Shown here: positions 1 to 64,000 of the stretch, one piece after another
Numbering within the stretch: the stretch's first letter is position 1
Layout: each line of letters opens with the position of its first letter
Assembly: GCF_018860745.1 (NCBI RefSeq)
Contig: NZ_JAHKPY010000014.1
Location: 186,001-250,000, forward strand
Length of the DNA stretch: 64,000 nt
Direction: 5' to 3'
Source: Zobellia uliginosa
Lineage (GTDB): Bacteria > Bacteroidota > Bacteroidia > Flavobacteriales > Flavobacteriaceae
Made by a program: the position numbers and the translations under genes
The notes under the pieces: model-generated
What the model saw: the letters and a program-made list of their open reading frames with translations, nothing else
Told to the model about the DNA's origin: nothing
Databases searched by the model: none

Positions 1-803
1 TTTTACCTCTCTGTAACGAGTTTGTAATTGCAATTGGCAAATGCGATGATGGCACATTAGAATTGATTCAGAGTATCGATGATAAAAAAATAAAAATTAT
101 TGAAACGGAATGGGACGATAATTTAAGAGAAGGAGGAAAAGTCTTAGCTGCTGAAACAAATAAAGCATTAGAACACATATCGGATGATACAGATTGGGCC
201 TTTTACATTCAGGCTGATGAAGTTATTCATGAAAAAGATTTAGAAACTATTAAAAATGCTATGTTAACGTATAAGGATGACGAGCAAGTAGATGGGCTTC
301 TATTCAAATATTTACATTTTTATGGTTCTTTTGATTATATAGGAGCCTCGTCAAATTGGTATTCGCACGAAATAAGGGTTATTAAAAATAACGCTAATAT
401 ATATTCCTATAAGGATGCGCAAGGATTTAGAAAAAATGACAACGAAAAGCTTAACGTAAAATCTATAGATGCTTTTGTATACCATTATGGCTGGGTTAGA
501 GAACCAGAGGCCATGCAAAGAAAACAATCAAATTTTGGTTCGCTCTATAGAGGTAAAGAGGAGCTAGAGAAAGCCAAAACAGTACCAAAAAAATATATCT
601 ACGAAGATAGCATACATAAAATAGCTCCTTTCAAAGGCAGTCATCCTAAAATTATCATACCACGGATAAAAAAGAAAAACTGGACATTTGACTACGAAAT
701 TTCTATGAGCCAAATAGACTTCAAAGATCGCTTTAAAAAAATCCTGAAGAATTATTTTGGTATAGACACCTATTATAAAAACTACAAGATCGTAAAGAAG
801 TAA
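1..803 (+). CDS. Glycosyltransferase family 2, 5'-truncated by window edge
   Basis: C-terminal part of a GT2-type (GT-A fold) glycosyltransferase that would add a sugar to a cell-surface glycan; acceptor and donor are unknown. The frame is open from base 3 (reading LPLCNEFVIAIGKCDDGT), so the first tens of residues, roughly 30 by comparison with family members I remember, lie outside the window. The Asp-rich segment WAFYIQADEV matches the position of the metal/nucleotide-sugar DxD-like motif. The HYGWVREP segment and the basic C-terminus are also typical of this subgroup. There is no signal peptide or membrane span in the visible part, so a cytoplasmic enzyme is likely. It is followed at 90 bp by thiL, which has its own promoter. 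Family assignment is good; the exact substrate is not inferable. Confidence 0.8.
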   Translation, partial: LPLCNEFVIAIGKCDDGTLELIQSIDDKKIKIIETEWDDNLREGGKVLAAETNKALEHISDDTDWAFYIQADEVIHEKDLETIKNAMLTYKDDEQVDGLLFKYLHFYGSFDYIGASSNWYSHEIRVIKNNANIYSYKDAQGFRKNDNEKLNVKSIDAFVYHYGWVREPEAMQRKQSNFGSLYRGKEELEKAKTVPKKYIYEDSIHKIAPFKGSHPKIIIPRIKKKNWTFDYEISMSQIDFKDRFKKILKNYFGIDTYYKNYKIVKK

Positions 804-853
804 CTAACACCAGAAGAAAGGTATTCCCTTATAAAAAAGGTCTTCAATATTAA

Positions 854-888
854 TTGTTATTATATCATAATTATCATTCTTACTTTTG
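854..888 (+). promoter_or_regulatory. Bacteroidota-type promoter for thiL
   Basis: TACTTTTG at 881-888 fits the -7 consensus TAnnTTTG. A TTG at 854-856 is a possible -33 box, although the 24-bp spacer is at the long end. The predicted transcription start falls on or next to the ATG at 893, implying an almost leaderless mRNA and arguing against a translation start at 854. Confidence 0.55.
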
Positions 889-892
889 CAAA

Positions 893-1942
893 ATGCTAAA
901 AGATAAAAATCAAGAACGTACGTCTTTGGAAAAATTAGGTGAGTTTGGACTCATAGACCATTTGACCAAAAATTTCGAAATAAAACATAAGTCTACCGTA
1001 AAAGGTATTGGAGACGATGCTGCCGTATTCAACCATTCGGACAAAACGGTTCTAACCACAGATTTACTAATAGAGGGAGTGCATTTTGACCTTAGCTATA
1101 TGCCCCTAAAACATTTGGGTTACAAAGCAGTAATGGTCAACCTTTCCGATGTGTACGCCATGAATGCCACGGCTACCCAAATTACGGTGTCATTGGCCGT
1201 TTCAAATCGTTTTCCTTTAGAAGCTTTAGAAGAACTTTATGCAGGTATTGCACTTGCCGCAAAAGTTTTTAACGTTGATCTTATTGGCGGGGACACAACC
1301 TCTTCTACCTCCGGAATGCTAATTAGCATCACAGCAATAGGCGAGGCAAAGGAAAAGAAAATTACCTATAGAGATGGAGCTAAACCTAATGATCTTTTAG
1401 TTGTAAGTGGCGACCTAGGTGCTGCATACATGGGCTTGCAAGTTCTAGAACGTGAAAAAGAGGTTTTTAAAGTGAATCCCAATAACCAGCCCGACCTCTC
1501 GCCATACTCTTATATAGTTGAAAGACAATTGAAGCCCGAAGCGCGAAAAGACATCGTTGAACTGTTGAAAGACCTAGAGGTTCAACCTACAGCTATGATC
1601 GATATTAGCGACGGACTTTCTTCTGAAATTCTTCATCTCTGTAAAAACAGTAAGGTTGGTTGTAATCTATTTGAGGAGAAAATTCCCTTAGACCCGACTG
1701 TAATTTCTTCTTGTGAGGAGTTCAATGTAGACAGTACTATGGTAGCCCTTAGCGGTGGCGAGGATTATGAGTTACTTTTTACCATTACCCAAAACGATTT
1801 CGATAAAATTAAAGGCAACCCCAGCTTAACCGTAATTGGTCATATGGCCGATGAAAGCGAAGGCGCACATTTGGTTACAAGGGGAAATACCAAAATAGAA
1901 TTGACCGCTCAAGGTTGGAATTCTTTCAAAAATAACGACTAA
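893..1942 (+). CDS. thiL: Thiamine-monophosphate kinase ThiL
   Basis: Phosphorylates thiamine monophosphate with ATP to thiamine diphosphate, the last step of cofactor synthesis, in the cytoplasm. The 349-residue protein shows the ThiL/PurM-like signatures in order: GDDAAV (40-45), TTD (55-57) followed by EGVHFD, LSDVYAMNA (84-92), GGDTT (132-136), DISDGLSSE (237-245) and SGGEDYELLF (287-296). The Asp residues in these motifs are the usual Mg-ATP ligands of the family. I chose the ATG at 893 because an upstream in-frame TTG at 854 lies inside the promoter, and homologues start near MLKDKNQ. No thiamine riboswitch-like leader is visible; the leader is too short for one. The gene ends 9 bp before the next ORF, so the hydrolase gene may be cotranscribed. 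Confidence 0.95.
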   Translation: MLKDKNQERTSLEKLGEFGLIDHLTKNFEIKHKSTVKGIGDDAAVFNHSDKTVLTTDLLIEGVHFDLSYMPLKHLGYKAVMVNLSDVYAMNATATQITVSLAVSNRFPLEALEELYAGIALAAKVFNVDLIGGDTTSSTSGMLISITAIGEAKEKKITYRDGAKPNDLLVVSGDLGAAYMGLQVLEREKEVFKVNPNNQPDLSPYSYIVERQLKPEARKDIVELLKDLEVQPTAMIDISDGLSSEILHLCKNSKVGCNLFEEKIPLDPTVISSCEEFNVDSTMVALSGGEDYELLFTITQNDFDKIKGNPSLTVIGHMADESEGAHLVTRGNTKIELTAQGWNSFKNND

Positions 1943-1951
1943 GGTTGTCAT

Positions 1952-2992
1952 ATGAGAAAACATAGAAGAACTAAAAAACTGATTTTAAGGCTTTCCGTAT
2001 TTGCCGTAGTTTTTCTATTCTTTTATGCGTGTGCCTCGGTGCCCAAACTTTCCGATGAAACAAAAAGTATGATCAACCAGGTTATGCGAGAACCTATTCC
2101 TGAAATGATTACAGGCAGAACAGGCTACGCCATTTCTAATGGCTGGAAGATTTGGTACGAAAGTATTCCGCCAATGATTACTAAAAAAGGGACTATTATC
2201 TTAGTTATGGGAGCAGCAAATGATGCTTTGAGCTGGCCTCCTAGTTTTATTTCAAAATTTACGGATGCTGGCTATGAAGTTATACGTTATGACCATAGAG
2301 GTACAGGACTGACCGAACGTCTAAAAAAGACAGATAAAGAATATGCACTTGAGGATATGGCGGAAGATCCTATTGCTATTCTTGACAGTCTAAACATTAA
2401 AAAGGCACACATTATTGGAGTTTCCATGGGCGGTATGATTTCTCAGATCGCTACTATTACTAATGAAAATAGATTTGAAAGTCTTACTTCAATAATGTCT
2501 TCCGGAGATATTTTCGATACTTCCTTGCCAAACCCTTCACCGGATGTTTTACCGCAAATGATCAGTGCCGTATTAAAATATGGCATTTTTGGAGGCAAGA
2601 AAAGTCAAATTAAACTTCAATTTGTGCATAAGCGGATTCTAATGGGTGAGGCTACCGGAAATATAACTAGCAAACCTCTTGCTGAAGCCTCTCTGTACAA
2701 TTTAAAAAAGAGAGATGGTTATCATTTCATTGCCGGAAGGCAACATCAAAAAGCAATGGAATCTGCAAAGGCAAGATATGACGCGCTTTCAAAACTAAAA
2801 GTACCTGTGCTTGTAATTCATGGCAAGCAAGACCCTGTCATTCCTTTTGAACATGGCATGAAAATGGCATCTGTAATCAAGAATGTAGATAGTTTGTGGG
2901 TAGATAACATGGGGCACGATCTACCCAATGCACAAATTGATGCTATTAGCACAAAAATACTAGATATTATAGATGGGAATAATTTGCAATAG
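1952..2992 (+). CDS. Alpha/beta-hydrolase, predicted lipoprotein
   Basis: An alpha/beta-hydrolase fold enzyme, probably an esterase or lipase-like hydrolase anchored to the envelope. The N-terminus is basic, followed by a hydrophobic stretch ending FFYACAS; Cys27 is a plausible lipidation site, although the preceding FYA is a poor match to the lipobox. The catalytic triad is visible: nucleophile elbow GVSMG (156-160, Ser158), Asp294 in HGKQDP and His322 in MGHDLP. The oxyanion region is around MGAAND (86-91), and DHRGTG (114-119) is typical of the family. It starts 9 bp after thiL stops and may be translated from the same transcript, but no functional link to thiamine is suggested. Substrate unknown. 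Confidence 0.85.
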   Translation: MRKHRRTKKLILRLSVFAVVFLFFYACASVPKLSDETKSMINQVMREPIPEMITGRTGYAISNGWKIWYESIPPMITKKGTIILVMGAANDALSWPPSFISKFTDAGYEVIRYDHRGTGLTERLKKTDKEYALEDMAEDPIAILDSLNIKKAHIIGVSMGGMISQIATITNENRFESLTSIMSSGDIFDTSLPNPSPDVLPQMISAVLKYGIFGGKKSQIKLQFVHKRILMGEATGNITSKPLAEASLYNLKKRDGYHFIAGRQHQKAMESAKARYDALSKLKVPVLVIHGKQDPVIPFEHGMKMASVIKNVDSLWVDNMGHDLPNAQIDAISTKILDIIDGNNLQ

Positions 2993-3118
2993 ACCGATAC
3001 TATACTATTTGCAGGTGTTTTCCAGAAGTAAAAAACAAAAAATTCCCGAAAAAAAAGGACATACCTAACTTATACTGTTGTGGGGCGAACGACAGTGGAG
3101 AACGAGGCTGTTTCCTAA

Positions 3119-3130
3119 ATTTCCGGAAAT
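3119..3130. repeat. 12-bp perfect palindrome between convergent genes
   Basis: ATTTCCGGAAAT is self-complementary. It lies in the 190-bp space between the convergent hydrolase gene and the small CxxC gene. It could be an operator or chance; no T-run follows, so it is not a standard terminator. Confidence 0.3.
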
Positions 3131-3184
3131 AAGTTTAAAATTCCAAGACCGTTAAGGGCTTAAAATTTCGGTGCCAAAGCATAG

Positions 3185-3403
3185 TTAGGCGGCATGCTCT
3201 GCTGCCCTATGTCTTTTCTGAAATATATTTTCTAGTGTTTTGTTAATATCCTGCAGTTCTGGAGTAAGCGTTGAAAGATTTCCACTAACATCTGTTGTCA
3301 CTTGCTTTTGACAATGAATACATTTATACTCTTTGATGTGGTGGGTTACTTTTTTTGACACTGTGTAGTGATGTCCGAATAAACTGCAAAAAAATCTCTT
3401 CAT
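3185..3403 (-). CDS. Small conserved CxxC protein, flavobacterial
   Basis: A 72-residue protein of unknown function. I place the start at the ATG whose product begins MKRFFCSLFGHHY, because similar small flavobacterial proteins begin this way; an in-frame ATG at 3427 would add eight residues. Possible metal ligands in this numbering are Cys6, the His11-His12 pair, His21-His22, Cys28 and Cys31, the last two forming CIHC, so a small zinc-ribbon-like fold is plausible. The C-terminal half (LTPELQDINKTLENIFQKR) looks helical. No signal peptide is present, so it is probably cytoplasmic. It is monocistronic and convergent to the hydrolase gene. I recognise the sequence pattern but know no established function. 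Confidence 0.6.
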   Translation of the reverse strand: MKRFFCSLFGHHYTVSKKVTHHIKEYKCIHCQKQVTTDVSGNLSTLTPELQDINKTLENIFQKRHRAAEHAA

Positions 3404-3784
3404 GGTTGTAGGTTTAATACGCATCATCAGTCTTTGGGAAACTGCTTACTGCAAAAAATTTGGGTCTAATCTTAAGAATGTTTTTTAGGCATTCTTTTAC
3501 TTGAACGCCATCCTATCTTTTTTTATTGGATGCCGTCCCGTCATTGTATCGTTTTTTCGATGAACTACATTTTATTCGATGAATAACACTTTAAAATCGG
3601 TCATTCTTGCATTTGTTATCATATGAATTTGCGGTATCTTTCCGTGATTTTATCAGTATAAAAACAATTTCGGGACATTTGGGGTGTAGTTTATCGATTT
3701 CGATGAACAACCTCTCATATTTTCGATGAAATACTAAATCCTATATAATAGGTAGTAATCATTTTCCGCCAATAATTTCAATTC
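3404..3784. promoter_or_regulatory. Intergenic region with two pairs of TTCGATGAA boxes upstream of brnQ
   Basis: This 380-bp stretch separates the divergent small CxxC gene and brnQ. It contains four identical 9-mers TTCGATGAA in the same orientation at 3556-3564, 3575-3583, 3699-3707 and 3722-3730. They form two pairs with start-to-start distances of 19 and 23 bp, about two helical turns. Same-face direct repeats of this spacing are typical of dimeric regulators binding head to tail, for example LytTR-type response regulators; that assignment is inference. No ORF, tRNA or terminator is evident here. Confidence 0.5.
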
Positions 3785-5071
3785 ATGTTCATCCTAAATA
3801 AGGAAACCAGAGAAGTTTTAGTTACAGCATTCGCCCTGTTCTCATTATTCTTTGGTGCGGGCAATCTTATACTACCCCCATTGCTAGGTAATAAGTCCGG
3901 TGACTTATGGTGGCTTGTGGCACTGGGTTTCTGTTCCTCTGCTGTACTTATTCCCATAATGGGTATAATGGCCCATGCCAAACTACAAGGAACAATATTT
4001 GATTTTGGAAAGAAAGTGTCTCCCACTTTTAGCCTTATCTACTCCTTACTCATTTACGCCATCTCCATCAGTCTGCCTTCTCCACGAACGGCAGCGGTTA
4101 CACACGAAATGGCTATTCAGCCTTTTTTTGACTCGCCGCCTCTTTTAACCAGTATTATATATTTTGCGTTGGTCTTCGTATTCGTCATTAACCGGTCTCA
4201 GATTTTGAATATTCTTGGAAAACTTTTGACCCCCGCCATTATTCTTATTTTGTTCCTTATAATAGGTACGGCATTATTTTCTTATGATTTTACCTTTAGC
4301 GAAACCGCATTTCACAATCCATTGTCCGAAGGTATCCTTGAAGGCTATCAGACTTTTGATGCCATAGGTGCTGTTGTGGTAGGTGGAGTAATAATTATTT
4401 CGATTAACCTGAAGAAAAAGGAAGCTACCTACAAAGAAAAAAAGATTTTGATAAAACGTGCAGGTTGGTTGGCAGGCTTGAGCCTCTTTCTTATTTATGC
4501 AGGACTTATAGTTACCGGCGCAATTATGCACGGTGAATTTAGTGCAGATATTTCAAGAACAGCCTTACTTAGTGGTATTAGCACAAAAACCTTGGGAGGA
4601 ACGGCCAATCTATTCTTAAGTATATTAGTAAGTCTAGCTTGCTTTACGACTGCTGTGGGTATAGTTACCGGAACGGCGGATTTTATAAAATATAGATTTC
4701 ACGATTCCCAACCAGTATATTTAACAACAGCCATATTGGGTTGTATTCTAGGGATAGTGATGGGGCAATTCAATGTAGGGTATATTATTGCAGTAGCTTT
4801 GCCGGCGCTTATGTTTATTTATCCTATTACGATTGCACTTATTCTTTTAAATATAGTTCCAGATAAATTTGCTTCTGAGAAGGTGTTTAGAGCGGTGGTC
4901 ATTACTACCATAATTTTTAGTGTCCCAGATTTTTTAGGAAGTATCGGTTTTACCGAGGCCTTATCTGAAGTTCAAGGCTATATTCCATTAAGCAGTTACA
5001 GCTTGGGGTGGGTATTACCGGCAGGGGTGGTTTTTGTAATCATGAATTTACTTCATAAAAAGCAATCCTAA
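3785..5071 (+). CDS. brnQ: Branched-chain amino acid carrier BrnQ (LIVCS family)
   Basis: An inner-membrane secondary transporter of the LIVCS family, importing leucine, isoleucine and valine with a cation. The 428-residue protein is almost wholly hydrophobic, with about 12 predicted membrane spans. The N-terminal FALFSLFFGAGNLILPPLLG segment is the family hallmark (unwound first helix with small residues). The length is normal for BrnQ. The ATG at 3785 gives a short cytoplasmic N-terminus (MFILNKETREVL) as expected. Tandem TTCGATGAA boxes end about 55 bp upstream and are the best visible candidates for regulation. It is monocistronic; the neighbouring aqpZ is convergent. Confidence 0.93.
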   Translation: MFILNKETREVLVTAFALFSLFFGAGNLILPPLLGNKSGDLWWLVALGFCSSAVLIPIMGIMAHAKLQGTIFDFGKKVSPTFSLIYSLLIYAISISLPSPRTAAVTHEMAIQPFFDSPPLLTSIIYFALVFVFVINRSQILNILGKLLTPAIILILFLIIGTALFSYDFTFSETAFHNPLSEGILEGYQTFDAIGAVVVGGVIIISINLKKKEATYKEKKILIKRAGWLAGLSLFLIYAGLIVTGAIMHGEFSADISRTALLSGISTKTLGGTANLFLSILVSLACFTTAVGIVTGTADFIKYRFHDSQPVYLTTAILGCILGIVMGQFNVGYIIAVALPALMFIYPITIALILLNIVPDKFASEKVFRAVVITTIIFSVPDFLGSIGFTEALSEVQGYIPLSSYSLGWVLPAGVVFVIMNLLHKKQS

Positions 5072-5116
5072 AACTACCACTGCCAGTTATCCCTTTTCAA
5101 ATTAAAATCAAAAAAA

Positions 5117-5806
5117 CTATTCTACTATTTCCGGAGATAGTGCTTTGTAAACAAGTCCTGCCAATGCAGCACCAACAATTGGCGCTACCCAAAACAACCA
5201 AAGTTCGCCCAATGCCCAATCGCCAACAAATAAAGCCTGACTTGTACTACGAGCAGGGTTTACAGATGTATTGGTAACCGGTATACTGATTAAATGTATC
5301 AGAGTTAGACACAGACCAATGGCCAAACCGGCAAAACCTCCCGGAGCCTTTGTATATGTTGATCCAAGAATTACGAACAAAAAGATAAAGGTCATTACAA
5401 CCTCACAGACCAAAGCTGCCATCATACTGTAACCGCCCGGCGAATGTTCTCCATATCCGTTGGCTGCAAATCCACCTAATTCAAATCCAGGTTGCCCAGA
5501 AGCAATGACATATAAAATACCTGCACCGGCTATACCGCCCAATACTTGAGCTATTATGTAAGGAACTAATTCCTTGCCATCAAAACGGCCGCCAACCCAA
5601 AGACCAATGGATACTGCCGGGTTCAAGTGACAACCTGAAATATGACCTATGGCATAAGCCATGGTAACGACGGTTAGACCAAATGCAAGTGCTACACCTA
5701 CAAAGCCAATACCTAGTTCAGGAAAACCTGCAGCCAGTACTGCACTTCCACATCCCCCTAGAACTAGCCAAAGGGTACCGATAAATTCTGCTACTAATTT
5801 CTTCAT
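5117..5806 (-). CDS. aqpZ: Aquaporin Z, water channel
   Basis: A six-span MIP-family channel in the inner membrane, 229 residues. Both NPA boxes are intact (62-64 in HLNPAV, 183-185 in SVNPAR). By alignment to E. coli AqpZ (Phe43, His174, Thr183, Arg189), the selectivity-filter residues are Phe42, His171, Thr180 and Arg186, so the pore should be water-selective rather than a glycerol facilitator; this is inference from known structures. The sequence is close to the family length with no truncation. The start [11 protein letters not shown] is canonical. The pepP gene ends about 80 bp upstream on the same strand; whether they are cotranscribed is unclear. Confidence 0.95.
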
Positions 5807-5887
5807 TTTGAAATATTTAGTTAATGGTTATAAAAAAATATGTCAGGAAGGTAACAAAATTTTAAGGTTTATTTTGTAAGTAACCAC

Positions 5888-7180
5888 TTACTTATTCATT
5901 AATTCTTCTATTTCATCCACTTCAATTGGGATATTGGCCATTAAATTAAAGGGCTCACCCTTTTTTTGAATAACCACATCATCTTCTATACGTATACCCA
6001 TTTTTTCTTCTGGAATATAGATTCCCGGTTCTACGGTGAACACCATATTCGCCTTCATTGGTTTTTTTAATTCTCCGTAATCGTGAGTATTTAATCCAAT
6101 ATGGTGACTCGTACCATGCATAAAGTATTTTTTATAAGCTGGCCATTCTTTATTTTCGTTTTGAACATCGGCCTTATCCAATAGACCCAAACCTAAAAGT
6201 TCCGAAGTCATTAGCTTTCCACATTCTACATGATAGTCCGCCCAAATTGTTCCCGGTACTAGCATTTTAGTCGCTTCGTTTTTTACGCGAAGAACTGCTT
6301 CATAAACCTCCTTTTGTCGTGGTGTAAATTTTCCGTTTACGGGAATAGTCCTTGTTAGATCAGACGAGTAGTTCGCGTATTCCGCAGCGGTATCCATCAA
6401 AATTAAATCACCACTTTTACACTGCTGGTTGTTTTCTACATAATGCAGAACATTGGCATTATTACCGGACGCTATTATTGGTGAATATGCAAAACCTTTA
6501 GAGCGGTTACGAATAAATTCATGCAACAATTCTGCCTCTATTTCATATTCCCACACCCCGGGTTTAGTGAAACTCAGTACACGACGGAAACCTTTGTCCG
6601 TGATGTTACAGGCTTCCTGCATCAGTTCTATTTCCTCTGGTTCCTTAACTCCTCGTATTTTTTGCAAAATAGGATTGCTCTTAGCCACTTTATGTGCAGG
6701 GAATTTATGCTTACAATCAATAATAAAACGGTCCTCACGTGTTTGAGTTTCTACCGATTGCCTGTAATGTTCATTTGTATTAAAGTAAATGGTTTCGGCT
6801 TCCGTCATTAAATCAAAAAACACCTTGTCAAAGTCCTGTAGCCAGTAAATAGTTTCAATACCGGATACTTCAGTTGCTTTCTCTTTGGTAAGTTTCTCTC
6901 CTTCCCAAACAGCAATATGGTCATTGGTTTCCCTTACAAATAATACTTCGCGATGCTTTTCTGCTAACGCATCGGGAAATAATACCAAAATCGTTTCTTC
7001 TTGATCGGCACCACTTAAATAAAAGAGATCTCTATGTTGTTCAAAAGGCAATGTGCTGTCTGCCCCTATAGGATAAATATCATTAGAATTGAATACTGCA
7101 ATGCTTTTTGGCTGCATTGCTGCCATAAATTTCTTTCTATTTTTTGTAAATAGACTGTTCTTGATTTGCTCGTACTTCAT
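5888..7180 (-). CDS. pepP: Xaa-Pro aminopeptidase PepP (M24B)
   Basis: A cytoplasmic dinuclear metallo-aminopeptidase that removes an N-terminal residue preceding proline. The 430-residue protein has an N-terminal AMP_N domain (about 10-145) and a C-terminal pita-bread M24 domain. The five metal ligands are visible: Asp263, Asp274, His360 (in HGTSHHIG), Glu384 (VEPGIY) and Glu399 (RIEDD), matching E. coli PepP in order. I start at the ATG at 7180 (MKYEQIK), since the longer frame (GTG at 7225, ATG at 7198) overlaps the promoter at 7199-7227. Divergent from the Asp-box gene and transcribed towards aqpZ. Confidence 0.95.
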   Translation of the reverse strand: MKYEQIKNSLFTKNRKKFMAAMQPKSIAVFNSNDIYPIGADSTLPFEQHRDLFYLSGADQEETILVLFPDALAEKHREVLFVRETNDHIAVWEGEKLTKEKATEVSGIETIYWLQDFDKVFFDLMTEAETIYFNTNEHYRQSVETQTREDRFIIDCKHKFPAHKVAKSNPILQKIRGVKEPEEIELMQEACNITDKGFRRVLSFTKPGVWEYEIEAELLHEFIRNRSKGFAYSPIIASGNNANVLHYVENNQQCKSGDLILMDTAAEYANYSSDLTRTIPVNGKFTPRQKEVYEAVLRVKNEATKMLVPGTIWADYHVECGKLMTSELLGLGLLDKADVQNENKEWPAYKKYFMHGTSHHIGLNTHDYGELKKPMKANMVFTVEPGIYIPEEKMGIRIEDDVVIQKKGEPFNLMANIPIEVDEIEELMNK

Positions 7181-7198
7181 ATCAATCTTGAATTTCAT

Positions 7199-7227
7199 CA
7201 AAATTAGTGATTTACGACAATCCACAA
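7199..7227 (-). promoter_or_regulatory. Bacteroidota-type promoter for pepP
   Basis: On the minus strand TTG (7227-7225), an 18-bp spacer and TAATTTTG (7206-7199) match the -33/-7 consensus. The predicted transcription start is about 10-15 nt before the ATG at 7180, which decides that start. Confidence 0.6.
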
Positions 7228-7234
7228 ATGGTAA

Positions 7235-7266
7235 GACCCCAAAGGTTTGTTAAAACCGTTGGGGTC
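7235..7266. repeat. Strong hairpin between divergent promoters
   Basis: GACCCCAA (7235-7242) pairs perfectly with TTGGGGTC (7259-7266), with an inner GGTTT/AAACC pairing. It lacks a T-run on either strand and lies just upstream of the pepP promoter, so it is not an ordinary terminator. It could be a cruciform/operator or part of an unannotated RNA. Confidence 0.4.
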
Positions 7267-7564
7267 CCTAATTAAAGTTGGTTATATTACTTGTAAAGTG
7301 TTAGCGCCTTTTTTAAATTGGCAACAAACAATATCTTGTTCAGTACAATATCCTGGTTTCTAAAGATGTGGTACAGTTTTTAATTTGAATAAATTAACAA
7401 AATATTAAGTTAAGGCGCAATATAATCTGTCATTATTACCTTTTTTGATGTCAACTGATGACATATCAACTACAAACCGTAGTATAATTGGTAATTTCCG
7501 CTCTACCACAATCTATATATAGTGCCGTTTTACTAACTTTCGTGTTAAAGAAAACCGAATTTTC
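7267..7564. other. Divergent intergenic region with a short palindrome
   Basis: A 300-bp AT-rich stretch upstream of the Asp-box gene. ATGTCA (7448-7453) and TGACAT (7459-7464) form a 6-bp inverted repeat around a 5-bp spacer, a possible operator. TAACTTTC close to the Asp-box gene differs from the -7 consensus by its last base only. No ORF or structural RNA is evident. Confidence 0.3.
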
Positions 7565-10453
7565 ATGAAATTTATCAGTCTTCCTAGCCTTCTCCTTTTT
7601 TGTGCCATTAGTTTCGGTCAGATACAATCTACATCCGCAGAACGTATTCAAAACGCACTTCAGCTCAAACAGCAAATGACCTCCGAATCTTTAGTGAAGA
7701 ATATAAAATTGAAAAATATTGGCCCATCAGTAATGAGTGGGAGAGTTGTAGATTTAGATGTAAATCCAGACAATCCTATAGAATTTTATGTAGCCTATGC
7801 CAGTGGTGGGTTATGGTATACCAACAACAATGGTACTTCATTCTCTCCAATTATGGACTCTTCGGAAACGCAAAACATTGGCGATATTGCGGTGCACTGG
7901 AAAACAAGAACGCTTTGGGTAGGTACAGGAGAGAATAATTCCTCTAGGTCTTCCTATGCAGGCATTGGTATTTTAAAATCTACCGACCAGGGTAAAACTT
8001 GGCAAAATATGGGATTACGGGATTCACAGCATATTGGTCGTATTCTTATAAACAATGATAATCCTAATGAATTGGTAATTGGTGTCACAGGACATCTATA
8101 TTCTGCGAATACGGAACGGGGTGTCTACAGAACAATAGATGGCGGTAAAACTTGGAAACAAACTTTATTTATTAGTGACACTGCCGGAATAATTGATGTT
8201 TCTCAAGCACCTGGTAACTTTAAAATCCTTTATGCCACTGCATGGGAAAAAAACAGAAAAGCATGGGATTTTTTAGGTAACGGCAATGATTCTGGTATCT
8301 ATAAGAGTGTGGATGGAGGAAGTTCCTGGAAAAAAATATCCAATGATTCAAGTGGTTTCCCTACCAGTTATGGTGTAGGCAGAATTGGTTTAACGGTCTT
8401 TGATGAGAATACCGTTTACGCTCTTCTTGATAATCAAGACCACCGTGAAAAATCTGAAGATTCAGAAGAGAAGTCCAATGAATTGACCAAAGAAGATTTT
8501 AAAGCGATGTCAGAAGCTGATTTTCTTAAACTTGATGACAAGAAGCTCAATGCTTTTCTCAAAACCAATAATTTTCAAGAAAAATATCGTGCAGAAAACA
8601 TAAAGCAAATGATACGCAGTGGTGTGGCAAAACCCATTGATCTTACCAAATATCTAGAAAATGCAAATACCTCGTTATTCAACACGCCGGTTATTGGAGC
8701 CGAAGTTTACCGAAGTAACGATGGCGGCAAAACATGGCAAAAACAGAATGAAAATTATATAGACGGACTTTATTATAGTTACGGTTATTACTTTGGTGAA
8801 ATACGCGTGGACCCTAGTGATGTAGATAAAATATATTTAGGCGGCGTGCCCATTATAAAATCTGCGGATGGAGGTAAAACATACGTATCTATTAATGGCA
8901 AAAATGTTCATGCCGATCATCATGCACTATGGATAAACCCAAAAAAACCAGGTCATTTAATTAATGGCAATGACGGTGGAATCAACATCTCCTATGACGA
9001 TGGTACCCATTGGATTAAAAACAACTCGCCTACCGTTGGTCAGTTTTATGCCATAAATGTAGATAACCAAGAACCGTATCATGTATATGGAGGCTTACAG
9101 GACAATGGCGTTTGGGAAGGACCTCATAATGCCGAAGAAAATAGCAAATGGCATCAAACAGGAAACTACCCTTGGAAAATGCTTATGGGTGGTGACGGCA
9201 TGCAAATTGAAATTGATAATCGCAATCATAATACGGTTTATACAGGATATCAATTTGGCAACTATTATCGTATTGATAAAAACACGGGGAAAAGACACTA
9301 CATCCAACCCAAACACGAACTAGGAGAAGCTCCATATAGATTTAATTGGCAAACCCCTATTTTGCTTTCGTCACATAACCAAGACATTCTGTATTTAGGC
9401 GGTAATAAATTACACCGATCCATGAACCAAGGTGATGATTGGGAAGTCATTTCTCCAGACTTGACACATGGCGGACAAAAAGGCAACGTAGCTTACGGTA
9501 CGCTTACAACCCTATCAGAATCTCCTTTTACCTTTGGTTTATTATATACAGGAAGTGATGATGGCCTCGTAAATATTAGCAAGGATGGCGGAGCTCATTG
9601 GGAAAATATTTCTAATAATATTGACTTTTCTGAATTCGTAGCCCTTAAGAATATTCAAAAAAAGGCGAATCTTTGGGTGAGCAGAATTGTAGCTTCCAAA
9701 CACAAAAAAGAACGCGTTTATATTGCTCTAAACGGGTATCGTTGGGATGATTTTACACCCTATATTTTTAAAAGCGATGATTACGGTAAAACCTGGACCA
9801 CTATATCTGCAGGCATTCCTGCATCGCCTGTTAATGTAATTATTGAGGACCCTGAAAACGAGAATCTTATTTTTGTTGGCACGGACAATGGCCTTTATAC
9901 CTCTTTTGATCAAGGTGCTACTTGGGAAAGCTTTCAAAACGGAATGCCTAATGTGGCAGTTCACGATTTGGTTATTCAACCAGAAGCGAAACACCTTTTA
10001 ATAGGCACCCATGGGCGCAGTATCTACAAAGCCGATATTTCAGCATTACAAAAAATGACATCAAAACTGCTTGCTAAAGCTATTCATATTTTTAAATTGG
10101 ATGATATAAAACACTCCGAAAACTGGGGAAATCCTGCTAGTGCTTGGACAAAAGCCAATACACCTGGCCTTGATATCACTTTTTATAGTGCCCAACCAAA
10201 TTCTTATGAGGCCGTCATTAAATCGGATGAAGGTATTATAGTAAGTGAAACCGAACTCAAAGCTGACAAAGGATTAAACGTACTTTCATACGATTTGTCC
10301 TTTACAGATAGTGGAAAAGCAGCTTATGAAAAAAAGAATAAAACTGATTTAAAATCAGCAAAAGACGGAAAGACTTATTTAACAAAAGGCACTTATACAG
10401 TTCACTTAAAAGGGAAAGGAAACCAATCTGAAGTATCTTTCACTATTGAATAA
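7565..10453 (+). CDS. Large exported Asp-box (BNR/sortilin-like) repeat protein
   Basis: A 962-residue exported beta-propeller protein of the VPS10/sortilin-like, WD40/YVTN/BNR-repeat group often annotated in marine Bacteroidota as a glycosyl hydrolase; catalysis is unproven. The N-terminus (about 1-19, MKFISLPSLLLFCAISFG) is a signal peptide. About ten Asp-boxes of the SxDxGxxW type are visible, for example STDQGKTW, TIDGGKTW, SVDGGSSW, SNDGGKTW, SKDGGAHW, SDDYGKTW and SFDQGATW. A charged, helical insertion (about 300-350, rich in Glu and Lys) interrupts the propeller. The C-terminal ~120 residues form a separate beta-rich domain without an evident type IX secretion C-terminal signal. It is monocistronic and followed by a terminator within a dispersed repeat. 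Confidence 0.85.
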   Translation: MKFISLPSLLLFCAISFGQIQSTSAERIQNALQLKQQMTSESLVKNIKLKNIGPSVMSGRVVDLDVNPDNPIEFYVAYASGGLWYTNNNGTSFSPIMDSSETQNIGDIAVHWKTRTLWVGTGENNSSRSSYAGIGILKSTDQGKTWQNMGLRDSQHIGRILINNDNPNELVIGVTGHLYSANTERGVYRTIDGGKTWKQTLFISDTAGIIDVSQAPGNFKILYATAWEKNRKAWDFLGNGNDSGIYKSVDGGSSWKKISNDSSGFPTSYGVGRIGLTVFDENTVYALLDNQDHREKSEDSEEKSNELTKEDFKAMSEADFLKLDDKKLNAFLKTNNFQEKYRAENIKQMIRSGVAKPIDLTKYLENANTSLFNTPVIGAEVYRSNDGGKTWQKQNENYIDGLYYSYGYYFGEIRVDPSDVDKIYLGGVPIIKSADGGKTYVSINGKNVHADHHALWINPKKPGHLINGNDGGINISYDDGTHWIKNNSPTVGQFYAINVDNQEPYHVYGGLQDNGVWEGPHNAEENSKWHQTGNYPWKMLMGGDGMQIEIDNRNHNTVYTGYQFGNYYRIDKNTGKRHYIQPKHELGEAPYRFNWQTPILLSSHNQDILYLGGNKLHRSMNQGDDWEVISPDLTHGGQKGNVAYGTLTTLSESPFTFGLLYTGSDDGLVNISKDGGAHWENISNNIDFSEFVALKNIQKKANLWVSRIVASKHKKERVYIALNGYRWDDFTPYIFKSDDYGKTWTTISAGIPASPVNVIIEDPENENLIFVGTDNGLYTSFDQGATWESFQNGMPNVAVHDLVIQPEAKHLLIGTHGRSIYKADISALQKMTSKLLAKAIHIFKLDDIKHSENWGNPASAWTKANTPGLDITFYSAQPNSYEAVIKSDEGIIVSETELKADKGLNVLSYDLSFTDSGKAAYEKKNKTDLKSAKDGKTYLTKGTYTVHLKGKGNQSEVSFTIE

Positions 10454-10470
10454 TTAAGACAATATTAAAC

Positions 10471-10744
10471 AAAAAGAGAGCCCCGATTTAGGGCTTTCTT
10501 TTTAAGTAGGTTTTTTTGATTTTCCGGTGGGGACCGGTATGTTTTTGTAAGCTCTGTAGGTTAAGTAGCGGACTTGGGGTTCGTTACTTGTTTCGGTTAA
10601 GTCCTAGAGTAGATTTGGGGTCGTTACTATCACTTAATTACACGGTAAACTTACGGCTGTTTAGTCTCTTACCTAAATTATTGTTGTGAACCAAAGCGAG
10701 TCTGTTGTGAAAAATATGAATGGTTCATTTTATCGATAAAATGC
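10471..10744 (+). repeat. Dispersed intergenic element, copy 1
   Basis: About 275 bp, roughly 88% identical by eye to 12084-12358. In order it holds a terminator hairpin, a second hairpin CCGGT-GGGG-ACCGG (10524-10537), two CGTTACT boxes 40 bp apart (10582 and 10622), and the direct repeats TTGTTGTGAA (10681-10690) and CTGTTGTGAA (10702-10711), separated by an 11-bp spacer. A TATCGATA-type motif follows. It carries no ORF. The rest of the 420-bp gap (10745-10874) is AT-rich and presumably holds the promoter of the next gene. Confidence 0.75.
10475..10499 (+). terminator. Terminator of the Asp-box gene
   Basis: Hairpin centred on AGCCC/GGGCT with flanking A/T pairs, followed by a T-run, 20 bp after the stop codon at 10453. 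It forms the left end of dispersed repeat copy 1. Confidence 0.7.
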
Positions 10745-10874
10745 TATACAGAAATTAATTTGCTTGATTTCTTCTACGATATAGATTTACTATACAGTTC
10801 TTCTAAATCAATCTTAAATACAATTTTAACATTTTTAACGCGTTCAAATATTTCTAAACCATAAACCAACCACC

Positions 10875-11972
10875 ATGAAAGTTATTTTTAGAAATGCTTT
10901 GTTCGCAGCATTATTAATAGCAGCTTCTTGCGGAAAAGATTCCGTAGAAAATTCTGTTGAACAAATAGAACAAGAGCAGCTGGAGCAAGAACAGGAAGAA
11001 TTACAACAAGCTGAGCAAACACCTTTGGATGCCGATATGGTTTTTGCCAATGTTATCATTGAAGGCGGAACAAAAAATGACGGGATGCCTCCTGTGCCCA
11101 ATGAAGCCATAGCGGTTGATTTGTCCGAAACATCCAAATCTGCTTTTTTAGGCGAAGGATTTAACATTTCTCTAAATTCAGAAGCCGAAATTGTGGGCGC
11201 TTATATTCAATTTAAAAACTCCGATGGAACACGTGCCGATGGTTATTATGATATAGACATTAATGAGAATGATATTAGCGGAAAGAAAATTAGCAAAGCT
11301 AAAAAGAAGTCCTTGTTTTCTAATACTTTCAAATCAGAGGTTGACAAAATAATTGATATAAGTTTCAATACGGAAATAGAACCAGGTACATTCTGTTATG
11401 AAATTTGTATCTATGATGCCGTAGGAAATATAAGTGCTCCTACTGAAGTTTGCCTAACAGTAGAAAGTTGGGGAGGTTCTAGTGAAGCTATTGGCGAATG
11501 GACTTTGGTAAAAGAAGAAATTAGTGAAGATGATGGCAGTGTTAGAACGGCTTTGCCAGAGGAGGAAAGCTGTGATCAAGTAGATTCTATATCATGTGAC
11601 GATGGTAATACATTTCAAAGTTCTAGAAATTGTATTACCATAAACAAAGAAAACCTAACGATAAATGCAGATGGAACTTATGTCTATGAATATGATGATG
11701 ATTATAAATATTTAATTTCCAATGATTCTGCAGCTAACTGTGAAGCTGTTTTTAGTGAAAACTCTTTGAATCTTATTAGCAAAGGTAAATGGGCAACGAG
11801 GACCGAAGATAACAGTTTGGTTTTTATAGAGTTTGAATATTCAGAGGGAGAGGAGGAATTGGAAATATATGAAGAAGGATATACCGATAGGCTTTTTGAC
11901 GATGGAGCAATACTTAATGGAAATAGTCTTATTGGTAGCATGGATAAATATAAAATTTTCTTAGAAAAATAA
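10875..11972 (+). CDS. Predicted lipoprotein with Gln/Glu-rich linker and lipocalin-like C-terminus
   Basis: A 365-residue envelope lipoprotein of unknown function. The signal peptide ends LIAASC with Cys19 as the lipidation site. Residues about 25-50 form a Glu/Gln-rich linker (VEQIEQEQLEQEQEELQQ), probably helical, that would hold the folded part away from the membrane. The middle (about 55-205) is beta-rich and reads like an Ig/adhesion-type domain. The C-terminal part (about 207-365) begins IGEWTLVKEE and contains NLTINADGTYVYEY and GKWATRTED, which resembles lipocalin-like domains of Bacteroidota lipoproteins. Paired Cys residues occur in the C-terminal half. The gene is bracketed by two near-identical 275-bp repeats. 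Confidence 0.75.
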   Translation: MKVIFRNALFAALLIAASCGKDSVENSVEQIEQEQLEQEQEELQQAEQTPLDADMVFANVIIEGGTKNDGMPPVPNEAIAVDLSETSKSAFLGEGFNISLNSEAEIVGAYIQFKNSDGTRADGYYDIDINENDISGKKISKAKKKSLFSNTFKSEVDKIIDISFNTEIEPGTFCYEICIYDAVGNISAPTEVCLTVESWGGSSEAIGEWTLVKEEISEDDGSVRTALPEEESCDQVDSISCDDGNTFQSSRNCITINKENLTINADGTYVYEYDDDYKYLISNDSAANCEAVFSENSLNLISKGKWATRTEDNSLVFIEFEYSEGEEELEIYEEGYTDRLFDDGAILNGNSLIGSMDKYKIFLEK

Positions 11973-11995
11973 AATCTACCAAAATTCATAAAAAC

Positions 11996-12020
11996 AACCC
12001 TCTATATAGATTAGAGGGTT
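11996..12020 (+). terminator. Terminator of the lipoprotein gene
   Basis: AACCCTCTA (11996-12004) pairs perfectly with TAGAGGGTT (12012-12020) around a 7-nt loop, followed by CTTTATTT, 24 bp after the stop codon. Confidence 0.75.
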
Positions 12021-12083
12021 CTTTATTTGTAAAATTTGCCGAATTAACTTCTCTCAAGGATAAATGCCTAACAAGTATATAAT

Positions 12084-12358
12084 AAAAAAAGAGCCCCGAA
12101 TCGGGGCTCTTTTTTTAAGTAGGTTTTTTTGATTTTCCGGTGGGGACCGGTGTGTTTTTATAAGCTTCAGTAGGTTAAGTAGCGGACTTGGGAATCGTTA
12201 CTTGTTTCGGTTAAGTACTAGAATAGATTTGGGGTCGTTACTATCACTTAATTACACTGTAAACTTACGGCTGTTTACTCTTCTATCTAAAATATTGTTG
12301 TGAACCTGCTCCCCTCTGTTGTGAAAAATACGAGTGGTTAATTTCATCGACAAAATGC
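12084..12358 (+). repeat. Dispersed intergenic element, copy 2
   Basis: A second copy of the element at 10471-10744, in the same orientation and with a net length difference of about 1 bp. It begins with the perfect hairpin AGAGCCCCGAATCGGGGCTCT (21 bases at 12090-12110, described here by its ends AGAGCCCC and GGGGCTCT) plus T-run. It repeats the CCGGT-GGGG-ACCGG hairpin (12137-12150), the CGTTACT pair 40 bp apart (12196 and 12236), and the direct repeats TTGTTGTGAA (12295-12304) and CTGTTGTGAA (12316-12325). The 11-bp spacer differs at about 7 positions from copy 1. It fills most of the 460-bp gap between the lipoprotein and DJ-1/PfpI genes. Confidence 0.75.
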
Positions 12359-12371
12359 GATGTTTCGAAAT

Positions 12372-12401
12372 AAAAAAAGCCCTCGCAAACTGCAAGGGCT
12401 T
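12372..12401 (-). terminator. Terminator of the DJ-1/PfpI gene
   Basis: On the minus strand an AAGCCCT...AGGGCTT hairpin (12377-12401, one internal mismatch) is followed by a run of seven T (read from 12378 to 12372). It lies 32 bp after the stop codon at 12434. Confidence 0.7.
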
Positions 12402-12433
12402 CAAATTAATCTCTATATATTTCGCAATGTATC

Positions 12434-12979
12434 TTATGCGTGCTGCTCTTCGTGCTTACCTTCTTTTATTTCTTCAATCAATTTAGAATTAAAGGCAGGT
12501 AAGTCATTCGGGTTTCTACTTGTTACGAAACCTTGGTCTACTACTACTTCTTCATTTACCCAGTTGGCTCCGGCGTTGACTAAGTCATCTTTAATAGAGT
12601 TAAAACTGGTCATTTTACGCCCTTTAACAACGTCTGCGCTAATTAGCGTCCAAGCCGCATGACATATGGCCGCTACGGGCTTCTCTTGTTTAAAGAAATC
12701 TCTAACAAAAGTTAATACTTTTTCTTCTCTTCTTAGCTTATCAGGATTAATTACTCCACCTGGTAACATCAATGCATTATAATCTTCGGCAGTTACCTCG
12801 TTAATAGTTTTATCTACTTTATAGGAGTTGGACCAATTACCATCTGCCCATCCTTTAATTTCTCCTGATTCCAAACTTACGATATCTACTTGAAAGCCTT
12901 CTTTTTCCATTGCTTCCTTAGGAGATTTTAATTCGCTTTCTTCAAATCCATTTGTAGCTAAAATTGCTATCCTCTTCAT
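12434..12979 (-). CDS. DJ-1/PfpI family protein (class I glutamine amidotransferase-like)
   Basis: A 181-residue cytoplasmic protein of the DJ-1/PfpI/YhbO group, variously reported as protease, glyoxalase III or protein deglycase; the true activity in this subfamily is debated. The nucleophile Cys106 sits in the elbow AAICHAAW, followed by His107, and an acidic residue near the N-terminus (GFEESEL, 11-17) corresponds to the family's conserved Glu. The MLPGGV loop (71-76) is typical. Length is normal and no signal peptide is present, so it likely protects against aldehyde or oxidative damage in the cytoplasm. It is monocistronic with its own terminator. Confidence 0.88.
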   Translation of the reverse strand: MKRIAILATNGFEESELKSPKEAMEKEGFQVDIVSLESGEIKGWADGNWSNSYKVDKTINEVTAEDYNALMLPGGVINPDKLRREEKVLTFVRDFFKQEKPVAAICHAAWTLISADVVKGRKMTSFNSIKDDLVNAGANWVNEEVVVDQGFVTSRNPNDLPAFNSKLIEEIKEGKHEEQHA

Positions 12980-13073
12980 ATATCTTATATTTTAAATGAT
13001 TATTAATTTATTTCACTTGCAATATAACCTCAACATACGGAACTCTTTGACGGTAAACCTGATGATTTTTGCT

Positions 13074-13547
13074 CTATCCCTGTGCTTGTAGTAAATGGGC
13101 AATCACTTCTGCCAAGCATCTATCTAATTCTTTCTTTACCTCAGTTTCCCAAAAACGAAACACTTTATACCCCAAGCGTTCTAACTCTGCATTGACTTCT
13201 TCATCACGCTGCATGTTCCGTTCTATTTTCGCAATCCAGAATTCACGGTTGGTCTTTACTTTGGGTTTTCGTTCTTCCCAATTATGGCCGTGCCAATATT
13301 CGCCATCTATAAATATGACGGTCTTATACTTTTTTAATGCGATATCAGGTTTACCGATCAGTTTTTTATAATCGATTCTATACCGATAGCCAGCTGCGTA
13401 GAGCGCTTTGCGAAAAGCAAGTTCAGGCTTGGTATTCTTCCCTCTTATCTTGCTCATGATCTTAGAGCGTTTAGGGGTAGTGTAGAATCCCGATTCTTCA
13501 TTGAATCGTGGTACTTTAATTCGCTCTTTAGAATAGTCTTTTGACAT
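13074..13547 (-). CDS. Vsr-like DNA endonuclease lacking zinc-site cysteines
   Basis: A 157-residue nuclease of the very-short-patch-repair (Vsr) fold, which in E. coli nicks next to T:G mismatches. Visible family features are TPKRSKIMSKIRGKNTKPE (24-42), GYRYRID (53-59), the catalytic Asp in GKPD (Asp68), WHGH (85-88, with His86 matching the catalytic His69 of E. coli Vsr), FWIAKIERNMQRD (103-115) and FRFWE (130-134). The three zinc cysteines of E. coli Vsr align with Glu83, Trp90 and Thr135, so the structural zinc site appears lost. No cytosine methyltransferase lies nearby. Similar cysteine-less proteins occur in other Bacteroidota, so this is probably a subfamily and not a decayed gene. 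Confidence 0.82.
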   Translation of the reverse strand: MSKDYSKERIKVPRFNEESGFYTTPKRSKIMSKIRGKNTKPELAFRKALYAAGYRYRIDYKKLIGKPDIALKKYKTVIFIDGEYWHGHNWEERKPKVKTNREFWIAKIERNMQRDEEVNAELERLGYKVFRFWETEVKKELDRCLAEVIAHLLQAQG

Positions 13548-13561
13548 ACCTTAAAATAACA

Positions 13562-13600
13562 AAAAATCCCAAACTCCGTAAATAGGTGTTCGGGATTTTT
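13562..13600 (-). terminator. Terminator of the sdhCAB operon
   Basis: AAAAATCCC and GGGATTTTT arms flank a loop of about 20 nt (arms extend through AAC/GTT with one mismatch or wobble). On the minus strand it is followed by a T-run, 36 bp after the sdhB stop. Confidence 0.6.
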
Positions 13601-13636
13601 GATATTCAAAATAGTCCGTTATGAACTCTTTACATT

Positions 13637-14383
13637 TTATCCTTTTGAAGTAGCACTCATGTATTCGCGGTTCATGCGAGCAATGTTCTCTAAAGAAATT
13701 CCTTTAGGACATTCAATTTCACAAGCTCCTGTGTTGGTGCAGTTTCCGAATCCTTCCAAATCCATTTGGCGTACCATGTTTTGAACACGGTCCACAGCTT
13801 CTACCTCTCCTTGTGGCAATAAAGCAAATTGAGATACTTTTGCAGAAGTAAACAACATTGCACTTGCATTTTTGCAAGCAGCTACACACGCTCCGCAACC
13901 AATACAAGTGGCGGCGTCCATAGCCTCATCTGCAGCATGTTTATTAATAGGAATAGCATTTGCATCTACCGTATTACCAGAGGTATTTACTGATATATAC
14001 CCACCAGCCTGTTGTATTCTATCAAAAGAACTTCTATCTATAACCAAATCCGTTACTACCGGGAATGCCGTTGCGCGGAAAGGTTCAATAACTATAGTAT
14101 CTCCATCGTTAAACTTCCTCATATGCAATTGGCACGTAGTTACCAAACGGTCCGGCCCATGGGGCTCACCGTTAATTTGCAATGAACATGCTCCACAGAT
14201 ACCTTCACGGCAATCATGATCAAACTGTACGGGTTCCTCTCCTTTGTTTATCAATTCTTCATTTAGAATATCTAACATCTCAAGAAAAGACATATCACCT
14301 TCTATACCTTTAATAGGATAATCTACAATCTCACCTTTGGACTTGGCATCTTTTTGACGCCATATTTTTAAATTAAGCTTCAT
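13637..14383 (-). CDS. sdhB: Succinate dehydrogenase/fumarate reductase iron-sulfur subunit
   Basis: Carries electrons from the flavoprotein to the membrane cytochrome b in complex II. The 248-residue protein has a plant-type [2Fe-2S] site (Cys58, Cys63, Cys66, Cys84), a [4Fe-4S] motif [11 protein letters not shown] (Cys160, 163, 166, with Cys170 typically in the next cluster) and the C-terminal motif [11 protein letters not shown] (Cys215, 221, 225) that completes the [3Fe-4S]/[4Fe-4S] ligation. All cluster cysteines are present. It is the last gene of sdhCAB, 6 bp after sdhA, which is the usual order for the class with a single-subunit di-heme anchor. It acts at the cytoplasmic face of the inner membrane. 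Confidence 0.96.
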
Positions 14384-14389
14384 AGTTAC

Positions 14390-16393
14390 TTATTTATAAC
14401 TTCTTGTCTTCAACTCAATATTCTCGTACTTCAACTCTTCTTTATGCAAAACTGCATCTTTAGGCTCACCTTTATATTCCCAAGCGGAAACAAACTTAAA
14501 GTTCTCATCATCACGCAAAGCCTCTCCTTCTGGGGTTTGATACTCTTCACGGAAGTGTCCTCCACAAGATTCGTTTCTTGTAAGGGCATCTTTAGCGAAC
14601 AATTCCCCAAGCTCTAGAAAATCGGCCACACGACCCGCTTTTTCCAACTCCTGGTTCATACCTTCGGCCTTTCCAGGAATCTTTACATTTGCCCAGAAAT
14701 CTGCACGTAGGGCGGAAATCTCATCAATAGCCTCTTGCAAGTGCTCTGCATTTCTAGCCATACCACATTTGTCCCACATGATTTTACCTAATTTTTTATG
14801 GTAAAAATCAACTGAATGCTGGCCGCTACCAGCCATTAACTTATTTAGCCTTTCTTGAACGGCATTTTCTGCTGCATCAAACTCTGGAGTATCTGTTGGA
14901 ATAGCTCCTGTTCTGATGTCCTTAGAAAGATAATCCCCTATGGTATATGGAAGAACAAAATAACCATCTGCCAAACCTTGCATTAACGCCGAAGCACCTA
15001 AACGGTTAGCGCCATGATCACTAAAGTTAGCTTCTCCTGCACAGTAACACCCTTCTATAGTTGTCTGTAGGTTATAATCTACCCAAAGACCACCCATTGT
15101 ATAGTGAACCGCGGGATATATCATCATTGGCGTTTCATACGGATTTTCATCTACGATTTTCTCGTACATCTGAAAAAGGTTTCCGTATTTTGCTTCTATA
15201 ACCGCTTTACCTAAACGTGTTATTTCCTTATCATCAGCATTTTTTATCCCGTTAGTTAAAGCTTCTTCTTCTCCGTAGCGCTGTATTGCCGCGGCAAAAT
15301 CCAAATACACAGCTTCACCAGTTTTATTAACACCAAAGCCAGCATCACATCGTTCTTTTGCCGCACGAGATGCAACATCACGAGGCACTAGGTTACCAAA
15401 TGCAGGATATCTTCTTTCCAAATAGTAATCGCGATCTTCTTCTTTAAGTTGAATAGGTTTTAACTTACCTTCTCTAATGGCAATTGCGTCATCCTTCCGT
15501 TTTGGCACCCAAATACGTCCGTCATTACGAAGCGATTCTGACATTAACGTCAGCTTAGATTGGTGTTCACCCGAAACAGGAATACAAGTGGGGTGAATTT
15601 GTGTAAAACATGGATTGGCAAAGAAAGCCCCTCTACGGTGTGCTCTCCAAGCTGCCATTACGTTACTACCCATAGCGTTGGTAGACAAAAAGAATACGTT
15701 TCCGTAACCTCCGGTAGCCAAGACCACGGCATGAGCAGAATGCCGTTCTATCTCACCAGTAACCAAGTTACGGGCAATGATTCCTCTAGCTTTTCCGTCA
15801 ACCAATACCATATCCATCATTTCATGACGGTTATACGATTGAATTTTACCACGATTAATCTGTCTGTTCATAGCAGAATAAGCGCCTAATAATAGTTGCT
15901 GCCCTGTTTGTCCTTTAGCGTAAAAAGTACGTGATACCAATACACCACCAAAAGAACGGTTATCTAACAGCCCACCGTATTCTCGAGCAAAAGGAACCCC
16001 TTGTGCAACACACTGGTCAATAATGTTAGCAGATTCTTCTGCCAAACGATACACGTTTGCTTCTCTGGAGCGATAATCGCCCCCTTTTATAGTATCATAG
16101 AAAAGACGATAAGCGCTATCGCCATCACCTTGGTAATTTTTTGCTGCGTTAATACCACCCTGAGCAGCAATAGAATGTGCTCTACGAGGTGAATCTTGAT
16201 AGCAAAATGTTTTTACGTTATAGCCTAATTCTGCTAAAGTAGCAGCGGCAGAACCACCCGCAAGACCCGTACCTACAACGATAACGTCTATATTACGTTT
16301 GTTGGCCGGGTTTACAAGGTTAATATCGTTTTTATGTTTAGTCCATTTATCGGCCAATGGCCCTTTTGGAACTTTAGAATCCAATATGCCCAT
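14390..16393 (-). CDS. sdhA: Succinate dehydrogenase/fumarate reductase flavoprotein subunit
   Basis: Catalytic FAD subunit oxidising succinate to fumarate (or the reverse). The 667-residue protein has the dinucleotide-binding GTGLAGG (41-47) and the covalent-FAD region [10 protein letters not shown], with His73 as the attachment site. Substrate-binding segments include [24 protein letters not shown] and the HYTMGG/GLWVD block. The length is that of the longer FrdA-like form found in Bacteroidota, Chlorobi and Gram-positive di-heme enzymes. It begins 2 bp after sdhC stops, so translational coupling is likely. Whether the enzyme works mainly as dehydrogenase or fumarate reductase cannot be told from sequence; an aerobic marine lifestyle favours the former. 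Confidence 0.96.
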
Positions 16394-16395
16394 AA

Positions 16396-17064
16396 TTAAT
16401 GTGTTATTGGGTTAAAATGATGGTAAAGAGCGATAAATATAAATCCTAATGGGATTGCTATCGAATATATTTTTGTAAAAGTTTGAATTCCTGCAGAATA
16501 CTTATTGTTCAGACCCATAGTCTGAAATGAAGAAGCAAAACCATGCCATAAATGCAATGCTAACAATACAAAGGAAATCACATAAATTATAGTTCTCCAG
16601 AACGGCTCAAATTTGTGAACTGTTTCCTCAAGATAACGTGTTGGTTCCTCAGGACTCATTGCAATGTACTTATAGGAAATTTCCTGTACCCAGAAATCGT
16701 ACATGTGCAAACCAAGAAAGGCAAGCACTACCAGACCGGTAATAATCATATTTCTAGACATCCAAGAAGCATTGGCTCCGCCATTATACTGCTTGTACTT
16801 TACTGCTCGTGCTTTATTGTTCTTTAATTCTAGTGCAATACCCATTGCAAAGTGAACTATTACACCAGCTATTAGGACAGGCTGCAGAATAAATTGCACC
16901 AAACCATTATAGCCCATAAAATGCGACCACTCATTAAAAGTATCAGGTGCAATTACAGATGTAATGTTAATCACAAAGTGTTGCCCAAGAAAAAAGACCA
17001 AAAAAAGACCCGATAGGGCCATGACCACTTTTCGGGCTATCGAAGATTTTATCAATCCGCTCAT
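16396..17064 (-). CDS. sdhC: Succinate dehydrogenase cytochrome b subunit (single-subunit anchor)
   Basis: The membrane anchor of complex II, 222 residues with five predicted helices, of the b558-type family that binds two hemes in one polypeptide and serves menaquinone-using organisms. Candidate heme-ligating histidines lie within the helices, for example in [35 protein letters not shown] and IALYHHF. There is no separate SdhD gene, consistent with this class. It is the first gene of sdhCAB; the 258-bp divergent region to rimK must hold its promoter, but I cannot place a consensus box confidently. Confidence 0.93.
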
Positions 17065-17322
17065 TTTATATTACGTTGGAGTTAGTTTAAAAGACTTCTA
17101 CGAAATTAGGGCATAAGCTTGGCTTTAACAAACTTTGTGGCCGTTTAGTAAAGTATTTAGAAACGTTTTAAGCAAGGCCTTAGAAATTTATCCTAAATGA
17201 CGTCTAATTTAAAGTTTCAACACAAAAAGATAATCTCAGGGTTTTTTTTAACATCTCGTTTCTGTACCTCCGTTTTTTGCCCGATATTCAGGCTCTAAAT
17301 GCCTTCAAAACTCGGTTAAATT

Positions 17323-18213
17323 ATGGATATTGCCCTTCTTTCCGTTAGTATGAATGTCTATTCTACCCAAAGAATAGCTAATGAAGCTAAAAACCTAGGA
17401 CATCATATAGAGTGTATTGACCACACCAAATGTTCAATAAAAATAGGCGGCAATAAACCTCAAGTTCTTTTTAAAAACGATAATATTTTGGATGCCTTTG
17501 ACGCTATCATTCCGCGTATTGGAACAAAAGTTACCCACCATGGCGCTTCGGTTGTTAAACAATTTGAAATGAACAAGGTGTTTAGTACAGCACATTCTGC
17601 TAATATATCTAAAGCCAGAAACAAGGCCAAAACCCTTCAACTACTATCAAATAGAGGTATCCCAATACCAAAAACCCTATTCTCTATTGACCCGGATGAT
17701 ATTGATCAACAAATAGATATTCTAGGTGGCGCACCGCTGATTATTAAGATTCAGGAAGGCACGCACGGATTGGGTGTAATTCTGGCTGAAACCAAAAAAT
17801 CCGCTAAATCCATTATTGATACTTTTTACAAAATGGACACCAATATTCTTATGCAGGAGTTCATCAAAGAAAGTAATGGCGAAGATATTAGGGCTTTTGT
17901 AGTTGGAGACAAGGTAGTGGCCAGCATGAAACGTACCAGCGACAACGATGAATTTCGTTCCAATGTGCATCGCGGCGGAAGTACGTCAGCCGTAATATTG
18001 ACCCCAAAAGAAAAATCAATAGCATTAAATGCCGCAAAACACATTGGATTGGGGGTAGCAGGCGTAGATTTGATCCGTTCAAAGAAAGGTCCTTTGTTAA
18101 TTGAGGTAAATGCTTCTCCAGGACTACAGGGTATTGAGGCTGCAACAGGTATAAATATTGCTAAGGAAATTATACATTATGTAGAACAAAGTTGTCGTAA
18201 AAAAAGAAAATAA
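17323..18213 (+). CDS. rimK: RimK-type ATP-grasp alpha-L-glutamate ligase
   Basis: An ATP-grasp ligase of the RimK family, which in E. coli adds glutamates to the C-terminus of ribosomal protein S6. The 296 residues comprise a pre-ATP-grasp domain (about 1-95) and an ATP-grasp domain (about 100-290). Landmarks are LIIKIQEGTHGLGV (139-152, with the ATP-contacting Lys142), QEF (178-180), Asp249 and the Mg-binding LIEVNASPG (259-267). Size and motifs match RimK well. It is followed 37 bp downstream by an M14-family deacylase, probably in one operon. The divergent neighbour is sdhCAB. Target protein identity (S6 or another) is inference. Confidence 0.88.
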   Translation: MDIALLSVSMNVYSTQRIANEAKNLGHHIECIDHTKCSIKIGGNKPQVLFKNDNILDAFDAIIPRIGTKVTHHGASVVKQFEMNKVFSTAHSANISKARNKAKTLQLLSNRGIPIPKTLFSIDPDDIDQQIDILGGAPLIIKIQEGTHGLGVILAETKKSAKSIIDTFYKMDTNILMQEFIKESNGEDIRAFVVGDKVVASMKRTSDNDEFRSNVHRGGSTSAVILTPKEKSIALNAAKHIGLGVAGVDLIRSKKGPLLIEVNASPGLQGIEAATGINIAKEIIHYVEQSCRKKRK

Positions 18214-18250
18214 CTCATTTAATCAGGTTGGGAGAACATCTAAAAAACAT

Positions 18251-19240
18251 ATGGAAAGTAATAAGACCATCATTATAGAAGGTGAAAGTGTAAAGCCCGG
18301 AGAATCCAAACTGTTGAATATAAGTATAGACCGACTTCCAACAGGAACATTGATCGATATTCCCATTTACGTATTCAATTCCAAAAATCCTGGGCCTACA
18401 CTTTTAATACAAGCTGGCCTGCATGGAGATGAAATTAACGGAATTGAAATCGTTCGCCGCATGTTGACCGAAAAACGATTCAACATTACCAGCGGTGCAG
18501 TAATTGCCGTTCCTATTTTGAACATTTTTGGATTTATTCACTATTCTAGGGATGTCCCCGACGGAAAAGATGTAAACCGAAGCTTTCCCGGTTCAAAAAC
18601 AGGTTCCATGGCCGGCCGTATAGCCTACCACTATACATCAGCAGTTCTTTCTCAGGTAGATTACGGAATAGACCTCCATACCGGTGGAGGACAGCGGCAT
18701 AACTTTCCACAAATTAGGTACACGGACAATGATATTCAAAGCCAACAACTTGCCAAGGTCTTTAACGCACCAATTACTTTTTCTTCTAAACTGATCAAAG
18801 GTTCTTTTAGAAATGCCGCTCATCAATTAAAAATACCTACGGTTGTGTTTGAAGCTGGAGAAAGTATGCGTTTTGATGATTACTCAATCATAGAGGGCAT
18901 AAAAGGTATTTTAAATGTTATGAGGCATTTTAAGATGATTGCCTGCTTGGAGCCAAAATACAGTGAACGAAACAATACGGTTCACCTAGAGAACAGAAAG
19001 TGGCTGCGCGCTCCCACCGCAGGCATGTTCATTCCTAAAATATTAAATGGCAGTAAAATTGAAAAGGGAGAGGTACTAGGTATCGTTTCCGGGCCGTATG
19101 CCAAACGGAGTAAAGTAGTAAAAGCCCCTTTTGATGGATTGGTTTTTTGCATTAATCACCAAGCGGTGGTCAATAGAGGTGATGCTCTTTTCCATATGGG
19201 CAAACCCAACAACGAAGATGTTAAAGAAGCAGATATATAA
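18251..19240 (+). CDS. M14-family deacylase/carboxypeptidase (succinylglutamate desuccinylase/aspartoacylase-like)
   Basis: A zinc hydrolase of the AstE/ASPA branch of the M14 carboxypeptidase fold, 329 residues, cytoplasmic. The zinc ligands are His58 and Glu61 (GLHGDE) and His143 (DLHTGG); Arg110 in DVNRSFPG would bind the substrate carboxylate, and the acidic FEAGES (200-205) supplies the general base. The C-terminal ~90 residues (from NRKWLRAPTAGMF) resemble the beta-barrel lobe of this family. No other arginine-catabolism (ast) genes are near, so succinylglutamate is an unlikely substrate. Adjacency to rimK suggests it may act on the product of RimK, for example by removing terminal glutamates; that is inference. 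Confidence 0.8.
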   Translation: MESNKTIIIEGESVKPGESKLLNISIDRLPTGTLIDIPIYVFNSKNPGPTLLIQAGLHGDEINGIEIVRRMLTEKRFNITSGAVIAVPILNIFGFIHYSRDVPDGKDVNRSFPGSKTGSMAGRIAYHYTSAVLSQVDYGIDLHTGGGQRHNFPQIRYTDNDIQSQQLAKVFNAPITFSSKLIKGSFRNAAHQLKIPTVVFEAGESMRFDDYSIIEGIKGILNVMRHFKMIACLEPKYSERNNTVHLENRKWLRAPTAGMFIPKILNGSKIEKGEVLGIVSGPYAKRSKVVKAPFDGLVFCINHQAVVNRGDALFHMGKPNNEDVKEADI

Positions 19241-19316
19241 CAGCCGCTAATATGTGTTTTATAGTACAAAAGAGAAAGCTAAAATCTTATGACCTAGTAC
19301 GCACGCTATAAAAAAA

Positions 19317-19334
19317 CCGACTGTATAGTTTGTA
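19317..19334. promoter_or_regulatory. 18-bp imperfect palindrome, TetR-operator-like
   Basis: ACCGACTGTATAGTTTGT. Its halves match the recurring form ACMGACY-N4-RGTCKGT found elsewhere in this window, though less well than the other copies. It lies 77 bp after the M14 gene stop, in a convergent intergenic region with no T-run directly after it. Protein-binding site or degenerate terminator remain alternatives. Confidence 0.35.
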
Positions 19335-19442
19335 AAGTAACTACCACTTTGGTCAACACCACGTAATTCAGTAGTTCATCGATTAAGCACAACTTTACAA
19401 CAGAAGTTTATCAAGCAAAGAATCAACCATCAAACACACTAG

Positions 19443-19460
19443 ACAGACTACCTAGTCGGT
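19443..19460. promoter_or_regulatory. 18-bp imperfect palindrome, TetR-operator-like
   Basis: ACAGACTACCTAGTCGGT, including a perfect GACTA-CC-TAGTC core. It lies 32 bp beyond the 3' end of the DUF2721 gene. Together with 19317-19334 it forms a long inverted repeat (AAAACCGACT at 19313-19322 and AGTCGGTTTT at 19454-19463) enclosing about 130 bp. Confidence 0.4.
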
Positions 19461-19491
19461 TTTACTAAATCGGGTATTTTTACTGAATATT

Positions 19492-19881
19492 TTAGTTTTC
19501 CATATCCTCTAACTGAATTTCAAGTGCTTTAGTAGATAGTTGGACTTCAATTAGAGATAGCACTAAAGAAACCATGAGCGCGAAAAGACTGATGCCAAAA
19601 ACAAGATTGGCCCAAAAGCGCAGCTCTACATAAATCAAGGTCATAGTTATAACGGCTAACAGGAAACTAAATATTGCTGTTGCCTGCATGTTCTTAATAA
19701 TGGATAATCGTTTTCTTAGTTTCTTAACTTGCAAAGCAATCGCGGGAGAGGAGGTCTCTTCATATTTTTGGTGAAGCTGCCTAATTAGAGCGGCGATAGC
19801 TAGGTATCTAGCATTATAAGCCAGCATAGTTAATGATATAGCAGGAAAAAGTAGCGCCGGTATACTTAAGGTAAGTTCCAT
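19492..19881 (-). CDS. DUF2721 family membrane protein
   Basis: A 129-residue inner-membrane protein that I recognise as the DUF2721 pattern: an N-terminal hydrophobic segment (about 5-30), a charged cytoplasmic region with basic repeats (about 33-66) and two further hydrophobic spans (about 68-88 and 92-112), ending in an acidic tail. Function is unknown. The start ATG is 2 bp after the stop codon of the ThuA gene, so the two are cotranscribed and probably translationally coupled. Nothing else in its context points to a role. Confidence 0.75.
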   Translation of the reverse strand: MELTLSIPALLFPAISLTMLAYNARYLAIAALIRQLHQKYEETSSPAIALQVKKLRKRLSIIKNMQATAIFSFLLAVITMTLIYVELRFWANLVFGISLFALMVSLVLSLIEVQLSTKALEIQLEDMEN

Positions 19882-19883
19882 AA

Positions 19884-20858
19884 CTATTTATCAAACTTTA
19901 TGGAACTCGTTTTATCAGCTGTTGGAAAATTATTTGGAATTGTCTGGGTCACCTCACCAGTTGCTGCCCATTCGGCACCTCTTAACATGCTGGTTAAAAA
20001 GCCCACACATTGAACTGAATAATCTACATGTCCCATAATATTGTGAAAAATACGGCCTTTACCATAGTTTAATGCCATAAGCGCTGGTTCATGTCTCCCA
20101 GTACCTTTGTTTTGGGGGTCTGAGTATGCAGTTGCCAAAACAACCATGTTTTCCGCAGGGCCGCGCAAGCTATTATAAAGTTCATCTTTTGTATGTAGCC
20201 ATACTTCTGGCATTCCTTTGGTAATTGGGTGTTCTTTTCTAATTTGAATCTGATATTCACTTTGTGGACCATGGGCTCCGGCACTACCAGGACTATCATC
20301 ACGAATAAGTTCGCCGTCATTATTGTAATACACATACGGACCATCTTTTTCGGTTCGGTCTCCCCAACCTCCTAAACCGATCATTTCGTTATAAGCTTCC
20401 CATTTAGGGAAGGAATTATCGGCCGCGTGAAAAACAACTAGTCCACCTCCTTTTTTGATGTATTTCTCAAATTTCTTTTGTGTTTCCTCAGGCCATGGAG
20501 CAGCATTCCATCCAAAATTACAAATCACTAAATCATATTTTGAAAAATCTGGATTATAATTCGGATCTATTTCTGGTTTTTCTTTTGCTTCAGTTTTAGG
20601 AAGGTCTGGTATTGGATATTCCTTAATAAAATCATCTCCTTTCCAAGTGAATGCGGAACGAGCCACCTCAACAGTGAACAAATCACTATTTTCCATTTCC
20701 ATCTTTAGAAAATATGTAATCTTTGGCCACTGATCATGATTATTTTGGCCATCAACTATCAATGTTTTGATTTTTTTTGAAGTAGATTTTTGAGATAAGA
20801 GCCCATTTGAAACAAAAGCAACGCAAAGCACTAAAACCAAGGTTCGATAATTATACAT
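19884..20858 (-). CDS. ThuA domain protein, exported
   Basis: A 324-residue protein with an N-terminal signal peptide (about 1-22, ending NGLLSQ) and a ThuA/trehalose-utilisation domain of the class I glutamine amidotransferase-like fold over most of its length. Visible features are LIVDGQNNHDQWP (34-46), the strand-turn LVICNFGWNAAPWP, GGGLVVFHAADNSFP and the late GRIFHNIMGHVDYS block. Proteins of this type in Bacteroidota are tied to carbohydrate utilisation, but no biochemical activity is firmly known. The location is periplasmic or outer-surface. It is the first gene of an operon with the DUF2721 gene and is divergent from the aminotransferase gene. Confidence 0.85.
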   Translation of the reverse strand: MYNYRTLVLVLCVAFVSNGLLSQKSTSKKIKTLIVDGQNNHDQWPKITYFLKMEMENSDLFTVEVARSAFTWKGDDFIKEYPIPDLPKTEAKEKPEIDPNYNPDFSKYDLVICNFGWNAAPWPEETQKKFEKYIKKGGGLVVFHAADNSFPKWEAYNEMIGLGGWGDRTEKDGPYVYYNNDGELIRDDSPGSAGAHGPQSEYQIQIRKEHPITKGMPEVWLHTKDELYNSLRGPAENMVVLATAYSDPQNKGTGRHEPALMALNYGKGRIFHNIMGHVDYSVQCVGFLTSMLRGAEWAATGEVTQTIPNNFPTADKTSSIKFDK

Positions 20859-20970
20859 ATTGGAAATTTTGGATGACTAAATATAAGGGATTGTAGTTAA
20901 TTTTATAACAAAAAGAAAAAGTATATACTTCATAAAGCCTTAAATTGAAATCTAAATCGAACATAAGAAA

Positions 20971-22128
20971 ATGGCTTCCTCTAAATTAACATTTACATCT
21001 AAACTTCCAAATGCGAAAACTACCATTTTCACCACTGTTGGTAATTTGGCCCGTAAAAACAATGCAGTAGATTTATCACAGGGATTTCCAAATTTTGAGG
21101 TAGATCAAAAATTAAGAGAACTTGTTACGGATGCCATGGAAAATGGCCATAACCAATATGCTTCTATGCAAGGGTATTATGGTCTGAGAGAAGTAATATC
21201 AGAAAAAATCGAGGCCATTCACAACAAACTTTATAATCCCGAAACGGAAATAACCGTTACGGTGGGCGCAACACAGGCCATATTTACCGCCATAACCGCT
21301 TTTGTTAATATAGGCGATGAAGTAATTGTTTTTAAACCAGCGTATGACTGTTATGAACCTGCAATTGAACTTAATGGAGGAACTCCTATTTGTGTGCAAC
21401 TAGATGCCAATGGCTATAAAGTGGATTGGAAAGTTTTTAAAAACAAGATTACTAAAAAAACTAGAATGGTGATTATAAATACACCCCATAACCCAAGTGG
21501 ACGTATATTCTCTAAAGATGATATGTTGCGTTTACAGGAAATTCTAAGGCCTACCAATTGCATTATTATTAGTGATGAAGTGTACGAGCATATTATTTTT
21601 GATGAAAACGAACATTATAGTGCCTCTCGTTTTGAGGACTTGTCACAACGTAGTTTTGTATGTGCCTCTTTTGGAAAAACCTTTCATGTTACCGGATGGA
21701 AAATAGGGTATTGCGCCGCACCCGCAGATTTGATGCAAGAATTTAGAAAGACACACCAGTTTGCCGTATTCTGCGTAGACCATCCCGTACAACGTTCTAT
21801 GGCAGCATATCTTGTTAATGAAGAAAACTATTTTGGCTTGCCTTTATTTTATCAGAAAAAGAGAGATTTATTTATTGAGGGGCTAAAAGACACTAGATTT
21901 AAACTAAAACCCTCTGATGGGACCTATTTTCAACTGTTGGATTATACCGATATAACCGAAGAAACAGATGAGGATTTTGCGAAGCGCCTAATCGTTGATT
22001 ATAAATTGGCAAGTATACCCATATCTTCTTTTAACGTTGGTAATAGGCAAGACGGTGTCCTGCGATTTTGTTTTGCAAAGAAAAATGAGACTTTAGAAGA
22101 GGCCCTTGATATTCTTCGAACACTTTAA
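20971..22128 (+). CDS. Class I aminotransferase, methionine/kynurenine type
   Basis: A PLP-dependent fold-type I aminotransferase of 385 residues, closest in pattern to YbdL (methionine aminotransferase) and kynurenine aminotransferases. The Schiff-base lysine is Lys236 in SFGKTFHVTGWK; Asn174 (NTPHNPSG) and Asp202 (SDEVYEH) hold the cofactor; the carboxylate-binding Arg lies in the late LRFCFAKK segment. LSQGFPNF (35-42) and the QYASMQGYYGLREV block (62-75) are typical of this branch. Cytoplasmic. The role is probably transamination of methionine or aromatic residues, possibly in methionine salvage, but neighbours give no support either way. Confidence 0.87.
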   Translation: MASSKLTFTSKLPNAKTTIFTTVGNLARKNNAVDLSQGFPNFEVDQKLRELVTDAMENGHNQYASMQGYYGLREVISEKIEAIHNKLYNPETEITVTVGATQAIFTAITAFVNIGDEVIVFKPAYDCYEPAIELNGGTPICVQLDANGYKVDWKVFKNKITKKTRMVIINTPHNPSGRIFSKDDMLRLQEILRPTNCIIISDEVYEHIIFDENEHYSASRFEDLSQRSFVCASFGKTFHVTGWKIGYCAAPADLMQEFRKTHQFAVFCVDHPVQRSMAAYLVNEENYFGLPLFYQKKRDLFIEGLKDTRFKLKPSDGTYFQLLDYTDITEETDEDFAKRLIVDYKLASIPISSFNVGNRQDGVLRFCFAKKNETLEEALDILRTL

Positions 22129-22159
22129 ACATAAGTATGGGACCAAAAAATAGGGTACA

Positions 22160-22450
22160 AAAAAAGCGGCCTTTGGGTGAGCCACTTTTTTAAATTTTTT
22201 CTTCAAAGAGCTTTACAGCATAAACAACTTTCTTGTTAGCATTACAATTCCACTAAAAAAGTCATTCTTATACACTTGTATCTCTTCGGGTGATTGATTG
22301 ATTTGGGCTTCCATAGGTTTTTAGTTTTGTGTAAAATCGGATTTGGGACGCGACTTTCAATTAATAATACCATAAAAATAGTACCTAACCCTCAACTAAA
22401 AAAAATCTTGTTGTGAAGCAGTATTAATCTGTTGTGAACAATCAATTTGA
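22160..22450 (+). repeat. Dispersed intergenic element, diverged copy 3
   Basis: Follows the aminotransferase gene as copies 1 and 2 follow theirs. It starts with a GC-rich hairpin (AAAAGCGGC at 22162-22170 with GCCACTTTTT at 22181-22190, one mismatch) that can serve as terminator. GATTTGGG (22340-22347) is 68 bp before the direct repeats (69 bp in copy 1). TTGTTGTGAA (22408-22417) and CTGTTGTGAA (22429-22438) are identical to copies 1 and 2, whereas most surrounding sequence is not readily alignable. It occupies the 366-bp gap before scoB; nothing else is evident there. Confidence 0.6.
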
Positions 22451-22494
22451 TAGGTTTCTCACAAAAAAACGGCAAAAATCATTAAAGATTTTAC

Positions 22495-23148
22495 TTACAA
22501 CGTCATTTCTGGCACCTCTTCACCTATAATCAAAGTTCCCTCAGTGGCCGCTTTAATTTCATCTACAGAAACCCTCGGGGCACGCTCTAGCAATTTAAAT
22601 CCATCTTGAGTAACCTCTATTACCGCCAAGTTGGTAACAATTTTGGTTACACAACCCACTCCAGTAAGCGGTAAGCTACACCTTTTTAAGAGCTTGGATT
22701 CTCCAGCGCGGTTGGTATGCATCATGGCGACAATTATATTTTCGGCAGAGGCCACTAAATCCATAGCACCACCCATACCTTTAACCATTTTGCCAGGAAT
22801 TTTCCAATTGGCTATATCTCCGGTTTCTGAAACCTCCATGGCTCCCAAAATGGTAAGGTCTACGTGTTTACCGCGTATCATCGCAAAACTTGTGGCAGAG
22901 TCAAAAAAAGAAGCTCCGTTAAGTGTTGTAATAGTTTGCTTTCCTGCATTTATAATATCAGCATCTTCTTCTCCTTCAAACGGAAATGGACCCATGCCCA
23001 AAACTCCGTTTTCGCTTTGAAATTCTACATTTATATCATCTCTTACAAAGTTGGCGACCAAGGTGGGAATACCAATACCCAAGTTTACATAGTAGCCATC
23101 TTTGACTTCTTTTGCAATTCGCTTTGCGATTCCATTTTTATCTAACAT
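22495..23148 (-). CDS. scoB: 3-oxoacid CoA-transferase subunit B
   Basis: Beta subunit of succinyl-CoA:3-ketoacid (acetoacetate) CoA-transferase, which moves CoA between an acyl donor and acetoacetate in ketone-body or fatty-acid-derived metabolism. The catalytic Glu47 is in SENGVLGMGPFP. The glycine-rich GYYVNLGIGIPTL (18-30) and GGAMDLV segments are typical. The length (217) is normal for the two-subunit enzyme. It is cotranscribed after scoA with a 48-bp gap. No other beta-oxidation genes are adjacent. Cytoplasmic heterodimer or heterotetramer. Confidence 0.93.
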   Translation of the reverse strand: MLDKNGIAKRIAKEVKDGYYVNLGIGIPTLVANFVRDDINVEFQSENGVLGMGPFPFEGEEDADIINAGKQTITTLNGASFFDSATSFAMIRGKHVDLTILGAMEVSETGDIANWKIPGKMVKGMGGAMDLVASAENIIVAMMHTNRAGESKLLKRCSLPLTGVGCVTKIVTNLAVIEVTQDGFKLLERAPRVSVDEIKAATEGTLIIGEEVPEMTL

Positions 23149-23196
23149 AATGATTGATTTGAAAATGCTTTGATTTGAAGATTAGGTAATTATGAT

Positions 23197-23901
23197 TTAG
23201 TATTGCTTCTTCCGAACGGTTAGCTGTTCAATTCGTTTTTCATAGTCCTTTCCTTGAAAAATACGCTGCACGAATATGCCGGGTATATGAATTTGATTTG
23301 GGTCCAGCTCACCAGCCGGCACAAGCTCTTCAACTTCCGCAACTGTAATCTTTGCAGCTCCACACATACATGGATTAAAATTTCGGGCCGTACCTTTAAA
23401 AATCAGATTACCCGCTTCATCTCCTTTCCATGCTTTTACGAAAGCAAAATCGGCATTGAACGCTTCTTCCAAAACATACATTTTTCCATTGAACTCCCTA
23501 GTTTCTTTTCCTTCCGCAACTTCTGTTCCGTATCCGGCAGGTGTATAAAAGGCCGGGAAACCACCTTGAGCAGCACGACATTTTTCAGCTAAAGTCCCTT
23601 GAGGGGTCAATTCTACCTCAAGCTCTCCGCTTAACATCTGACGTTCAAATTCTTCATTCTCTCCAACATAAGAGGATATCATTTTTTTAATTTGATGTTT
23701 GTGAAGTAAAAGTCCCAGTCCAAAATCATCTACACCCGCATTATTGGAAATACAAGTTATATCTTTGATGTTGGATTCCACTAACTCCGCAATGGCATTT
23801 TCTGGAATTCCGCATAGACCAAAACCACCTAACATAAAGGTCATTCCGTCTTTAATACCTTTCAAGGCTTCTTTTACATCAGTTACTTTCTTAGAGATCA
23901 T
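23197..23901 (-). CDS. scoA: 3-oxoacid CoA-transferase subunit A
   Basis: Alpha subunit partner of scoB, 234 residues. It begins [19 protein letters not shown] with the conserved glycine-rich [13 protein letters not shown] (21-33) that forms part of the CoA site, then [19 protein letters not shown] and the [16 protein letters not shown] block typical of the family. The [25 protein letters not shown] segment is the usual substrate loop. It is first in the scoAB operon. A strong terminator for the preceding PBP1A transcript lies upstream, so scoAB has its own promoter. Confidence 0.93.
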
Positions 23902-23953
23902 ATATTAAAAGAATTAAAGATTTCTGTTGCAGTCAAGTTACAATTTTAAAACG

Positions 23954-23992
23954 AAATTGCCCGTGACTTTAAGTGAAAGTCACGGGCAATTT
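23954..23992 (-). terminator. Terminator after PBP1A
   Basis: A perfect 17-bp stem (23954-23970 with 23976-23992, arms containing GCCCGTGACTTT and AAAGTCACGGGC) around a 5-nt loop. On the minus strand it is followed by CGTTTTAAAA. It separates the ricT-gldH-PBP1A transcript from scoAB. Confidence 0.75.
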
Positions 23993-24018
23993 GACAAGCT
24001 TAAAAAGCTTATGATTCA

Positions 24019-26361
24019 CTAAAAATTTAGGTCATCTATATCATCATCCAGATCACTATCATCCTTACTATTTTCAACCACCCTAGTGCAGTCTACATTA
24101 ATGGACAGATTTGCAGGTTTATCAAACTCTTTATCCGATATACCTAAATCTTTATTCTCGTAATTTTTTTTCATATATAATCCCCAGATAGGTAATGCCA
24201 TTGATGCTCCCTGACCATAGGTAATAGATTCAAAATGAGTTGCTCTATCTTCACCGCCAACCCAAACTCCGGTTACCAAATTAGGAACCATACCCATAAA
24301 CCAACCATCACTCTGGTTTTGCGTGGTTCCTGTTTTCCCGGCAATAGCGTTTTTAAATCCGTAAGGGTAACCCGTTATTACTTCTTTGTATTCGGTGGCA
24401 TTTCTTTTATAGGTATGACGCAAACGTGTACCCGAACCACCATGAGTAACACCTTCCATTAGGTTTACCATGGCATAGGCAACATCTTTGCTCAATACAT
24501 CCTTTGTTTCAGGCACATATTCATAAAGGACCGTACCATTTTTATCTTCTATACGAGTCACCATGACCGGTTTAACATACACGCCTTGATTGGCAAATGT
24601 ACCATAGGCTCCTACCATTTCGTAGACATTCGAATCCGGTGTGCCCAAGGCAATAGATGGTACTTCTAGCACTTCTCCTTTAATTCCTAGATTTTTCACG
24701 ATAGAAACAACTGATCGTGGCCCAACCCTATCAATTAGTTGTGCGGTAACCGTGTTTACAGAATTAGCCAGAGCATCTTTAAGCGTATACATTTTGCCTG
24801 AATACTGCCCAACTGCATTTTTAGGACACCATGCCTCTATATTCCCATGTTTTCCGGCTTCGATACAATATTGAGTATCAGGTAAAGAATCACATGGTGA
24901 TAATCTTAACTGATCAATAGCGGCAGCATAAACAAAAGGCTTAAACGTTGAGCCGGCTTGGCGTGAACCTTGTATAACATTATCATATTGAAAATGTCTG
25001 TAATCTATTCCACCAACCCATGCTTTTACATGACCCGTCTGCGGTTCCATAGACATCATAGCCGCTCTCAAAAATGTTTTGTAATACCTAATAGAATCCA
25101 TTGGAGTCATGATGGTGTCCCTCTCATGACCTTCACTGTTCCAATCAAAAACGGTCATGTCCCTTTTCTTATTGAAGGATTCACGTATTACCTTTTCAGA
25201 TTTACCTTCATCGGACATTTTTCGCCATCTGGAAGAATTCTTCATGGCGCGCTCCATAATTCTATTGATTTCAGATTTTTCCAAATCTAAAAATGGTGCT
25301 GTAGGATTTCTTTTTTTTGTATTCTGATGAAAGAATTCTGCTTGAAGATTTGCCATATGCTTACGTACGGCATCTTCCGCATTGGCCTGCATACGAGAGT
25401 CTACAGTTGTATAAATTTTAAGTCCATCTAAGTAAAGATTCCATTTGTCCCTAGCGCCTTCAAGAGCTGGTTTTGGATTTTTGGATATCCAGTCGTTCAT
25501 GAATCCTTGCAAATACATTCTAAAATATGTTGCCAAACCTTCCTTATGGGATTCCGGATTAAAATTAATATCCATCCTTAATGCCTGCAAAGAATCCTTT
25601 TCGTGTTCTGTAATAAATTCATATTTGGCCATCTGCCCCAATACCGTATTTCTTCTGTTGGTCACTAATTCCGCTCTTCTAATGGGATTGAAGTAAGATG
25701 AGTTCTTAAGCATACCAACCAATACAGCAGACTCCTCGGTTTTTAGTTGTTGTGGTTCTTTACCAAAGTAAATTTTAGCTGCGGAGCGTATACCATCTGC
25801 GTTATTAAGAAAATCGTATTGGTTGAAATACATAGCAATAATTTCTTGCTTTGTATATTGCCTTTCCAATCGTGTAGCGAGCACCCATTCCATTGCTTTT
25901 TGTTTGATGGTCTCAAATTTATTTTTAGAACGCACCCCAACAAACAGTTGTCTTGCCAACTGTTGTGTAATAGTACTGGCTCCCCCGTTTTTTCCTAGTT
26001 TTGCTACTGCTCTTAGAACACCATAAGCGTCAATTCCGGAATGTTCGTAAAAACGCACATCTTCAGTTGCAATGAGGGCATTAACCAAATTCTGTGGGAG
26101 ACTATCATAAGGCACTGGAGTACGATTATCGTCTAAGTAGAATTTACCCAGTGTTTTTCCGTCCGATGAAATAATTTCGGTAGCCAAATTAGTCTGCGGA
26201 TTCTCCAAATACTCATATTCGGGCATTTCACCTAAAAGACCCCAAGATGCAGATAAAAACAGCAATACAAATAATAGAATTCCTGAAACAAACAGGATCC
26301 AAAACCATTTGATGTATTTAAAATACCCATTGGTTTTTTTCTCTTTAACAACCTTGGCCAT
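24019..26361 (-). CDS. Class A penicillin-binding protein (PBP1A type)
   Basis: Bifunctional peptidoglycan synthase with a glycosyltransferase (GT51) and a DD-transpeptidase domain, anchored in the inner membrane by one N-terminal helix (about 19-40). The GT51 catalytic Glu100 is in TEDVRFYEHSGID, with GGASTITQQLARQLF (126-140). The transpeptidase has Ser471 (STFK), an SVN motif in ANSVNTV and KTGTTQNQ. It has 780 residues, normal for PBP1A, with an Asp-rich C-terminal tail (DDSDLDDDIDDL). It starts 3 bp after gldH stops, the last gene of ricT-gldH-PBP1A. Likely involved in cell elongation or general wall synthesis. Confidence 0.95.
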   Translation of the reverse strand: MAKVVKEKKTNGYFKYIKWFWILFVSGILLFVLLFLSASWGLLGEMPEYEYLENPQTNLATEIISSDGKTLGKFYLDDNRTPVPYDSLPQNLVNALIATEDVRFYEHSGIDAYGVLRAVAKLGKNGGASTITQQLARQLFVGVRSKNKFETIKQKAMEWVLATRLERQYTKQEIIAMYFNQYDFLNNADGIRSAAKIYFGKEPQQLKTEESAVLVGMLKNSSYFNPIRRAELVTNRRNTVLGQMAKYEFITEHEKDSLQALRMDINFNPESHKEGLATYFRMYLQGFMNDWISKNPKPALEGARDKWNLYLDGLKIYTTVDSRMQANAEDAVRKHMANLQAEFFHQNTKKRNPTAPFLDLEKSEINRIMERAMKNSSRWRKMSDEGKSEKVIRESFNKKRDMTVFDWNSEGHERDTIMTPMDSIRYYKTFLRAAMMSMEPQTGHVKAWVGGIDYRHFQYDNVIQGSRQAGSTFKPFVYAAAIDQLRLSPCDSLPDTQYCIEAGKHGNIEAWCPKNAVGQYSGKMYTLKDALANSVNTVTAQLIDRVGPRSVVSIVKNLGIKGEVLEVPSIALGTPDSNVYEMVGAYGTFANQGVYVKPVMVTRIEDKNGTVLYEYVPETKDVLSKDVAYAMVNLMEGVTHGGSGTRLRHTYKRNATEYKEVITGYPYGFKNAIAGKTGTTQNQSDGWFMGMVPNLVTGVWVGGEDRATHFESITYGQGASMALPIWGLYMKKNYENKDLGISDKEFDKPANLSINVDCTRVVENSKDDSDLDDDIDDLNF

Positions 26362-26364
26362 ACG

Positions 26365-26850
26365 TTACTCGTTACTTTTTTCTATTTCAAAACCGACGTC
26401 TGTTACGCCCTGTAAATTTTCAACTCCGTTTACACTTCCATTTTTTCGCATGGCGTGCCAAATACGTAAATTATATACGCCCGAAGACGGAAAAACGATG
26501 TTTTCCTTATACCATAATTTGTTTTCTTTGATACTCCCGTACCCTTTTCCCAACCAAGTGCCATCTGGCAAAGCCATCTCATATTCCAGCGTATCTTTTA
26601 CCGTTTCACCTGATGGATATTCCAATTCTGCTATCAAAAACAGGTTATTATACGGGAAAGTAGCGTCATTACGAACCGTGATAAATATATTATGGCGTTG
26701 GGTAGTATCTATTTCTAAGAATGAAAAGAGAATATTATCCGTCTTGTTCCACATTCCTCCTTTTGTAGCCTGAAATTCAGATTTCACTAAATTTTCGTTA
26801 CATGAAAAACACAGGGCAATCACAGCAAAAATCAGCAAAAATCTAATCAT
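26365..26850 (-). CDS. gldH: Gliding motility lipoprotein GldH
   Basis: A 161-residue lipoprotein that in Flavobacterium johnsoniae is required for gliding. The signal peptide MIRFLLIFAVIALCFSC gives Cys17 as the lipidation site. The mature part is beta-rich and has the GldH features SFLEIDTTQRHNIFITVRND, PSGETVKDTLEYEMA and the C-terminal GVYNLRIWHAMR. The same frame is open for a further 70 codons upstream, but those run antiparallel to nothing and inside ricT; the ATG at 26850 directly precedes the signal peptide and overlaps the ricT stop by 8 bp, so translation is probably coupled. Located in the cell envelope facing the periplasm. Confidence 0.9.
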   Translation of the reverse strand: MIRFLLIFAVIALCFSCNENLVKSEFQATKGGMWNKTDNILFSFLEIDTTQRHNIFITVRNDATFPYNNLFLIAELEYPSGETVKDTLEYEMALPDGTWLGKGYGSIKENKLWYKENIVFPSSGVYNLRIWHAMRKNGSVNGVENLQGVTDVGFEIEKSNE

Positions 26851-28105
26851 TTTTTTGCTGCCTTTTGGGGTTATTGTTTCTCCTCTTTTTGTTTTTAGAG
26901 GTATTTGCATTCCCGCTCTTATTGCCCCTATTATTGTTGTTGTTCCTATTACCGTTGCCACTGTTAGTTTTCGCCTTGTTTCTTTTGCGGTTTCTATTTC
27001 TTGAAGATCGCTTAGGTCTATCAAACCGTGTAAGGCTATCCTGCCCCACAACATTCTCAAACACCTTTTCTTCCTTAACGAAATTATCTACCGTATATTC
27101 CTCTAGACTAGCAACTTTTTCTTTCTTTTTATTTTTTTCTAAAATTTCCTGAACCTGCTCCTTCGTAAGCGTATGCCAATTTGCGGGTTCATTTTTATAT
27201 GAAAACCACAACAGACCTTTAAATATATCTGTCTTTTGACAGAAAGCGAGGCCTTTTTCGGTAAAGAGCTTAGTGTCCTGAGACGGAAAATCTTTCAATG
27301 CATCCAAGTACATATCCAACTCATAGTTCAAGCAACATTTTAGCTTACCACATTGGCCCGCTAGCTTTTGTGGATTCAATGAAAGTTGTTGATAACGTGC
27401 GGCAGATGTACTTACAGATCTAAAATCCGTTAACCAAGTAGAGCAACATAATTCTCGTCCACAAGACCCAATTCCTCCTAAACGCTGAGCTTCTTGCCGA
27501 TAACCGATTTGGCGCATCTCGATGCGAATGCCAAAAGCCTTAGCCATATCCTTTATTAGCTGCCTAAAATCCACACGGTCCTCAGCCGTATAAAAAAACG
27601 TGGCTTTTGAACCATCACCCTGAAATTCCACATCCGAAATTTTCATTTGAAGCTTCAAAATAATAGCGATTTCTCTTGCACGCTTCTTGATTTCTTCCTC
27701 TCGGTCACGGCATTTTTGCCATTTATCAATATCGTTCTGCGATGCTTTTCTATGGATTTTTGGAAGGTTTTTATCTTTATAATCCACCTTCTTGCGCTTC
27801 ATCTGCACTTTTACAAGTTCCCCAACAAGGGTAACCATACCTACGTCATGACCTGACTGTGCTTGTGTTGCCACAATATCACCTATTGAAATAGATAGAT
27901 TTTCAGTATTTCTGAAGAATTCTTTTCTACTGTTCTTAAATCTAACTTCTACGCAGTCAAACGGCTTTTCACCGTTAGGAAGAGACATGTTTGAAAGCCA
28001 ATCAAAGACGGTTAATTTATTACAACCATCGGTACCACAAGTTCCATTATTCTTGCAGCCAGAAGGTTGTCCGTCCTTACCGGTCGAACAACTACTACAG
28101 CCCAT
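26843..28105 (-). CDS. ricT: RicT/YaaT-like PSP1-domain protein
   Basis: A 420-residue cytoplasmic protein with a PSP1 domain (about 50-290). In Bacillus the homologue YaaT/RicT belongs to the Ric complex, which binds iron-sulfur clusters and supports RNA maturation by RNase Y; its role in Bacteroidota is not established. Here the N-terminus is Cys-rich (Cys3, 6, 17, 23, 28), and the core carries GSCGRELCC and GQCGKLKCC, candidate Fe-S ligands. The C-terminal ~50 residues are an Arg/Lys/Asn-rich, disordered tail suited to nucleic-acid binding. It is the first gene of ricT-gldH-PBP1A. Confidence 0.88.
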   Translation of the reverse strand: MGCSSCSTGKDGQPSGCKNNGTCGTDGCNKLTVFDWLSNMSLPNGEKPFDCVEVRFKNSRKEFFRNTENLSISIGDIVATQAQSGHDVGMVTLVGELVKVQMKRKKVDYKDKNLPKIHRKASQNDIDKWQKCRDREEEIKKRAREIAIILKLQMKISDVEFQGDGSKATFFYTAEDRVDFRQLIKDMAKAFGIRIEMRQIGYRQEAQRLGGIGSCGRELCCSTWLTDFRSVSTSAARYQQLSLNPQKLAGQCGKLKCCLNYELDMYLDALKDFPSQDTKLFTEKGLAFCQKTDIFKGLLWFSYKNEPANWHTLTKEQVQEILEKNKKKEKVASLEEYTVDNFVKEEKVFENVVGQDSLTRFDRPKRSSRNRNRKRNKAKTNSGNGNRNNNNNRGNKSGNANTSKNKKRRNNNPKRQQKND

Positions 28106-28280
28106 ATTTTATATGTTGGTTTGACCTAAACGGGGGTTTTTGGCCAAATAGGGTTCTTACTAAATTTATATGTAAAGGTACTAATTTTTTAATGTGATAG
28201 AAAGTTATCTCAACTTACGCGGGTTCTTCGTTCCTTTGTGCCAAATTTGACTCTGTTCTAAAAGATTGATGCCGCATTAG

Positions 28281-29450
28281 ATGGGAAAACAAAAAAAGCT
28301 AAGCAATACCGTTCTATATCTTATGAGTATTTCCGCGGGCCTTATTGTAGCTAACCTATACTACAACCAACCTTTGCTGCACATGATTTCCGTAAGTTTT
28401 GGGGTATCGGAATCTGCAGTTAGCAATGTTGCCCTTTCTACTCAATTAGGCTACGCATTTGGTTTACTCTTTGTAATTCCTTTGGGAGATATGATATCCA
28501 ATCATAAAATATTAAAAATTGATTTTATCCTCATGCTTTTATCACTACTGGCAGCAGGGTTTTCAACTTCTTTATGGCTATTGGTTAGTGCTAGTTTCTT
28601 TATTGGCTGCACCTCAGCTTTGCCCCAATTATTCGTTCCCATGGCTGCCCAATTATCTAACCCGGAAAATAGGGGCCGTGCTATTGGAATAGTTATGAGT
28701 GGCCTACTGATCGGCATTCTTGCTAGTCGTGCTATTAGTGGTTTTGTTGGTGAACAATTTGGATGGCGCACTATGTATTTTGTGGCTACTGCTATGATGC
28801 TTGCTTTGTTCATTGTTCTAAATCTAAAATTGCCACAGATAAAACCAGCGTATAAGGGTAGTTATAATGATTTAATGAAATCATTGATTCATTTGTTCAG
28901 GACTGAGAAACCTCTGCGCCTAGCTGCGTTTAGAGGTGGTCTTTCATTTGCCGGCCTAAGTGTTTTCTGGACTACTTTGGTTTTTTTAATGCAGGATAAT
29001 TTTGGATATGGAAGTAGCATTACCGGTATGTTTGGCCTCATTGGAGTCGTAGGTGCCCTTGCAGCTACAGTAGTTGGTAAATTAAGCGACCGCATGAGCA
29101 AAAATCGGATAATCATTGTTTCCACTTTTATTTTGATTCTTTCGTGGCTGGTCTTCTTGTTTTCCCATCACTCCATCATTGGTATTATAATTGGCGTCAT
29201 TTTAGTAGACCTTGGACAACAATCCTTGCACATTGCCAATCAGAATATAATTTTCTCTAGAAATGAAAATGCCCGAAACCGCGTAAATACCGTTTACATG
29301 GTTATCTTTTTCCTCGGCGGTGCCCTCGGTACGGTCTTAGGAGCAATAGCATGGCAACACTACCAATGGATGGGCGTATCTATGCTAGGGCTGGCACTCT
29401 CTCTTGCAGCGCTAGTGGCCCATCTGGCCTATGGTAACAAAAATGAGTAA
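28281..29450 (+). CDS. Major facilitator superfamily transporter
   Basis: A 389-residue inner-membrane transporter with about 12 predicted helices. The N-terminus ILYLMSISAGLIVANLYYNQPLL-like region (residues about 11-33) and LGYAFGLLFVIPLGD (about 56-70) are typical of the small MFS group often labelled arabinose-efflux or YdhP/AraJ-like permeases. The loop 2-3 motif is degenerate (GDMISNHKIL); the second-half counterpart reads GKLSDRMSKNR. Substrate is unknown; drug or sugar efflux are the common suggestions. It is monocistronic; the downstream trhO is convergent with only 3 bp between stop codons. Confidence 0.85.
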   Translation: MGKQKKLSNTVLYLMSISAGLIVANLYYNQPLLHMISVSFGVSESAVSNVALSTQLGYAFGLLFVIPLGDMISNHKILKIDFILMLLSLLAAGFSTSLWLLVSASFFIGCTSALPQLFVPMAAQLSNPENRGRAIGIVMSGLLIGILASRAISGFVGEQFGWRTMYFVATAMMLALFIVLNLKLPQIKPAYKGSYNDLMKSLIHLFRTEKPLRLAAFRGGLSFAGLSVFWTTLVFLMQDNFGYGSSITGMFGLIGVVGALAATVVGKLSDRMSKNRIIIVSTFILILSWLVFLFSHHSIIGIIIGVILVDLGQQSLHIANQNIIFSRNENARNRVNTVYMVIFFLGGALGTVLGAIAWQHYQWMGVSMLGLALSLAALVAHLAYGNKNE

Positions 29451-29453
29451 AAG

Positions 29454-30485
29454 CTAATTTTTAAACTTTAGCACTTCAGACCGTCCCTTTTTAAAGATTT
29501 TATTGCTTGCGCCTTTGCCTTTGCGTAATTTTTTCTGCTCCTCATACGGTAATTCATGAACCTCTTTGCACGAATCCGAACAGCAATCGTTCATCTTTTT
29601 CGCACATTCTTCACATTGAATAAACAAGAGGTGACACGCTTCATTAGCACAGTTTACATGATTATCGCAAGGATTACCACATTGGTGGCAATTGGCAATA
29701 ACGTCATCCGTTATACGCTCACTACGGCGGTGATCAAATACAAAATTTTTGCCCAGAAATTTATTTTCTAATTTTTTGTTTTCCACCTGGCGGGTATAAT
29801 CAATAATACCACCCTCTAATTGATATACTTGTTTAAAGCCTTTATGCTTGTAATATGCACTGGCTTTTTCGCAGCGGATGCCTCCGGTGCAATACATAAC
29901 CAGTTTTTTATCCTCTTTGTGATCTGCTAAATCCTTTTCAATGATATCCAAAGAATCTCTAAACGTATCTACATCAGGAGTAATTGCATTCTTAAAATGG
30001 CCTATTTCGCTTTCATAATGGTTACGCATATCCACTAGGACCGTATCCGGATCTTCAATAAGCTCATTGAATTTTTCCGCTCCAACATGAATACCCTTAT
30101 TCGTAACATCAAAAGTGGTATCGTTAAGGCCGTCTGCAACAATCTTCCTTCTCACCTTAACTTTTAATTTTAAGAAGGAAAGATTGTCTTGTTCAATAGC
30201 AACATTCAATCGTACATTCTCTAAAAAAGAAATGCTGTCCAAATGCGTTTTAAAAAGTTCAAAATTTTCCGCAGGAACAGATAATTGGGCATTTATACCT
30301 TCGTTGGCCACATAAATACGACCAAGAACATCTAGTTCGTTCCAATTAATAAAAAGGTGGTTTCTGAAAAGTTCAGGATTGCCGATCTGTGCATATTTAT
30401 AGAAAGAGATAGTCAAACGTTCTTGGCCGGCTTCTTCAATAAGAGCCGCTCTTTCCTTTGCACTTAAGTTATTGTACAGTTGCAT
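29454..30485 (-). CDS. trhO: tRNA uridine(34) hydroxylase TrhO (rhodanese-related)
   Basis: Hydroxylates uridine 34 in the tRNA wobble position to ho5U with oxygen (YceA/TrhO family). The 343 residues hold an N-terminal UPF0176 domain (about 20-110), a rhodanese domain (about 130-235) with the active loop CTGGIRC (Cys199, Cys205), and a C-terminal Cys-rich extension (CHQCGNPC, CANEACH, CEEC and CCSDSC) that looks like a zinc-binding module. The extension ends in a Lys-rich tail. Size and domain order match the longer family members. A TATCTTTG -7 box precedes it on the minus strand. Confidence 0.93.
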   Translation of the reverse strand: MQLYNNLSAKERAALIEEAGQERLTISFYKYAQIGNPELFRNHLFINWNELDVLGRIYVANEGINAQLSVPAENFELFKTHLDSISFLENVRLNVAIEQDNLSFLKLKVKVRRKIVADGLNDTTFDVTNKGIHVGAEKFNELIEDPDTVLVDMRNHYESEIGHFKNAITPDVDTFRDSLDIIEKDLADHKEDKKLVMYCTGGIRCEKASAYYKHKGFKQVYQLEGGIIDYTRQVENKKLENKFLGKNFVFDHRRSERITDDVIANCHQCGNPCDNHVNCANEACHLLFIQCEECAKKMNDCCSDSCKEVHELPYEEQKKLRKGKGASNKIFKKGRSEVLKFKN

Positions 30486-31007
30486 GCTATACCAATGTTT
30501 TAAGTTTATAAAGAATTTTCTAAGCTTGCAAAGATAAGAAATATTGATAATTCTTTTCTACAGGTAGAATTCCTATACATAGACTACCAAAAAAAGTGGA
30601 AGACAAAAAAGAGCCTTGGTAAATTACCGAGGCTCTTGTTGACCGTTCCGATTTTTCTTTTTCATAGCATCTTTAAAAAACACATAAAAAAGGAACTGGT
30701 CACTATTGCCCCCTATCACTAAAAAGAGAGCTTATTCGAGTTTGTTTCCGATAATAAAATCAGAACAATATTTTAAATAAGAAACACTACCTTTAAATGG
30801 GTTGCGCTAGGGAAACAATATTTAATAAACACTTCTCTCTTAGACGCATAAGAAAAGTAGGCCTTACATCCAAAACATTTATTTTCGAAAAAATTAACGT
30901 GTTGAGAATAAGTGAAAAAGTATTGCCTCATTTTAAGAAAATGAATCATAGAACTGGCATTATGATAAAAGAAATGGTAATTTAGCAACCCTTAAAAAAA
31001 AGAAAAT
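30486..31007. other. 520-bp divergent intergenic region between trhO and recA
   Basis: Holds a trhO -7 box on the minus strand (TATCTTTG, 30536-30529) and a minus-strand intrinsic terminator at 30605-30637. The terminator has no annotated gene behind it, so the ~370 bp between it and recA may encode an untranslated minus-strand RNA. Two small ORFs (about 60-70 codons, one per strand) have compositions unlike proteins and are not called. No tRNA, tmRNA or RNase P RNA is recognisable. Confidence 0.4.
30605..30637 (-). terminator. Orphan intrinsic terminator upstream of trhO
   Basis: AAGAGCCT...GGT-loop-ACC...AGGCTCTT hairpin (30609-30637). Read on the minus strand it is followed directly by TTTTTTGTC, as expected of an intrinsic terminator. 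Both flanking genes point away from it. Confidence 0.6.
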
Positions 31008-32015
31008 ATGAGCTCGGAAAAAGATGCAAAACTCAAGGCCCTTAAGTTAACCTTGGATAAATTGGACAAGACTTACGGAAAAGGTGCCGTAATGAAAATG
31101 GGAGATAGTGTGGTTCAAGATGTTGAAGTCATTCCTTCCGGTTCATTAGGTCTTGATATCGCGTTGGGCGTTGGCGGCTACCCACGAGGTAGGGTCATTG
31201 AAATATACGGTCCAGAATCCTCTGGTAAGACCACCTTAACGCTACACGCTATGGCCGAAGCACAAAAAAACGGAGGTATTGCAGCATTTATTGATGCAGA
31301 GCATGCTTTTGACCGTTTTTATGCACAAAAGCTTGGTGTTGATATTGACAACCTAATTATTTCTCAACCTGATAATGGTGAACAAGCTTTGGAAATAGCC
31401 GATAACCTAATTCGTTCCGGTGCTATTGATATCGTTATAATTGACTCCGTTGCCGCATTGACTCCAAAAAGTGAGATTGAAGGGGAAATGGGTGATTCTA
31501 AAATGGGACTTCATGCAAGATTAATGTCTCAAGCGCTAAGAAAACTTACAGGATCCATTAGTAAAACCAATTGTACGGTTATATTTATTAACCAGTTACG
31601 TGAGAAAATAGGCGTTATGTTCGGCAATCCTGAGACTACCACAGGTGGTAATGCACTTAAATTTTACGCATCTGTAAGACTTGATATTCGTAGATCAACA
31701 CAGATTAAAGATACAGATGGAAATGTTCAAGGAAACAAGACGAGAATAAAGGTGGTGAAAAACAAAGTAGCCCCACCATTTAGGACTACTGAGTTTGATA
31801 TTATGTATGGTGAAGGAATCTCTAAAGTTGGTGAGATAATCGATCTTGGTGTAGAGTACGAAATTGTTAAGAAAAGTGGGTCATGGTTTAGCTATGGTGA
31901 TACTAAATTGGGACAAGGTCGTGACGCGGTTAAATCATTATTATTGGATAACCCAGAACTGTTCGAAGAATTAGACGGAAAAATAAGAGCTGCCATAAAA
32001 GCCCTTAAGGAATAG
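31008..32015 (+). CDS. recA: RecA recombinase
   Basis: The DNA strand-exchange ATPase, 335 residues, cytoplasmic. Walker A GPESSGKT (68-75), Walker B in [11 protein letters not shown], the L1 region [24 protein letters not shown]2 around [15 protein letters not shown] and the C-terminal ATP-binding region are all present. The C-terminus is shorter and less acidic than E. coli RecA, which is common in Bacteroidota. No LexA box can be recognised upstream. It is monocistronic, with its own strong terminator. Confidence 0.98.
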
Positions 32016-32038
32016 TAAACACATATTTTTATACTATT

Positions 32039-32086
32039 ACGCCGTTACTAAATGATAATAGACTGTCATTTAGTAACGGCGTTTTC
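32039..32086 (+). terminator. Terminator of recA
   Basis: A perfect 17-bp stem (32039-32055 with 32066-32082, arms ACGCCGTTACTAAATGA and its complement), 10-nt loop, then a short T-run. Confidence 0.8.
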
Positions 32087-32159
32087 TTTAACCATAGCTT
32101 TAGACTGCATCACGCAACCCTTGTACTAATTTTTCATCTATTAAGAAAATTGAAGTACA

Positions 32160-32588
32160 ATGAGGAAAATATACTTTACGCTTTTTGGTTTGGCCTTTGC
32201 GCTGACCGTTGCATCTTGTAGTTTAGATGACGATCGTGTAAACTTTAAATACACAACGCTGAATATCACGAATGCCATGTTACCGGACACCTTTGAGCTA
32301 GGCCAGATTTATAACGTGGATGTTAATTTTCTTAGGCCCGATGACTGTACGCTTCTGGAGCAGTTTGATGTACAACGTTCGTTTACGGACAGCTCCCAGA
32401 TTAGAACCGTATCCGCATTAGGTATAACCCTCGAAAAAGATAAATGTACCGCGGTAAACGATAGCTTACAAGACAATTTTCAATTTGAAGTTCTTTATAC
32501 CAAACCTTATATTTTTAGATTCTATACGGGAGATAATACTGAAGGTGAGCCTGAATTTTTAGAAATAGAAGTGCCAGTAAAAGAATAA
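32160..32588 (+). CDS. Small predicted lipoprotein, function unknown
   Basis: A 142-residue envelope lipoprotein. The signal peptide ends ALTVASC with Cys20 as the lipidation site, followed by an acidic SLDDD (a +2 serine and acidic residues often seen in exported Bacteroidota lipoproteins). The rest is beta-rich (FKYTTLNITN, YNVDVNFLR, FQFEVLYTKPYIFRFYTG) and includes two Cys (in DDCTLL and DKCTAV) that could form a disulfide. I recognise no domain. It lies 85 bp before the ECF sigma gene and could be cotranscribed with it, which would make it a candidate partner of that system. Confidence 0.7.
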   Translation: MRKIYFTLFGLAFALTVASCSLDDDRVNFKYTTLNITNAMLPDTFELGQIYNVDVNFLRPDDCTLLEQFDVQRSFTDSSQIRTVSALGITLEKDKCTAVNDSLQDNFQFEVLYTKPYIFRFYTGDNTEGEPEFLEIEVPVKE

Positions 32589-32673
32589 TTACCTTTAACC
32601 TAAACCAGTAAGAGTTTCTAAAAATTTGTTCCGAACGTGTACAATATACGTTCTATAAAAACACCATACCACT

Positions 32674-33246
32674 TTGGGTCTAGAAGAACTCATAAATAAC
32701 TGTAAAGACGGCAACAGAAAGGCGCAAGAACAATTGTACCGGGATTATTCCCGCACCTTGTTTGGCATCTGCCTAAAGTATTCGCGCAACCGTACGGAGG
32801 CCGAAGATAATTTGCACGACAGTTTTATGGTTATTTACGAAAAAATAGGACAGTTTAAATTTAAAGGGTCGTTTGAGGGATGGTTAAAACGTATAACCGT
32901 TAATACGGTGCTCCAAAAATATCGTAAAGAAGAACACCTAAGTTTAGTGACAGAAAATACTGAAGAGGCGGAACAGGAAGTAGTTGGGGATTTTGAGAAT
33001 ATAAGCCTAGAAACTTTACTGAAACAAATACAAGAGCTACCGGACAAATATAGATTAACATTCAACCTATATGTTCTTGATGGGTATACCCACAAAGAAA
33101 TAAGTGAGCTTTTAGGAACAACGCAGGGGACATCAAAAAGTAACCTTGCGCGGGCCCGAAAACTTTTAAGAGAAAAAATAGAGATTACAAAGAATAAAGC
33201 CATCATTGGTCTACTCATCTTCCTTTTACTGGGATTTTGCGTTTAA
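32674..33246 (+). CDS. ECF-type sigma-70 factor with hydrophobic C-terminal tail
   Basis: A 190-residue extracytoplasmic-function sigma factor that would direct RNA polymerase to a stress or envelope regulon. Region sigma2 spans about 20-84 (YSRNRTEAEDNLHDSFMVIY is the 2.1-2.2 helix) and sigma4 about 118-168 (YTHKEISELLGTTQGTSKSN is the helix-turn-helix). Residues 175-190 (AIIGLLIFLLLGFCV) form a hydrophobic stretch long enough to touch or partly enter the membrane, unusual for a sigma factor. The start is TTG; no ATG is available in frame at a suitable place. It is followed 55 bp downstream by a predicted anti-sigma/outer-membrane barrel protein. Confidence 0.88.
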   Translation: MGLEELINNCKDGNRKAQEQLYRDYSRTLFGICLKYSRNRTEAEDNLHDSFMVIYEKIGQFKFKGSFEGWLKRITVNTVLQKYRKEEHLSLVTENTEEAEQEVVGDFENISLETLLKQIQELPDKYRLTFNLYVLDGYTHKEISELLGTTQGTSKSNLARARKLLREKIEITKNKAIIGLLIFLLLGFCV

Positions 33247-33301
33247 CCCTTGAAAAAAGTACATCAAAAAAACAAAATACCAAGTACCTAAGCATTGAAG
33301 A

Positions 33302-34906
33302 ATGAGTAAGAAAAATATAGATAATTTGTTCCAAGAAAAGTTTCGCGACTTTGAGGAGGTTCCCGATGAAAAAGTCTGGAATGCCATTGCCGCTTCTTTG
33401 GACAAAAAGAAAAAGAAAAGAGTTTTCCCTATCTGGTGGACATTAGGTGGGGCAGCCGCAGCTGCCATTATTGTCCTCATCATGTTTTACCCTTTTACGC
33501 AAAATACATCAACTTCTAACATAATAACGGATGTAGAAAAAGTTGATGGTGGCCCTGAGAGTAAGGGAAAAAATACCAATGAGTTTATTTTAGACAATGA
33601 CGAGCAAGTGGTTGCAGGCGAATCCAATCTAAAGCCTATTAAAAAAGGAGCTTCCGAGATTTTTGTGGATAAAAAATCAAACTCAAATACAGAAACTAAA
33701 AAACTAAACGAAAGGTTAGAGGCATCCAGAAAAGACAATGGCCACACTAATGGTCTTAAGCCCGATTTAGACACTCAACTTGTTCAAACTAGAAAAAAAG
33801 AAGATGCGGTACACACCCAAACCTATTCCAGAGCATCTAACAAAATCAAGAGCACTTCTATTAATCAAATAGATTCAGAAATTGCTTCGAGATCAAATAC
33901 CTCTGACTCAAATAATGACAATTTATCTTCCAAAAGTACGCCGCTTCTTACCACAAGTATTGCTAAACATGGTAATGAATCTAATATCAAAAATTCTAAT
34001 GTTGATGAAGGAATAAATGAAAATTCGATATCCAAAACAGAGGTAGCTGAAAACCTAATAATTCCTGAAGAAGAGCAAAAGGAAGCGCAAGAAACCGAAA
34101 AGAAATCCATTTTTGATGAGATTAAAGCCGAAGAAGAGATTGTTGATGTAGAAAAAAGTGGAAGGTGGTCCGCAGGACCCACTATTGCTCCGGTGTATTA
34201 CAACGGATTAGGTGAAGGATCCCCAATAAATTCCATCTTCAACGAAAATTCAAAATCGGGTAACACCAATCTTAGCTATGGCCTGAGCGTTGCTTTTGCT
34301 ATCAATAACAAACTGAGTATAAGGTCCGGAGTGAACAAAGTAGATTACGGTTATGACACCAATGGCGTTGGTTTCTCATCTACACTACAAGAAGCTTCAA
34401 CAGAAAAATTAACAAATATAGATTATGCGGGCACGGCTAAAAACATAGTGGTTACAGGCCAAAACAGCAATTTTAATAGCTTATCAACCTCATCTGATGC
34501 CATGTTCGCTTTTGAGGTTTCTAATAATTCTAGTTCTCCGGAACGCAACGGTACCATGGCTCAGCAATTTGGGTACTTAGAAGTTCCTTTAGAGCTAGAT
34601 TATGCTTTGATAGACGGTAAATTTGGGGTGAACATCCTTGGAGGAATAAGTTCATTATTCTTAATAGACAATTCCGTGACCCTCACTTCCGGAGAACTTA
34701 TTACGGAAATAGGCGAAGCCAATAATGTAAATTCCGTTAACTTTAGTACAAATATCGGTTTTGGGGTAAACTACAAATTTACCCCAAAGATACGTTTCAA
34801 TCTGGAGCCCGTTTTTAAATATCAACTGCATACATTTTCGGATGTATCCGGAGATTTTAGACCGTTTTCCATTGGAGTGTATAGTGGCCTTAATTTTAAA
34901 TTCTAA
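33302..34906 (+). CDS. Predicted dual-membrane-spanning anti-sigma-like protein with C-terminal beta-barrel
   Basis: A 534-residue protein with no N-terminal signal peptide. Residues 1-41 are charged and helical (NIDNLFQEKFRDFEEVPDE), resembling the sigma-binding end of short anti-sigma factors. Residues 42-64 form one membrane helix (WTLGGAAAAAIIVLIMFY). Residues 66-285 are a Ser/Asn/Lys/Glu-rich, low-complexity segment, long enough to cross the periplasm. Residues about 288-534 are amphipathic strands of an outer-membrane beta-barrel, ending SGLNFKF with the terminal Phe typical of barrels. This order (cytoplasm, inner membrane, periplasm, outer membrane) matches the Dma anti-sigma type described in Bacteroides thetaiotaomicron. 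The topology is inference from sequence. Confidence 0.8.
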   Translation: MSKKNIDNLFQEKFRDFEEVPDEKVWNAIAASLDKKKKKRVFPIWWTLGGAAAAAIIVLIMFYPFTQNTSTSNIITDVEKVDGGPESKGKNTNEFILDNDEQVVAGESNLKPIKKGASEIFVDKKSNSNTETKKLNERLEASRKDNGHTNGLKPDLDTQLVQTRKKEDAVHTQTYSRASNKIKSTSINQIDSEIASRSNTSDSNNDNLSSKSTPLLTTSIAKHGNESNIKNSNVDEGINENSISKTEVAENLIIPEEEQKEAQETEKKSIFDEIKAEEEIVDVEKSGRWSAGPTIAPVYYNGLGEGSPINSIFNENSKSGNTNLSYGLSVAFAINNKLSIRSGVNKVDYGYDTNGVGFSSTLQEASTEKLTNIDYAGTAKNIVVTGQNSNFNSLSTSSDAMFAFEVSNNSSSPERNGTMAQQFGYLEVPLELDYALIDGKFGVNILGGISSLFLIDNSVTLTSGELITEIGEANNVNSVNFSTNIGFGVNYKFTPKIRFNLEPVFKYQLHTFSDVSGDFRPFSIGVYSGLNFKF

Positions 34907-35019
34907 GCTTCTTTTTACGCGTTCAAAATGTAATGATTTAGTTATTACCCTTATTTATGCATAGGTTTATTGTCCAATAATTTTTTAAATTAAGACTGTA
35001 GGTTGATTGATTTAAGCTG

Positions 35020-35904
35020 ATGAAACAGAAACTTCAGATTTTTAAGGCAGTAGCATTTCACTCTAGTTTCACAAAAGCGGCAGAGCAACTTTTTATATCA
35101 CAGCCGGCCGTATCCAAAGCCATCCGTAACATTGAAGACGAATACAAAACCACTTTTTTTCTCAGAAAACGGAATTCTATTGAGCTTACGGAAGACGGCA
35201 AGGCCTTTCTAGTCTATGCCAATAGAATTCTAGAAATACATTCCGAAATAGAAAATCAGTTTCTGCATCAGAAAGAACTTATTCCTGATTCAATACAATT
35301 TGGGGCGAGTACGACTTTAGTCAATCATATTGTTCCCAAGATAATTGCCAAATTCAGAACCCAGCATCCGCATACTAATTTTGATATTAAAAGCGGAAAT
35401 TCAGAAGAAATAGAAGAATCCATTCTTAACCAACAATTAAATTTTGGTATTACCGAAGGCAGCAATACTAACCGCAAACTACACTATAAAAAATTTATAA
35501 AAGACGAGATTGTACTGGTTACCAGCGTCAAAAATTCGGCTTTCAAACAAAATACGATATCCACTAAAACCCTTGAAAAGCTTCCAATGATAGAAAGGGA
35601 AATGGGCTCAGGAACTAAAGAAATCATCTATGAGTTGCTAAAAAAACATCAGATTAAAAAACTGAACAATATTGTTACCCTAAACAGTACCGAAGCCATT
35701 AAACACTACCTCTACCACTCGGATACTTTTGCTCTGCTGTCCATACATGCTATAAACGAGGACCTTATTGCCAACAAGTTAAAAATTGTGGACATTAAGA
35801 ACATAACTATTGAACGGTGGTTCTACTTTGTATCCAGAACAGGCTACCAATCTAATGTAATGGACTATTTTGAAAAATTTGCTCAAAACAACTATAACTT
35901 TTAG
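35020..35904 (+). CDS. LysR-type transcriptional regulator
   Basis: A 294-residue LTTR with an N-terminal winged helix (1-60, SSFTKAAEQLFISQPAVSKAIRNIE) and a periplasmic-binding-protein-like effector domain (about 88-290, IQFGASTTLVNHIVPKII). The pattern resembles CysL/YeiE-type regulators of sulfur or anion metabolism. It lies 75 bp upstream of a YeiH-family membrane protein on the same strand; a LysR next to YeiH is a widespread pair, so it probably regulates that gene, although here both point the same way and the transporter has its own promoter. The effector ligand is unknown. Confidence 0.9.
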   Translation: MKQKLQIFKAVAFHSSFTKAAEQLFISQPAVSKAIRNIEDEYKTTFFLRKRNSIELTEDGKAFLVYANRILEIHSEIENQFLHQKELIPDSIQFGASTTLVNHIVPKIIAKFRTQHPHTNFDIKSGNSEEIEESILNQQLNFGITEGSNTNRKLHYKKFIKDEIVLVTSVKNSAFKQNTISTKTLEKLPMIEREMGSGTKEIIYELLKKHQIKKLNNIVTLNSTEAIKHYLYHSDTFALLSIHAINEDLIANKLKIVDIKNITIERWFYFVSRTGYQSNVMDYFEKFAQNNYNF

Positions 35905-35926
35905 TTATTTCATATAGTATATTAAA

Positions 35927-35959
35927 TTGCTTAAAAGTAATTTAACGCATCTATTTTTG
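35927..35959 (+). promoter_or_regulatory. Bacteroidota-type promoter for the YeiH-family gene
   Basis: TTG (35927-35929), a 22-bp spacer and TATTTTTG (35952-35959) match the -33/-7 consensus. The start codon at 35980 is about 14 nt beyond the expected transcription start. Confidence 0.6.
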
Positions 35960-35979
35960 TATTAATAAATGATGTTGAT

Positions 35980-36900
35980 ATGAAAGATAGAATGGCAAAA
36001 GCTCTGTTTATAGGACTAGCATTATTAGTGGTTAGCGGAGTGGTGAATAGTCCCACAGCACTTCTTCTCGGCTTTGGTTTTACCTTATTTTTAAATAATC
36101 CCTTTAAGGCGTATTGCCATAAAGCCATTCACTCCTTTCTTAAAATATCTGTAGTAGGTCTTGGTTTTGGAATGTTTATAAACGAAACTTTGGAGACCAG
36201 TAAAGAAGGTTTTACCCTAACTTTTTTATCCATTATTTTGACGGTAAGCTTAGGCTTTCTCCTCACAAGACTTCTAAAATTAGACACCAAATTAGGGCAT
36301 TTGATTACCTCTGGAACTTCAGTTTGTGGTGGTAGTGCCATTGCGGCAATTTCTCCCGTAATCAACGCCAAGAGCAAAAGTATTAGTATTGCTCTGGGGG
36401 TAGTATTCTTATTGAACTCTGTTGCTTTATTCGCTTTCCCTGCTATTGGACACTATTTAAACTTAACTCAACATCAATTTGGTCTCTGGTGTGCGGTGGC
36501 CATTCATGATACTAGTTCGGTAGTTGGTACAGCAATGGGGTACGGTGATGAAGCCCTGAGGATTGCCACAACGGTAAAATTATCTCGTATGCTATGGATT
36601 ATACCGCTGTCTATTCTCTCTATGTTCATTTTTAGAACCAAAGGAGAAAAGGTAAAGTGGCCCTACTTCATTCTTCTTTTTATTGGTGCCATACTCATAA
36701 ACAGTTACCACCTTGTACCAGCGCCGGCAACGAGTTTTATAGTCACCGGTTCTAAACACCTGTTGATTCTCACATTATTTCTTGTAGGTTCTACAATTTC
36801 TATCGGAGATTTAAAAAAAACCGGCGTAAAGCCTTTAACATTGGCAGTATTACTTTGGGTATTTATATCTATACTTTCATTGGCATATATTCTGTACTAA
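35980..36900 (+). CDS. YeiH/UPF0324 family membrane protein, putative anion exporter
   Basis: A 306-residue inner-membrane protein with about 10 predicted helices. The family signature ITSGTSVCGGSAIAAISPV (about 109-127) and the later AVAIHDTSSVVGTAMGYG (about 172-189) are present; the two re-entrant-like motifs are typical of the YeiH family, annotated as putative sulfate exporters. Its transport activity has not been established to my knowledge. The LysR gene upstream is the likely regulator. Its stop codon overlaps the 3' end of the convergent plsC by 4 bp. Confidence 0.88.
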   Translation: MKDRMAKALFIGLALLVVSGVVNSPTALLLGFGFTLFLNNPFKAYCHKAIHSFLKISVVGLGFGMFINETLETSKEGFTLTFLSIILTVSLGFLLTRLLKLDTKLGHLITSGTSVCGGSAIAAISPVINAKSKSISIALGVVFLLNSVALFAFPAIGHYLNLTQHQFGLWCAVAIHDTSSVVGTAMGYGDEALRIATTVKLSRMLWIIPLSILSMFIFRTKGEKVKWPYFILLFIGAILINSYHLVPAPATSFIVTGSKHLLILTLFLVGSTISIGDLKKTGVKPLTLAVLLWVFISILSLAYILY

Positions 36901-37637
36901 CTCTCTTTAAGTTCTTTTAAGATAATCGTTCTCACGTTTTCCCTTAAATTCGCTTTATCGGATTCAGACAGACTTTTTGTCTTAAAAAACTTGTGCACTT
37001 TAGCACGAACTCTACCAGGACCTCCGCTAAAAAAAGAAAAAGAAAATCGTTTTTTATTATCATAAAATGTCATTGGAACAATCGGTATTTTATGGGCAAT
37101 AGCCATTCTAAAGGCTCCGTCCTTAAAATCATCTAAAAGAATACTCTCATCATCCGGCACACCGCCTTCTGGGAAAATACAGATGCTGAGCCCTTGGCTT
37201 AATCGTTTTTGAGCACGCCTGTAAACAGCCGTTCTGCTTTTAGCGTCGCCACGGTCTACCATAATACACACCCGTTTGAAGAAAAATCCAAAAAGCGGTA
37301 TCTTCTGCAATTCCTTTTTACCCACAAATACAAAAGGATTTTTGCTGATATAAAGCATAAGCATTATGTCTAACATGCTGGTATGGTTTGCAACGAGCAT
37401 ATAACTCTTTCCCATTATTATTTTCTGCTCCCAAGATACTTTTGGCGGACACCCCATTCCATACAAAATAGGCGTGGCCCAAAGGTTTCTAGCCATCCAG
37501 AAAAATTGTGGATACCATTTCTCGGACAAAGTACTTAAAAGTAAAAACGGAAAAAACAATAGGATAGGCAAAGCAACCAGAATATAGAACCAAATGCGGT
37601 ACAAGGTGTAACCTATTTTTTTAAGTGGTTGGGGCAT
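36897..37637 (-). CDS. plsC: 1-acyl-sn-glycerol-3-phosphate acyltransferase family protein
   Basis: Adds a second acyl chain to lysophosphatidic acid to make phosphatidic acid, or a related reaction, at the inner membrane. The 246 residues include an N-terminal hydrophobic span (about 11-35), the catalytic NHTSMLD (84-90, the HX4D box: His85 and Asp90), and the acceptor-binding FPEGGVPDDE. The middle FVGKKELQKIPLFGFFFKR is typical of the family. The C-terminus is basic. The length is normal. It is convergent with the YeiH-family gene and divergent from trpS, whose coding region does not overlap it once the trpS start is corrected. The exact acyl acceptor cannot be assigned. Confidence 0.87.
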   Translation of the reverse strand: MPQPLKKIGYTLYRIWFYILVALPILLFFPFLLLSTLSEKWYPQFFWMARNLWATPILYGMGCPPKVSWEQKIIMGKSYMLVANHTSMLDIMLMLYISKNPFVFVGKKELQKIPLFGFFFKRVCIMVDRGDAKSRTAVYRRAQKRLSQGLSICIFPEGGVPDDESILLDDFKDGAFRMAIAHKIPIVPMTFYDNKKRFSFSFFSGGPGRVRAKVHKFFKTKSLSESDKANLRENVRTIILKELKES

Positions 37638-37680
37638 AAAATCAAAAGTAACAATTTTATGAGGTATAATCCATTTCTTT

Positions 37681-37688
37681 TATCTTTG
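37681..37688 (+). promoter_or_regulatory. -7 box of trpS
   Basis: TATCTTTG matches TAnnTTTG. It lies 21 bp before the ATG at 37710, supporting that start over in-frame codons further upstream. No convincing TTG lies at the -33 distance. Confidence 0.45.
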
Positions 37689-37709
37689 GGCTTCTTTGAA
37701 AATAAGCAA

Positions 37710-38678
37710 ATGGCAAGAATTTTAACAGGAATACAAAGTACCGGCACTCCACACCTAGGAAACATCCTAGGAGCAATAATGCCCGCAATAGAAATGGCGC
37801 AAAACCCCAAGAACGAATCTTTTTTGTTCATTGCGGATATGCATTCGCTAACCCAGATTAAAAATGCCGAGGAACTGCGCCGAAACACCTATGCCATTGC
37901 TTCAACTTGGCTGGCATTTGGCTTAGATATTGAAAAAACCGTTTTTTATCGTCAAAGCGATGTACCACAGACTACAGAACTTTCTTGGTACCTAAGCTGT
38001 TTTTTTCCTTTTCAGAGATTGACTTTAGCGCACTCTTTTAAAGATAAAGCAGACCGTTTAGAAGATGTAAATGCAGGCCTCTTTACCTACCCCATGTTAA
38101 TGGCCGCGGACATTCTTTTATATGATGCCAATATCGTTCCCGTGGGTAAAGATCAAATGCAGCATCTTGAAATTACGCGTGATGTAGCTTCTCGTTTTCA
38201 TGCGCAATTAGGAGAAACTTTTGTTATGCCAGAAGGAAAGGTGCAAGAGAGTACCATGTATATACCTGGAACAGACGGTGAGAAAATGAGTAAGAGTAGG
38301 GGCAACCTGATCAATCTTTTTCAGACGGATAAAAAACTCCGAAAACAAATCATGGGTATACAGACGGACAGTACGCCTATGGAAGAACCGAAAGATCCAA
38401 CTAACGATAATGTTTTTGCCCTCTATAAAATTCTAGCTACGCAAGAACAAATTGAAGAAATGAGTGCCAACTACCTTGCAGGAAACTATGGTTATGGTCA
38501 TGCCAAACAAGCCCTTTACGAAGTTATTGTAGATAAGTTTGGTGATGCTAGAGAGAAATATGATTACTATATGAACAACACCCATGAAGTGGAAGAAGCT
38601 TTGGCAATTGGTGCTGAAAAAGCACGTAAAGTTGCGAACGGTGTGCTCCACCGAGTACGAGAAAAGCTAGGATATTAG
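37710..38678 (+). CDS. trpS: Tryptophanyl-tRNA synthetase
   Basis: Class I aminoacyl-tRNA synthetase charging tRNA-Trp, 322 residues, cytoplasmic. The HIGH-like motif is HLGN (15-18) in TGTPHLGN, the KMSKS loop is intact (192-196), and substrate-binding residues occur in the segments ADMHSLTQ and VPVGKDQMQHL. I start at MARILTGIQ (ATG 37710); the frame is open for 27 more codons upstream but these are not conserved in the family and carry the promoter. It is monocistronic with a strong terminator. No tryptophan-codon leader peptide or attenuator is visible. Confidence 0.96.
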   Translation: MARILTGIQSTGTPHLGNILGAIMPAIEMAQNPKNESFLFIADMHSLTQIKNAEELRRNTYAIASTWLAFGLDIEKTVFYRQSDVPQTTELSWYLSCFFPFQRLTLAHSFKDKADRLEDVNAGLFTYPMLMAADILLYDANIVPVGKDQMQHLEITRDVASRFHAQLGETFVMPEGKVQESTMYIPGTDGEKMSKSRGNLINLFQTDKKLRKQIMGIQTDSTPMEEPKDPTNDNVFALYKILATQEQIEEMSANYLAGNYGYGHAKQALYEVIVDKFGDAREKYDYYMNNTHEVEEALAIGAEKARKVANGVLHRVREKLGY

Positions 38679-38683
38679 AATTT

Positions 38684-38718
38684 AACAAAACCGACCCTAT
38701 GGTCGGTTTTGTTTTTTA
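38684..38718 (+). terminator. Terminator of trpS
   Basis: A perfect 13-bp stem (AACAAAACCGACC at 38684-38696 with its complement at 38701-38713) and CTAT loop, followed by a T-run, 6 bp after the stop codon. Confidence 0.85.
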
Positions 38719-38814
38719 TTTCAAGCGGTTAAGTAAAAATAAGAACCGATTTTCGGTTGTATTTCGTCGATAAGGACCCTTTTTATCTACCTCTAAATGT
38801 AAAGCAACTATTTT

Positions 38815-38832
38815 ACAGACTGAGCGGTCGGT
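38815..38832. promoter_or_regulatory. 18-bp imperfect palindrome, TetR-operator-like
   Basis: ACAGACTGAGCGGTCGGT, same form as at 19443-19460 and 59354-59371. It lies 29 bp beyond the 3' end of dprA in the trpS/dprA convergent gap. On the dprA strand it could form a weak hairpin, but the T-run is poor. Confidence 0.4.
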
Positions 38833-38860
38833 TGTTTACATACTAAAATATCGGTTATTG

Positions 38861-39964
38861 CTAAATTGATTCAAACAACTTTCCGGGCAATGGGCGTATG
38901 ACTCCTTTCATTTCCATATTCAAAAGGGTAGATGAAACCTTAAAGATAGGAAGCTTACATTCTAAGGCAATACTATCCAATAATTGCTTTCCGTTTTGCT
39001 GTAAGTAATCATAAATGGATTGCTCCGCCGGTTCCAGTTCAACAAAGAGTTGTTTTTGAATTATTGGCGTTTCCTTTTTATTTATATCCCATCCTAATAA
39101 ATATATCAAATCTGCAGCCGAAGTTAACATGTGCGCTTTTTGTTGTTTGATTAAATTATTACAACCTGAGCTATATTTATCTCCTGCTCTACCAGGTACG
39201 GCAAAGACATCTCTATTATAGCTATTGGCAATATCCGCCGTTACCAAACTACCTCCTTTTTCGGCAGATTCTATGACCACCGTAGCTTCGCTCATACCCG
39301 CAATAATCCGATTTCGTTTTAAAAAATTCTCTCTATCCGGGTTACTCGAACTTCTAAACTCCGTATAGAAACCACCATTCTTTTCTACATCTTGAAGATA
39401 CTTACTATGTACTTTTGGATAAATTTGATTAAGCCCATGTGCTAAACATCCTATTGTTTGCAGACCATGCTTTACTGCTGCTTTTTGAGCTGTAATATCA
39501 ACACCATATGCAAAACCACTAACAATTATTGGATTTAAAGGTGCAATGTCTTCTATGAATTTTTCGCAGAAGGCCGTGCCATAGCTTGTTATTTTACGTG
39601 TGCCAACAATACTGATCAACTTTCGCCCTTCGAGGTTGATATTGCCTCTTTTGTAAAGTAAAACAGGACTATCTATACAATGTCTTAGATATGAAGGATA
39701 ATCAGCATCCATAAAATATGAAAACCCGATATCATTTCGCTTAATGTATTCAAACTCATCAATGGCGGATTCCTTATGTTCTCCATCATAAAGACCTTTT
39801 AGCGCATGGGTGCCAATGCCATCTATTTTTAAGAGGTTCTGTCGTTTTTCTTCAAAAACAGCTTGTGCACTTCCGCAGTGGGCAATTAGTTTTTTGACTG
39901 TTACGTCACCAATTTTTGGAGCACCTTGAAGTCGTAAAACCGCAAGCAATTCATCTGTAGTCAT
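38861..39964 (-). CDS. dprA: DNA-processing protein DprA
   Basis: Binds incoming single-stranded DNA during natural transformation and loads RecA. The 367 residues include an N-terminal helix-hairpin-helix-like region (about 10-65, LKIDGIGTHAL), the central Rossmann-fold DprA domain (about 110-290) with SIVGTRKITSYG, VSGFAYGVD and the FLKRNRIIAGMSEATVVIE block, and a C-terminal winged-helix domain (about 310-365). All typical. The recA gene lies about 7 kb away. Competence pili genes are not in the window. It is divergent from the HU-SPOR gene and monocistronic. Confidence 0.95.
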   Translation of the reverse strand: MTTDELLAVLRLQGAPKIGDVTVKKLIAHCGSAQAVFEEKRQNLLKIDGIGTHALKGLYDGEHKESAIDEFEYIKRNDIGFSYFMDADYPSYLRHCIDSPVLLYKRGNINLEGRKLISIVGTRKITSYGTAFCEKFIEDIAPLNPIIVSGFAYGVDITAQKAAVKHGLQTIGCLAHGLNQIYPKVHSKYLQDVEKNGGFYTEFRSSSNPDRENFLKRNRIIAGMSEATVVIESAEKGGSLVTADIANSYNRDVFAVPGRAGDKYSSGCNNLIKQQKAHMLTSAADLIYLLGWDINKKETPIIQKQLFVELEPAEQSIYDYLQQNGKQLLDSIALECKLPIFKVSSTLLNMEMKGVIRPLPGKLFESI

Positions 39965-40069
39965 TTATAAATCCGTCAAAGTTATCCACAAAATACACAT
40001 TTTATAATGTTAATAAAAAGTTATGCGGACTCTGGTGTCACCCTTTAATTTTCTCCATATTTGCGTACT

Positions 40070-41029
40070 ATGGGACTAGAACGCTATATTTCCGAGTTAA
40101 TGTATCGCTACAACTGTGTGGTTGTACCAGGTTTTGGAGCTTTTTTAACAGAGCAGAAATCTGCTGTTATACATGAGAGCACCAATACTTTTTACCCACC
40201 GGTTAAGACCGTTTCGTTCAACCAACAACTGTTGTCAAACGACGGACTTTTGGTTTCTTACGCTGCTGAGGCAGAAAATATGTCTTTTGAGGAAATGCTA
40301 AAGGAGGTAAGCGAAATCGTTACTGAATGGAAAGCAAACCTTAAAAAAGGCAACCAATTACAATTGGCCGATATTGGTACACTTTGGTATAGTTCAGAAG
40401 ATAAAATTCAGTTTCAACCATCTGGTAATGTGAATTACTTAACGTCTTCTTTTGGATTGTCTTCTTTTGTATCGGCTCCCGTAACTCGCGAGGTCTTAAA
40501 AGAGGAAGTAGTACAATTAGAAGAAAAAACCCCATTTGCCTTCACCCCCGAAAAACGTGAAACACTTACAATACGACCTTATTTAAAGTACGCTGCAGTT
40601 GCACTTATTGCTTTAACAATAGGTGTTACCGGATATCAATTTTATAAATCTAACGAGAATACCCAACAGTTAGCTCGCCAAGATGCGGAACAGCAAGTTT
40701 CAAAACGTATTCAAGAGGCTACATTTTTTGATGCACAGCCGTTAGAGTTGCCTACCATTACACTAAATACTTCAAAAAAAGCTATTACGAGTATTGCAGA
40801 AGCACGCATGCATCATATTATTGCAGGTGCCTTTAGATACCGTACCAATGCCGATAAGAAGATAGAGCAGCTGAAACTTAAAGGTTATAACCCTTCTTAT
40901 ATTGGCACGAATCCTTTTGGCCTGTATTTGGTTGCTTATGACAGTTTTACTGATTCTAACAAGGCTCTTGAAGCATTACGTGACATTAAGCGTACGCAAA
41001 AAGATGCTTGGTTAAAGTCAGGCCACTAG
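40070..41029 (+). CDS. HU-CCDC81 and SPOR domain protein
   Basis: A 319-residue inner-membrane protein with a cytoplasmic HU-like CCDC81 module (about 1-130, VVVPGFGAFL and ADIGTLWY) that may bind DNA or polymerise, one membrane helix (171-191) and a periplasmic SPOR domain (about 247-316) that binds denuded peptidoglycan at division sites. The fusion could link nucleoid or cytoskeleton to septal wall. It is common in Bacteroidota; its function is not established. I use the ATG at 40070, as a TTG at 40061 falls inside a -7-like box (CATATTTG, 40056-40063). Confidence 0.87.
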   Translation: MGLERYISELMYRYNCVVVPGFGAFLTEQKSAVIHESTNTFYPPVKTVSFNQQLLSNDGLLVSYAAEAENMSFEEMLKEVSEIVTEWKANLKKGNQLQLADIGTLWYSSEDKIQFQPSGNVNYLTSSFGLSSFVSAPVTREVLKEEVVQLEEKTPFAFTPEKRETLTIRPYLKYAAVALIALTIGVTGYQFYKSNENTQQLARQDAEQQVSKRIQEATFFDAQPLELPTITLNTSKKAITSIAEARMHHIIAGAFRYRTNADKKIEQLKLKGYNPSYIGTNPFGLYLVAYDSFTDSNKALEALRDIKRTQKDAWLKSGH

Positions 41030-41135
41030 TACCTCACAATTTTACGCCTTCACGCGAAAGAAACTAACTTTCAAATTTTTAATTCCTCCTTTTGTGACTG
41101 GCAAAAGGTTCTACGATGATGCTCATTAAAAAAGG

Positions 41136-41143
41136 TATCTTTG
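41136..41143 (+). promoter_or_regulatory. -7 box of the thioesterase gene
   Basis: TATCTTTG matches TAnnTTTG, 15 bp before the ATG at 41159. No clear -33 TTG at the standard distance. Confidence 0.45.
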
Positions 41144-41158
41144 CAAAAAAATTGATTT

Positions 41159-41671
41159 ATGCACGCTAATTATCCCCGTGATTCTAGAACCGTACTAACC
41201 GATATGGTACTCCCAAGTGAGACCAACCCCCTTAATAATCTATTTGGTGGTGAACTATTGGCCCGGATGGATCGTGCCGCCAGTATTGCTGCACGACGTC
41301 ATAGCAGACGTATTACAGTTACAGCATCAGTAAACCACGTAGCTTTTAATCAATCCGTACCCGTAGGAAGTGTACTTACCGTTGAGGCAGCGGTTTCACG
41401 CGCGTTTAAAACCTCTATGGAAGTTTATATTGATGTGTGGATGGAAGACCGTTTTACAGGTGAAAAATCTAAAGCGAACGAAGCTATATATACGTTTGTA
41501 GCGGTTGATGATACCGGAAGACCTACCGTTGTTCCTCCTTTACAACCCGAAACAGAACTTGAACAAGAACGTTTTGAAGGTGCTTTACGTAGAAAACAAT
41601 TAAGTCTTGTCTTGGCGGGAAAAATGAAACCACACGACGCAACAGAACTAAAAGCACTGTTTACGGAGTAA
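41159..41671 (+). CDS. Acyl-CoA thioesterase, hotdog fold
   Basis: Hydrolyses acyl-CoA to free acid and CoA in the cytoplasm. The 170 residues follow the YciA/BACH-type hotdog pattern: MVLPSETNPLNNLFGGELLARMD (about 16-38) with the Asn-x-x-Phe-Gly-Gly loop and central helix, then SVNHVAFNQSVPVGSVLTVEA, and EAIYTFVAVDDTGRP in the later strand. A C-terminal charged helical tail follows. It works as a multimer in characterised relatives. Substrate chain length is unknown. It has its own promoter; the convergent aldo/keto reductase gene ends 7 bp away. Confidence 0.9.
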   Translation: MHANYPRDSRTVLTDMVLPSETNPLNNLFGGELLARMDRAASIAARRHSRRITVTASVNHVAFNQSVPVGSVLTVEAAVSRAFKTSMEVYIDVWMEDRFTGEKSKANEAIYTFVAVDDTGRPTVVPPLQPETELEQERFEGALRRKQLSLVLAGKMKPHDATELKALFTE

Positions 41672-41678
41672 CATTCGA

Positions 41679-42521
41679 TTAAAAATCAAAGTTATCAGGA
41701 TCAGGTCCAATGCGCTCTCCTTTGTCAAGGCTGTCTAGATAAGATATATCCTCTTTTGAAAGTTCAAAGTCGAAAATATCGGCATTTGACTTGATCCTAT
41801 TTTCATGAACCGATTTTGGTATGGCAACAATACCTTTCTGCAAGTTGTAACGTAAAACAATCTGCGCAATAGACTTTTTGTATTTTTCCGTTAACTCTCT
41901 GAAAATATCATTTTTTAGGCTAAATAGTTTTCCTTGCATAAAAGGAGACCAAGATTCATACTGAATACCTTTAACATTACAAAAATCAATTAAATCCTGC
42001 TGTACTAAATAAGGGTGAAACTCCATTTGGTTGACCATGGGAATAATTTCTGCATACTCCAATAAGTCTTCCAAGTGATGCTGTAAAAAGTTGCTTACTC
42101 CAATAGCCCTAATACGCTTTTCACGATATAATTTTTCCATAGCACGCCATGTATCCTTGTATTTTCCAACAACAGGCCAATGTATTAAGTATAAATCCAG
42201 GTATTCAACCCCTAAGCGTTCTAAAGTCTCTTCAAACGCTTGTAATGTACTTTCATAACCCTGATCCGCATTCCAAAGTTTTGAAACTAAAAACACATCC
42301 TTTCTTGCTACATTACTCTCCCGAATACCCTTACCTACTCCTTCTTCGTTCTTATAAGCTGAGGCCGTATCAATATGTCTATACCCTAAATTAAGTGCAT
42401 TTTTTACTGCGTCAACTACCTCCTGTTCGTTATCCGCTTGATATGTACCCAAGCCTAGGTAGGGCATCTCTACTTTATTACTAAGCTTAAAAGTACCCTG
42501 TAAATCCGTTATTTTCTTCAT
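41679..42521 (-). CDS. Aldo/keto reductase
   Basis: A cytoplasmic NADPH-dependent carbonyl reductase with a TIM-barrel fold, 280 residues. The catalytic tetrad is complete: Asp51, Tyr56, Lys81 and His114. Supporting motifs are GYRHIDTASAYKNE (46-59), GIRESN, LYLIHWP (110-116), GVSNF and the NADPH-binding AIPKS. It is close to the 2,5-diketo-gluconate reductase/prostaglandin F synthase group (AKR5-like); natural substrate unknown. It lies 7 bp downstream of the EnvC-like gene on the same strand and could be cotranscribed with that envelope cluster without sharing its function. Confidence 0.92.
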   Translation of the reverse strand: MKKITDLQGTFKLSNKVEMPYLGLGTYQADNEQEVVDAVKNALNLGYRHIDTASAYKNEEGVGKGIRESNVARKDVFLVSKLWNADQGYESTLQAFEETLERLGVEYLDLYLIHWPVVGKYKDTWRAMEKLYREKRIRAIGVSNFLQHHLEDLLEYAEIIPMVNQMEFHPYLVQQDLIDFCNVKGIQYESWSPFMQGKLFSLKNDIFRELTEKYKKSIAQIVLRYNLQKGIVAIPKSVHENRIKSNADIFDFELSKEDISYLDSLDKGERIGPDPDNFDF

Positions 42522-42528
42522 AATAATC

Positions 42529-43758
42529 TTATAATTGGTACACCCACTCTTCAGGGTTCAACTTTGAAGTGTTCTGGTGTAAGTAAAACTTCAATTTAGT
42601 CTGTCCATTAGATCGGTTGGTATAAATTTCACCAAGTTCTGTCTTTGCTTCAACTTGATCCCCTTTTTTAACATATAAAACTGCCAGGTTATAGTAGGTG
42701 CTTATAAAATTGCCATGTTTTAATTGAACGGCTTTATTACCCCCGGGAATAGATAGAATCGCAATAACTTCACCTCTAAAAATAGCGCGCGCTTTAGCGC
42801 CTTGGTCCGTAGTGATGACCACACCGTTGCTCTGGTGCTTTATACCCGGATATATGGCATCTGCATAAACACCAAAACCTTGACTTTTAAAACCTTTTTC
42901 CACAGGCCAAATTAATCTGCCTTTGTTAGCGGTAAAACTATTGGCTACAATTGCAGCCTCGGGCGTTAGTAAAAATTTACTAGGATCATTGCTCTTCTTA
43001 CCTGCATCCTTATTGGCTGCGGCAATGGCCTCACGAATCAATCGCTCAATCTGACGATCAATTTCCTTGGCCTGGTTTTGCTTATCCCTGATCTGTGCCG
43101 CAAATTTAGTTTCACTCTTACGAATAGTTCCTAAAAGAGCCTGATGGTCCTCTTTTTCTTGAGTCATGGCTTTTTTGGCTTTCAGGTTTTCCGCCACTAG
43201 TCGGTCTTTCTCTTTTTGTTGAGCACTAAGGCCTATATTAAGTTTGCTGAGCTCTTCGGTTTTAACCACAATTGTCTCTCCTTGTTTTCGTCTAAACTCA
43301 GTGTATTGTTTAATATATTGGATACGTTTGAAAGCTTGGTAGAAATCATCGGATGACAGCAGGAACATTAGTTTACTCTGCTGAATTTTGCTTTGATAGC
43401 CCTTTTGGATCATCATAGCATAATCATCCTTAAGCTCATCCAATTCCTTCCTTAAACCGGAAATGACCTTTATGTTGGCATTTATTTTTCTATTGAGAAG
43501 ATTGGATTGTCTATTGGTAATATTGATGAGCTCTTGACGAACCTTAATTTTGTTATCCAAGGCTTCCATTTGGTCAATTACATTTCCTTTCTTTTTTTTC
43601 TGATCAAAAAGAAGGTAATTAATCTGCTCAATTTCTTGTTGTAATTTTTCACGCTTCGCCTCCAACGCTTCCTGCTCTTCGTTTTGGCCAAATAGAGAGC
43701 CCGTTCCAAATAAACAGAGTAAAAGAAAAACAAAGATATAATGCTTGTTATCGTGCAT
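42529..43758 (-). CDS. EnvC-like murein hydrolase activator with degenerate M23 domain
   Basis: A 409-residue exported protein with a signal peptide (about 1-24), a long coiled coil (about 26-245, rich in Glu, Lys, Gln) and a C-terminal LytM/M23 fold (about 275-409). Of the zinc-site residues of active M23 peptidases, His308 (KHQSNGV) and His348 (KHGN) remain, but the usual Asp is Val313 and the second His of the YxHL box is Asn357 (YYNL), so it is probably not a peptidase. EnvC of E. coli has the same design and activates amidases at the septum; that role is inferred. It overlaps the DUF4292 gene by 11 bp. Confidence 0.88.
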   Translation of the reverse strand: MHDNKHYIFVFLLLCLFGTGSLFGQNEEQEALEAKREKLQQEIEQINYLLFDQKKKKGNVIDQMEALDNKIKVRQELINITNRQSNLLNRKINANIKVISGLRKELDELKDDYAMMIQKGYQSKIQQSKLMFLLSSDDFYQAFKRIQYIKQYTEFRRKQGETIVVKTEELSKLNIGLSAQQKEKDRLVAENLKAKKAMTQEKEDHQALLGTIRKSETKFAAQIRDKQNQAKEIDRQIERLIREAIAAANKDAGKKSNDPSKFLLTPEAAIVANSFTANKGRLIWPVEKGFKSQGFGVYADAIYPGIKHQSNGVVITTDQGAKARAIFRGEVIAILSIPGGNKAVQLKHGNFISTYYNLAVLYVKKGDQVEAKTELGEIYTNRSNGQTKLKFYLHQNTSKLNPEEWVYQL

Positions 43759-44542
43759 CTCCCTTTAGTGTAATTTCTTTAAAACCTTTCGGTATTTTAT
43801 ACGGAAAGTTCATGGGTTGGTCAAATTCTATATTCTTATATTCAATATCTACCGTATTTCTATCATCGCCCTCAATTGCAGCCACTGCAATACGTTGTGG
43901 AAGAATGTACTTTCCTATTTTCTGGTAATCCGTATAGTTTACCTGCAGTAATCTTTTCTTTAAAGGCTGAGAAAGTTGTTGCGAAGCCATCTTGAAATTC
44001 TTGGGCTCTATTTGAAACATCACCTTAAACAGCTCCATCGCTTTTTTAGGTTTTAATTGATAATCTCCATTAACTACCGATGCATCATATTTTGCGTCTC
44101 TCAAATTAAAAAGTGCCTGACCCATTAATAGGTTTTGAACTTGCTCAAAATCCAATTCTGTTCCTAAGAACTTACTTAAATAGGCAAAATCCCCATCAAA
44201 ATATTCATTCTGAAGTTTGTTATAAAAAGTAACTCTACCTGGAGTGATGTAGGCTTTTACCATGCCCAACGGTGCACTCATCCAAATGGCTTTGTCCTTT
44301 TCCATACGTAAGCTTACGGAAACTCCCTGAGATGATTCTCCATCAGAGTAATCGATTCGCATTTTACCGCTTAATGTATTAAAATTGGTGGTATTTGCAT
44401 AATGGCTTTTAACAATGGCCTTTGCCGTAAGATTACCATCCACTTTTCCATCGGCCAATACTTTGTTGGCTTTACAAGAAATAAAAAAAGAAATTGAGAC
44501 CAGCACCATAAAGCGCAAGGCAATTCGTAAGGGTAACGCCAT
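43748..44542 (-). CDS. DUF4292 lipoprotein, LolA/LppX-like fold
   Basis: A 264-residue lipoprotein. The signal peptide ends SISFFISC, giving Cys23 as the lipidation site. The mature protein is beta-rich with an LppX/LolA-like pattern (FNTLSGKMRIDYSD, IWMSAPLGMVKAYITPGRVTFYN, LLMGQALFNL) as in DUF4292 proteins. It may carry or sense a lipid in the periplasm; function is unknown. It sits between a TPR gene and the EnvC-like gene, 14 bp and -11 bp away, indicating one operon. This gene trio downstream of dut is a repeated arrangement in Bacteroidota as far as I recall. Confidence 0.82.
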   Translation of the reverse strand: MALPLRIALRFMVLVSISFFISCKANKVLADGKVDGNLTAKAIVKSHYANTTNFNTLSGKMRIDYSDGESSQGVSVSLRMEKDKAIWMSAPLGMVKAYITPGRVTFYNKLQNEYFDGDFAYLSKFLGTELDFEQVQNLLMGQALFNLRDAKYDASVVNGDYQLKPKKAMELFKVMFQIEPKNFKMASQQLSQPLKKRLLQVNYTDYQKIGKYILPQRIAVAAIEGDDRNTVDIEYKNIEFDQPMNFPYKIPKGFKEITLKGDAR

Positions 44543-44556
44543 AATCTATGTAAAAT

Positions 44557-45498
44557 TTAAAACCCAGGTTTTATCTTACGAAGATACATATTTGCCTTGA
44601 CTGAATTGTTAATGGAATTATAAGCATCTGCTAGCTCTTGATAAAATTTGTTTGCCAATGCAATATCACCAACCAAATAATCCAAACCTGCTTCCAACGA
44701 TTCAATAGCATCACGAGGTTTGGACTTTTTATTGAATGCATAACCCTGAGCATAATAAAAGTAAGGCTGAGAGGGATAATTTTCCAAAGCTTCCTCTGCA
44801 ACTTGATCTAAAGCCAAGTAGTTGTTAGTCCTTAGCATACCTTGAATACGTGCCTTATACTGCTTAAAAGAACCCGATTCAGAACTATTATTGTTTGTAA
44901 CAGAGAACGAACTTCTAGTAATTGTAGCTTCTTGTGCTTCAATTAAATCATCTATTTTAACAGATAGTATTTGTGTAAAATTAGACTTTGGGGTTTCCGT
45001 CAAAATAGCCTTTGCAGCTTTGGCTCTTCCTTTTCTATAATAGACCAAGGCCAAATTCTCTTTGAATTTAGCATTATTAAAAGGTAATTTTGCCCTATAG
45101 CCTTCAATGGATTTCTGTTGTTTTTGCAAAATATCTACATAGGTATTGGTATACCAGAGATTATGCGGTTCCGCCAACAACGCCGTAAGCGCATGTTCTT
45201 CAGCAACCGCATATTGTTTTTCTTTGAGGTACAATTGCGCAAGTTCATGATCTACCACGTAGTTTTCTGCATCTAACTGTTTACAGGCCAACATGAGGTT
45301 AATGGCTCGATCATAATTCTCTATACCTTTTTGTTTTATGGCCTCAAAAAATTTCTCTTGAAAATCATCTGAATAGTCCTCTAAAAAAACCTCTGCACTT
45401 TGATTTTCTCCTATTTGGGGTGATTCTTGAGCATAAGCGGAGGCAGAGACAAATAAATATCCCCCAAAAAAAGTCAGTAATATTGAACTTATTTTCAT
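44557..45498 (-). CDS. Exported tetratricopeptide-repeat protein
   Basis: A 313-residue exported protein; the signal peptide MKISSILLTFFGGYLFVSAS leads to AYAQ as a likely cleavage site. Most of the rest consists of TPR helices (for example NYDRAINLMLACKQLDAENY, QYAVAEEHALTALLAEPHNL, PRDAIESLEAGLDYLVGD). I use the ATG at 45498, since the frame's first codon (45504) is GTG. It probably acts as a periplasmic scaffold. Cotranscribed with the DUF4292 and EnvC-like genes (14-bp gap), and 35 bp after dut. Partner proteins are unknown. Confidence 0.82.
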   Translation of the reverse strand: MKISSILLTFFGGYLFVSASAYAQESPQIGENQSAEVFLEDYSDDFQEKFFEAIKQKGIENYDRAINLMLACKQLDAENYVVDHELAQLYLKEKQYAVAEEHALTALLAEPHNLWYTNTYVDILQKQQKSIEGYRAKLPFNNAKFKENLALVYYRKGRAKAAKAILTETPKSNFTQILSVKIDDLIEAQEATITRSSFSVTNNNSSESGSFKQYKARIQGMLRTNNYLALDQVAEEALENYPSQPYFYYAQGYAFNKKSKPRDAIESLEAGLDYLVGDIALANKFYQELADAYNSINNSVKANMYLRKIKPGF

Positions 45499-45533
45499 AC
45501 TCACCTATGCTTTTACTTTTTTTTAACCCGAAG

Positions 45534-45968
45534 TTATTTTACGCCCGTACTCCCAAAACCCCCTTCTCCTCTTGCGGTCTCAGATAACTCCTCCACTTCC
45601 ATCCATTCTGCACGTTCATGTTTGGCAATTACCAATTGAGCAATACGCTCCCCATTTTCTATAGCGAAACTTTCATTGGATAGGTTAACTAATATCACCC
45701 CAATTTCCCCACGATAATCAGCATCTATCGTACCAGGTGCATTTAGAACCGTTATTCCTTTTTTAGCAGCCAGACCACTTCTTGGTCTTACTTGTGCTTC
45801 AAACCCCACAGGAAGCTCAATAAACAAGCCTGTTTTGATAATGGCCCGTTCCAGTGGTTGTAACGTTACCGTTTCCGTTATATTGGCCCTAAGATCCATT
45901 CCTGCTGAAGCTCCCGTTTCATAATGCGGAAGAATATGTTGCGATTTGTTGATGATTTTTATTTGCAT
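45534..45968 (-). CDS. dut: dUTP diphosphatase
   Basis: Hydrolyses dUTP to dUMP and pyrophosphate, preventing uracil misincorporation. The trimeric dUTPase is represented by 144 residues containing the five motifs: [37 protein letters not shown] and the C-terminal GEGGFGSTG arm. All catalytic residues are present (Asp in IDADYRG, Arg and Phe in the C-terminal arm). Cytoplasmic. It sits between the flippase and the TPR gene on the same strand, with gaps of 77 and 35 bp, probably part of the same transcript. Confidence 0.96.
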
Positions 45969-46045
45969 GTTATTTATTTGAAAGTGAATTCTCTAATTAG
46001 TTGTTTTTTATATGAGACCATACGGTTGTTTTCCTGAAGACCGAC

Positions 46046-47512
46046 TTAACTTTTACGTTTCAAGAAAATCTCTTTCAGCTTATCATTTTCTAACTTGTAA
46101 ACTAACCCCAGGAATAACAAAAGTAAGATACTACCTATAATTAAATTCCTATCGAAAACATAAAACGAAAGAGCGGAGAACAGAATTGAAAAACCTAGGT
46201 AGAACAAAATTTTTCTAAAATTATACGGAACCGGATAACGAGATTTTCCTAAATAATACGAAAGCACCATCATACTACCATACGCCATTACCGTTGCAAT
46301 AGCACTTGCCATATATCCTATATGAGGAATAAAGAAATAATTTATACCGATGGTTATAAATGCTCCGAATACCGATATAAAAGCTCCATAGCGCGTTTTA
46401 TCAGTCACCTTATACCATACCGAAAGGTTATGGTAGATCCCTAAAAAGAAACTTGCCAGTAGAATTATCGGCACTACGGACATGGCTTCCCAATACGCAG
46501 GATTTTTAACAAATAAAATTTTTAAAACATCAGCGAAAACAACGACTCCCAATAAAATAACACTCCCTAGAACCACAAAATAATTAGTTATCTGCGCATA
46601 GGCCTTTTGCGGATTCTCCGTACCTGCATGGCTAAAAAAGAATGGTTCAATACCCATACGGAACGCCGTGGAAAACAAAGTCATAAAAAGTGCCAGTTTT
46701 ACGCAGGCGTTGTACATACCCACTTCCTTATTGGCTATATCCTCTGGCAAAAGAGCCTCTAACATAACTCTATCAAAAACCTCATTTATGGTAAATGCCA
46801 CTCCTGCAACTAATACGGGAATCGCATATTTCATCATTTGCTCCCAAAGCTTCTTATCAAAAGTATAGCGACTGATCAAATAAGGCTTCAACATCAACAA
46901 GAGCGTTACGCCGCTCGCCGCAAGGTTGGCTATGATTATGTATGAAATTTGAAAATTAGGCTTGTATAGCGAAGCAAATAGCCCATCAGGGTTGTCCGCT
47001 GCCAAACTTGGCAATACCAAAAGGAAAAATATATTCAATCCAAAATTGATTATCACATTCAAAATCTTGACCACCGCATACTTAAGCGGTCTTTCATTGG
47101 CACGTAACCATGCAAATGGTATAATGACAAGGGCATCTAACGAAAGAATGAAAATGACGTATTTAATATACTTAGGGTCAATGTTCAGAAGGCTTGCCAT
47201 TCCATCCTGAAATAATAATGAAAACACCATAAAAACCATGGTAGACCCCAAAATGGACATTAAGGAAGTTGATATTACAGTTTCCTTGTTTTCTGACTTA
47301 CTATAAAATCTAAAAAATGCAGTTTCCATACCATAGGCTAAGACCACATTGAACATAGCAAAATAGGCAAATATAACTGCCAACTCGCCATAAATTTCTG
47401 GAGGCATAGCATCTGTATGCACCCTCACCAAGAAGAAAGAAATCATTCTAGGCAATACAGTGGCAAGACCGTAGATAGCCGTTTGTTTGAACAATTTTTT
47501 AAGCGGATTCAA
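46046..47512 (-). CDS. Oligosaccharide flippase family protein (Wzx/MurJ-like MOP exporter)
   Basis: A membrane protein of about 488 residues with 12-14 predicted helices, of the polysaccharide-transport group in the MOP superfamily; it would flip a lipid-linked saccharide across the inner membrane. The N-terminal LKKLFKQTAIYGLATVLPRM is typical. I choose the TTG at 47512 (product beginning MNPLKKLFKQ), because the TTG at 47533 lies inside the -7 box of the promoter at 47531-47560, before the expected transcription start. This makes it one of several TTG-initiated genes here. It heads the flippase-dut-TPR-DUF4292-EnvC cluster. Cargo unknown. Confidence 0.86.
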   Translation of the reverse strand: MNPLKKLFKQTAIYGLATVLPRMISFFLVRVHTDAMPPEIYGELAVIFAYFAMFNVVLAYGMETAFFRFYSKSENKETVISTSLMSILGSTMVFMVFSLLFQDGMASLLNIDPKYIKYVIFILSLDALVIIPFAWLRANERPLKYAVVKILNVIINFGLNIFFLLVLPSLAADNPDGLFASLYKPNFQISYIIIANLAASGVTLLLMLKPYLISRYTFDKKLWEQMMKYAIPVLVAGVAFTINEVFDRVMLEALLPEDIANKEVGMYNACVKLALFMTLFSTAFRMGIEPFFFSHAGTENPQKAYAQITNYFVVLGSVILLGVVVFADVLKILFVKNPAYWEAMSVVPIILLASFFLGIYHNLSVWYKVTDKTRYGAFISVFGAFITIGINYFFIPHIGYMASAIATVMAYGSMMVLSYYLGKSRYPVPYNFRKILFYLGFSILFSALSFYVFDRNLIIGSILLLLFLGLVYKLENDKLKEIFLKRKS

Positions 47513-47530
47513 TAGCGAAGTATTTAAATC

Positions 47531-47560
47531 CAAAAGTACCTATTTAAAGGGATGTAGCAA
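47531..47560 (-). promoter_or_regulatory. Bacteroidota-type promoter of the flippase-dut cluster
   Basis: On the minus strand TTG (47560-47558), a 19-bp spacer and TACTTTTG (47538-47531) match the -33/-7 consensus. It overlaps the longest flippase reading frame, so translation must begin further in. Confidence 0.6.
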
Positions 47561-47592
47561 AGGGAAGTTGAACCCCTACGCTTTTCTTTTTT

Positions 47593-48039
47593 TTAGCGGC
47601 TATTTTTTTCGTCCAAATCAGAATACGAAATAGGAAGGTTCTTTTGAATACCATTGATTTGGTAATACCTGACTTTATCCTTTTGCATATAACTTATGAC
47701 CGCTTGGGTTTCGGTCAGCTCAAAAGGAAACTCTTCTGTAATTTTCACTAAATTACCAAACTCCGCAACCGCTATGATGCCTTTGTCCGTTAGTTCAATA
47801 GAAATAGGAGCCATTTTTCCATTGTAATATACATTCTGTAAATCGGCATTAGCATTCTCCAAACTTAGCACGGAAACCACTAACTCGAAGCCTTCAGCCA
47901 CAGATGGCGCATCTATGGACCATTTTTGCGCATAAGCTTCGCCTAAACTAAAAGGCGCCACAGTTTCCAGTCTCTTTGTAGATCCACAAGCCGTAAAAAT
48001 GAATAAACTTAATCCTAAACTGGAGATATATTTTTTCAT
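47593..48039 (-). CDS. Predicted lipoprotein, function unknown
   Basis: A 148-residue envelope lipoprotein. I start at the ATG at 48039 (MKKYISSLGLSLFIFTACG), which gives a good signal peptide with lipidation at Cys18; the frame is open 26 codons further upstream but without a conserved reason. The mature part alternates polar and hydrophobic residues, suggesting a beta-sandwich (FELVVSVLSLENANADLQNVYYNGKM, MAPISIELTDKGII). I recognise no domain. It lies 60 bp upstream of the flippase promoter region on the same strand and 60 bp after the terminator of the preceding gene, thus probably monocistronic. Confidence 0.72.
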   Translation of the reverse strand: MKKYISSLGLSLFIFTACGSTKRLETVAPFSLGEAYAQKWSIDAPSVAEGFELVVSVLSLENANADLQNVYYNGKMAPISIELTDKGIIAVAEFGNLVKITEEFPFELTETQAVISYMQKDKVRYYQINGIQKNLPISYSDLDEKNSR

Positions 48040-48099
48040 GATAGTTATCTTTTCGTATTCTGCAGTACATACGCAAAAAGTGGAAAATGGGACTACTCT

Positions 48100-48136
48100 A
48101 TAAAAAAGAAACCCCACATTTCTGTGGGGTTTCTTT
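48100..48136 (-). terminator. Terminator of the large exported protein gene
   Basis: AAAGAAACCCCACA (48105-48118) and its perfect complement (48123-48136) form a 14-bp stem with a TTTC loop. On the minus strand it is followed by TTTATAG. It lies 40 bp after the stop codon at 48177. Confidence 0.75.
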
Positions 48137-48176
48137 GTATTGTAATTCAGCTTTGCTGAGCTGTTAACTTAGTCAA

Positions 48177-50078
48177 TTAGTTACAAGAGGTTTTATAATA
48201 TTTAAGAAGCTCTTCAACTTCAGAAATTTTTGAAAACTCTAACTTTTTAATCTCGATAGGCAAATCAGAGCAAGCAGATAGATATTTTAACAATTTTTCT
48301 GCTCTTTTTGTTTGTAGTTTTCCTTTGAAAAAATATCCTTTTTCCTCTTTCTTTAATTTAATTCCCAATTCATCATACTTTGGGTTTCTTAAGATTTTGG
48401 CTGTTTCATCTTCACTTAAAATCTCATAAAACCCAGAATAATTAAATGATAAATTCCCCGAGGTTCCAATTACATCTAAGGCATCATCAGGCGAAATTTT
48501 TATTCCCTCATACTTCGTCTCAGAACCGTCTTCATTGTAGATAACCACTACTTCCTGATTTTTAGAGTTGAATTTCCTTGAACGCGTTTTGCCTTTTTCA
48601 TTTAAGTAACGTACTACTACTTCTTTACCATACTTCGTTTCACCACCATCAATATTGACTATATTGCCCCCTTGTGAAGCAGCATTCGGATTTTCAAATT
48701 TTTCAAACTCTATGGTTAAAGTCCCCTCCCATTTCTTTCCGTCTTTATCAATAACATAACCCTTATTGTTATAAATATTTGAGGAATTAGCTTTGTCTTC
48801 TTCGTATTTATCTGCTGCTATCTCTCTCTGATTATTCAAAGAGCCCTGAATACTATATTCTAAGGCATCATCATATCCAGCGATTATAATAAATAGTAGC
48901 GCTTCTTCAAAAAATTCCTTTTCATTGCCGTCAGGTCTGAACGTTTTTGAATTGAATTCATATTGCTTTTTATCAAAAGTAGTTACCTTATAGTTACTTG
49001 CATCTACCCCTTCGAATTTCGCAATTACTTTATCGTTCACATCGGCCAATGCCATTAAATTGCGTATGCCCCCTGTTGCCTGAATTGGCTTTCCATTCGT
49101 GGTGAAATATCCAGCGTTACTGCCATCATTACTCATACTTATTTTTCCTGCTTCATTCACCCTAAATTGTGCTAACCTAGCCTCAACATTTTTGACTCTC
49201 TCCATTCTTTCAGCCTGAATAGTGTTATACTCTTCTAGAAAACCATCTGATAGTTTTATTCTGTCAACAGCGTAAAATACATCTAGATTTTCAATGCCAG
49301 ATTCAGTAATTAAATTGTACTTCTTAGCAAGCAATTCGGTTATTCCTTTCTCTAAGTTTAAACCGCTCCAAGTGGACACATACTCCATCTTAACTTCTGC
49401 CATACGATTTTTACTATCCGTAATTTCTAACCACTTTTTATCAAACACTTGATCTATATAAAGTGAGAAATATTTCACATTGAGTTTTTCGCTACCATCA
49501 AGTGCTGAAAACACATATAAGCCATCTCCCACATTTTTGAGCTGGGCTACCGCGTTTTTATCAAAGAGTATTTCTCCCTTCTTAACTTTAACTTTTCCAT
49601 TAAAACCTTCGCCCTGATTAGCCATATCTAAGCCTCCAGCACCTGTGGCATCTTCTTTATATTTACTTGTTCGTTGCTCAGCAAAAAAATCTGCAATCAT
49701 TTCTTTATTTATGCCTTCAGCACTGAAAATAAAGTAGGTCTTAGTCAGAATTTCAGCGATTATCTTGGCGTGACTCAAGGACATAGAAATCATACTATAA
49801 TCAACGACATTGACCTGCTCATAATCTTTAGAACTAATGGTCATCCAATTATATTCAAACGGCCTAGTAGAACCTGGCGCTATATCGACATCAACTTCAA
49901 AAAGTTCTGCGCCAGCTAGGTCTTTAATGGCATATTTAATTTCTTTTTTATCAATAGCCTCAATAATTCCTACCTCTGTGCCATCTACTAAAATTTTATC
50001 CTTTTTCACTTTTACTTTTTGAGCAAGTAAAGTGGAAATACAAAATAGAGTGACTAAAATGGTAAATACATTTTTCAT
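48177..50078 (-). CDS. Large exported protein of unknown function
   Basis: A 633-residue exported protein. The ATG at 50078 (MKNVFTILVTLFCISTLLAQ) gives a clear signal peptide cut after AQ; the frame extends 31 codons upstream without signal-like sequence. Segments of similar design recur: KVKVKKDKILVDGTEVGIIE just after the signal, KVKVKKGEILFDKNAVAQL near residue 165, and a third KISMSNDGSNAGYFT segment, each followed by a line on a value or default. This suggests internally duplicated beta-rich modules of about 150 residues. A late segment (YEDDKANSSNIYNNKGYVID) introduces a different unit. I recognise no enzyme motif, lipobox or type IX C-terminal signal. It is monocistronic with its own terminator. 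Confidence 0.72.
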   Translation of the reverse strand: MKNVFTILVTLFCISTLLAQKVKVKKDKILVDGTEVGIIEAIDKKEIKYAIKDLAGAELFEVDVDIAPGSTRPFEYNWMTISSKDYEQVNVVDYSMISMSLSHAKIIAEILTKTYFIFSAEGINKEMIADFFAEQRTSKYKEDATGAGGLDMANQGEGFNGKVKVKKGEILFDKNAVAQLKNVGDGLYVFSALDGSEKLNVKYFSLYIDQVFDKKWLEITDSKNRMAEVKMEYVSTWSGLNLEKGITELLAKKYNLITESGIENLDVFYAVDRIKLSDGFLEEYNTIQAERMERVKNVEARLAQFRVNEAGKISMSNDGSNAGYFTTNGKPIQATGGIRNLMALADVNDKVIAKFEGVDASNYKVTTFDKKQYEFNSKTFRPDGNEKEFFEEALLFIIIAGYDDALEYSIQGSLNNQREIAADKYEEDKANSSNIYNNKGYVIDKDGKKWEGTLTIEFEKFENPNAASQGGNIVNIDGGETKYGKEVVVRYLNEKGKTRSRKFNSKNQEVVVIYNEDGSETKYEGIKISPDDALDVIGTSGNLSFNYSGFYEILSEDETAKILRNPKYDELGIKLKKEEKGYFFKGKLQTKRAEKLLKYLSACSDLPIEIKKLEFSKISEVEELLKYYKTSCN

Positions 50079-50151
50079 GTGGATTTTGTTTGAGGTTAGT
50101 ATTATTAATAAACGAAGACTCTTAACAATTCGTATTCTTTTTACAAATAAG

Positions 50152-50178
50152 AAAAGCCTTGCATAATGCAAGGCTTTT
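50152..50178 (-). terminator. Terminator of the atpBEFHAG operon
   Basis: AAAAGCCTTGCAT (50152-50164) and ATGCAAGGCTTTT (50166-50178) form a 13-bp inverted repeat around one base, followed on the minus strand by CTTATTTG. It lies 34 bp after the atpG stop. Confidence 0.75.
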
Positions 50179-50211
50179 AATACTATTGAAATAATTCTTT
50201 AAAACTATTTC

Positions 50212-51072
50212 TTAATTATTTAGGGCTTCCGCACCACCAACAATTTCTAGGATTTCGTTGGTAATAGCAGCCTGTCTTGCTTGGTTGTAAGACAACTTCA
50301 ATTGATCTCTCAAATCTGTTGCGTTATCCGTTGCTTTATGCATAGCGGTCATACGTGCACCGTGCTCACTGGCAAAAGAATCACGGATACCTTTGTACAA
50401 TTGCGTCTTTAATGACTTAGGAATCAACTGCTCAATGATTTCAACCTTAGATGGCTCAAAAACATAATCAGCGCTCAGGTTTTCCGCTCCTTCAATTGGA
50501 ACAATAGGTAGAAACTGTTCAGTCATTATAATCTGTGTTGCCGCATTTTTGAACTTGTTATAAACAATTTCAATACGATCATAATTACCTGAAGTGAATT
50601 GCTCCATTAAATCTTCAGCAATAATAGCAACGTTTTCAAAAGTCAGGTCATCATAAATGCTACTGTGGTTTGCAATAACATTAGACTTTTTAATCAAGAA
50701 ATCATTGGCTTTCTTACCAACTGCAATAAAATCTACCTGCTTACCAGCGTACTTTTCATTAATTAAAACGGTACACTGCTTTAAGATGTTAGAGTTAAAA
50801 GCTCCGGCCAGACCTCTGTTAGAAGTTACAGCAACAACCAAAACTTTGTTCACCTCTCTATTGTTGGCATATACACTACCAGAATCAGAATCCAAGCTTG
50901 CACTTAGCCCCTGTAACAACTCAGTAAGCTTATCGGCATAAGGTCGCATTGCAGTAATAGCATCTTGTGCTTTCTTCAACTTTGCAGCAGACACCATTTT
51001 CATAGCACTGGTAATCTGCATGGTTGATGATACCGATGCTATTCTGTTTCGTATTTCCTTTAAGTTCGCCAT
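50212..51072 (-). CDS. atpG: ATP synthase F1 gamma subunit
   Basis: The rotating central shaft of F1, 286 residues. The N-terminal coiled-coil helix (LKEIRNRIASVSSTMQITSAMKMVSAAKL) and the C-terminal helix (RMTAMHKATDNATDLRDQLKLSYNQARQAAITNEILEIVGGAEAL) are fully conserved, flanking the Rossmann-like middle domain. Last gene of the operon; the usual next genes atpD (beta) and atpC (epsilon) are missing and must lie elsewhere. The gap to atpA is 93 bp. Confidence 0.97.
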   Translation of the reverse strand: MANLKEIRNRIASVSSTMQITSAMKMVSAAKLKKAQDAITAMRPYADKLTELLQGLSASLDSDSGSVYANNREVNKVLVVAVTSNRGLAGAFNSNILKQCTVLINEKYAGKQVDFIAVGKKANDFLIKKSNVIANHSSIYDDLTFENVAIIAEDLMEQFTSGNYDRIEIVYNKFKNAATQIIMTEQFLPIVPIEGAENLSADYVFEPSKVEIIEQLIPKSLKTQLYKGIRDSFASEHGARMTAMHKATDNATDLRDQLKLSYNQARQAAITNEILEIVGGAEALNN

Positions 51073-51165
51073 TCTTTAAATAGTATTTAGCATTTAGCAG
51101 TCCGCAGTTCGTACCCTCTTGTACTAATTACTTTGCACTTAATACTCGGTACTTAATACTTCTTA

Positions 51166-52746
51166 CTAGTTTCTATATTTACCTGAAAGGTCTTTTGCTA
51201 CAGCAGTCAAAACATCCGTTACCTCATCGGTAAGTTTACCTGACTTTAATGTATCCAATACACCTCTGTGCTTAGCGTTCAAGAACTCTAAGTAGTCTCT
51301 TTCGAATTCTTTTACTTTCTCAACAGGTACATCTTTTAACAAGTTCTTAGAACCAGCATAGATAATGGCTACCTGATCTTCTACCGTGTAAGGATCGTTT
51401 TGAGCCTGCTTTAGAATCTCTACGTTACGACGTCCTTTTTCAATAACGTTTAATGTAGCGGCATCTAAATCAGAACCGAACTTAGCAAAAGCTTCCAATT
51501 CACGGAACTGTGCTTGATCCAATTTTAAAGTACCTGCTACTTTTTTCATGGATTTAATCTGAGCATTACCACCCACACGAGATACAGAAATACCTACGTT
51601 AATAGCTGGTCTTACACCTTGGTTGAATAAATCCTGCTCCAAGAAAATCTGTCCGTCAGTAATAGAAATTACGTTAGTAGGTATATATGCAGAAACATCA
51701 CCCGCTTGCGTTTCGATTATGGGAAGTGCAGTTAAAGAACCACCACCTTTTACCATTGGTTTCAACACGTCCGGTAAATCGTTCATGTTCTTTGCAATAC
51801 TATCATCGTTGATAACCTTTGCCGCACGCTCCAACAATCTAGAGTGCAAGAAGAAAACATCCCCAGGGTAAGCCTCACGTCCCGGTGGTCTTCTCAAAAG
51901 AAGAGATACCTCACGATACGCAACCGCTTGTTTTGATAAATCATCATAGATAATCAAAGCTGGACGACCTGTATCTCTGAAATACTCGCCAATAGATGCA
52001 CCGGTAAATGGAGCATACACCTGCATTGCAGCAGGATCGGAAGCATTAGCAGCAACAATAGTCGTATACGCCATAGCACCTTTATCTTCTAAAGTCTGCG
52101 CAATTGCAGCAACGGTAGAAGCTTTCTGGCCAATAGCAACATATATACAATATACTGGCTCACCAGCATCGTAAAATTCTTTTTGGTTCAAAATGGTATC
52201 GATACAAACGGTAGTCTTACCAGTTTGACGGTCACCAATTACAAGCTCCCTTTGCCCACGGCCCACAGGGATCATTGCATCAATTGCCTTAATACCAGAT
52301 TGCATTGGCTCGGTAACAGGCTCTCTAAAGATAACACCTGGCGCTTTACGCTCTAATGGCATTTCATATGTATCACCGGAAATAGGTCCTTTACCATCTA
52401 TTGGATTACCCAAGGTATCTACAACACGACCAACGATGCCTTCACCAACTTTTATGGAAGCAATTCGTTCTGAACGTTTTACTGTAGCACCTTCTACAAT
52501 AGTTTTGGAATGTCCTAAAAGAACCACACCAACGTTATCATCTTCAAGGTTAAGAACGATACCCTCCAGGCCTCCTTCGAATTCTACCAATTCTCCGTAT
52601 TGGACATTTGATAAACCGTAGACTCTGGCGATACCATCACCAACCTGCAGTACTGTTCCCACCTCGTCTAATGTAGCGGTGGCTTCAAATCCTGATAATT
52701 GCTCCTTTAAAATTGCTGATACCTCAGCGGCTTTTACTCCTGCCAT
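51166..52746 (-). CDS. atpA: ATP synthase F1 alpha subunit
   Basis: Non-catalytic nucleotide-binding subunit of F1 that alternates with beta in the hexamer. The 526 residues include the beta-barrel crown (about 25-95), the Walker A GDRQTGKT (171-178), the [12 protein letters not shown] Walker B region, the arginine-finger segment [10 protein letters not shown] and the helical C-terminal domain. Length is normal. It lies 55 bp downstream of atpH. Cytoplasmic, membrane-associated through the complex. Confidence 0.98.
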
Positions 52747-52801
52747 TTTTATAGATATAAGACATAAAACTCAAGAAAAATATCTTAAGCCCTTGTTATT
52801 A

Positions 52802-53341
52802 TTATAAACTACTTGTAAACTCTCTTTTAATCGTATTCAATTTGTTTGAAATGCTGGCGTCATATTGTAAATCACCAACTCGTAAAACAAATCCTCCAAT
52901 AATGCTTTCATCTATATTATTCTTAATAGTGACCGCATTACCTGTTATCTGAGCTACTTGTTTCAGTACTTTTTTCTCAAGGTCCGCACTTAACGGCACA
53001 GCAGTAGTAACGTAGGCTACTCCTTCTCCTTTTAAATCTTCATTAAGAATGATATATTTTAAAGCAACTTCATTTAAAATAGATATTCTTTTGTTTGAAA
53101 CAAGTGTGTTGATCATACCTAAAGTAACCTGATTGCTACCCTTAAATACGGTAGACAAAGCTTTCTTTTTGGTCTCCCCGTTTATTACAGGGCTAGCCAA
53201 CATGGCCCTCAACTCTTTACTATCGGCAATAGTTGCCACAACAGAACGCATGTCTTTTTCAACTGCACTCGTAGCTTTGTTCTGCACCGCTAGGTCCAAA
53301 ACCGCTTTTGCGTAACGTATTGCTGCTCTAGAATCGCTCAT
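52802..53341 (-). CDS. atpH: ATP synthase F1 delta subunit
   Basis: The peripheral-stalk subunit linking b subunits to the top of F1, 179 residues. N-terminal helical domain (about 1-105, RAAIRYAKAVLDLA, TVFKGSNQVTLGMINTLVSNKRI) and the C-terminal domain ending ESIIGGFVLRVGDLQYDASISNKLNTIKRE, the characteristic delta signature. It follows atpF with a 66-bp gap, inside the atpBEFHAG operon. Cytoplasmic. Confidence 0.95.
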   Translation of the reverse strand: MSDSRAAIRYAKAVLDLAVQNKATSAVEKDMRSVVATIADSKELRAMLASPVINGETKKKALSTVFKGSNQVTLGMINTLVSNKRISILNEVALKYIILNEDLKGEGVAYVTTAVPLSADLEKKVLKQVAQITGNAVTIKNNIDESIIGGFVLRVGDLQYDASISNKLNTIKREFTSSL

Positions 53342-53407
53342 TTTTTATCTTGTTTTATTGTTTTGCCATCCGAAATTCATCGGTCTAACAAAAAGCAATA
53401 TAGCTAC

Positions 53408-53908
53408 TTAATTCAATTTAACATCACCCAACATACTTTCGACCAATTTTAACTGTTGGTCTTTGTTGGATAGTTGCTCTTTTAAAACCTTCTCAGCAAT
53501 CTCCACAGAAAGTTCAGCTACTTGGTTTTTAATATCCGCTACGGCGGCTTTCTTTTCGCTTTCGATAGCAACTTGAGCTTGCTTCAACATTTTATCGCCT
53601 TCAATTTTAGCTTGCTCTTTAGAATCCGTGATCATCTTATCTTTAATTTCACGAGCTTCTTTTAACATAGCTTCACGTTCCGCACGAGCTTCTTTCAATA
53701 ATTTATCGTTATCTGCTTGTAAGTTCTGCATTTCTGCACGTGCTTTTTCAGCTGCTTCCAATGCATCATGAATACCTGACTCACGTTCGTTCAATGAAGT
53801 TAAGATCGGTTTCCATGCAAATTTCACCAATAGAAAAATTAAACCTAATAACAATATCGTCTGAACTACGAAAAGGCCTGGTGAAAAATCGTTTAATAAA
53901 GTTTCCAT
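53408..53908 (-). CDS. atpF: ATP synthase Fo b subunit
   Basis: Stator subunit, 166 residues, with one N-terminal membrane helix (about 10-30, GLFVVQTILLLGLIFLLVKF) and a long charged cytoplasmic helix rich in Glu, Lys and Ala that dimerises as a coiled coil (about 35-140), ending with the delta-binding segment. The N-terminal KFAWKPI junction is typical. There is a single b gene, with no b-prime copy. It follows atpE with an 88-bp gap. Confidence 0.95.
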   Translation of the reverse strand: METLLNDFSPGLFVVQTILLLGLIFLLVKFAWKPILTSLNERESGIHDALEAAEKARAEMQNLQADNDKLLKEARAEREAMLKEAREIKDKMITDSKEQAKIEGDKMLKQAQVAIESEKKAAVADIKNQVAELSVEIAEKVLKEQLSNKDQQLKLVESMLGDVKLN

Positions 53909-53996
53909 ATATAATATTACTTTAAAATTCTAAACTTGATTAAAAACATTTCCTGCAACCAACCGTTGCAGGAAAATGCCTTTAGGTTTTAAGTTC

Positions 53997-54206
<210 letters not shown>

Positions 54207-54226
54207 TTAAATTAAAAAACTCTCTT

Positions 54227-55405
54227 TTAGATAAAATCCCCTCTAACGTCTTCCGCGTCTGGAACTTCATGTCCTTTGGCATCGTGCTCATGATCATGGT
54301 CGTGCTCTGCAACGGCCATACCAATAAACAATGCTGATAGCATAGTGAAGATATACGCCTGTAAAAAGGCAACCAATACTTCAATAAGCGTGATAAAAAA
54401 TGATAATACCAATGATAGGCCTGTTGCACCAACTACACCCAAGCTTTTCTTAAGTGTGAACATAATGGCAATTAAACTCATTACCACAATGTGGCCTGCA
54501 GATATGTTAGCGAACAAACGCACCAATAACGAAAATGGCTTGATTACAAATGCACCCGCCAATTCGATAATAGCCAAAATAGGTCTAATCAAAAAAGGCA
54601 CACCCGGCATCCACAACATGTGCATCCAGTAATCTTTGTTTCCACTAAACGTATAAATTACCAATGTGAAAATTGCCAAAGCAGCGGTAACGGCCAACTG
54701 ACCTGTTACGTTGAAACCAAATGGCGTTAAACCCAAAAGGTTCAAAATCCAAATAAAGAAAAACACAGTCAATAAATAGCCTGTAAATTTGCGGTATTTT
54801 TTCTCACCGATATTCGGTTTAGCAATTTCATCCCTAACGTAGATTACCAAAGGCTCCAATACTCTACCAAAACCGGTAGGTACTTTTTTCTTGGCGTATT
54901 GTTTAGCCAATGAAGAGAAAGCCCAAAGCATAAAAAGACCGATCAACAATATTCCAAAAACACTTTTGGTGATTGAAAAGTCTAAAACCTTAGCCGCATT
55001 TTCTGCATGGTGATGCTCATCAAACTGAACTTCGGTAGCACCCGCATTCAACTCGTATATTTTACTATGTAGCTTTACGAACTTAGACCCACCTTTTTCA
55101 ACAACAACCTTTCCGGCATCATCATGATGAAATTCAGAAGACATAAAAGTTACCAACCCATTACTAGACCAAAGAATAACCGGTAATGGAAAACCTACGT
55201 GCTTACGCTCTCCATTATCACCCGTGTATGAAAACAAATGAAAATCATGAGCATCTTTAATGTGATGCTGAATGTATGCGTCCACCTCTTCTTTTGTGTC
55301 TACAGCTCCTTCATCGCCACCCTCAGAAAGGGCAAAACCTTGAAAAGAAATACAGAATATACAAAGCAATACTAGTGTTCTGATCATTTTTGAAACTTCC
55401 TTCAT
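54227..55405 (-). CDS. atpB: ATP synthase Fo a subunit with exported N-terminal extension
   Basis: The proton-channel stator subunit, 392 residues, much longer than E. coli subunit a. The N-terminus is a signal peptide (about 7-26), followed by roughly 115 periplasmic residues including HHH (131-133), then the usual helices from about 146. The essential arginine is Arg296 in LVRLFANISAGH. The C-terminus is a His/Asp/Glu-rich tail (AEHDHDHEHDAKGHE, 366-380) that could bind metals. The extension is known from other Bacteroidota; its purpose is not established. A strong promoter lies 40 bp upstream. Alternative ATG at 55387. Confidence 0.95.
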   Translation of the reverse strand: MKEVSKMIRTLVLLCIFCISFQGFALSEGGDEGAVDTKEEVDAYIQHHIKDAHDFHLFSYTGDNGERKHVGFPLPVILWSSNGLVTFMSSEFHHDDAGKVVVEKGGSKFVKLHSKIYELNAGATEVQFDEHHHAENAAKVLDFSITKSVFGILLIGLFMLWAFSSLAKQYAKKKVPTGFGRVLEPLVIYVRDEIAKPNIGEKKYRKFTGYLLTVFFFIWILNLLGLTPFGFNVTGQLAVTAALAIFTLVIYTFSGNKDYWMHMLWMPGVPFLIRPILAIIELAGAFVIKPFSLLVRLFANISAGHIVVMSLIAIMFTLKKSLGVVGATGLSLVLSFFITLIEVLVAFLQAYIFTMLSALFIGMAVAEHDHDHEHDAKGHEVPDAEDVRGDFI

Positions 55406-55443
55406 TATTTTTTATCAAAAAATTATGCTCCTGAAATTTTGCG

Positions 55444-55472
55444 CAAAAGTAGGTAATCTTAGTGTAATACAA
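55444..55472 (-). promoter_or_regulatory. Bacteroidota-type promoter of atpBEFHAG
   Basis: On the minus strand TTG (55472-55470), an 18-bp spacer and TACTTTTG (55451-55444) match the -33/-7 consensus. It lies between the DUF6168-like gene and atpB, so the ATP synthase genes can be transcribed apart from sprE. Confidence 0.65.
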
Positions 55473-55500
55473 AGTATTTTTATTCCATAATTTTTTGAAA

Positions 55501-55887
55501 CTATCTGCGTTGCATAATTTTTGAAACAAAAAATACTTCAAGGACTAAAAAAACAAACACAGGAATTAAAAGAGAAGCCCTATAAAATCTCGGTAAATAC
55601 TGATCTCCCATAAGTTGGGGGTAGCACATAGCAGTATAAGCGGCAATTTTGAACACCAAAAGCCCCATATAAATAAAACCAAGCTGATCAAAAAAACTTT
55701 CCTTCTTAGAAAGCAGTTGAAAAGCAGTAATTACCGATAAAGAGAAAACGAAGTGAAAAATATAAGCTTTTTGGAGTAGAGAATTGAAGCTCGGTTCAGT
55801 ATCTCCCAATAAAAATTGATGTAGAATAAAAGAGGTCGTGCCCACCAAAATGAACACGACCATAAAATGTACTATTTGTTTGATCAA
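55501..55887 (-). CDS. Small membrane protein upstream of atpB (DUF6168-like)
   Basis: A 128-residue inner-membrane protein with four predicted helices (about 8-24, 35-60, 70-90 and 100-125). The order after atpZ and before atpB is the place of a DUF6168-like protein in flavobacteria, as I recall; the function is unknown, with assembly of Fo or ion homeostasis possible. The first codon is TTG (55887) 2 bp after the atpZ stop, with no ATG close by until residue 9, so translational coupling is likely. Membership in the DUF is by memory of pattern, hence moderate confidence. Confidence 0.68.
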   Translation of the reverse strand: MIKQIVHFMVVFILVGTTSFILHQFLLGDTEPSFNSLLQKAYIFHFVFSLSVITAFQLLSKKESFFDQLGFIYMGLLVFKIAAYTAMCYPQLMGDQYLPRFYRASLLIPVFVFLVLEVFFVSKIMQRR

Positions 55888-55889
55888 TG

Positions 55890-56114
55890 CTATTTATTTA
55901 ATGTCATCACTTTTTTGATGACGATATACATTGACAAAAATACGGCAAGTAAGGTAAATGTATCCTCAAGAAACGTTTTTTCAAACTTTACATCTAGCCA
56001 GGCCCCCAAAAGATTGCCCAAATAGATGGTAACACCCATTTGTATGGCAATGCCCGAAAAACTGGCCGCAGTACGTATTAAATTTGAATTATCACGAGGC
56101 TTTTGCTGTTTCAT
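55890..56114 (-). CDS. atpZ: AtpZ/AtpI-family protein
   Basis: A 74-residue protein with two membrane helices (about 20-38 and 50-68) of the AtpZ/AtpI family encoded beside Fo genes. Relatives support c-ring assembly or transport magnesium or calcium; which applies here is unknown. Conserved features are the FSGIAIQMGVTIYLGNLLG helix and the GAWLDVKF turn. Its start codon overlaps the end of the bactofilin gene by 23 bp, an overlap large enough to suggest coupled translation. Confidence 0.85.
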   Translation of the reverse strand: MKQQKPRDNSNLIRTAASFSGIAIQMGVTIYLGNLLGAWLDVKFEKTFLEDTFTLLAVFLSMYIVIKKVMTLNK

Positions 56115-56541
56115 TGCTCGTACTAGAACTGTTACTTAGGGATGATTTAAAACTACTAGACCCGCTATTTAAAGATCCACCTTTACCTTTCATGGTACAT
56201 GACGCATTAAACGTAGCACCTGGCTCTACAGCCAATTTGGTTACGGAAACCGTACCTTCAATTACTGCCGATGATTTAAGGGAAAGTAAATCCGATACTA
56301 AAAGCTCGCCATTAAAGCTGCCTTCTATATCCGCATTTACACATTCTACTTTACCATGAATATAGCCGTCTTTACCAATCACTACCTTACCTGTAGTTTT
56401 TACGTTACCGTCTAATTTTCCGTCGATTCTAAAGTCAGCTTCAGATTCTATGTCACCTTTAATTTTTGTGTGCTTGGAAATTCTGTTAGGTTGTGCGCCA
56501 ATTTCGTTCATAGTTCTAGGTTTTTTGTTGTCAGAAAACAT
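56092..56541 (-). CDS. Bactofilin (polymer-forming cytoskeletal protein)
   Basis: A 149-residue cytoskeletal protein that assembles into nonpolar filaments without nucleotide, often at membranes or division sites. The central bactofilin domain (about 20-120) is a beta-helix with repeats such as GDIESEADFRIDGKLDGNV, KVVIGKDGYIHGKVECVNADIEG and the VIEGTVSVTKLAVEPGATF rungs; the N- and C-termini are disordered (the C-terminus is Ser-rich). The start is ATG, 3 bp after sprE stops. Placement between a type IX secretion gene and the ATP synthase genes is unusual outside Bacteroidota. Confidence 0.92.
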   Translation of the reverse strand: MFSDNKKPRTMNEIGAQPNRISKHTKIKGDIESEADFRIDGKLDGNVKTTGKVVIGKDGYIHGKVECVNADIEGSFNGELLVSDLLSLKSSAVIEGTVSVTKLAVEPGATFNASCTMKGKGGSLNSGSSSFKSSLSNSSSTSNETAKAS

Positions 56542-56544
56542 TTG

Positions 56545-59100
56545 TTAAGGTTTTGGGGTTAAAATTTGATTTTTATAAGATTGTAGGTTTTTATGTACCT
56601 GGATTATTTTATAGTTGGTAGATAAAATTACAAAATTCTCATTCTCAATGCGGTAATCCTTATTAAACTTTATAAGCTCGGCAAAGCCCAACGCATAATC
56701 CTTAGACTTAAATCCGTGCACTACCACAAATTGGTCTTCTAAGGTATAGATATCTTTTGAAACCACATTCTTGTATCTTAAATCTATAATTGCATCTTCT
56801 AATGCTTTCTTTACACGTTTGGCAATTTCATCGTTACTTCTTCTAAACGGAAAAACCACTTTCCAATTTCCAGTACCGGATGAACCAAGTTCCGTAGAAA
56901 AATCTTTTACCGCCAGTTTGGGAAGCTGCTCGGCAACCATTTGCTCCGCCTTTTTCCCTTCCGGATTGTTAGGATAGGTCAGTGCCACGTAGTTCAAAGC
57001 TTCTTCAAATGGTACAAACCCATTTAATCTTCCAATAGCATTGGCCTTTAGCATTTCAAACTTGGGAACAATCGGATCGCCCGTGTACTTTTCTATATTC
57101 TCCTCAGACCCTGTAATCGTCGCCAAGTATTCTTGCTGCTTATACTTCCGGTACAAGGCCGCATAACGCGCATCCGGACTGTCTGCATCATCTTCCAAGA
57201 CCGCTCTAGGGTTCAAAATAATTTCCGCATAGCGAGAATCACCATGATTACTTAAAATATTATCCTTCATAGCGGCTAAAAGCGGACTGTTCTCTTCTTC
57301 ATAAATCTTATAAAGGTTGTATTTGGAAGGAAGAATCAATCGCTCTTCGGGCTCTGAATCTAAAACGTTTTCCAACTTGGCCGCTGCTAAAAGGTTCTCC
57401 TTAAACTTCTCTTTGTAAATCAATCCCAATTGATAATTCGCGAAATTTCTTTCGTTTTTCAAACTGTCAATAACCGCTACATCCGTTGGTACTCTATCTA
57501 GATAATAGTCTATTGAGAATTTTTCTTCTTCACCTACTTCTCCAGAAATACTATCATTTGCAGCAAGGGCATCATCCGAATTTTCCTTTGGTAAAGCTCT
57601 TTTTTTATTGCTCCATCTCCAATCATCCTCTAGCACTCTTTTTCCCCACCTCTGTACAAAATCATTCTTACCATATCCTAAGCTCGTTAGGTTATAAAAA
57701 TAGAATTTGCCTTTGTTCTCCTTGCCTCCTTTGCTCTTGGCAAATTCTGCAAAACCACTGGTAATTCTTCTTTCTTCTTTTTTAGCAGCAGCTTCTTTTG
57801 CCGCTTGTAATTCTGCTATATAATCTTCAAAGAAAGCGGTACGCTCAGCTAACGGAAGGTTATAAATTGTAATAACACTATCTGTCTGATGGGCAATATC
57901 CTCGTATTTGATAACATCTTCAAGATTGTCTAATTTCTTCTTTGTAGACCTAAATTTCTTGGTATTTTCTTCTAGATTGGTTATTACACTGTCATAATAC
58001 GCTCCAGAAAGTTTATACTCGTTGTGGTCAAAATTATAGACGGCCAAATTCTCATAATTAAGGGCATTTAATTTAGGCTCGTTTTGAGTGGCTCTGAGCG
58101 ATTTGTTGAAATACACAATAGCCATGCTATCGTTTTTCTGCTCTAAATGAAACTCTGCAACTTGCCGATAAATTTTATCCAGAAAAGGACGGTTCTCTCT
58201 ATTCTCTTCCAAATCGGTTAAGAACTCCAACATTTCCTCACTGTTTTCAGAAGTAATCTTTGTATTGCGAATTTTCTGGATCTCAGCATTTATCATGTAT
58301 ACCCGAGGTGATTTTCGGTTTAGCTCAATTACTTTGGTAAAGGCGTAATTTGCACTGTCCTTATGCCCCATTTGATTATATAATTGGCCAATAATGTATA
58401 AATAGCGCCCCTTTTCTTTATTTTTCTTTGTGTAATGAGATGCTACTTTTAGATGTTGTACGGCAGTATCAATAACTTTTTCATTGATATAGGCCTGGGC
58501 AATCATGGCCCGAGCATCTGCATATTCTTGATCGCTCAAACGCTCAAACTTCAAAAGTTTTTTAAGGTTCTTTATGGCCAATTCATCATTTTCTAATCTA
58601 ATATTTACTTTTTCCCTCCAAATATGCGCTTCGTTCAACTTATCACTGTAATCATATTTTTTGATTACATAGTTAAAAGCTTCCAGTGCGGGTATGTAAC
58701 GCTGATCAAAATAACGTGCTTTTCCCAAAAGAAGAAAAGCCTCATCCGTTTGGGGATTACGTTCTTCATCTTTGATGTCCATACTATGCTTTTGAATAGC
58801 TTTAGTTGCTTTTTCCTCGGCAATGATAAAATTGGGGTTGTTGTCTTCAGAATCTAATTTGATGTCTTCTGTAACTTCTAACCGTTCTATGGGCAGAACT
58901 TCCCAATAATCATCTTTGTAATTTAAATTGAGTTCTTCACGACCTTCTTCAAAAGCAATATTTCCGTTGTACAGGGTGTTGTACTTCGTATTCAGCGCAT
59001 GCCAGTTACGGTTTATAAATGCGTCTTTTTTGGTTGAACATGCATTTAAAACGATGCCCCCAAGAATTGAAAATATGATAAGTTTATAGTGCGACTTCAA
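56545..59100 (-). CDS. sprE: SprE/PorW, type IX secretion and gliding lipoprotein
   Basis: A large TPR-containing lipoprotein of 851 residues needed in Flavobacterium johnsoniae (SprE) and Porphyromonas (PorW) for type IX secretion and gliding. The N-terminus ends GGIVLNACSTKKD, giving lipidation at Cys21. The following RNWHALNTKYNTLYNGNIAF is highly characteristic of SprE. Tandem helical TPR units run from about 110 to 430, and the C-terminal domain (about 760-851) is mixed alpha/beta. It starts with TTG (59100), with no ATG alternative nearby. It heads the sprE-bactofilin-atpZ-DUF6168 transcript. No other T9SS gene is in the window except gldH. Confidence 0.9.
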   Translation of the reverse strand: MKSHYKLIIFSILGGIVLNACSTKKDAFINRNWHALNTKYNTLYNGNIAFEEGREELNLNYKDDYWEVLPIERLEVTEDIKLDSEDNNPNFIIAEEKATKAIQKHSMDIKDEERNPQTDEAFLLLGKARYFDQRYIPALEAFNYVIKKYDYSDKLNEAHIWREKVNIRLENDELAIKNLKKLLKFERLSDQEYADARAMIAQAYINEKVIDTAVQHLKVASHYTKKNKEKGRYLYIIGQLYNQMGHKDSANYAFTKVIELNRKSPRVYMINAEIQKIRNTKITSENSEEMLEFLTDLEENRENRPFLDKIYRQVAEFHLEQKNDSMAIVYFNKSLRATQNEPKLNALNYENLAVYNFDHNEYKLSGAYYDSVITNLEENTKKFRSTKKKLDNLEDVIKYEDIAHQTDSVITIYNLPLAERTAFFEDYIAELQAAKEAAAKKEERRITSGFAEFAKSKGGKENKGKFYFYNLTSLGYGKNDFVQRWGKRVLEDDWRWSNKKRALPKENSDDALAANDSISGEVGEEEKFSIDYYLDRVPTDVAVIDSLKNERNFANYQLGLIYKEKFKENLLAAAKLENVLDSEPEERLILPSKYNLYKIYEEENSPLLAAMKDNILSNHGDSRYAEIILNPRAVLEDDADSPDARYAALYRKYKQQEYLATITGSEENIEKYTGDPIVPKFEMLKANAIGRLNGFVPFEEALNYVALTYPNNPEGKKAEQMVAEQLPKLAVKDFSTELGSSGTGNWKVVFPFRRSNDEIAKRVKKALEDAIIDLRYKNVVSKDIYTLEDQFVVVHGFKSKDYALGFAELIKFNKDYRIENENFVILSTNYKIIQVHKNLQSYKNQILTPKP

Positions 59101-59353
59101 AATTGTATATCTACGTACTTTACTTTAACTAAAAAAGAACGGGATTATTATGCAGTTGGTCGATAAAAAGTTTAAGGTTCGGGGTTTACAAAAGAAACAA
59201 AAACGTAGGTTTGATCTGATTACCAATCCTATTTTCTTGTTAAAACGTTTTAACAAACTAAACAAATGTTAGTCTTGGTTTAAAACACCATCTAAAATAC
59301 ATGGCAAAGTAAGTGAAGTTTGTTGGAAGGTGAAACTGGCACTTCTATTTTTT

Positions 59354-59371
59354 ACCGACTAAGCAGTCTGT
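59354..59371. promoter_or_regulatory. 18-bp imperfect palindrome, TetR-operator-like
   Basis: ACCGACTAAGCAGTCTGT, the same form as at 19443-19460 and 38815-38832 (read on the opposite strand). It lies about 250 bp upstream of sprE and 140 bp downstream of the ATPase gene. Confidence 0.4.
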
Positions 59372-59478
59372 AATTTCCTAAACCACATCTAAAACTATAG
59401 TTTTTCAACCATTTAAATAAAATAAACCACCAATTAACGACTACACTTCTTTGTAAATCGAAAAACAAAAAAGGGAGA

Positions 59479-59500
59479 AAAGACCGGACAGTCTGTTTTG
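59479..59500 (-). terminator. Terminator of the ABC ATPase gene, overlapping a weak palindrome
   Basis: On the minus strand AAAACAGAC...GGTCTTTTC forms a small hairpin followed by a pyrimidine tract with T-runs, 11 bp after the stop codon at 59511. ACAGACTGTCCGGTCTTT (59496-59479) also matches the recurring 18-mer at 14 of 18 positions by eye. Confidence 0.45.
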
Positions 59501-59510
59501 CGTTGTGGTA

Positions 59511-60239
59511 TTAGGAAGCTGAAATATTCTCCTGAAACTCCTCTTCGCCACTAAAAAACAGTTCTAATTCCTTTAAAGTAGCTTCCGAAGTTTCAATATC
59601 CTTTACAATTTCACCCTTATTTAAAACTACTATACGTTCACATACTTCCGTTACATGAATAAGGTCATGACTGGAGACCAAAACTGTAACCTCTTTTTTG
59701 GCAGCTAAATCCTTTATAATACTCTTTAGACGTATCTGAGTAGTTGGGTCCAAATTAGCAAAAGGCTCATCTAAAATAACCACTTCTGGATTACCGATAA
59801 ATGAAGCTACGATACCTACCTTCTTCTGGTTACCTTTTGAAAGGTCTCTCAAATATTTCCTTTGATTAAGAATCTCACCATGAAAAAAGTCCTCAAAATT
59901 ATTGAGCAATGCATCAACATCTGCTTTGTTCTGATTACGTAACTCCCCAATGAAATAGAAATATTCCTCAGGAGTAAGGTATCCGATTAAAAAGGTTTCA
60001 TCAATAAAAGAAGAAGTATGCTTTTTCCAAACTTCGCTTTGGTCTACTTGTATCTGATTATTGATAATTTTGCCCGTGGTTGGCTGAATCAAATCTAACA
60101 GAAGGCTAAAAAAGGTAGTCTTACCTGCTCCGTTATTGCCTACAAGACCAAAACTTTGTCCTTTTGGTATATCCAGATGTTCTATATCCAATACGGTTAT
60201 ACCAACGTATTTTTTTTTAAGGTTCTCTACTATTATCAT
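59511..60239 (-). CDS. ABC transporter ATP-binding protein
   Basis: Cytoplasmic ATPase subunit of an ABC exporter-type system, 242 residues. Walker A GNNGAGKT (34-41), signature LSKGN (133-137; a variant of LSGGQ), Walker B VVILDEP (153-159) and the switch His191 (SSHD) are intact. The sequence resembles ATPases paired with ABC-2/DUF5687 membrane subunits. It is 36 bp downstream of a DUF5687 gene, its evident partner. Cargo unknown. It is followed by a small hairpin terminator. Confidence 0.93.
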   Translation of the reverse strand: MIIVENLKKKYVGITVLDIEHLDIPKGQSFGLVGNNGAGKTTFFSLLLDLIQPTTGKIINNQIQVDQSEVWKKHTSSFIDETFLIGYLTPEEYFYFIGELRNQNKADVDALLNNFEDFFHGEILNQRKYLRDLSKGNQKKVGIVASFIGNPEVVILDEPFANLDPTTQIRLKSIIKDLAAKKEVTVLVSSHDLIHVTEVCERIVVLNKGEIVKDIETSEATLKELELFFSGEEEFQENISAS

Positions 60240-60275
60240 AACTAATACTTCTATTATTATTTCTATTTCAGGCCA

Positions 60276-61745
60276 CTAGCTATTCTGCTCTTTAAAACCA
60301 GCGATCATTCCATACTTTTTCTTGCGATATATCCTTGTAATACTGTCTAGAATCTTATTTCTAAATACAAATCCAACCACTCCTAGAACCGATAATACAA
60401 TTAGTGCGGCTTCAAAAGAGACAAAAAAAGCAAAAAGGCCATAAATGATCATAGGCAACCCAAATAAAGGAATACCAACCACAAACTGGGTTGCACTTAT
60501 ACCTTGCATATTTCCCATAGCACTCTTATTAAGATCGATACGTTTTTTATTCTTTGAGCCGAAAAAAAGAATTACCGGAACGTTTACTCCAAGATTGTAT
60601 AAAGCACAACTAAAATTTATAGCCAGAGCATCCCATCCAAAATAGACATAGGGAATGGAAAGCAAAAACATGAAGACAATACTAACATAAATTAACATTG
60701 CTTTAGATTCCAGATACTTTCTGAGCGGAATGTTCTGAGACATCATCATACTATAATACGAACTATCCCAAGCGGGAATGAACTGTCCAAAATTCATCAA
60801 AAAAACACCGGTCATAAAAATCCCTACAAAAACCAGCATTCCAGAGCCCATGCCCATGTCTTCCATACCGTAGAACAACAATCCGTAGAAAACAAAAGCC
60901 AACGACATGAAAACCTGTGTCTTTGTTCTCTTGTTCCGCCAAATTAGTTTCAAATCCAATTGTAAAAATGGAGCAATAGCACCAAAACGTTTGGTCCATG
61001 ATAAGTCCGATGCATTTGCCTGAGCGGTTTTTTTCTGCAGCGAAGCATCTAGAAAAAGTCGGTTTCTTATAAAAGAATAGTTTAAATAATAAAACAGTCC
61101 TGCCGTGACCAAGGGGATAATAGCAAACAATGGATTATCATAAAACGCATAAAATAATTTGCCGGCATACTCTTTTACAGGTAGAATTTTAAAATATTCC
61201 AATCCATAAACAGCGAGTAACAAAAAGCCAATTCCAACTAAAGTTCTTTCGCTTTTGTTTATTATAAAATTAATATAATTTATAGTAAGAACTATGCCAA
61301 TAATTGCCATTAACCAAAATACGACATGCATTGCAGCATACCCTTCTATCAATAAAACTATCCCAAAAGGCAAGAAGAAAAATAATGACGAAAAATTATA
61401 AAACGAAACCGATGAACGCCCTAAAATATAGTGGGCTATACTACTTTTTTTAATTGGGAGTAGTAAAAACGGTTTAATGTCCATAACGGGTAGTTTTTGT
61501 AAAAAATACCTAAAGAGCAATTCTCCCAACACCCAGTACATTAAATACTGACTTAAAATAACTAATGGGTCTGAATTTGGTATAGCCCTCTCCAAAAGAA
61601 AGAACACGGTTGACCCCATAAAGGCCATCATTCCTATAAAGTATAGTGCAAAAAAGCCCATTACTATCTTAATCCCAAGGCTTTTGCCCATGGATGAAGA
61701 ACGAAAGAAAGATTTCCACTGCAGCTTTAGAAAACTTTTAAACAT
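60276..61745 (-). CDS. DUF5687 family membrane protein, putative ABC permease
   Basis: A 489-residue inner-membrane protein with about 12 predicted helices. The N-terminal LKLQWKSFFRSSSMGKSLGIKI (about 5-26) is diagnostic, as I recall, of DUF5687 proteins of flavobacteria, found beside ABC ATPases. The arrangement and helix number suggest an ABC-2-like permease. Adjacent to the ATPase gene with a 36-bp gap and in the same direction; together they may export a lipid, peptide or drug. Nothing in the window indicates what. The 270-bp region upstream carries only the divergent promoter. Confidence 0.82.
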   Translation of the reverse strand: MFKSFLKLQWKSFFRSSSMGKSLGIKIVMGFFALYFIGMMAFMGSTVFFLLERAIPNSDPLVILSQYLMYWVLGELLFRYFLQKLPVMDIKPFLLLPIKKSSIAHYILGRSSVSFYNFSSLFFFLPFGIVLLIEGYAAMHVVFWLMAIIGIVLTINYINFIINKSERTLVGIGFLLLAVYGLEYFKILPVKEYAGKLFYAFYDNPLFAIIPLVTAGLFYYLNYSFIRNRLFLDASLQKKTAQANASDLSWTKRFGAIAPFLQLDLKLIWRNKRTKTQVFMSLAFVFYGLLFYGMEDMGMGSGMLVFVGIFMTGVFLMNFGQFIPAWDSSYYSMMMSQNIPLRKYLESKAMLIYVSIVFMFLLSIPYVYFGWDALAINFSCALYNLGVNVPVILFFGSKNKKRIDLNKSAMGNMQGISATQFVVGIPLFGLPMIIYGLFAFFVSFEAALIVLSVLGVVGFVFRNKILDSITRIYRKKKYGMIAGFKEQNS

Positions 61746-61978
61746 AAGAAATATATTACTTGTGCGGTAAGTTAGTGTTTCCCAAGGTAAGATTTGTTAC
61801 AAAAAAAGGAAGATTTAATTTTCAAAATGACTTGTAACCTAAGTTTTTTCAGTTAAAATATAAATATGGTCTGCTGCTATACTATTAAGTTTATAGCCAA
61901 GAAAAAGCACCCTAGATTAAAAATAGAATTTAAGTTCCTTTTTTTATCATTTCCGTTCCGTATGGCTATATCAATGCT

Positions 61979-61986
61979 TATTTTTG
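61979..61986 (+). promoter_or_regulatory. -7 box of the oxidoreductase gene
   Basis: TATTTTTG matches TAnnTTTG, 28 bp before the ATG at 62015; no clear TTG at the -33 distance. Confidence 0.4.
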
Positions 61987-62014
61987 CTGGTACATTAGAC
62001 CAAAAAATAATAAA

Positions 62015-63064
62015 ATGGTGCATTTTCATAAATTGACCGTAAAACACATCAAACCGCTCACTCCTAGTTCGGTTGCTATTACCTTTACGATACCGAAAGA
62101 CCTTATACAAACTTTTGATTTTGTTCCTGGGCAATACATTACCATTAAAATGGAGCTTAAAGGAAAAGAAATCAGAAGAGCTTACTCAATTTGTTCTTCC
62201 CCAAAGAGTGATTGCTTTACCATTGGCGTAAAAAAAGTTGATAAAGGCGGGTTTTCAGACTACGCACATACCAAACTCAAAACCGGTGATGTACTTGAAG
62301 TCATGCCTCCAGAAGGTAGATTTACGTTTAAACCTACTGGAAAAGTTAAGAACATAGCGGCTTTCGCTGCTGGTAGCGGTATTACACCCATTCTGAGCAT
62401 TGCTAAGGCAGTACTAGCGGATAATCCAAATAATAAATTCGTTCTTGTTTATGGAAACAAGTCTCAAAAGGAAACGATGTTCTATACGGATTTGGCAAAA
62501 TTGGAATTGGATTACGCAGGCCGTTTCAGTGCATATTTCATAAATAGCCAGACCAAAGAAGATGATTCTCTTTTTGGCCGTATTGATGTTTCCACGGTTA
62601 ACTATGCCATAAAGAACAAACATAAAGATGTAGATTTTGATGGGTATTACCTTTGTGGACCGGAAGCTATGATTCATTTAGTTTCCGATACGCTACAGGA
62701 GAACAACATACCAAAAGACAAAATTCATTTTGAGCTTTTTACCACCACAGAGATTTTGGATGAACTACCTGAACAAGCCGATGGTAAAACGGAAGTTACT
62801 GTTATAGTTGATGACGAAGAGTTTACTTTAACTATGGACAAGAAAGAAATTGTTCTAGATGCCGTACTAAAACAGAATATTGATGCTCCTTACTCTTGCC
62901 AAGGTGGGGTTTGCAGTAGTTGCATTGCTAAAGTAACGGAAGGGAAAGCCGAAATGGTAAAAAATCAGATTCTTACGGATGGTGAAATTGCAGATGGTTT
63001 AATACTTACTTGTCAAGCACACCCAACAACACCTACTTTAAAAGTAGATTACGATGATGTTTAA
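62015..63064 (+). CDS. Ferredoxin-NADP reductase-type protein with fused [2Fe-2S] domain (PaaE-like)
   Basis: A cytoplasmic flavin-dependent electron-transfer protein of 349 residues. Domain order: FAD-binding barrel (about 5-105; RAYS at 55-58), NAD(P)-binding domain (about 110-240; GSGITPI at 120-126, YYLCGPEAMI at 211-220) and a C-terminal plant-type ferredoxin (about 258-349) with Cys295, Cys300, Cys303 and Cys333. This matches PaaE, the reductase of phenylacetyl-CoA oxygenase, and related Class IA reductases. No other phenylacetate genes are near, so the partner oxygenase is unknown; it may serve a membrane fatty-acid desaturase or hydroxylase. Monocistronic. Confidence 0.9.
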   Translation: MVHFHKLTVKHIKPLTPSSVAITFTIPKDLIQTFDFVPGQYITIKMELKGKEIRRAYSICSSPKSDCFTIGVKKVDKGGFSDYAHTKLKTGDVLEVMPPEGRFTFKPTGKVKNIAAFAAGSGITPILSIAKAVLADNPNNKFVLVYGNKSQKETMFYTDLAKLELDYAGRFSAYFINSQTKEDDSLFGRIDVSTVNYAIKNKHKDVDFDGYYLCGPEAMIHLVSDTLQENNIPKDKIHFELFTTTEILDELPEQADGKTEVTVIVDDEEFTLTMDKKEIVLDAVLKQNIDAPYSCQGGVCSSCIAKVTEGKAEMVKNQILTDGEIADGLILTCQAHPTTPTLKVDYDDV

Positions 63065-63085
63065 AACATCCATTTAAAAATAAAG

Positions 63086-63120
63086 AAAGCCACGATTGTA
63101 AATTACAGTTGTGGCTTTTT
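63086..63120 (+). terminator. Terminator of the oxidoreductase gene, overlapping the patatin 3' end
   Basis: AAAGCCAC...GTGGCTTT arms (63086-63100 and 63104-63118, two wobble pairs) with a T-run. It overlaps the last codons of the convergent patatin gene (stop at 63103) and probably acts in both directions. Confidence 0.65.
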
Positions 63121-63888
63121 TAGTAGCTCTTCTAATTTTCGTGATGTATTTTCATAGCCAACCAGGTATGCTTTTTCAATACCTTTTCGGTCTAGAACAC
63201 CAATATTTTCCAGCTCTTTAAATTCCATAAGCAAATCACACGCTTCCAATTTTGTGCGATTTATGGCGTAAATCATTAGTCCCGTTACTCTTCCCGTTAG
63301 CTGCAACGAATTTTTGAGCGCATTTTTATTGAGTTCCCCAACAACGGATACATTGCTCCCAATAATATACTCCGCTTTGCCCACAACGGGTTCTAAGGGG
63401 AAATTATTCATTATACCCCCATCAGCATATAAATGCCCTTCCAACTCAACAGGGCTGAATACAGGAGGCAATGCAGCAGAAGCCAACAAAGGGCGAATAA
63501 GCTCTCCTTGCGAAAAATATTTAAGATCTCCCTTCTGTAGATTGGTGGCTACAATATGTAATTTTTTATGAAGTGCTTCAAAACTATTATCGGGAAAATA
63601 TGCCCTAAAGACATCAAAATACCTATCGGTATCAATAAAACCAGGTTTTACAATGGTCAAGAAATTATACTTGAATAAGGGTGTTTCCTTAAAAAAAGCC
63701 ATCATATCCACCACAGAGTTTCCGTTTGCATATAACGCGCCTACCAGTGCGCCCACACTACTACCGCCAATCACATCTGCGGAAAGACCAAACTCATTCA
63801 TAGCTTGTATAACGCCTATATGCGCCATACCGCGAACCCCACCGCCAGAGAGCACGAGGCCTATAGATTTTGTTTGGATATCACTCAT
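63103..63888 (-). CDS. Patatin-like phospholipase (RssA-like)
   Basis: A cytoplasmic or membrane-associated lipid acyl hydrolase with a Ser-Asp dyad, 261 residues. The oxyanion loop GGGVRG (15-20), nucleophile elbow GSSVG (Ser44) and DGG (Asp156) are all present, as in RssA/YchK-type proteins. ASAALPPVFSPVELEG (137-152) is the usual family segment. Length is normal and no signal peptide or autotransporter barrel is seen, so it is not a secreted toxin type. It follows a partial gene at the right edge by 33 bp. Confidence 0.92.
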   Translation of the reverse strand: MSDIQTKSIGLVLSGGGVRGMAHIGVIQAMNEFGLSADVIGGSSVGALVGALYANGNSVVDMMAFFKETPLFKYNFLTIVKPGFIDTDRYFDVFRAYFPDNSFEALHKKLHIVATNLQKGDLKYFSQGELIRPLLASAALPPVFSPVELEGHLYADGGIMNNFPLEPVVGKAEYIIGSNVSVVGELNKNALKNSLQLTGRVTGLMIYAINRTKLEACDLLMEFKELENIGVLDRKGIEKAYLVGYENTSRKLEELLKKPQL

Positions 63889-63921
63889 TGTAGATTATCT
63901 GAAACTTGATTGCGAAGGTAT

Positions 63922-64000
63922 TTATTTCAAAAGACTATCCATCAATTTTTTATGATAGTCTAACACCACATCATAACAGTACTTTACTGGAAAACCCTCT
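63922..64000 (-). CDS. 3' end of a gene running off the right edge
   Basis: On the minus strand the window ends inside an open frame whose last residues read EGFPVKYCYDVVLDYHKK then LMDSLLK and a stop at 63924-63922. Only about 25 residues are visible, so no family can be named. Its stop is 33 bp before the patatin start, suggesting one operon. It could be a short chance frame, but the base use resembles coding sequence. Confidence 0.4.
   Translation of the reverse strand, partial: EGFPVKYCYDVVLDYHKKLMDSLLK

Follow-up and report, generated by a model that had tools for sequence, protein, structure and literature searches.

A probable Dma/Das-type (EcfO-Reo) outer-membrane stress switch and its predicted regulon in Zobellia uliginosa

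An ECF sigma factor gene and the gene behind it, which encodes a protein of 534 residues, probably make up a Dma/Das-type (EcfO-Reo) stress switch for the outer membrane in Zobellia uliginosa. Both lie in a stretch of 64,000 nucleotides, here called the window (NCBI RefSeq assembly GCF_018860745.1, contig NZ_JAHKPY010000014.1, positions 186,001 to 250,000 of the forward strand). As read from sequence and structure modelling, the sigma factor, a partner with an anti-sigma-like layout and a lipoprotein gene stand in one row behind a single promoter-like site (Table 1). The pair itself is of a known kind, and what is new is its promoter, the predicted regulon and an RNA. The module is found widely in one family of environmental bacteria as a set of genes linked to recA, its sharp promoter word turns the predicted regulon into a directly testable list of genes, and the question of how Bacteroidota monitor the condition of their outer membrane becomes tied to specific genes: those for surface lipoproteins and a tiny membrane protein, and one for an RNA.

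Table 1. Features of the switch and of the divergent RNA, with positions in the window
Feature	Position	Strand	Basis
Candidate structured RNA, 175 nt, with an intrinsic-terminator-like hairpin at its end, divergent from recA	30605-30779	-	
Promoter-like site of the RNA, CGCAACC-N15-TTTCT	30780-30806	-	
Operon promoter-like site, CGCAACC-N15-CATCT	32113-32139	+	69/69 recA-linked loci; own-genome match
Ig-like lipoprotein, 142 aa, first operon gene	32160-32588	+	AF2; homologues in 58/81 loci
ECF sigma factor	32674-33246	+	190 aa, TTG start; Pfam regions 2 and 4
Hydrophobic C-terminal tail of the sigma factor, residues 174-190	33193-33243	+	Hydropathy, pN/pS
Dual-membrane-type anti-sigma protein (predicted), 534 aa	33302-34906	+	
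Cytoplasmic N-terminal domain (predicted), residues 1-41	33302-33424	+	Conservation; L032 model
Inner-membrane helix (predicted), residues 42-64	33425-33493	+	Sequence; L032 model helix 253-270
Periplasmic tether (predicted), residues 65-288	33494-34165	+	Low complexity; pLDDT<50 in L032
Outer-membrane beta-barrel (predicted), residues 289-534, terminal Phe	34166-34903	+	PF13568; L032 model

Matches to the long protein were found by protein search in 125 of 149 sampled genomes of the family. The locus set comprises the window and 80 loci among the matches listed, 81 in all, of which 69, including the window, are recA-linked and 12 are paralogous. In every one of them (the window, 68 recA-linked and 12 paralogous loci), the sigma gene adjoins the long gene, so the pairing is not a matter of chance. 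The pair stands beside recA in 69 of the 81 loci, the paralogous ones lying elsewhere, and the usual row is recA, lipoprotein, sigma and long gene, followed at some distance by plsC and trpS; in the window, a LysR-type and a YeiH-like gene intervene. The closest named relatives found belong to Zobellia, with 62-65% identity over the long protein, followed mostly by Maribacter.

The sequence-only reading of this DNA had laid out the 534-residue protein as a charged N-terminus, one membrane helix, a low-complexity stretch and a barrel with a terminal Phe, and this layout is confirmed. The charged N-terminus, the helix and the 224 low-complexity residues of the tether are read from the sequence itself; the tether is rich in S, N, E and K, and Trp, Tyr, Met and Cys each round to 0%. 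PF13568 (OMP_b-brl_2) matches residues 309-500 in Pfam at 30.3 bits against a cut-off of 27, and the terminal Phe is found in 78 of the 81 long-protein homologues. Mean identity to the window protein, calculated for 39 of the 80 homologues, is 59% over residues 1-41, 12% over the tether at 65-255, 32% over 256-288 and 53% over the barrel. Tether length ranges from 122 to 269 residues (median 205, 81 proteins), and its being kept while the sequence is not fits a physical tether. A search of PDB sequences with the long protein gave no match at E<=1, and no second copy was found in the organism's own genome at E<=10.

The sigma and long genes lie in the same frame in 27 of the 81 loci, so that the DNA can there be read through the intervening stop or stops as one chain, and 22 of these loci were used for a fused alignment. 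AlphaFold was run with the ortholog L032 as query, on an alignment of the 22 fused sequences together with single proteins (118 rows), which gave a model with a mean pLDDT of 75.8 and a pTM of 0.47. The sigma domains exceed pLDDT 90 (linker 63-81), and the N-terminal domain of the long protein, at fused residues 211-240, reaches 91-97; this domain consists of a short strand (211-213) and two helices, and the sigma factor has a short strand of its own at 101-103. Further along the chain follow the membrane helix at 253-270 (pLDDT 61-75), a disordered tether at 274-448 (below 50) and a barrel of eight strands, mostly above 90; the structure prediction that the sequence-only reading had proposed as a check, modelled here on the ortholog, returned the barrel. 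In Foldseek, this barrel matches OmpA with E 9.4e-8 and NspA with a TM-score of 0.71 on the target; for the sigma part, the best match by E-value is SigW bound to the anti-sigma RsiW (0.62-0.66). A sigma/anti-sigma interface formed by the N-terminal domain is putative.

Membership of the pair in the Dma/Reo kind is well supported. Its earlier placement as a flavobacterial relative of the Dma/Das type agrees with the presence of all four structural parts and with an hhalign match of the barrel: two Bacteroidaceae-like proteins of the same layout are matched with a probability of 96.7 (E 4.3e-10), over the barrel only, and their N-terminal part is also matched by HMM. These two proteins adjoin sigma and NigD genes; nigD adjoins a sigma gene in three of four genomes of the main NigD family, and the sigma profile A3, which is not an ECF21 model, matches the nigD-side sigma factors L316 (E 8.8e-43), L317 (E 6.6e-47) and L322 (E 1.4e-49). 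As described for Dma1 and Dma2, the partners of Das1 and Das2 in Bacteroides thetaiotaomicron, an anti-sigma N-terminus is followed by a helix, a disordered tether and a barrel, the ECF sigma gene is adjacent, and the hosts are Bacteroidota (PMC13088901). The present system differs from Dma/Das in that its genes stand in a row beside recA that includes one for an Ig-like lipoprotein, in a clade-specific sigma tail, and in its predicted targets, for the most part small lipoproteins and not PULs, with one SusD-like gene (L195) in the set. A vesicle role like that of Dma/Das is conjectural here, and so is the direct sensing of outer-membrane state that the sequence-only reading had proposed. The EcfO-Reo system of Phocaeicola vulgatus and B. 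fragilis is similar in that Reo is described as spanning all compartments and that the regulon includes surface lipoproteins, NigD in P. vulgatus, where nigD (M0N98_03762) carries the locus tag next to ecfO-reo (03761-03760) (PMC9308784, PMC13114119). In P. vulgatus, 15 genes changed in an anti-sigma mutant, all in the same direction as with the toxin BcpT (PMC9308784), and exposure to BcpT or to bacteroidetocin A, which inhibits BamA, raised ecfO-reo more than any other genes (PMC13114119, PMC9308784). Dma-type anti-sigma factors are described in these sources for gut Bacteroides and Phocaeicola, with triggers given as unclear (PMC13088901, PMC9308784, PMC13114119).

Unlike at the EcfO-Reo loci, no NigD_C was found: PF17415 has no Pfam match in the window lipoprotein and was not found in the organism's own genome, five relatives or the few family genomes listed. 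The lipoprotein reads CSLDDD from its lipobox cysteine onwards, which is export-signal-like, and its AF2 model has seven strands at pLDDT 93.7; two of its homologues in the locus set (L092, L106) lie at other positions. Identification with NigD by sequence was rejected, the profile comparison having aligned the signal peptide only, and comparison with short NigD_C-like proteins was weak (probability 31.5). Foldseek with the model gave no match at E<=0.001, and the profile found one match among PDB sequences, with E 0.91. Any likeness to NigD would be a structural resemblance: NigD-like lipoproteins (structures 3k0y, 5bmt, 3nqi) are among the nearest known comparisons, and the lipoprotein here is single-domain and shows no sequence match to the NigD of EcfO-Reo systems.

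The sigma gene had been read from the sequence as an ECF sigma with regions 2 and 4, which Pfam bears out (Sigma70_r2 at 21-86, E 5.8e-12; Sigma70_r4_2 at 113-165, E 2.1e-15); TIGR02937 also matches above its cut-off, both regions lying within one short protein. The gap of 55 bp to the long gene was measured at the same length. By alignment of the 69 recA-linked loci, the sigma gene starts with TTG in 55, GTG in 13 and AGT in one, the last probably an alignment slip; for the long gene, the start codon is ATG in 66.

The sequence-only reading had further pointed to a hydrophobic sigma C-terminus that could keep the protein at the membrane. The tail exists, with a Kyte-Doolittle maximum over 15 residues of 3.05 in the window, but it does not stand as a general mechanism: it is found in 11 of the 81 loci (the window and ten related ones, maximum hydropathy >1.1) and missing in 70, and is therefore a clade-specific extra. 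An IIG-like core is shared by these 11 loci and by 9 of 9 members of the genus, and the pN/pS within the genus, from pooled and non-independent pairs of 9 sequences, comes to 0.30 over the tail as against 0.13 over the sigma body, so that the tail is under selection there, looser than that on the body. The gap between the genes is 21-58 bp in 9 of the 11 tail-bearing loci, near-overlap being usual elsewhere; the other two (L033, L039) retain a 4-bp overlap. The fused model of L032 shows the tail as a helix of low confidence.

The operon is preceded by GCAACC-N15-YATCT at all 69 recA-linked loci, with a spacing of exactly 15 nt, as the best site within 900 nt upstream. It lies before the lipoprotein gene, or before the sigma gene where no lipoprotein gene was found; the -10 five-mer is CATCT at 53 loci and one letter off at 16 (TATCT in the rows printed). 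The 12 paralogous loci are without the 15-nt-spaced motif (10 without GCAACC, 2 with a weak one at 17 nt), and no convincing copy lies beside nigD or sigma in the Bacteroidaceae-like loci. In a search of 60 genomes of the family, CGCAACC-N15-YATCT occurs 242 times, spread over 53 of them, and the reversed pattern 9 times; repeated identical sites inflate the count in genome G125. Of 90 genomes that carry the anti-sigma gene, 88 also hold the motif, as does 1 of 24 without the gene (Fisher 1e-20), a co-occurrence to which the operon promoter itself contributes. The two exceptions with the gene (G104, G126) have no strict motif and carry AAGCAACC at their operons, and the one without it (G128) holds a single site. 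Most of the genomes without the gene are small, at 1.3-3.1 Mb (exception G033, 4.8 Mb), and common ancestry may link them; in three of the 24 (G023, G033, G131), a match covers the N-terminus only. G127, in neither group, is unmatched in the protein search and holds four motif sites together with a diverged relative of 643 aa.

Within the organism's own genome, GCAACC-N15-YATCT gives 6 matches against 4 for the control, CGCAACC-N17-TCT 7 against 3, and the strict CGCAACC form 3 against 0; on this genome alone, the looser patterns are not clearly enriched. Three matches lacking C before GCAACC (L111, L113, L115) were discarded as chance, as was a CGCAACC-N17-TCT match with no ORF near (L329); another match, L331, has an ORF at +10. 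Taken together, the conservation and distribution of the motif strongly support its being the sigma factor's own promoter, by which the operon would be autoregulated. Among the matches listed, no description of the motif or operon was found in literature on ECF21, Flavobacterium anti-sigma factors and vesicles, GCAACC promoters or Flavobacteriaceae ECF regulons. The ECF-type motif SM6 of F. psychrophilum (-10 CGT) is described before yceA, an ECF sigma/anti-sigma pair, rmlB and the RNA Rfp11, and, compared by its -10 and named targets alone, it may overlap with the circuit reported here (PMC9723704).

The predicted regulon was drawn from 126 distinct sites, namely loci from the searches and 60 sites picked from the matches listed, operon and recA-side sites being left out of these 60; being partly hand-chosen, the 126 are not a random sample. 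An ORF of at least 60 aa begins within 75 nt at 75 sites and at none of the other 51; some sites lie within coding sequence or repeats (G125). Strict lipoboxes are found in 46 of the 75 downstream ORFs against 27 of 337 control genes, taken from 20 control regions (400 kb, 0 motif sites), and after removal of 13 operon sites the figures are 33 of 62 against 27 of 337 (Fisher p 1.9e-15). The lipobox gene starts 15-29 nt after the -10 in 35 of the 46, and at least two acidic residues occupy the five positions after the lipobox cysteine in 41 of the 46, against 13 of 27 control lipoproteins; such an acidic run resembles the surface-export signal of Bacteroidetes. The Pfam families of the 62 downstream genes are mixed (LVIVD 5, Lipocalin_4 4, RmlD 3, DUF3575 3), and the sites linked to the three RmlD genes are partly in coding sequence.

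Hydrophobic ORFs of 24-45 aa follow 17 of the 51 ORF-less sites, against 33 of 4000 random positions, and 15 of the 17, with L155 and L210 set aside, look by eye and unaligned like one family of about 30 aa. Its member in the organism's own genome, MLTFFGIIFVLLVVNIVLLLLSTDRAKKTR, begins 42 nt after a CGCAACC-N15-CGTCT site (L333) and matches no Pfam family above cut-off. Five sites in this genome are likely: the operon, L114 (an OMP of DUF3575 and a lipoprotein), L116 (a DUF5004 lipoprotein), L333 and the RNA. A small regulon of surface lipoproteins, a membrane protein of about 30 aa and a structured RNA, as predicted from these sites, is strongly supported.

The RNA is transcribed, on this prediction, from an opposite-strand site on the recA side, a kind of site common among the main loci; its -10 in genus relatives is TATCT (L336, L338, L339) or CATCT (L341). 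The fold z-score is -5.48. The alignment holds 13 sequences, L043 having been dropped from 14, and misses L335, L337 and L340 of the seven genus regions; RNAalifold finds two helices in it with 19 pairs, 6 of them with changes on both sides, and a third helix was added by eye. With all three helices, 90.7% of cells are paired against 31-56% when slid by 1-3 columns, a control that favours the structure, which was derived from the same sequences. Shuffled alignments pair 84.6% of cells and reach the observed value in 0 of 500 cases. Changes on both sides occur in 11 of 25 pairs (reached by 3 of 500 shuffles) and in 34 cells against 12.8 in shuffles (0 of 500); the count of further pair types lies within the usual range (132 of 500). 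All four Rfam matches in the region fall far below gathering scores. A TAnnTTTG box (TATCTTTG), the sigmaA-type box (PMC9723704), follows the terminator-like hairpin and precedes the trhO start; with this hairpin and a box of its own, trhO need not be the target of the RNA. What follows this divergent site in other clades is different sequence, in which short peptides were noted by eye, so that the structured RNA is claimed for the Zobellia/Maribacter-type clade only.

In the proposed mechanism, residues 1-41 would hold the sigma factor at the inner membrane as long as the barrel is properly inserted. Upon failed insertion or damage to the outer membrane, the tether or helix would be cut, or tension lost, either of which would free the sigma factor, and the lipoproteins and RNA that it drives would rebuild or shield the surface. 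The weak TTG or GTG start of the sigma gene, against the ATG of the anti-sigma gene, would keep the sigma factor in deficit until release, and the operon lipoprotein would give feedback. The inhibition, the release on failed assembly and the feedback are proposed by analogy with known systems. In E. coli, sigmaE-RseA comprises an operon-borne membrane anti-sigma and an envelope regulon, and sigmaE drives small RNAs; RseA is not known to have a barrel or a tether to the outer membrane. The present system shares the operon-borne membrane anti-sigma and, by prediction, the envelope regulon, and differs in its barrel and tether. Tentatively, it might be a flavobacterial counterpart of enterobacterial sigmaE, in which an anti-sigma that is itself an outer-membrane barrel would signal to the cytoplasm whether it has been assembled, and the sigma factor, once freed, would drive surface lipoproteins, an inner-membrane protein of about 30 residues and the RNA divergent from recA.

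Other explanations bear on each element of this reading. That the long protein is an ordinary outer-membrane protein with an uncleaved signal, beside a sigma gene by coincidence, is highly improbable: the barrel is the sole part with a Pfam match above cut-off, as that explanation would have it, but the sigma neighbour is never lost across the locus set, residues 1-41 are at least as conserved as the barrel, and the published relatives Reo, Dma1 and Dma2 are described as anti-sigma factors. The barrel could also be a receptor gated by a ligand or by damage, in which a glycan, toxin or surface component pulls the tether, with no assembly failure or proteolysis. Its much higher conservation than that of the tether would suit such a role, and Pardue 2026 hypothesizes that Dma2 senses an unknown surface glycan (PMC13088901); the disordered tether, at 122-269 residues, would be expected to transmit little force, and ecfO-reo of P. 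vulgatus are induced not by a toxin alone but by a BamA inhibitor too (PMC13114119, PMC9308784), which leaves the gated receptor a possible, less favoured explanation.

Assignment of the promoter to another ECF sigma or regulator, with the operon as one target among others, is unlikely. The authors of the F. psychrophilum SM6 work allow for several sigma factors (PMC9723704), and G128 holds its one site without the gene; against this, 23 of the 24 genomes without the gene have no site, and the motif stands at every main sigma locus examined, directly before sigma where the lipoprotein gene was not found. It is doubtful, too, that the hydrophobic tail serves as an inner-membrane anchor which keeps the sigma factor next to the anti-sigma helix until its release. 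Its hydrophobicity, shared core and pN/pS of 0.30 are what an anchor would show, but the tail is missing from most loci, spans 14-17 residues only, is under looser selection than the sigma body and forms a model helix of low confidence; it accompanies loss of the near-overlap in 9 of 11 loci and may be read-on sequence.

At the scale of the phylum, the alignment finds matches at E<=1e-5 in 56 of 247 sampled genomes; those over the full length come mainly from the same family, and many others cover the N-terminus only. Viral contigs contributed one distant sigma factor, at 28% identity.

Across the 69 main recA-linked sigma/anti-sigma loci (the window at 32674 and 68 others), ATG never occupies the aligned start position of the sigma gene; 68 of these loci have TTG or GTG there. 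Divergent from recA lies a candidate structured RNA, the helices of which covary in a sequence alignment across 13 relatives. It ends in a terminator-like hairpin, and its promoter word is nearly that of the predicted ECF-type operon motif. Divergent recA-side transcripts at four loci of other clades (L117, L131, L135, L141) contain short peptides ending, by eye, in C-K-[AL]-D-G-G.

Candidate features in the window and in its source genome
Feature	Location	Strand	Remark
Candidate structured RNA with promoter-like site, divergent from recA	30605-30806	minus	helix covariation
Predicted single-helix membrane protein, ~30 residues (locus L333)	around position 73760 on contig C12 of the source genome		motif variant upstream

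In other genomes, 15 small ORFs resemble the L333 protein, as judged by eye, and lie under the motif. At three further loci (L146, L167, L169), rmlD-type genes stand 66 nt downstream of motif sites located partly within coding sequence; rmlB is among the entries of SM6, an ECF-type motif of F. psychrophilum (PMC9723704). Genome G125 carries motif-like sites in many identical copies, which are probably repeats rather than promoters. Short NigD_C-like proteins from other families (L309-L314; 147-174 aa) were also observed, several encoded adjacent to secreted-protein genes.
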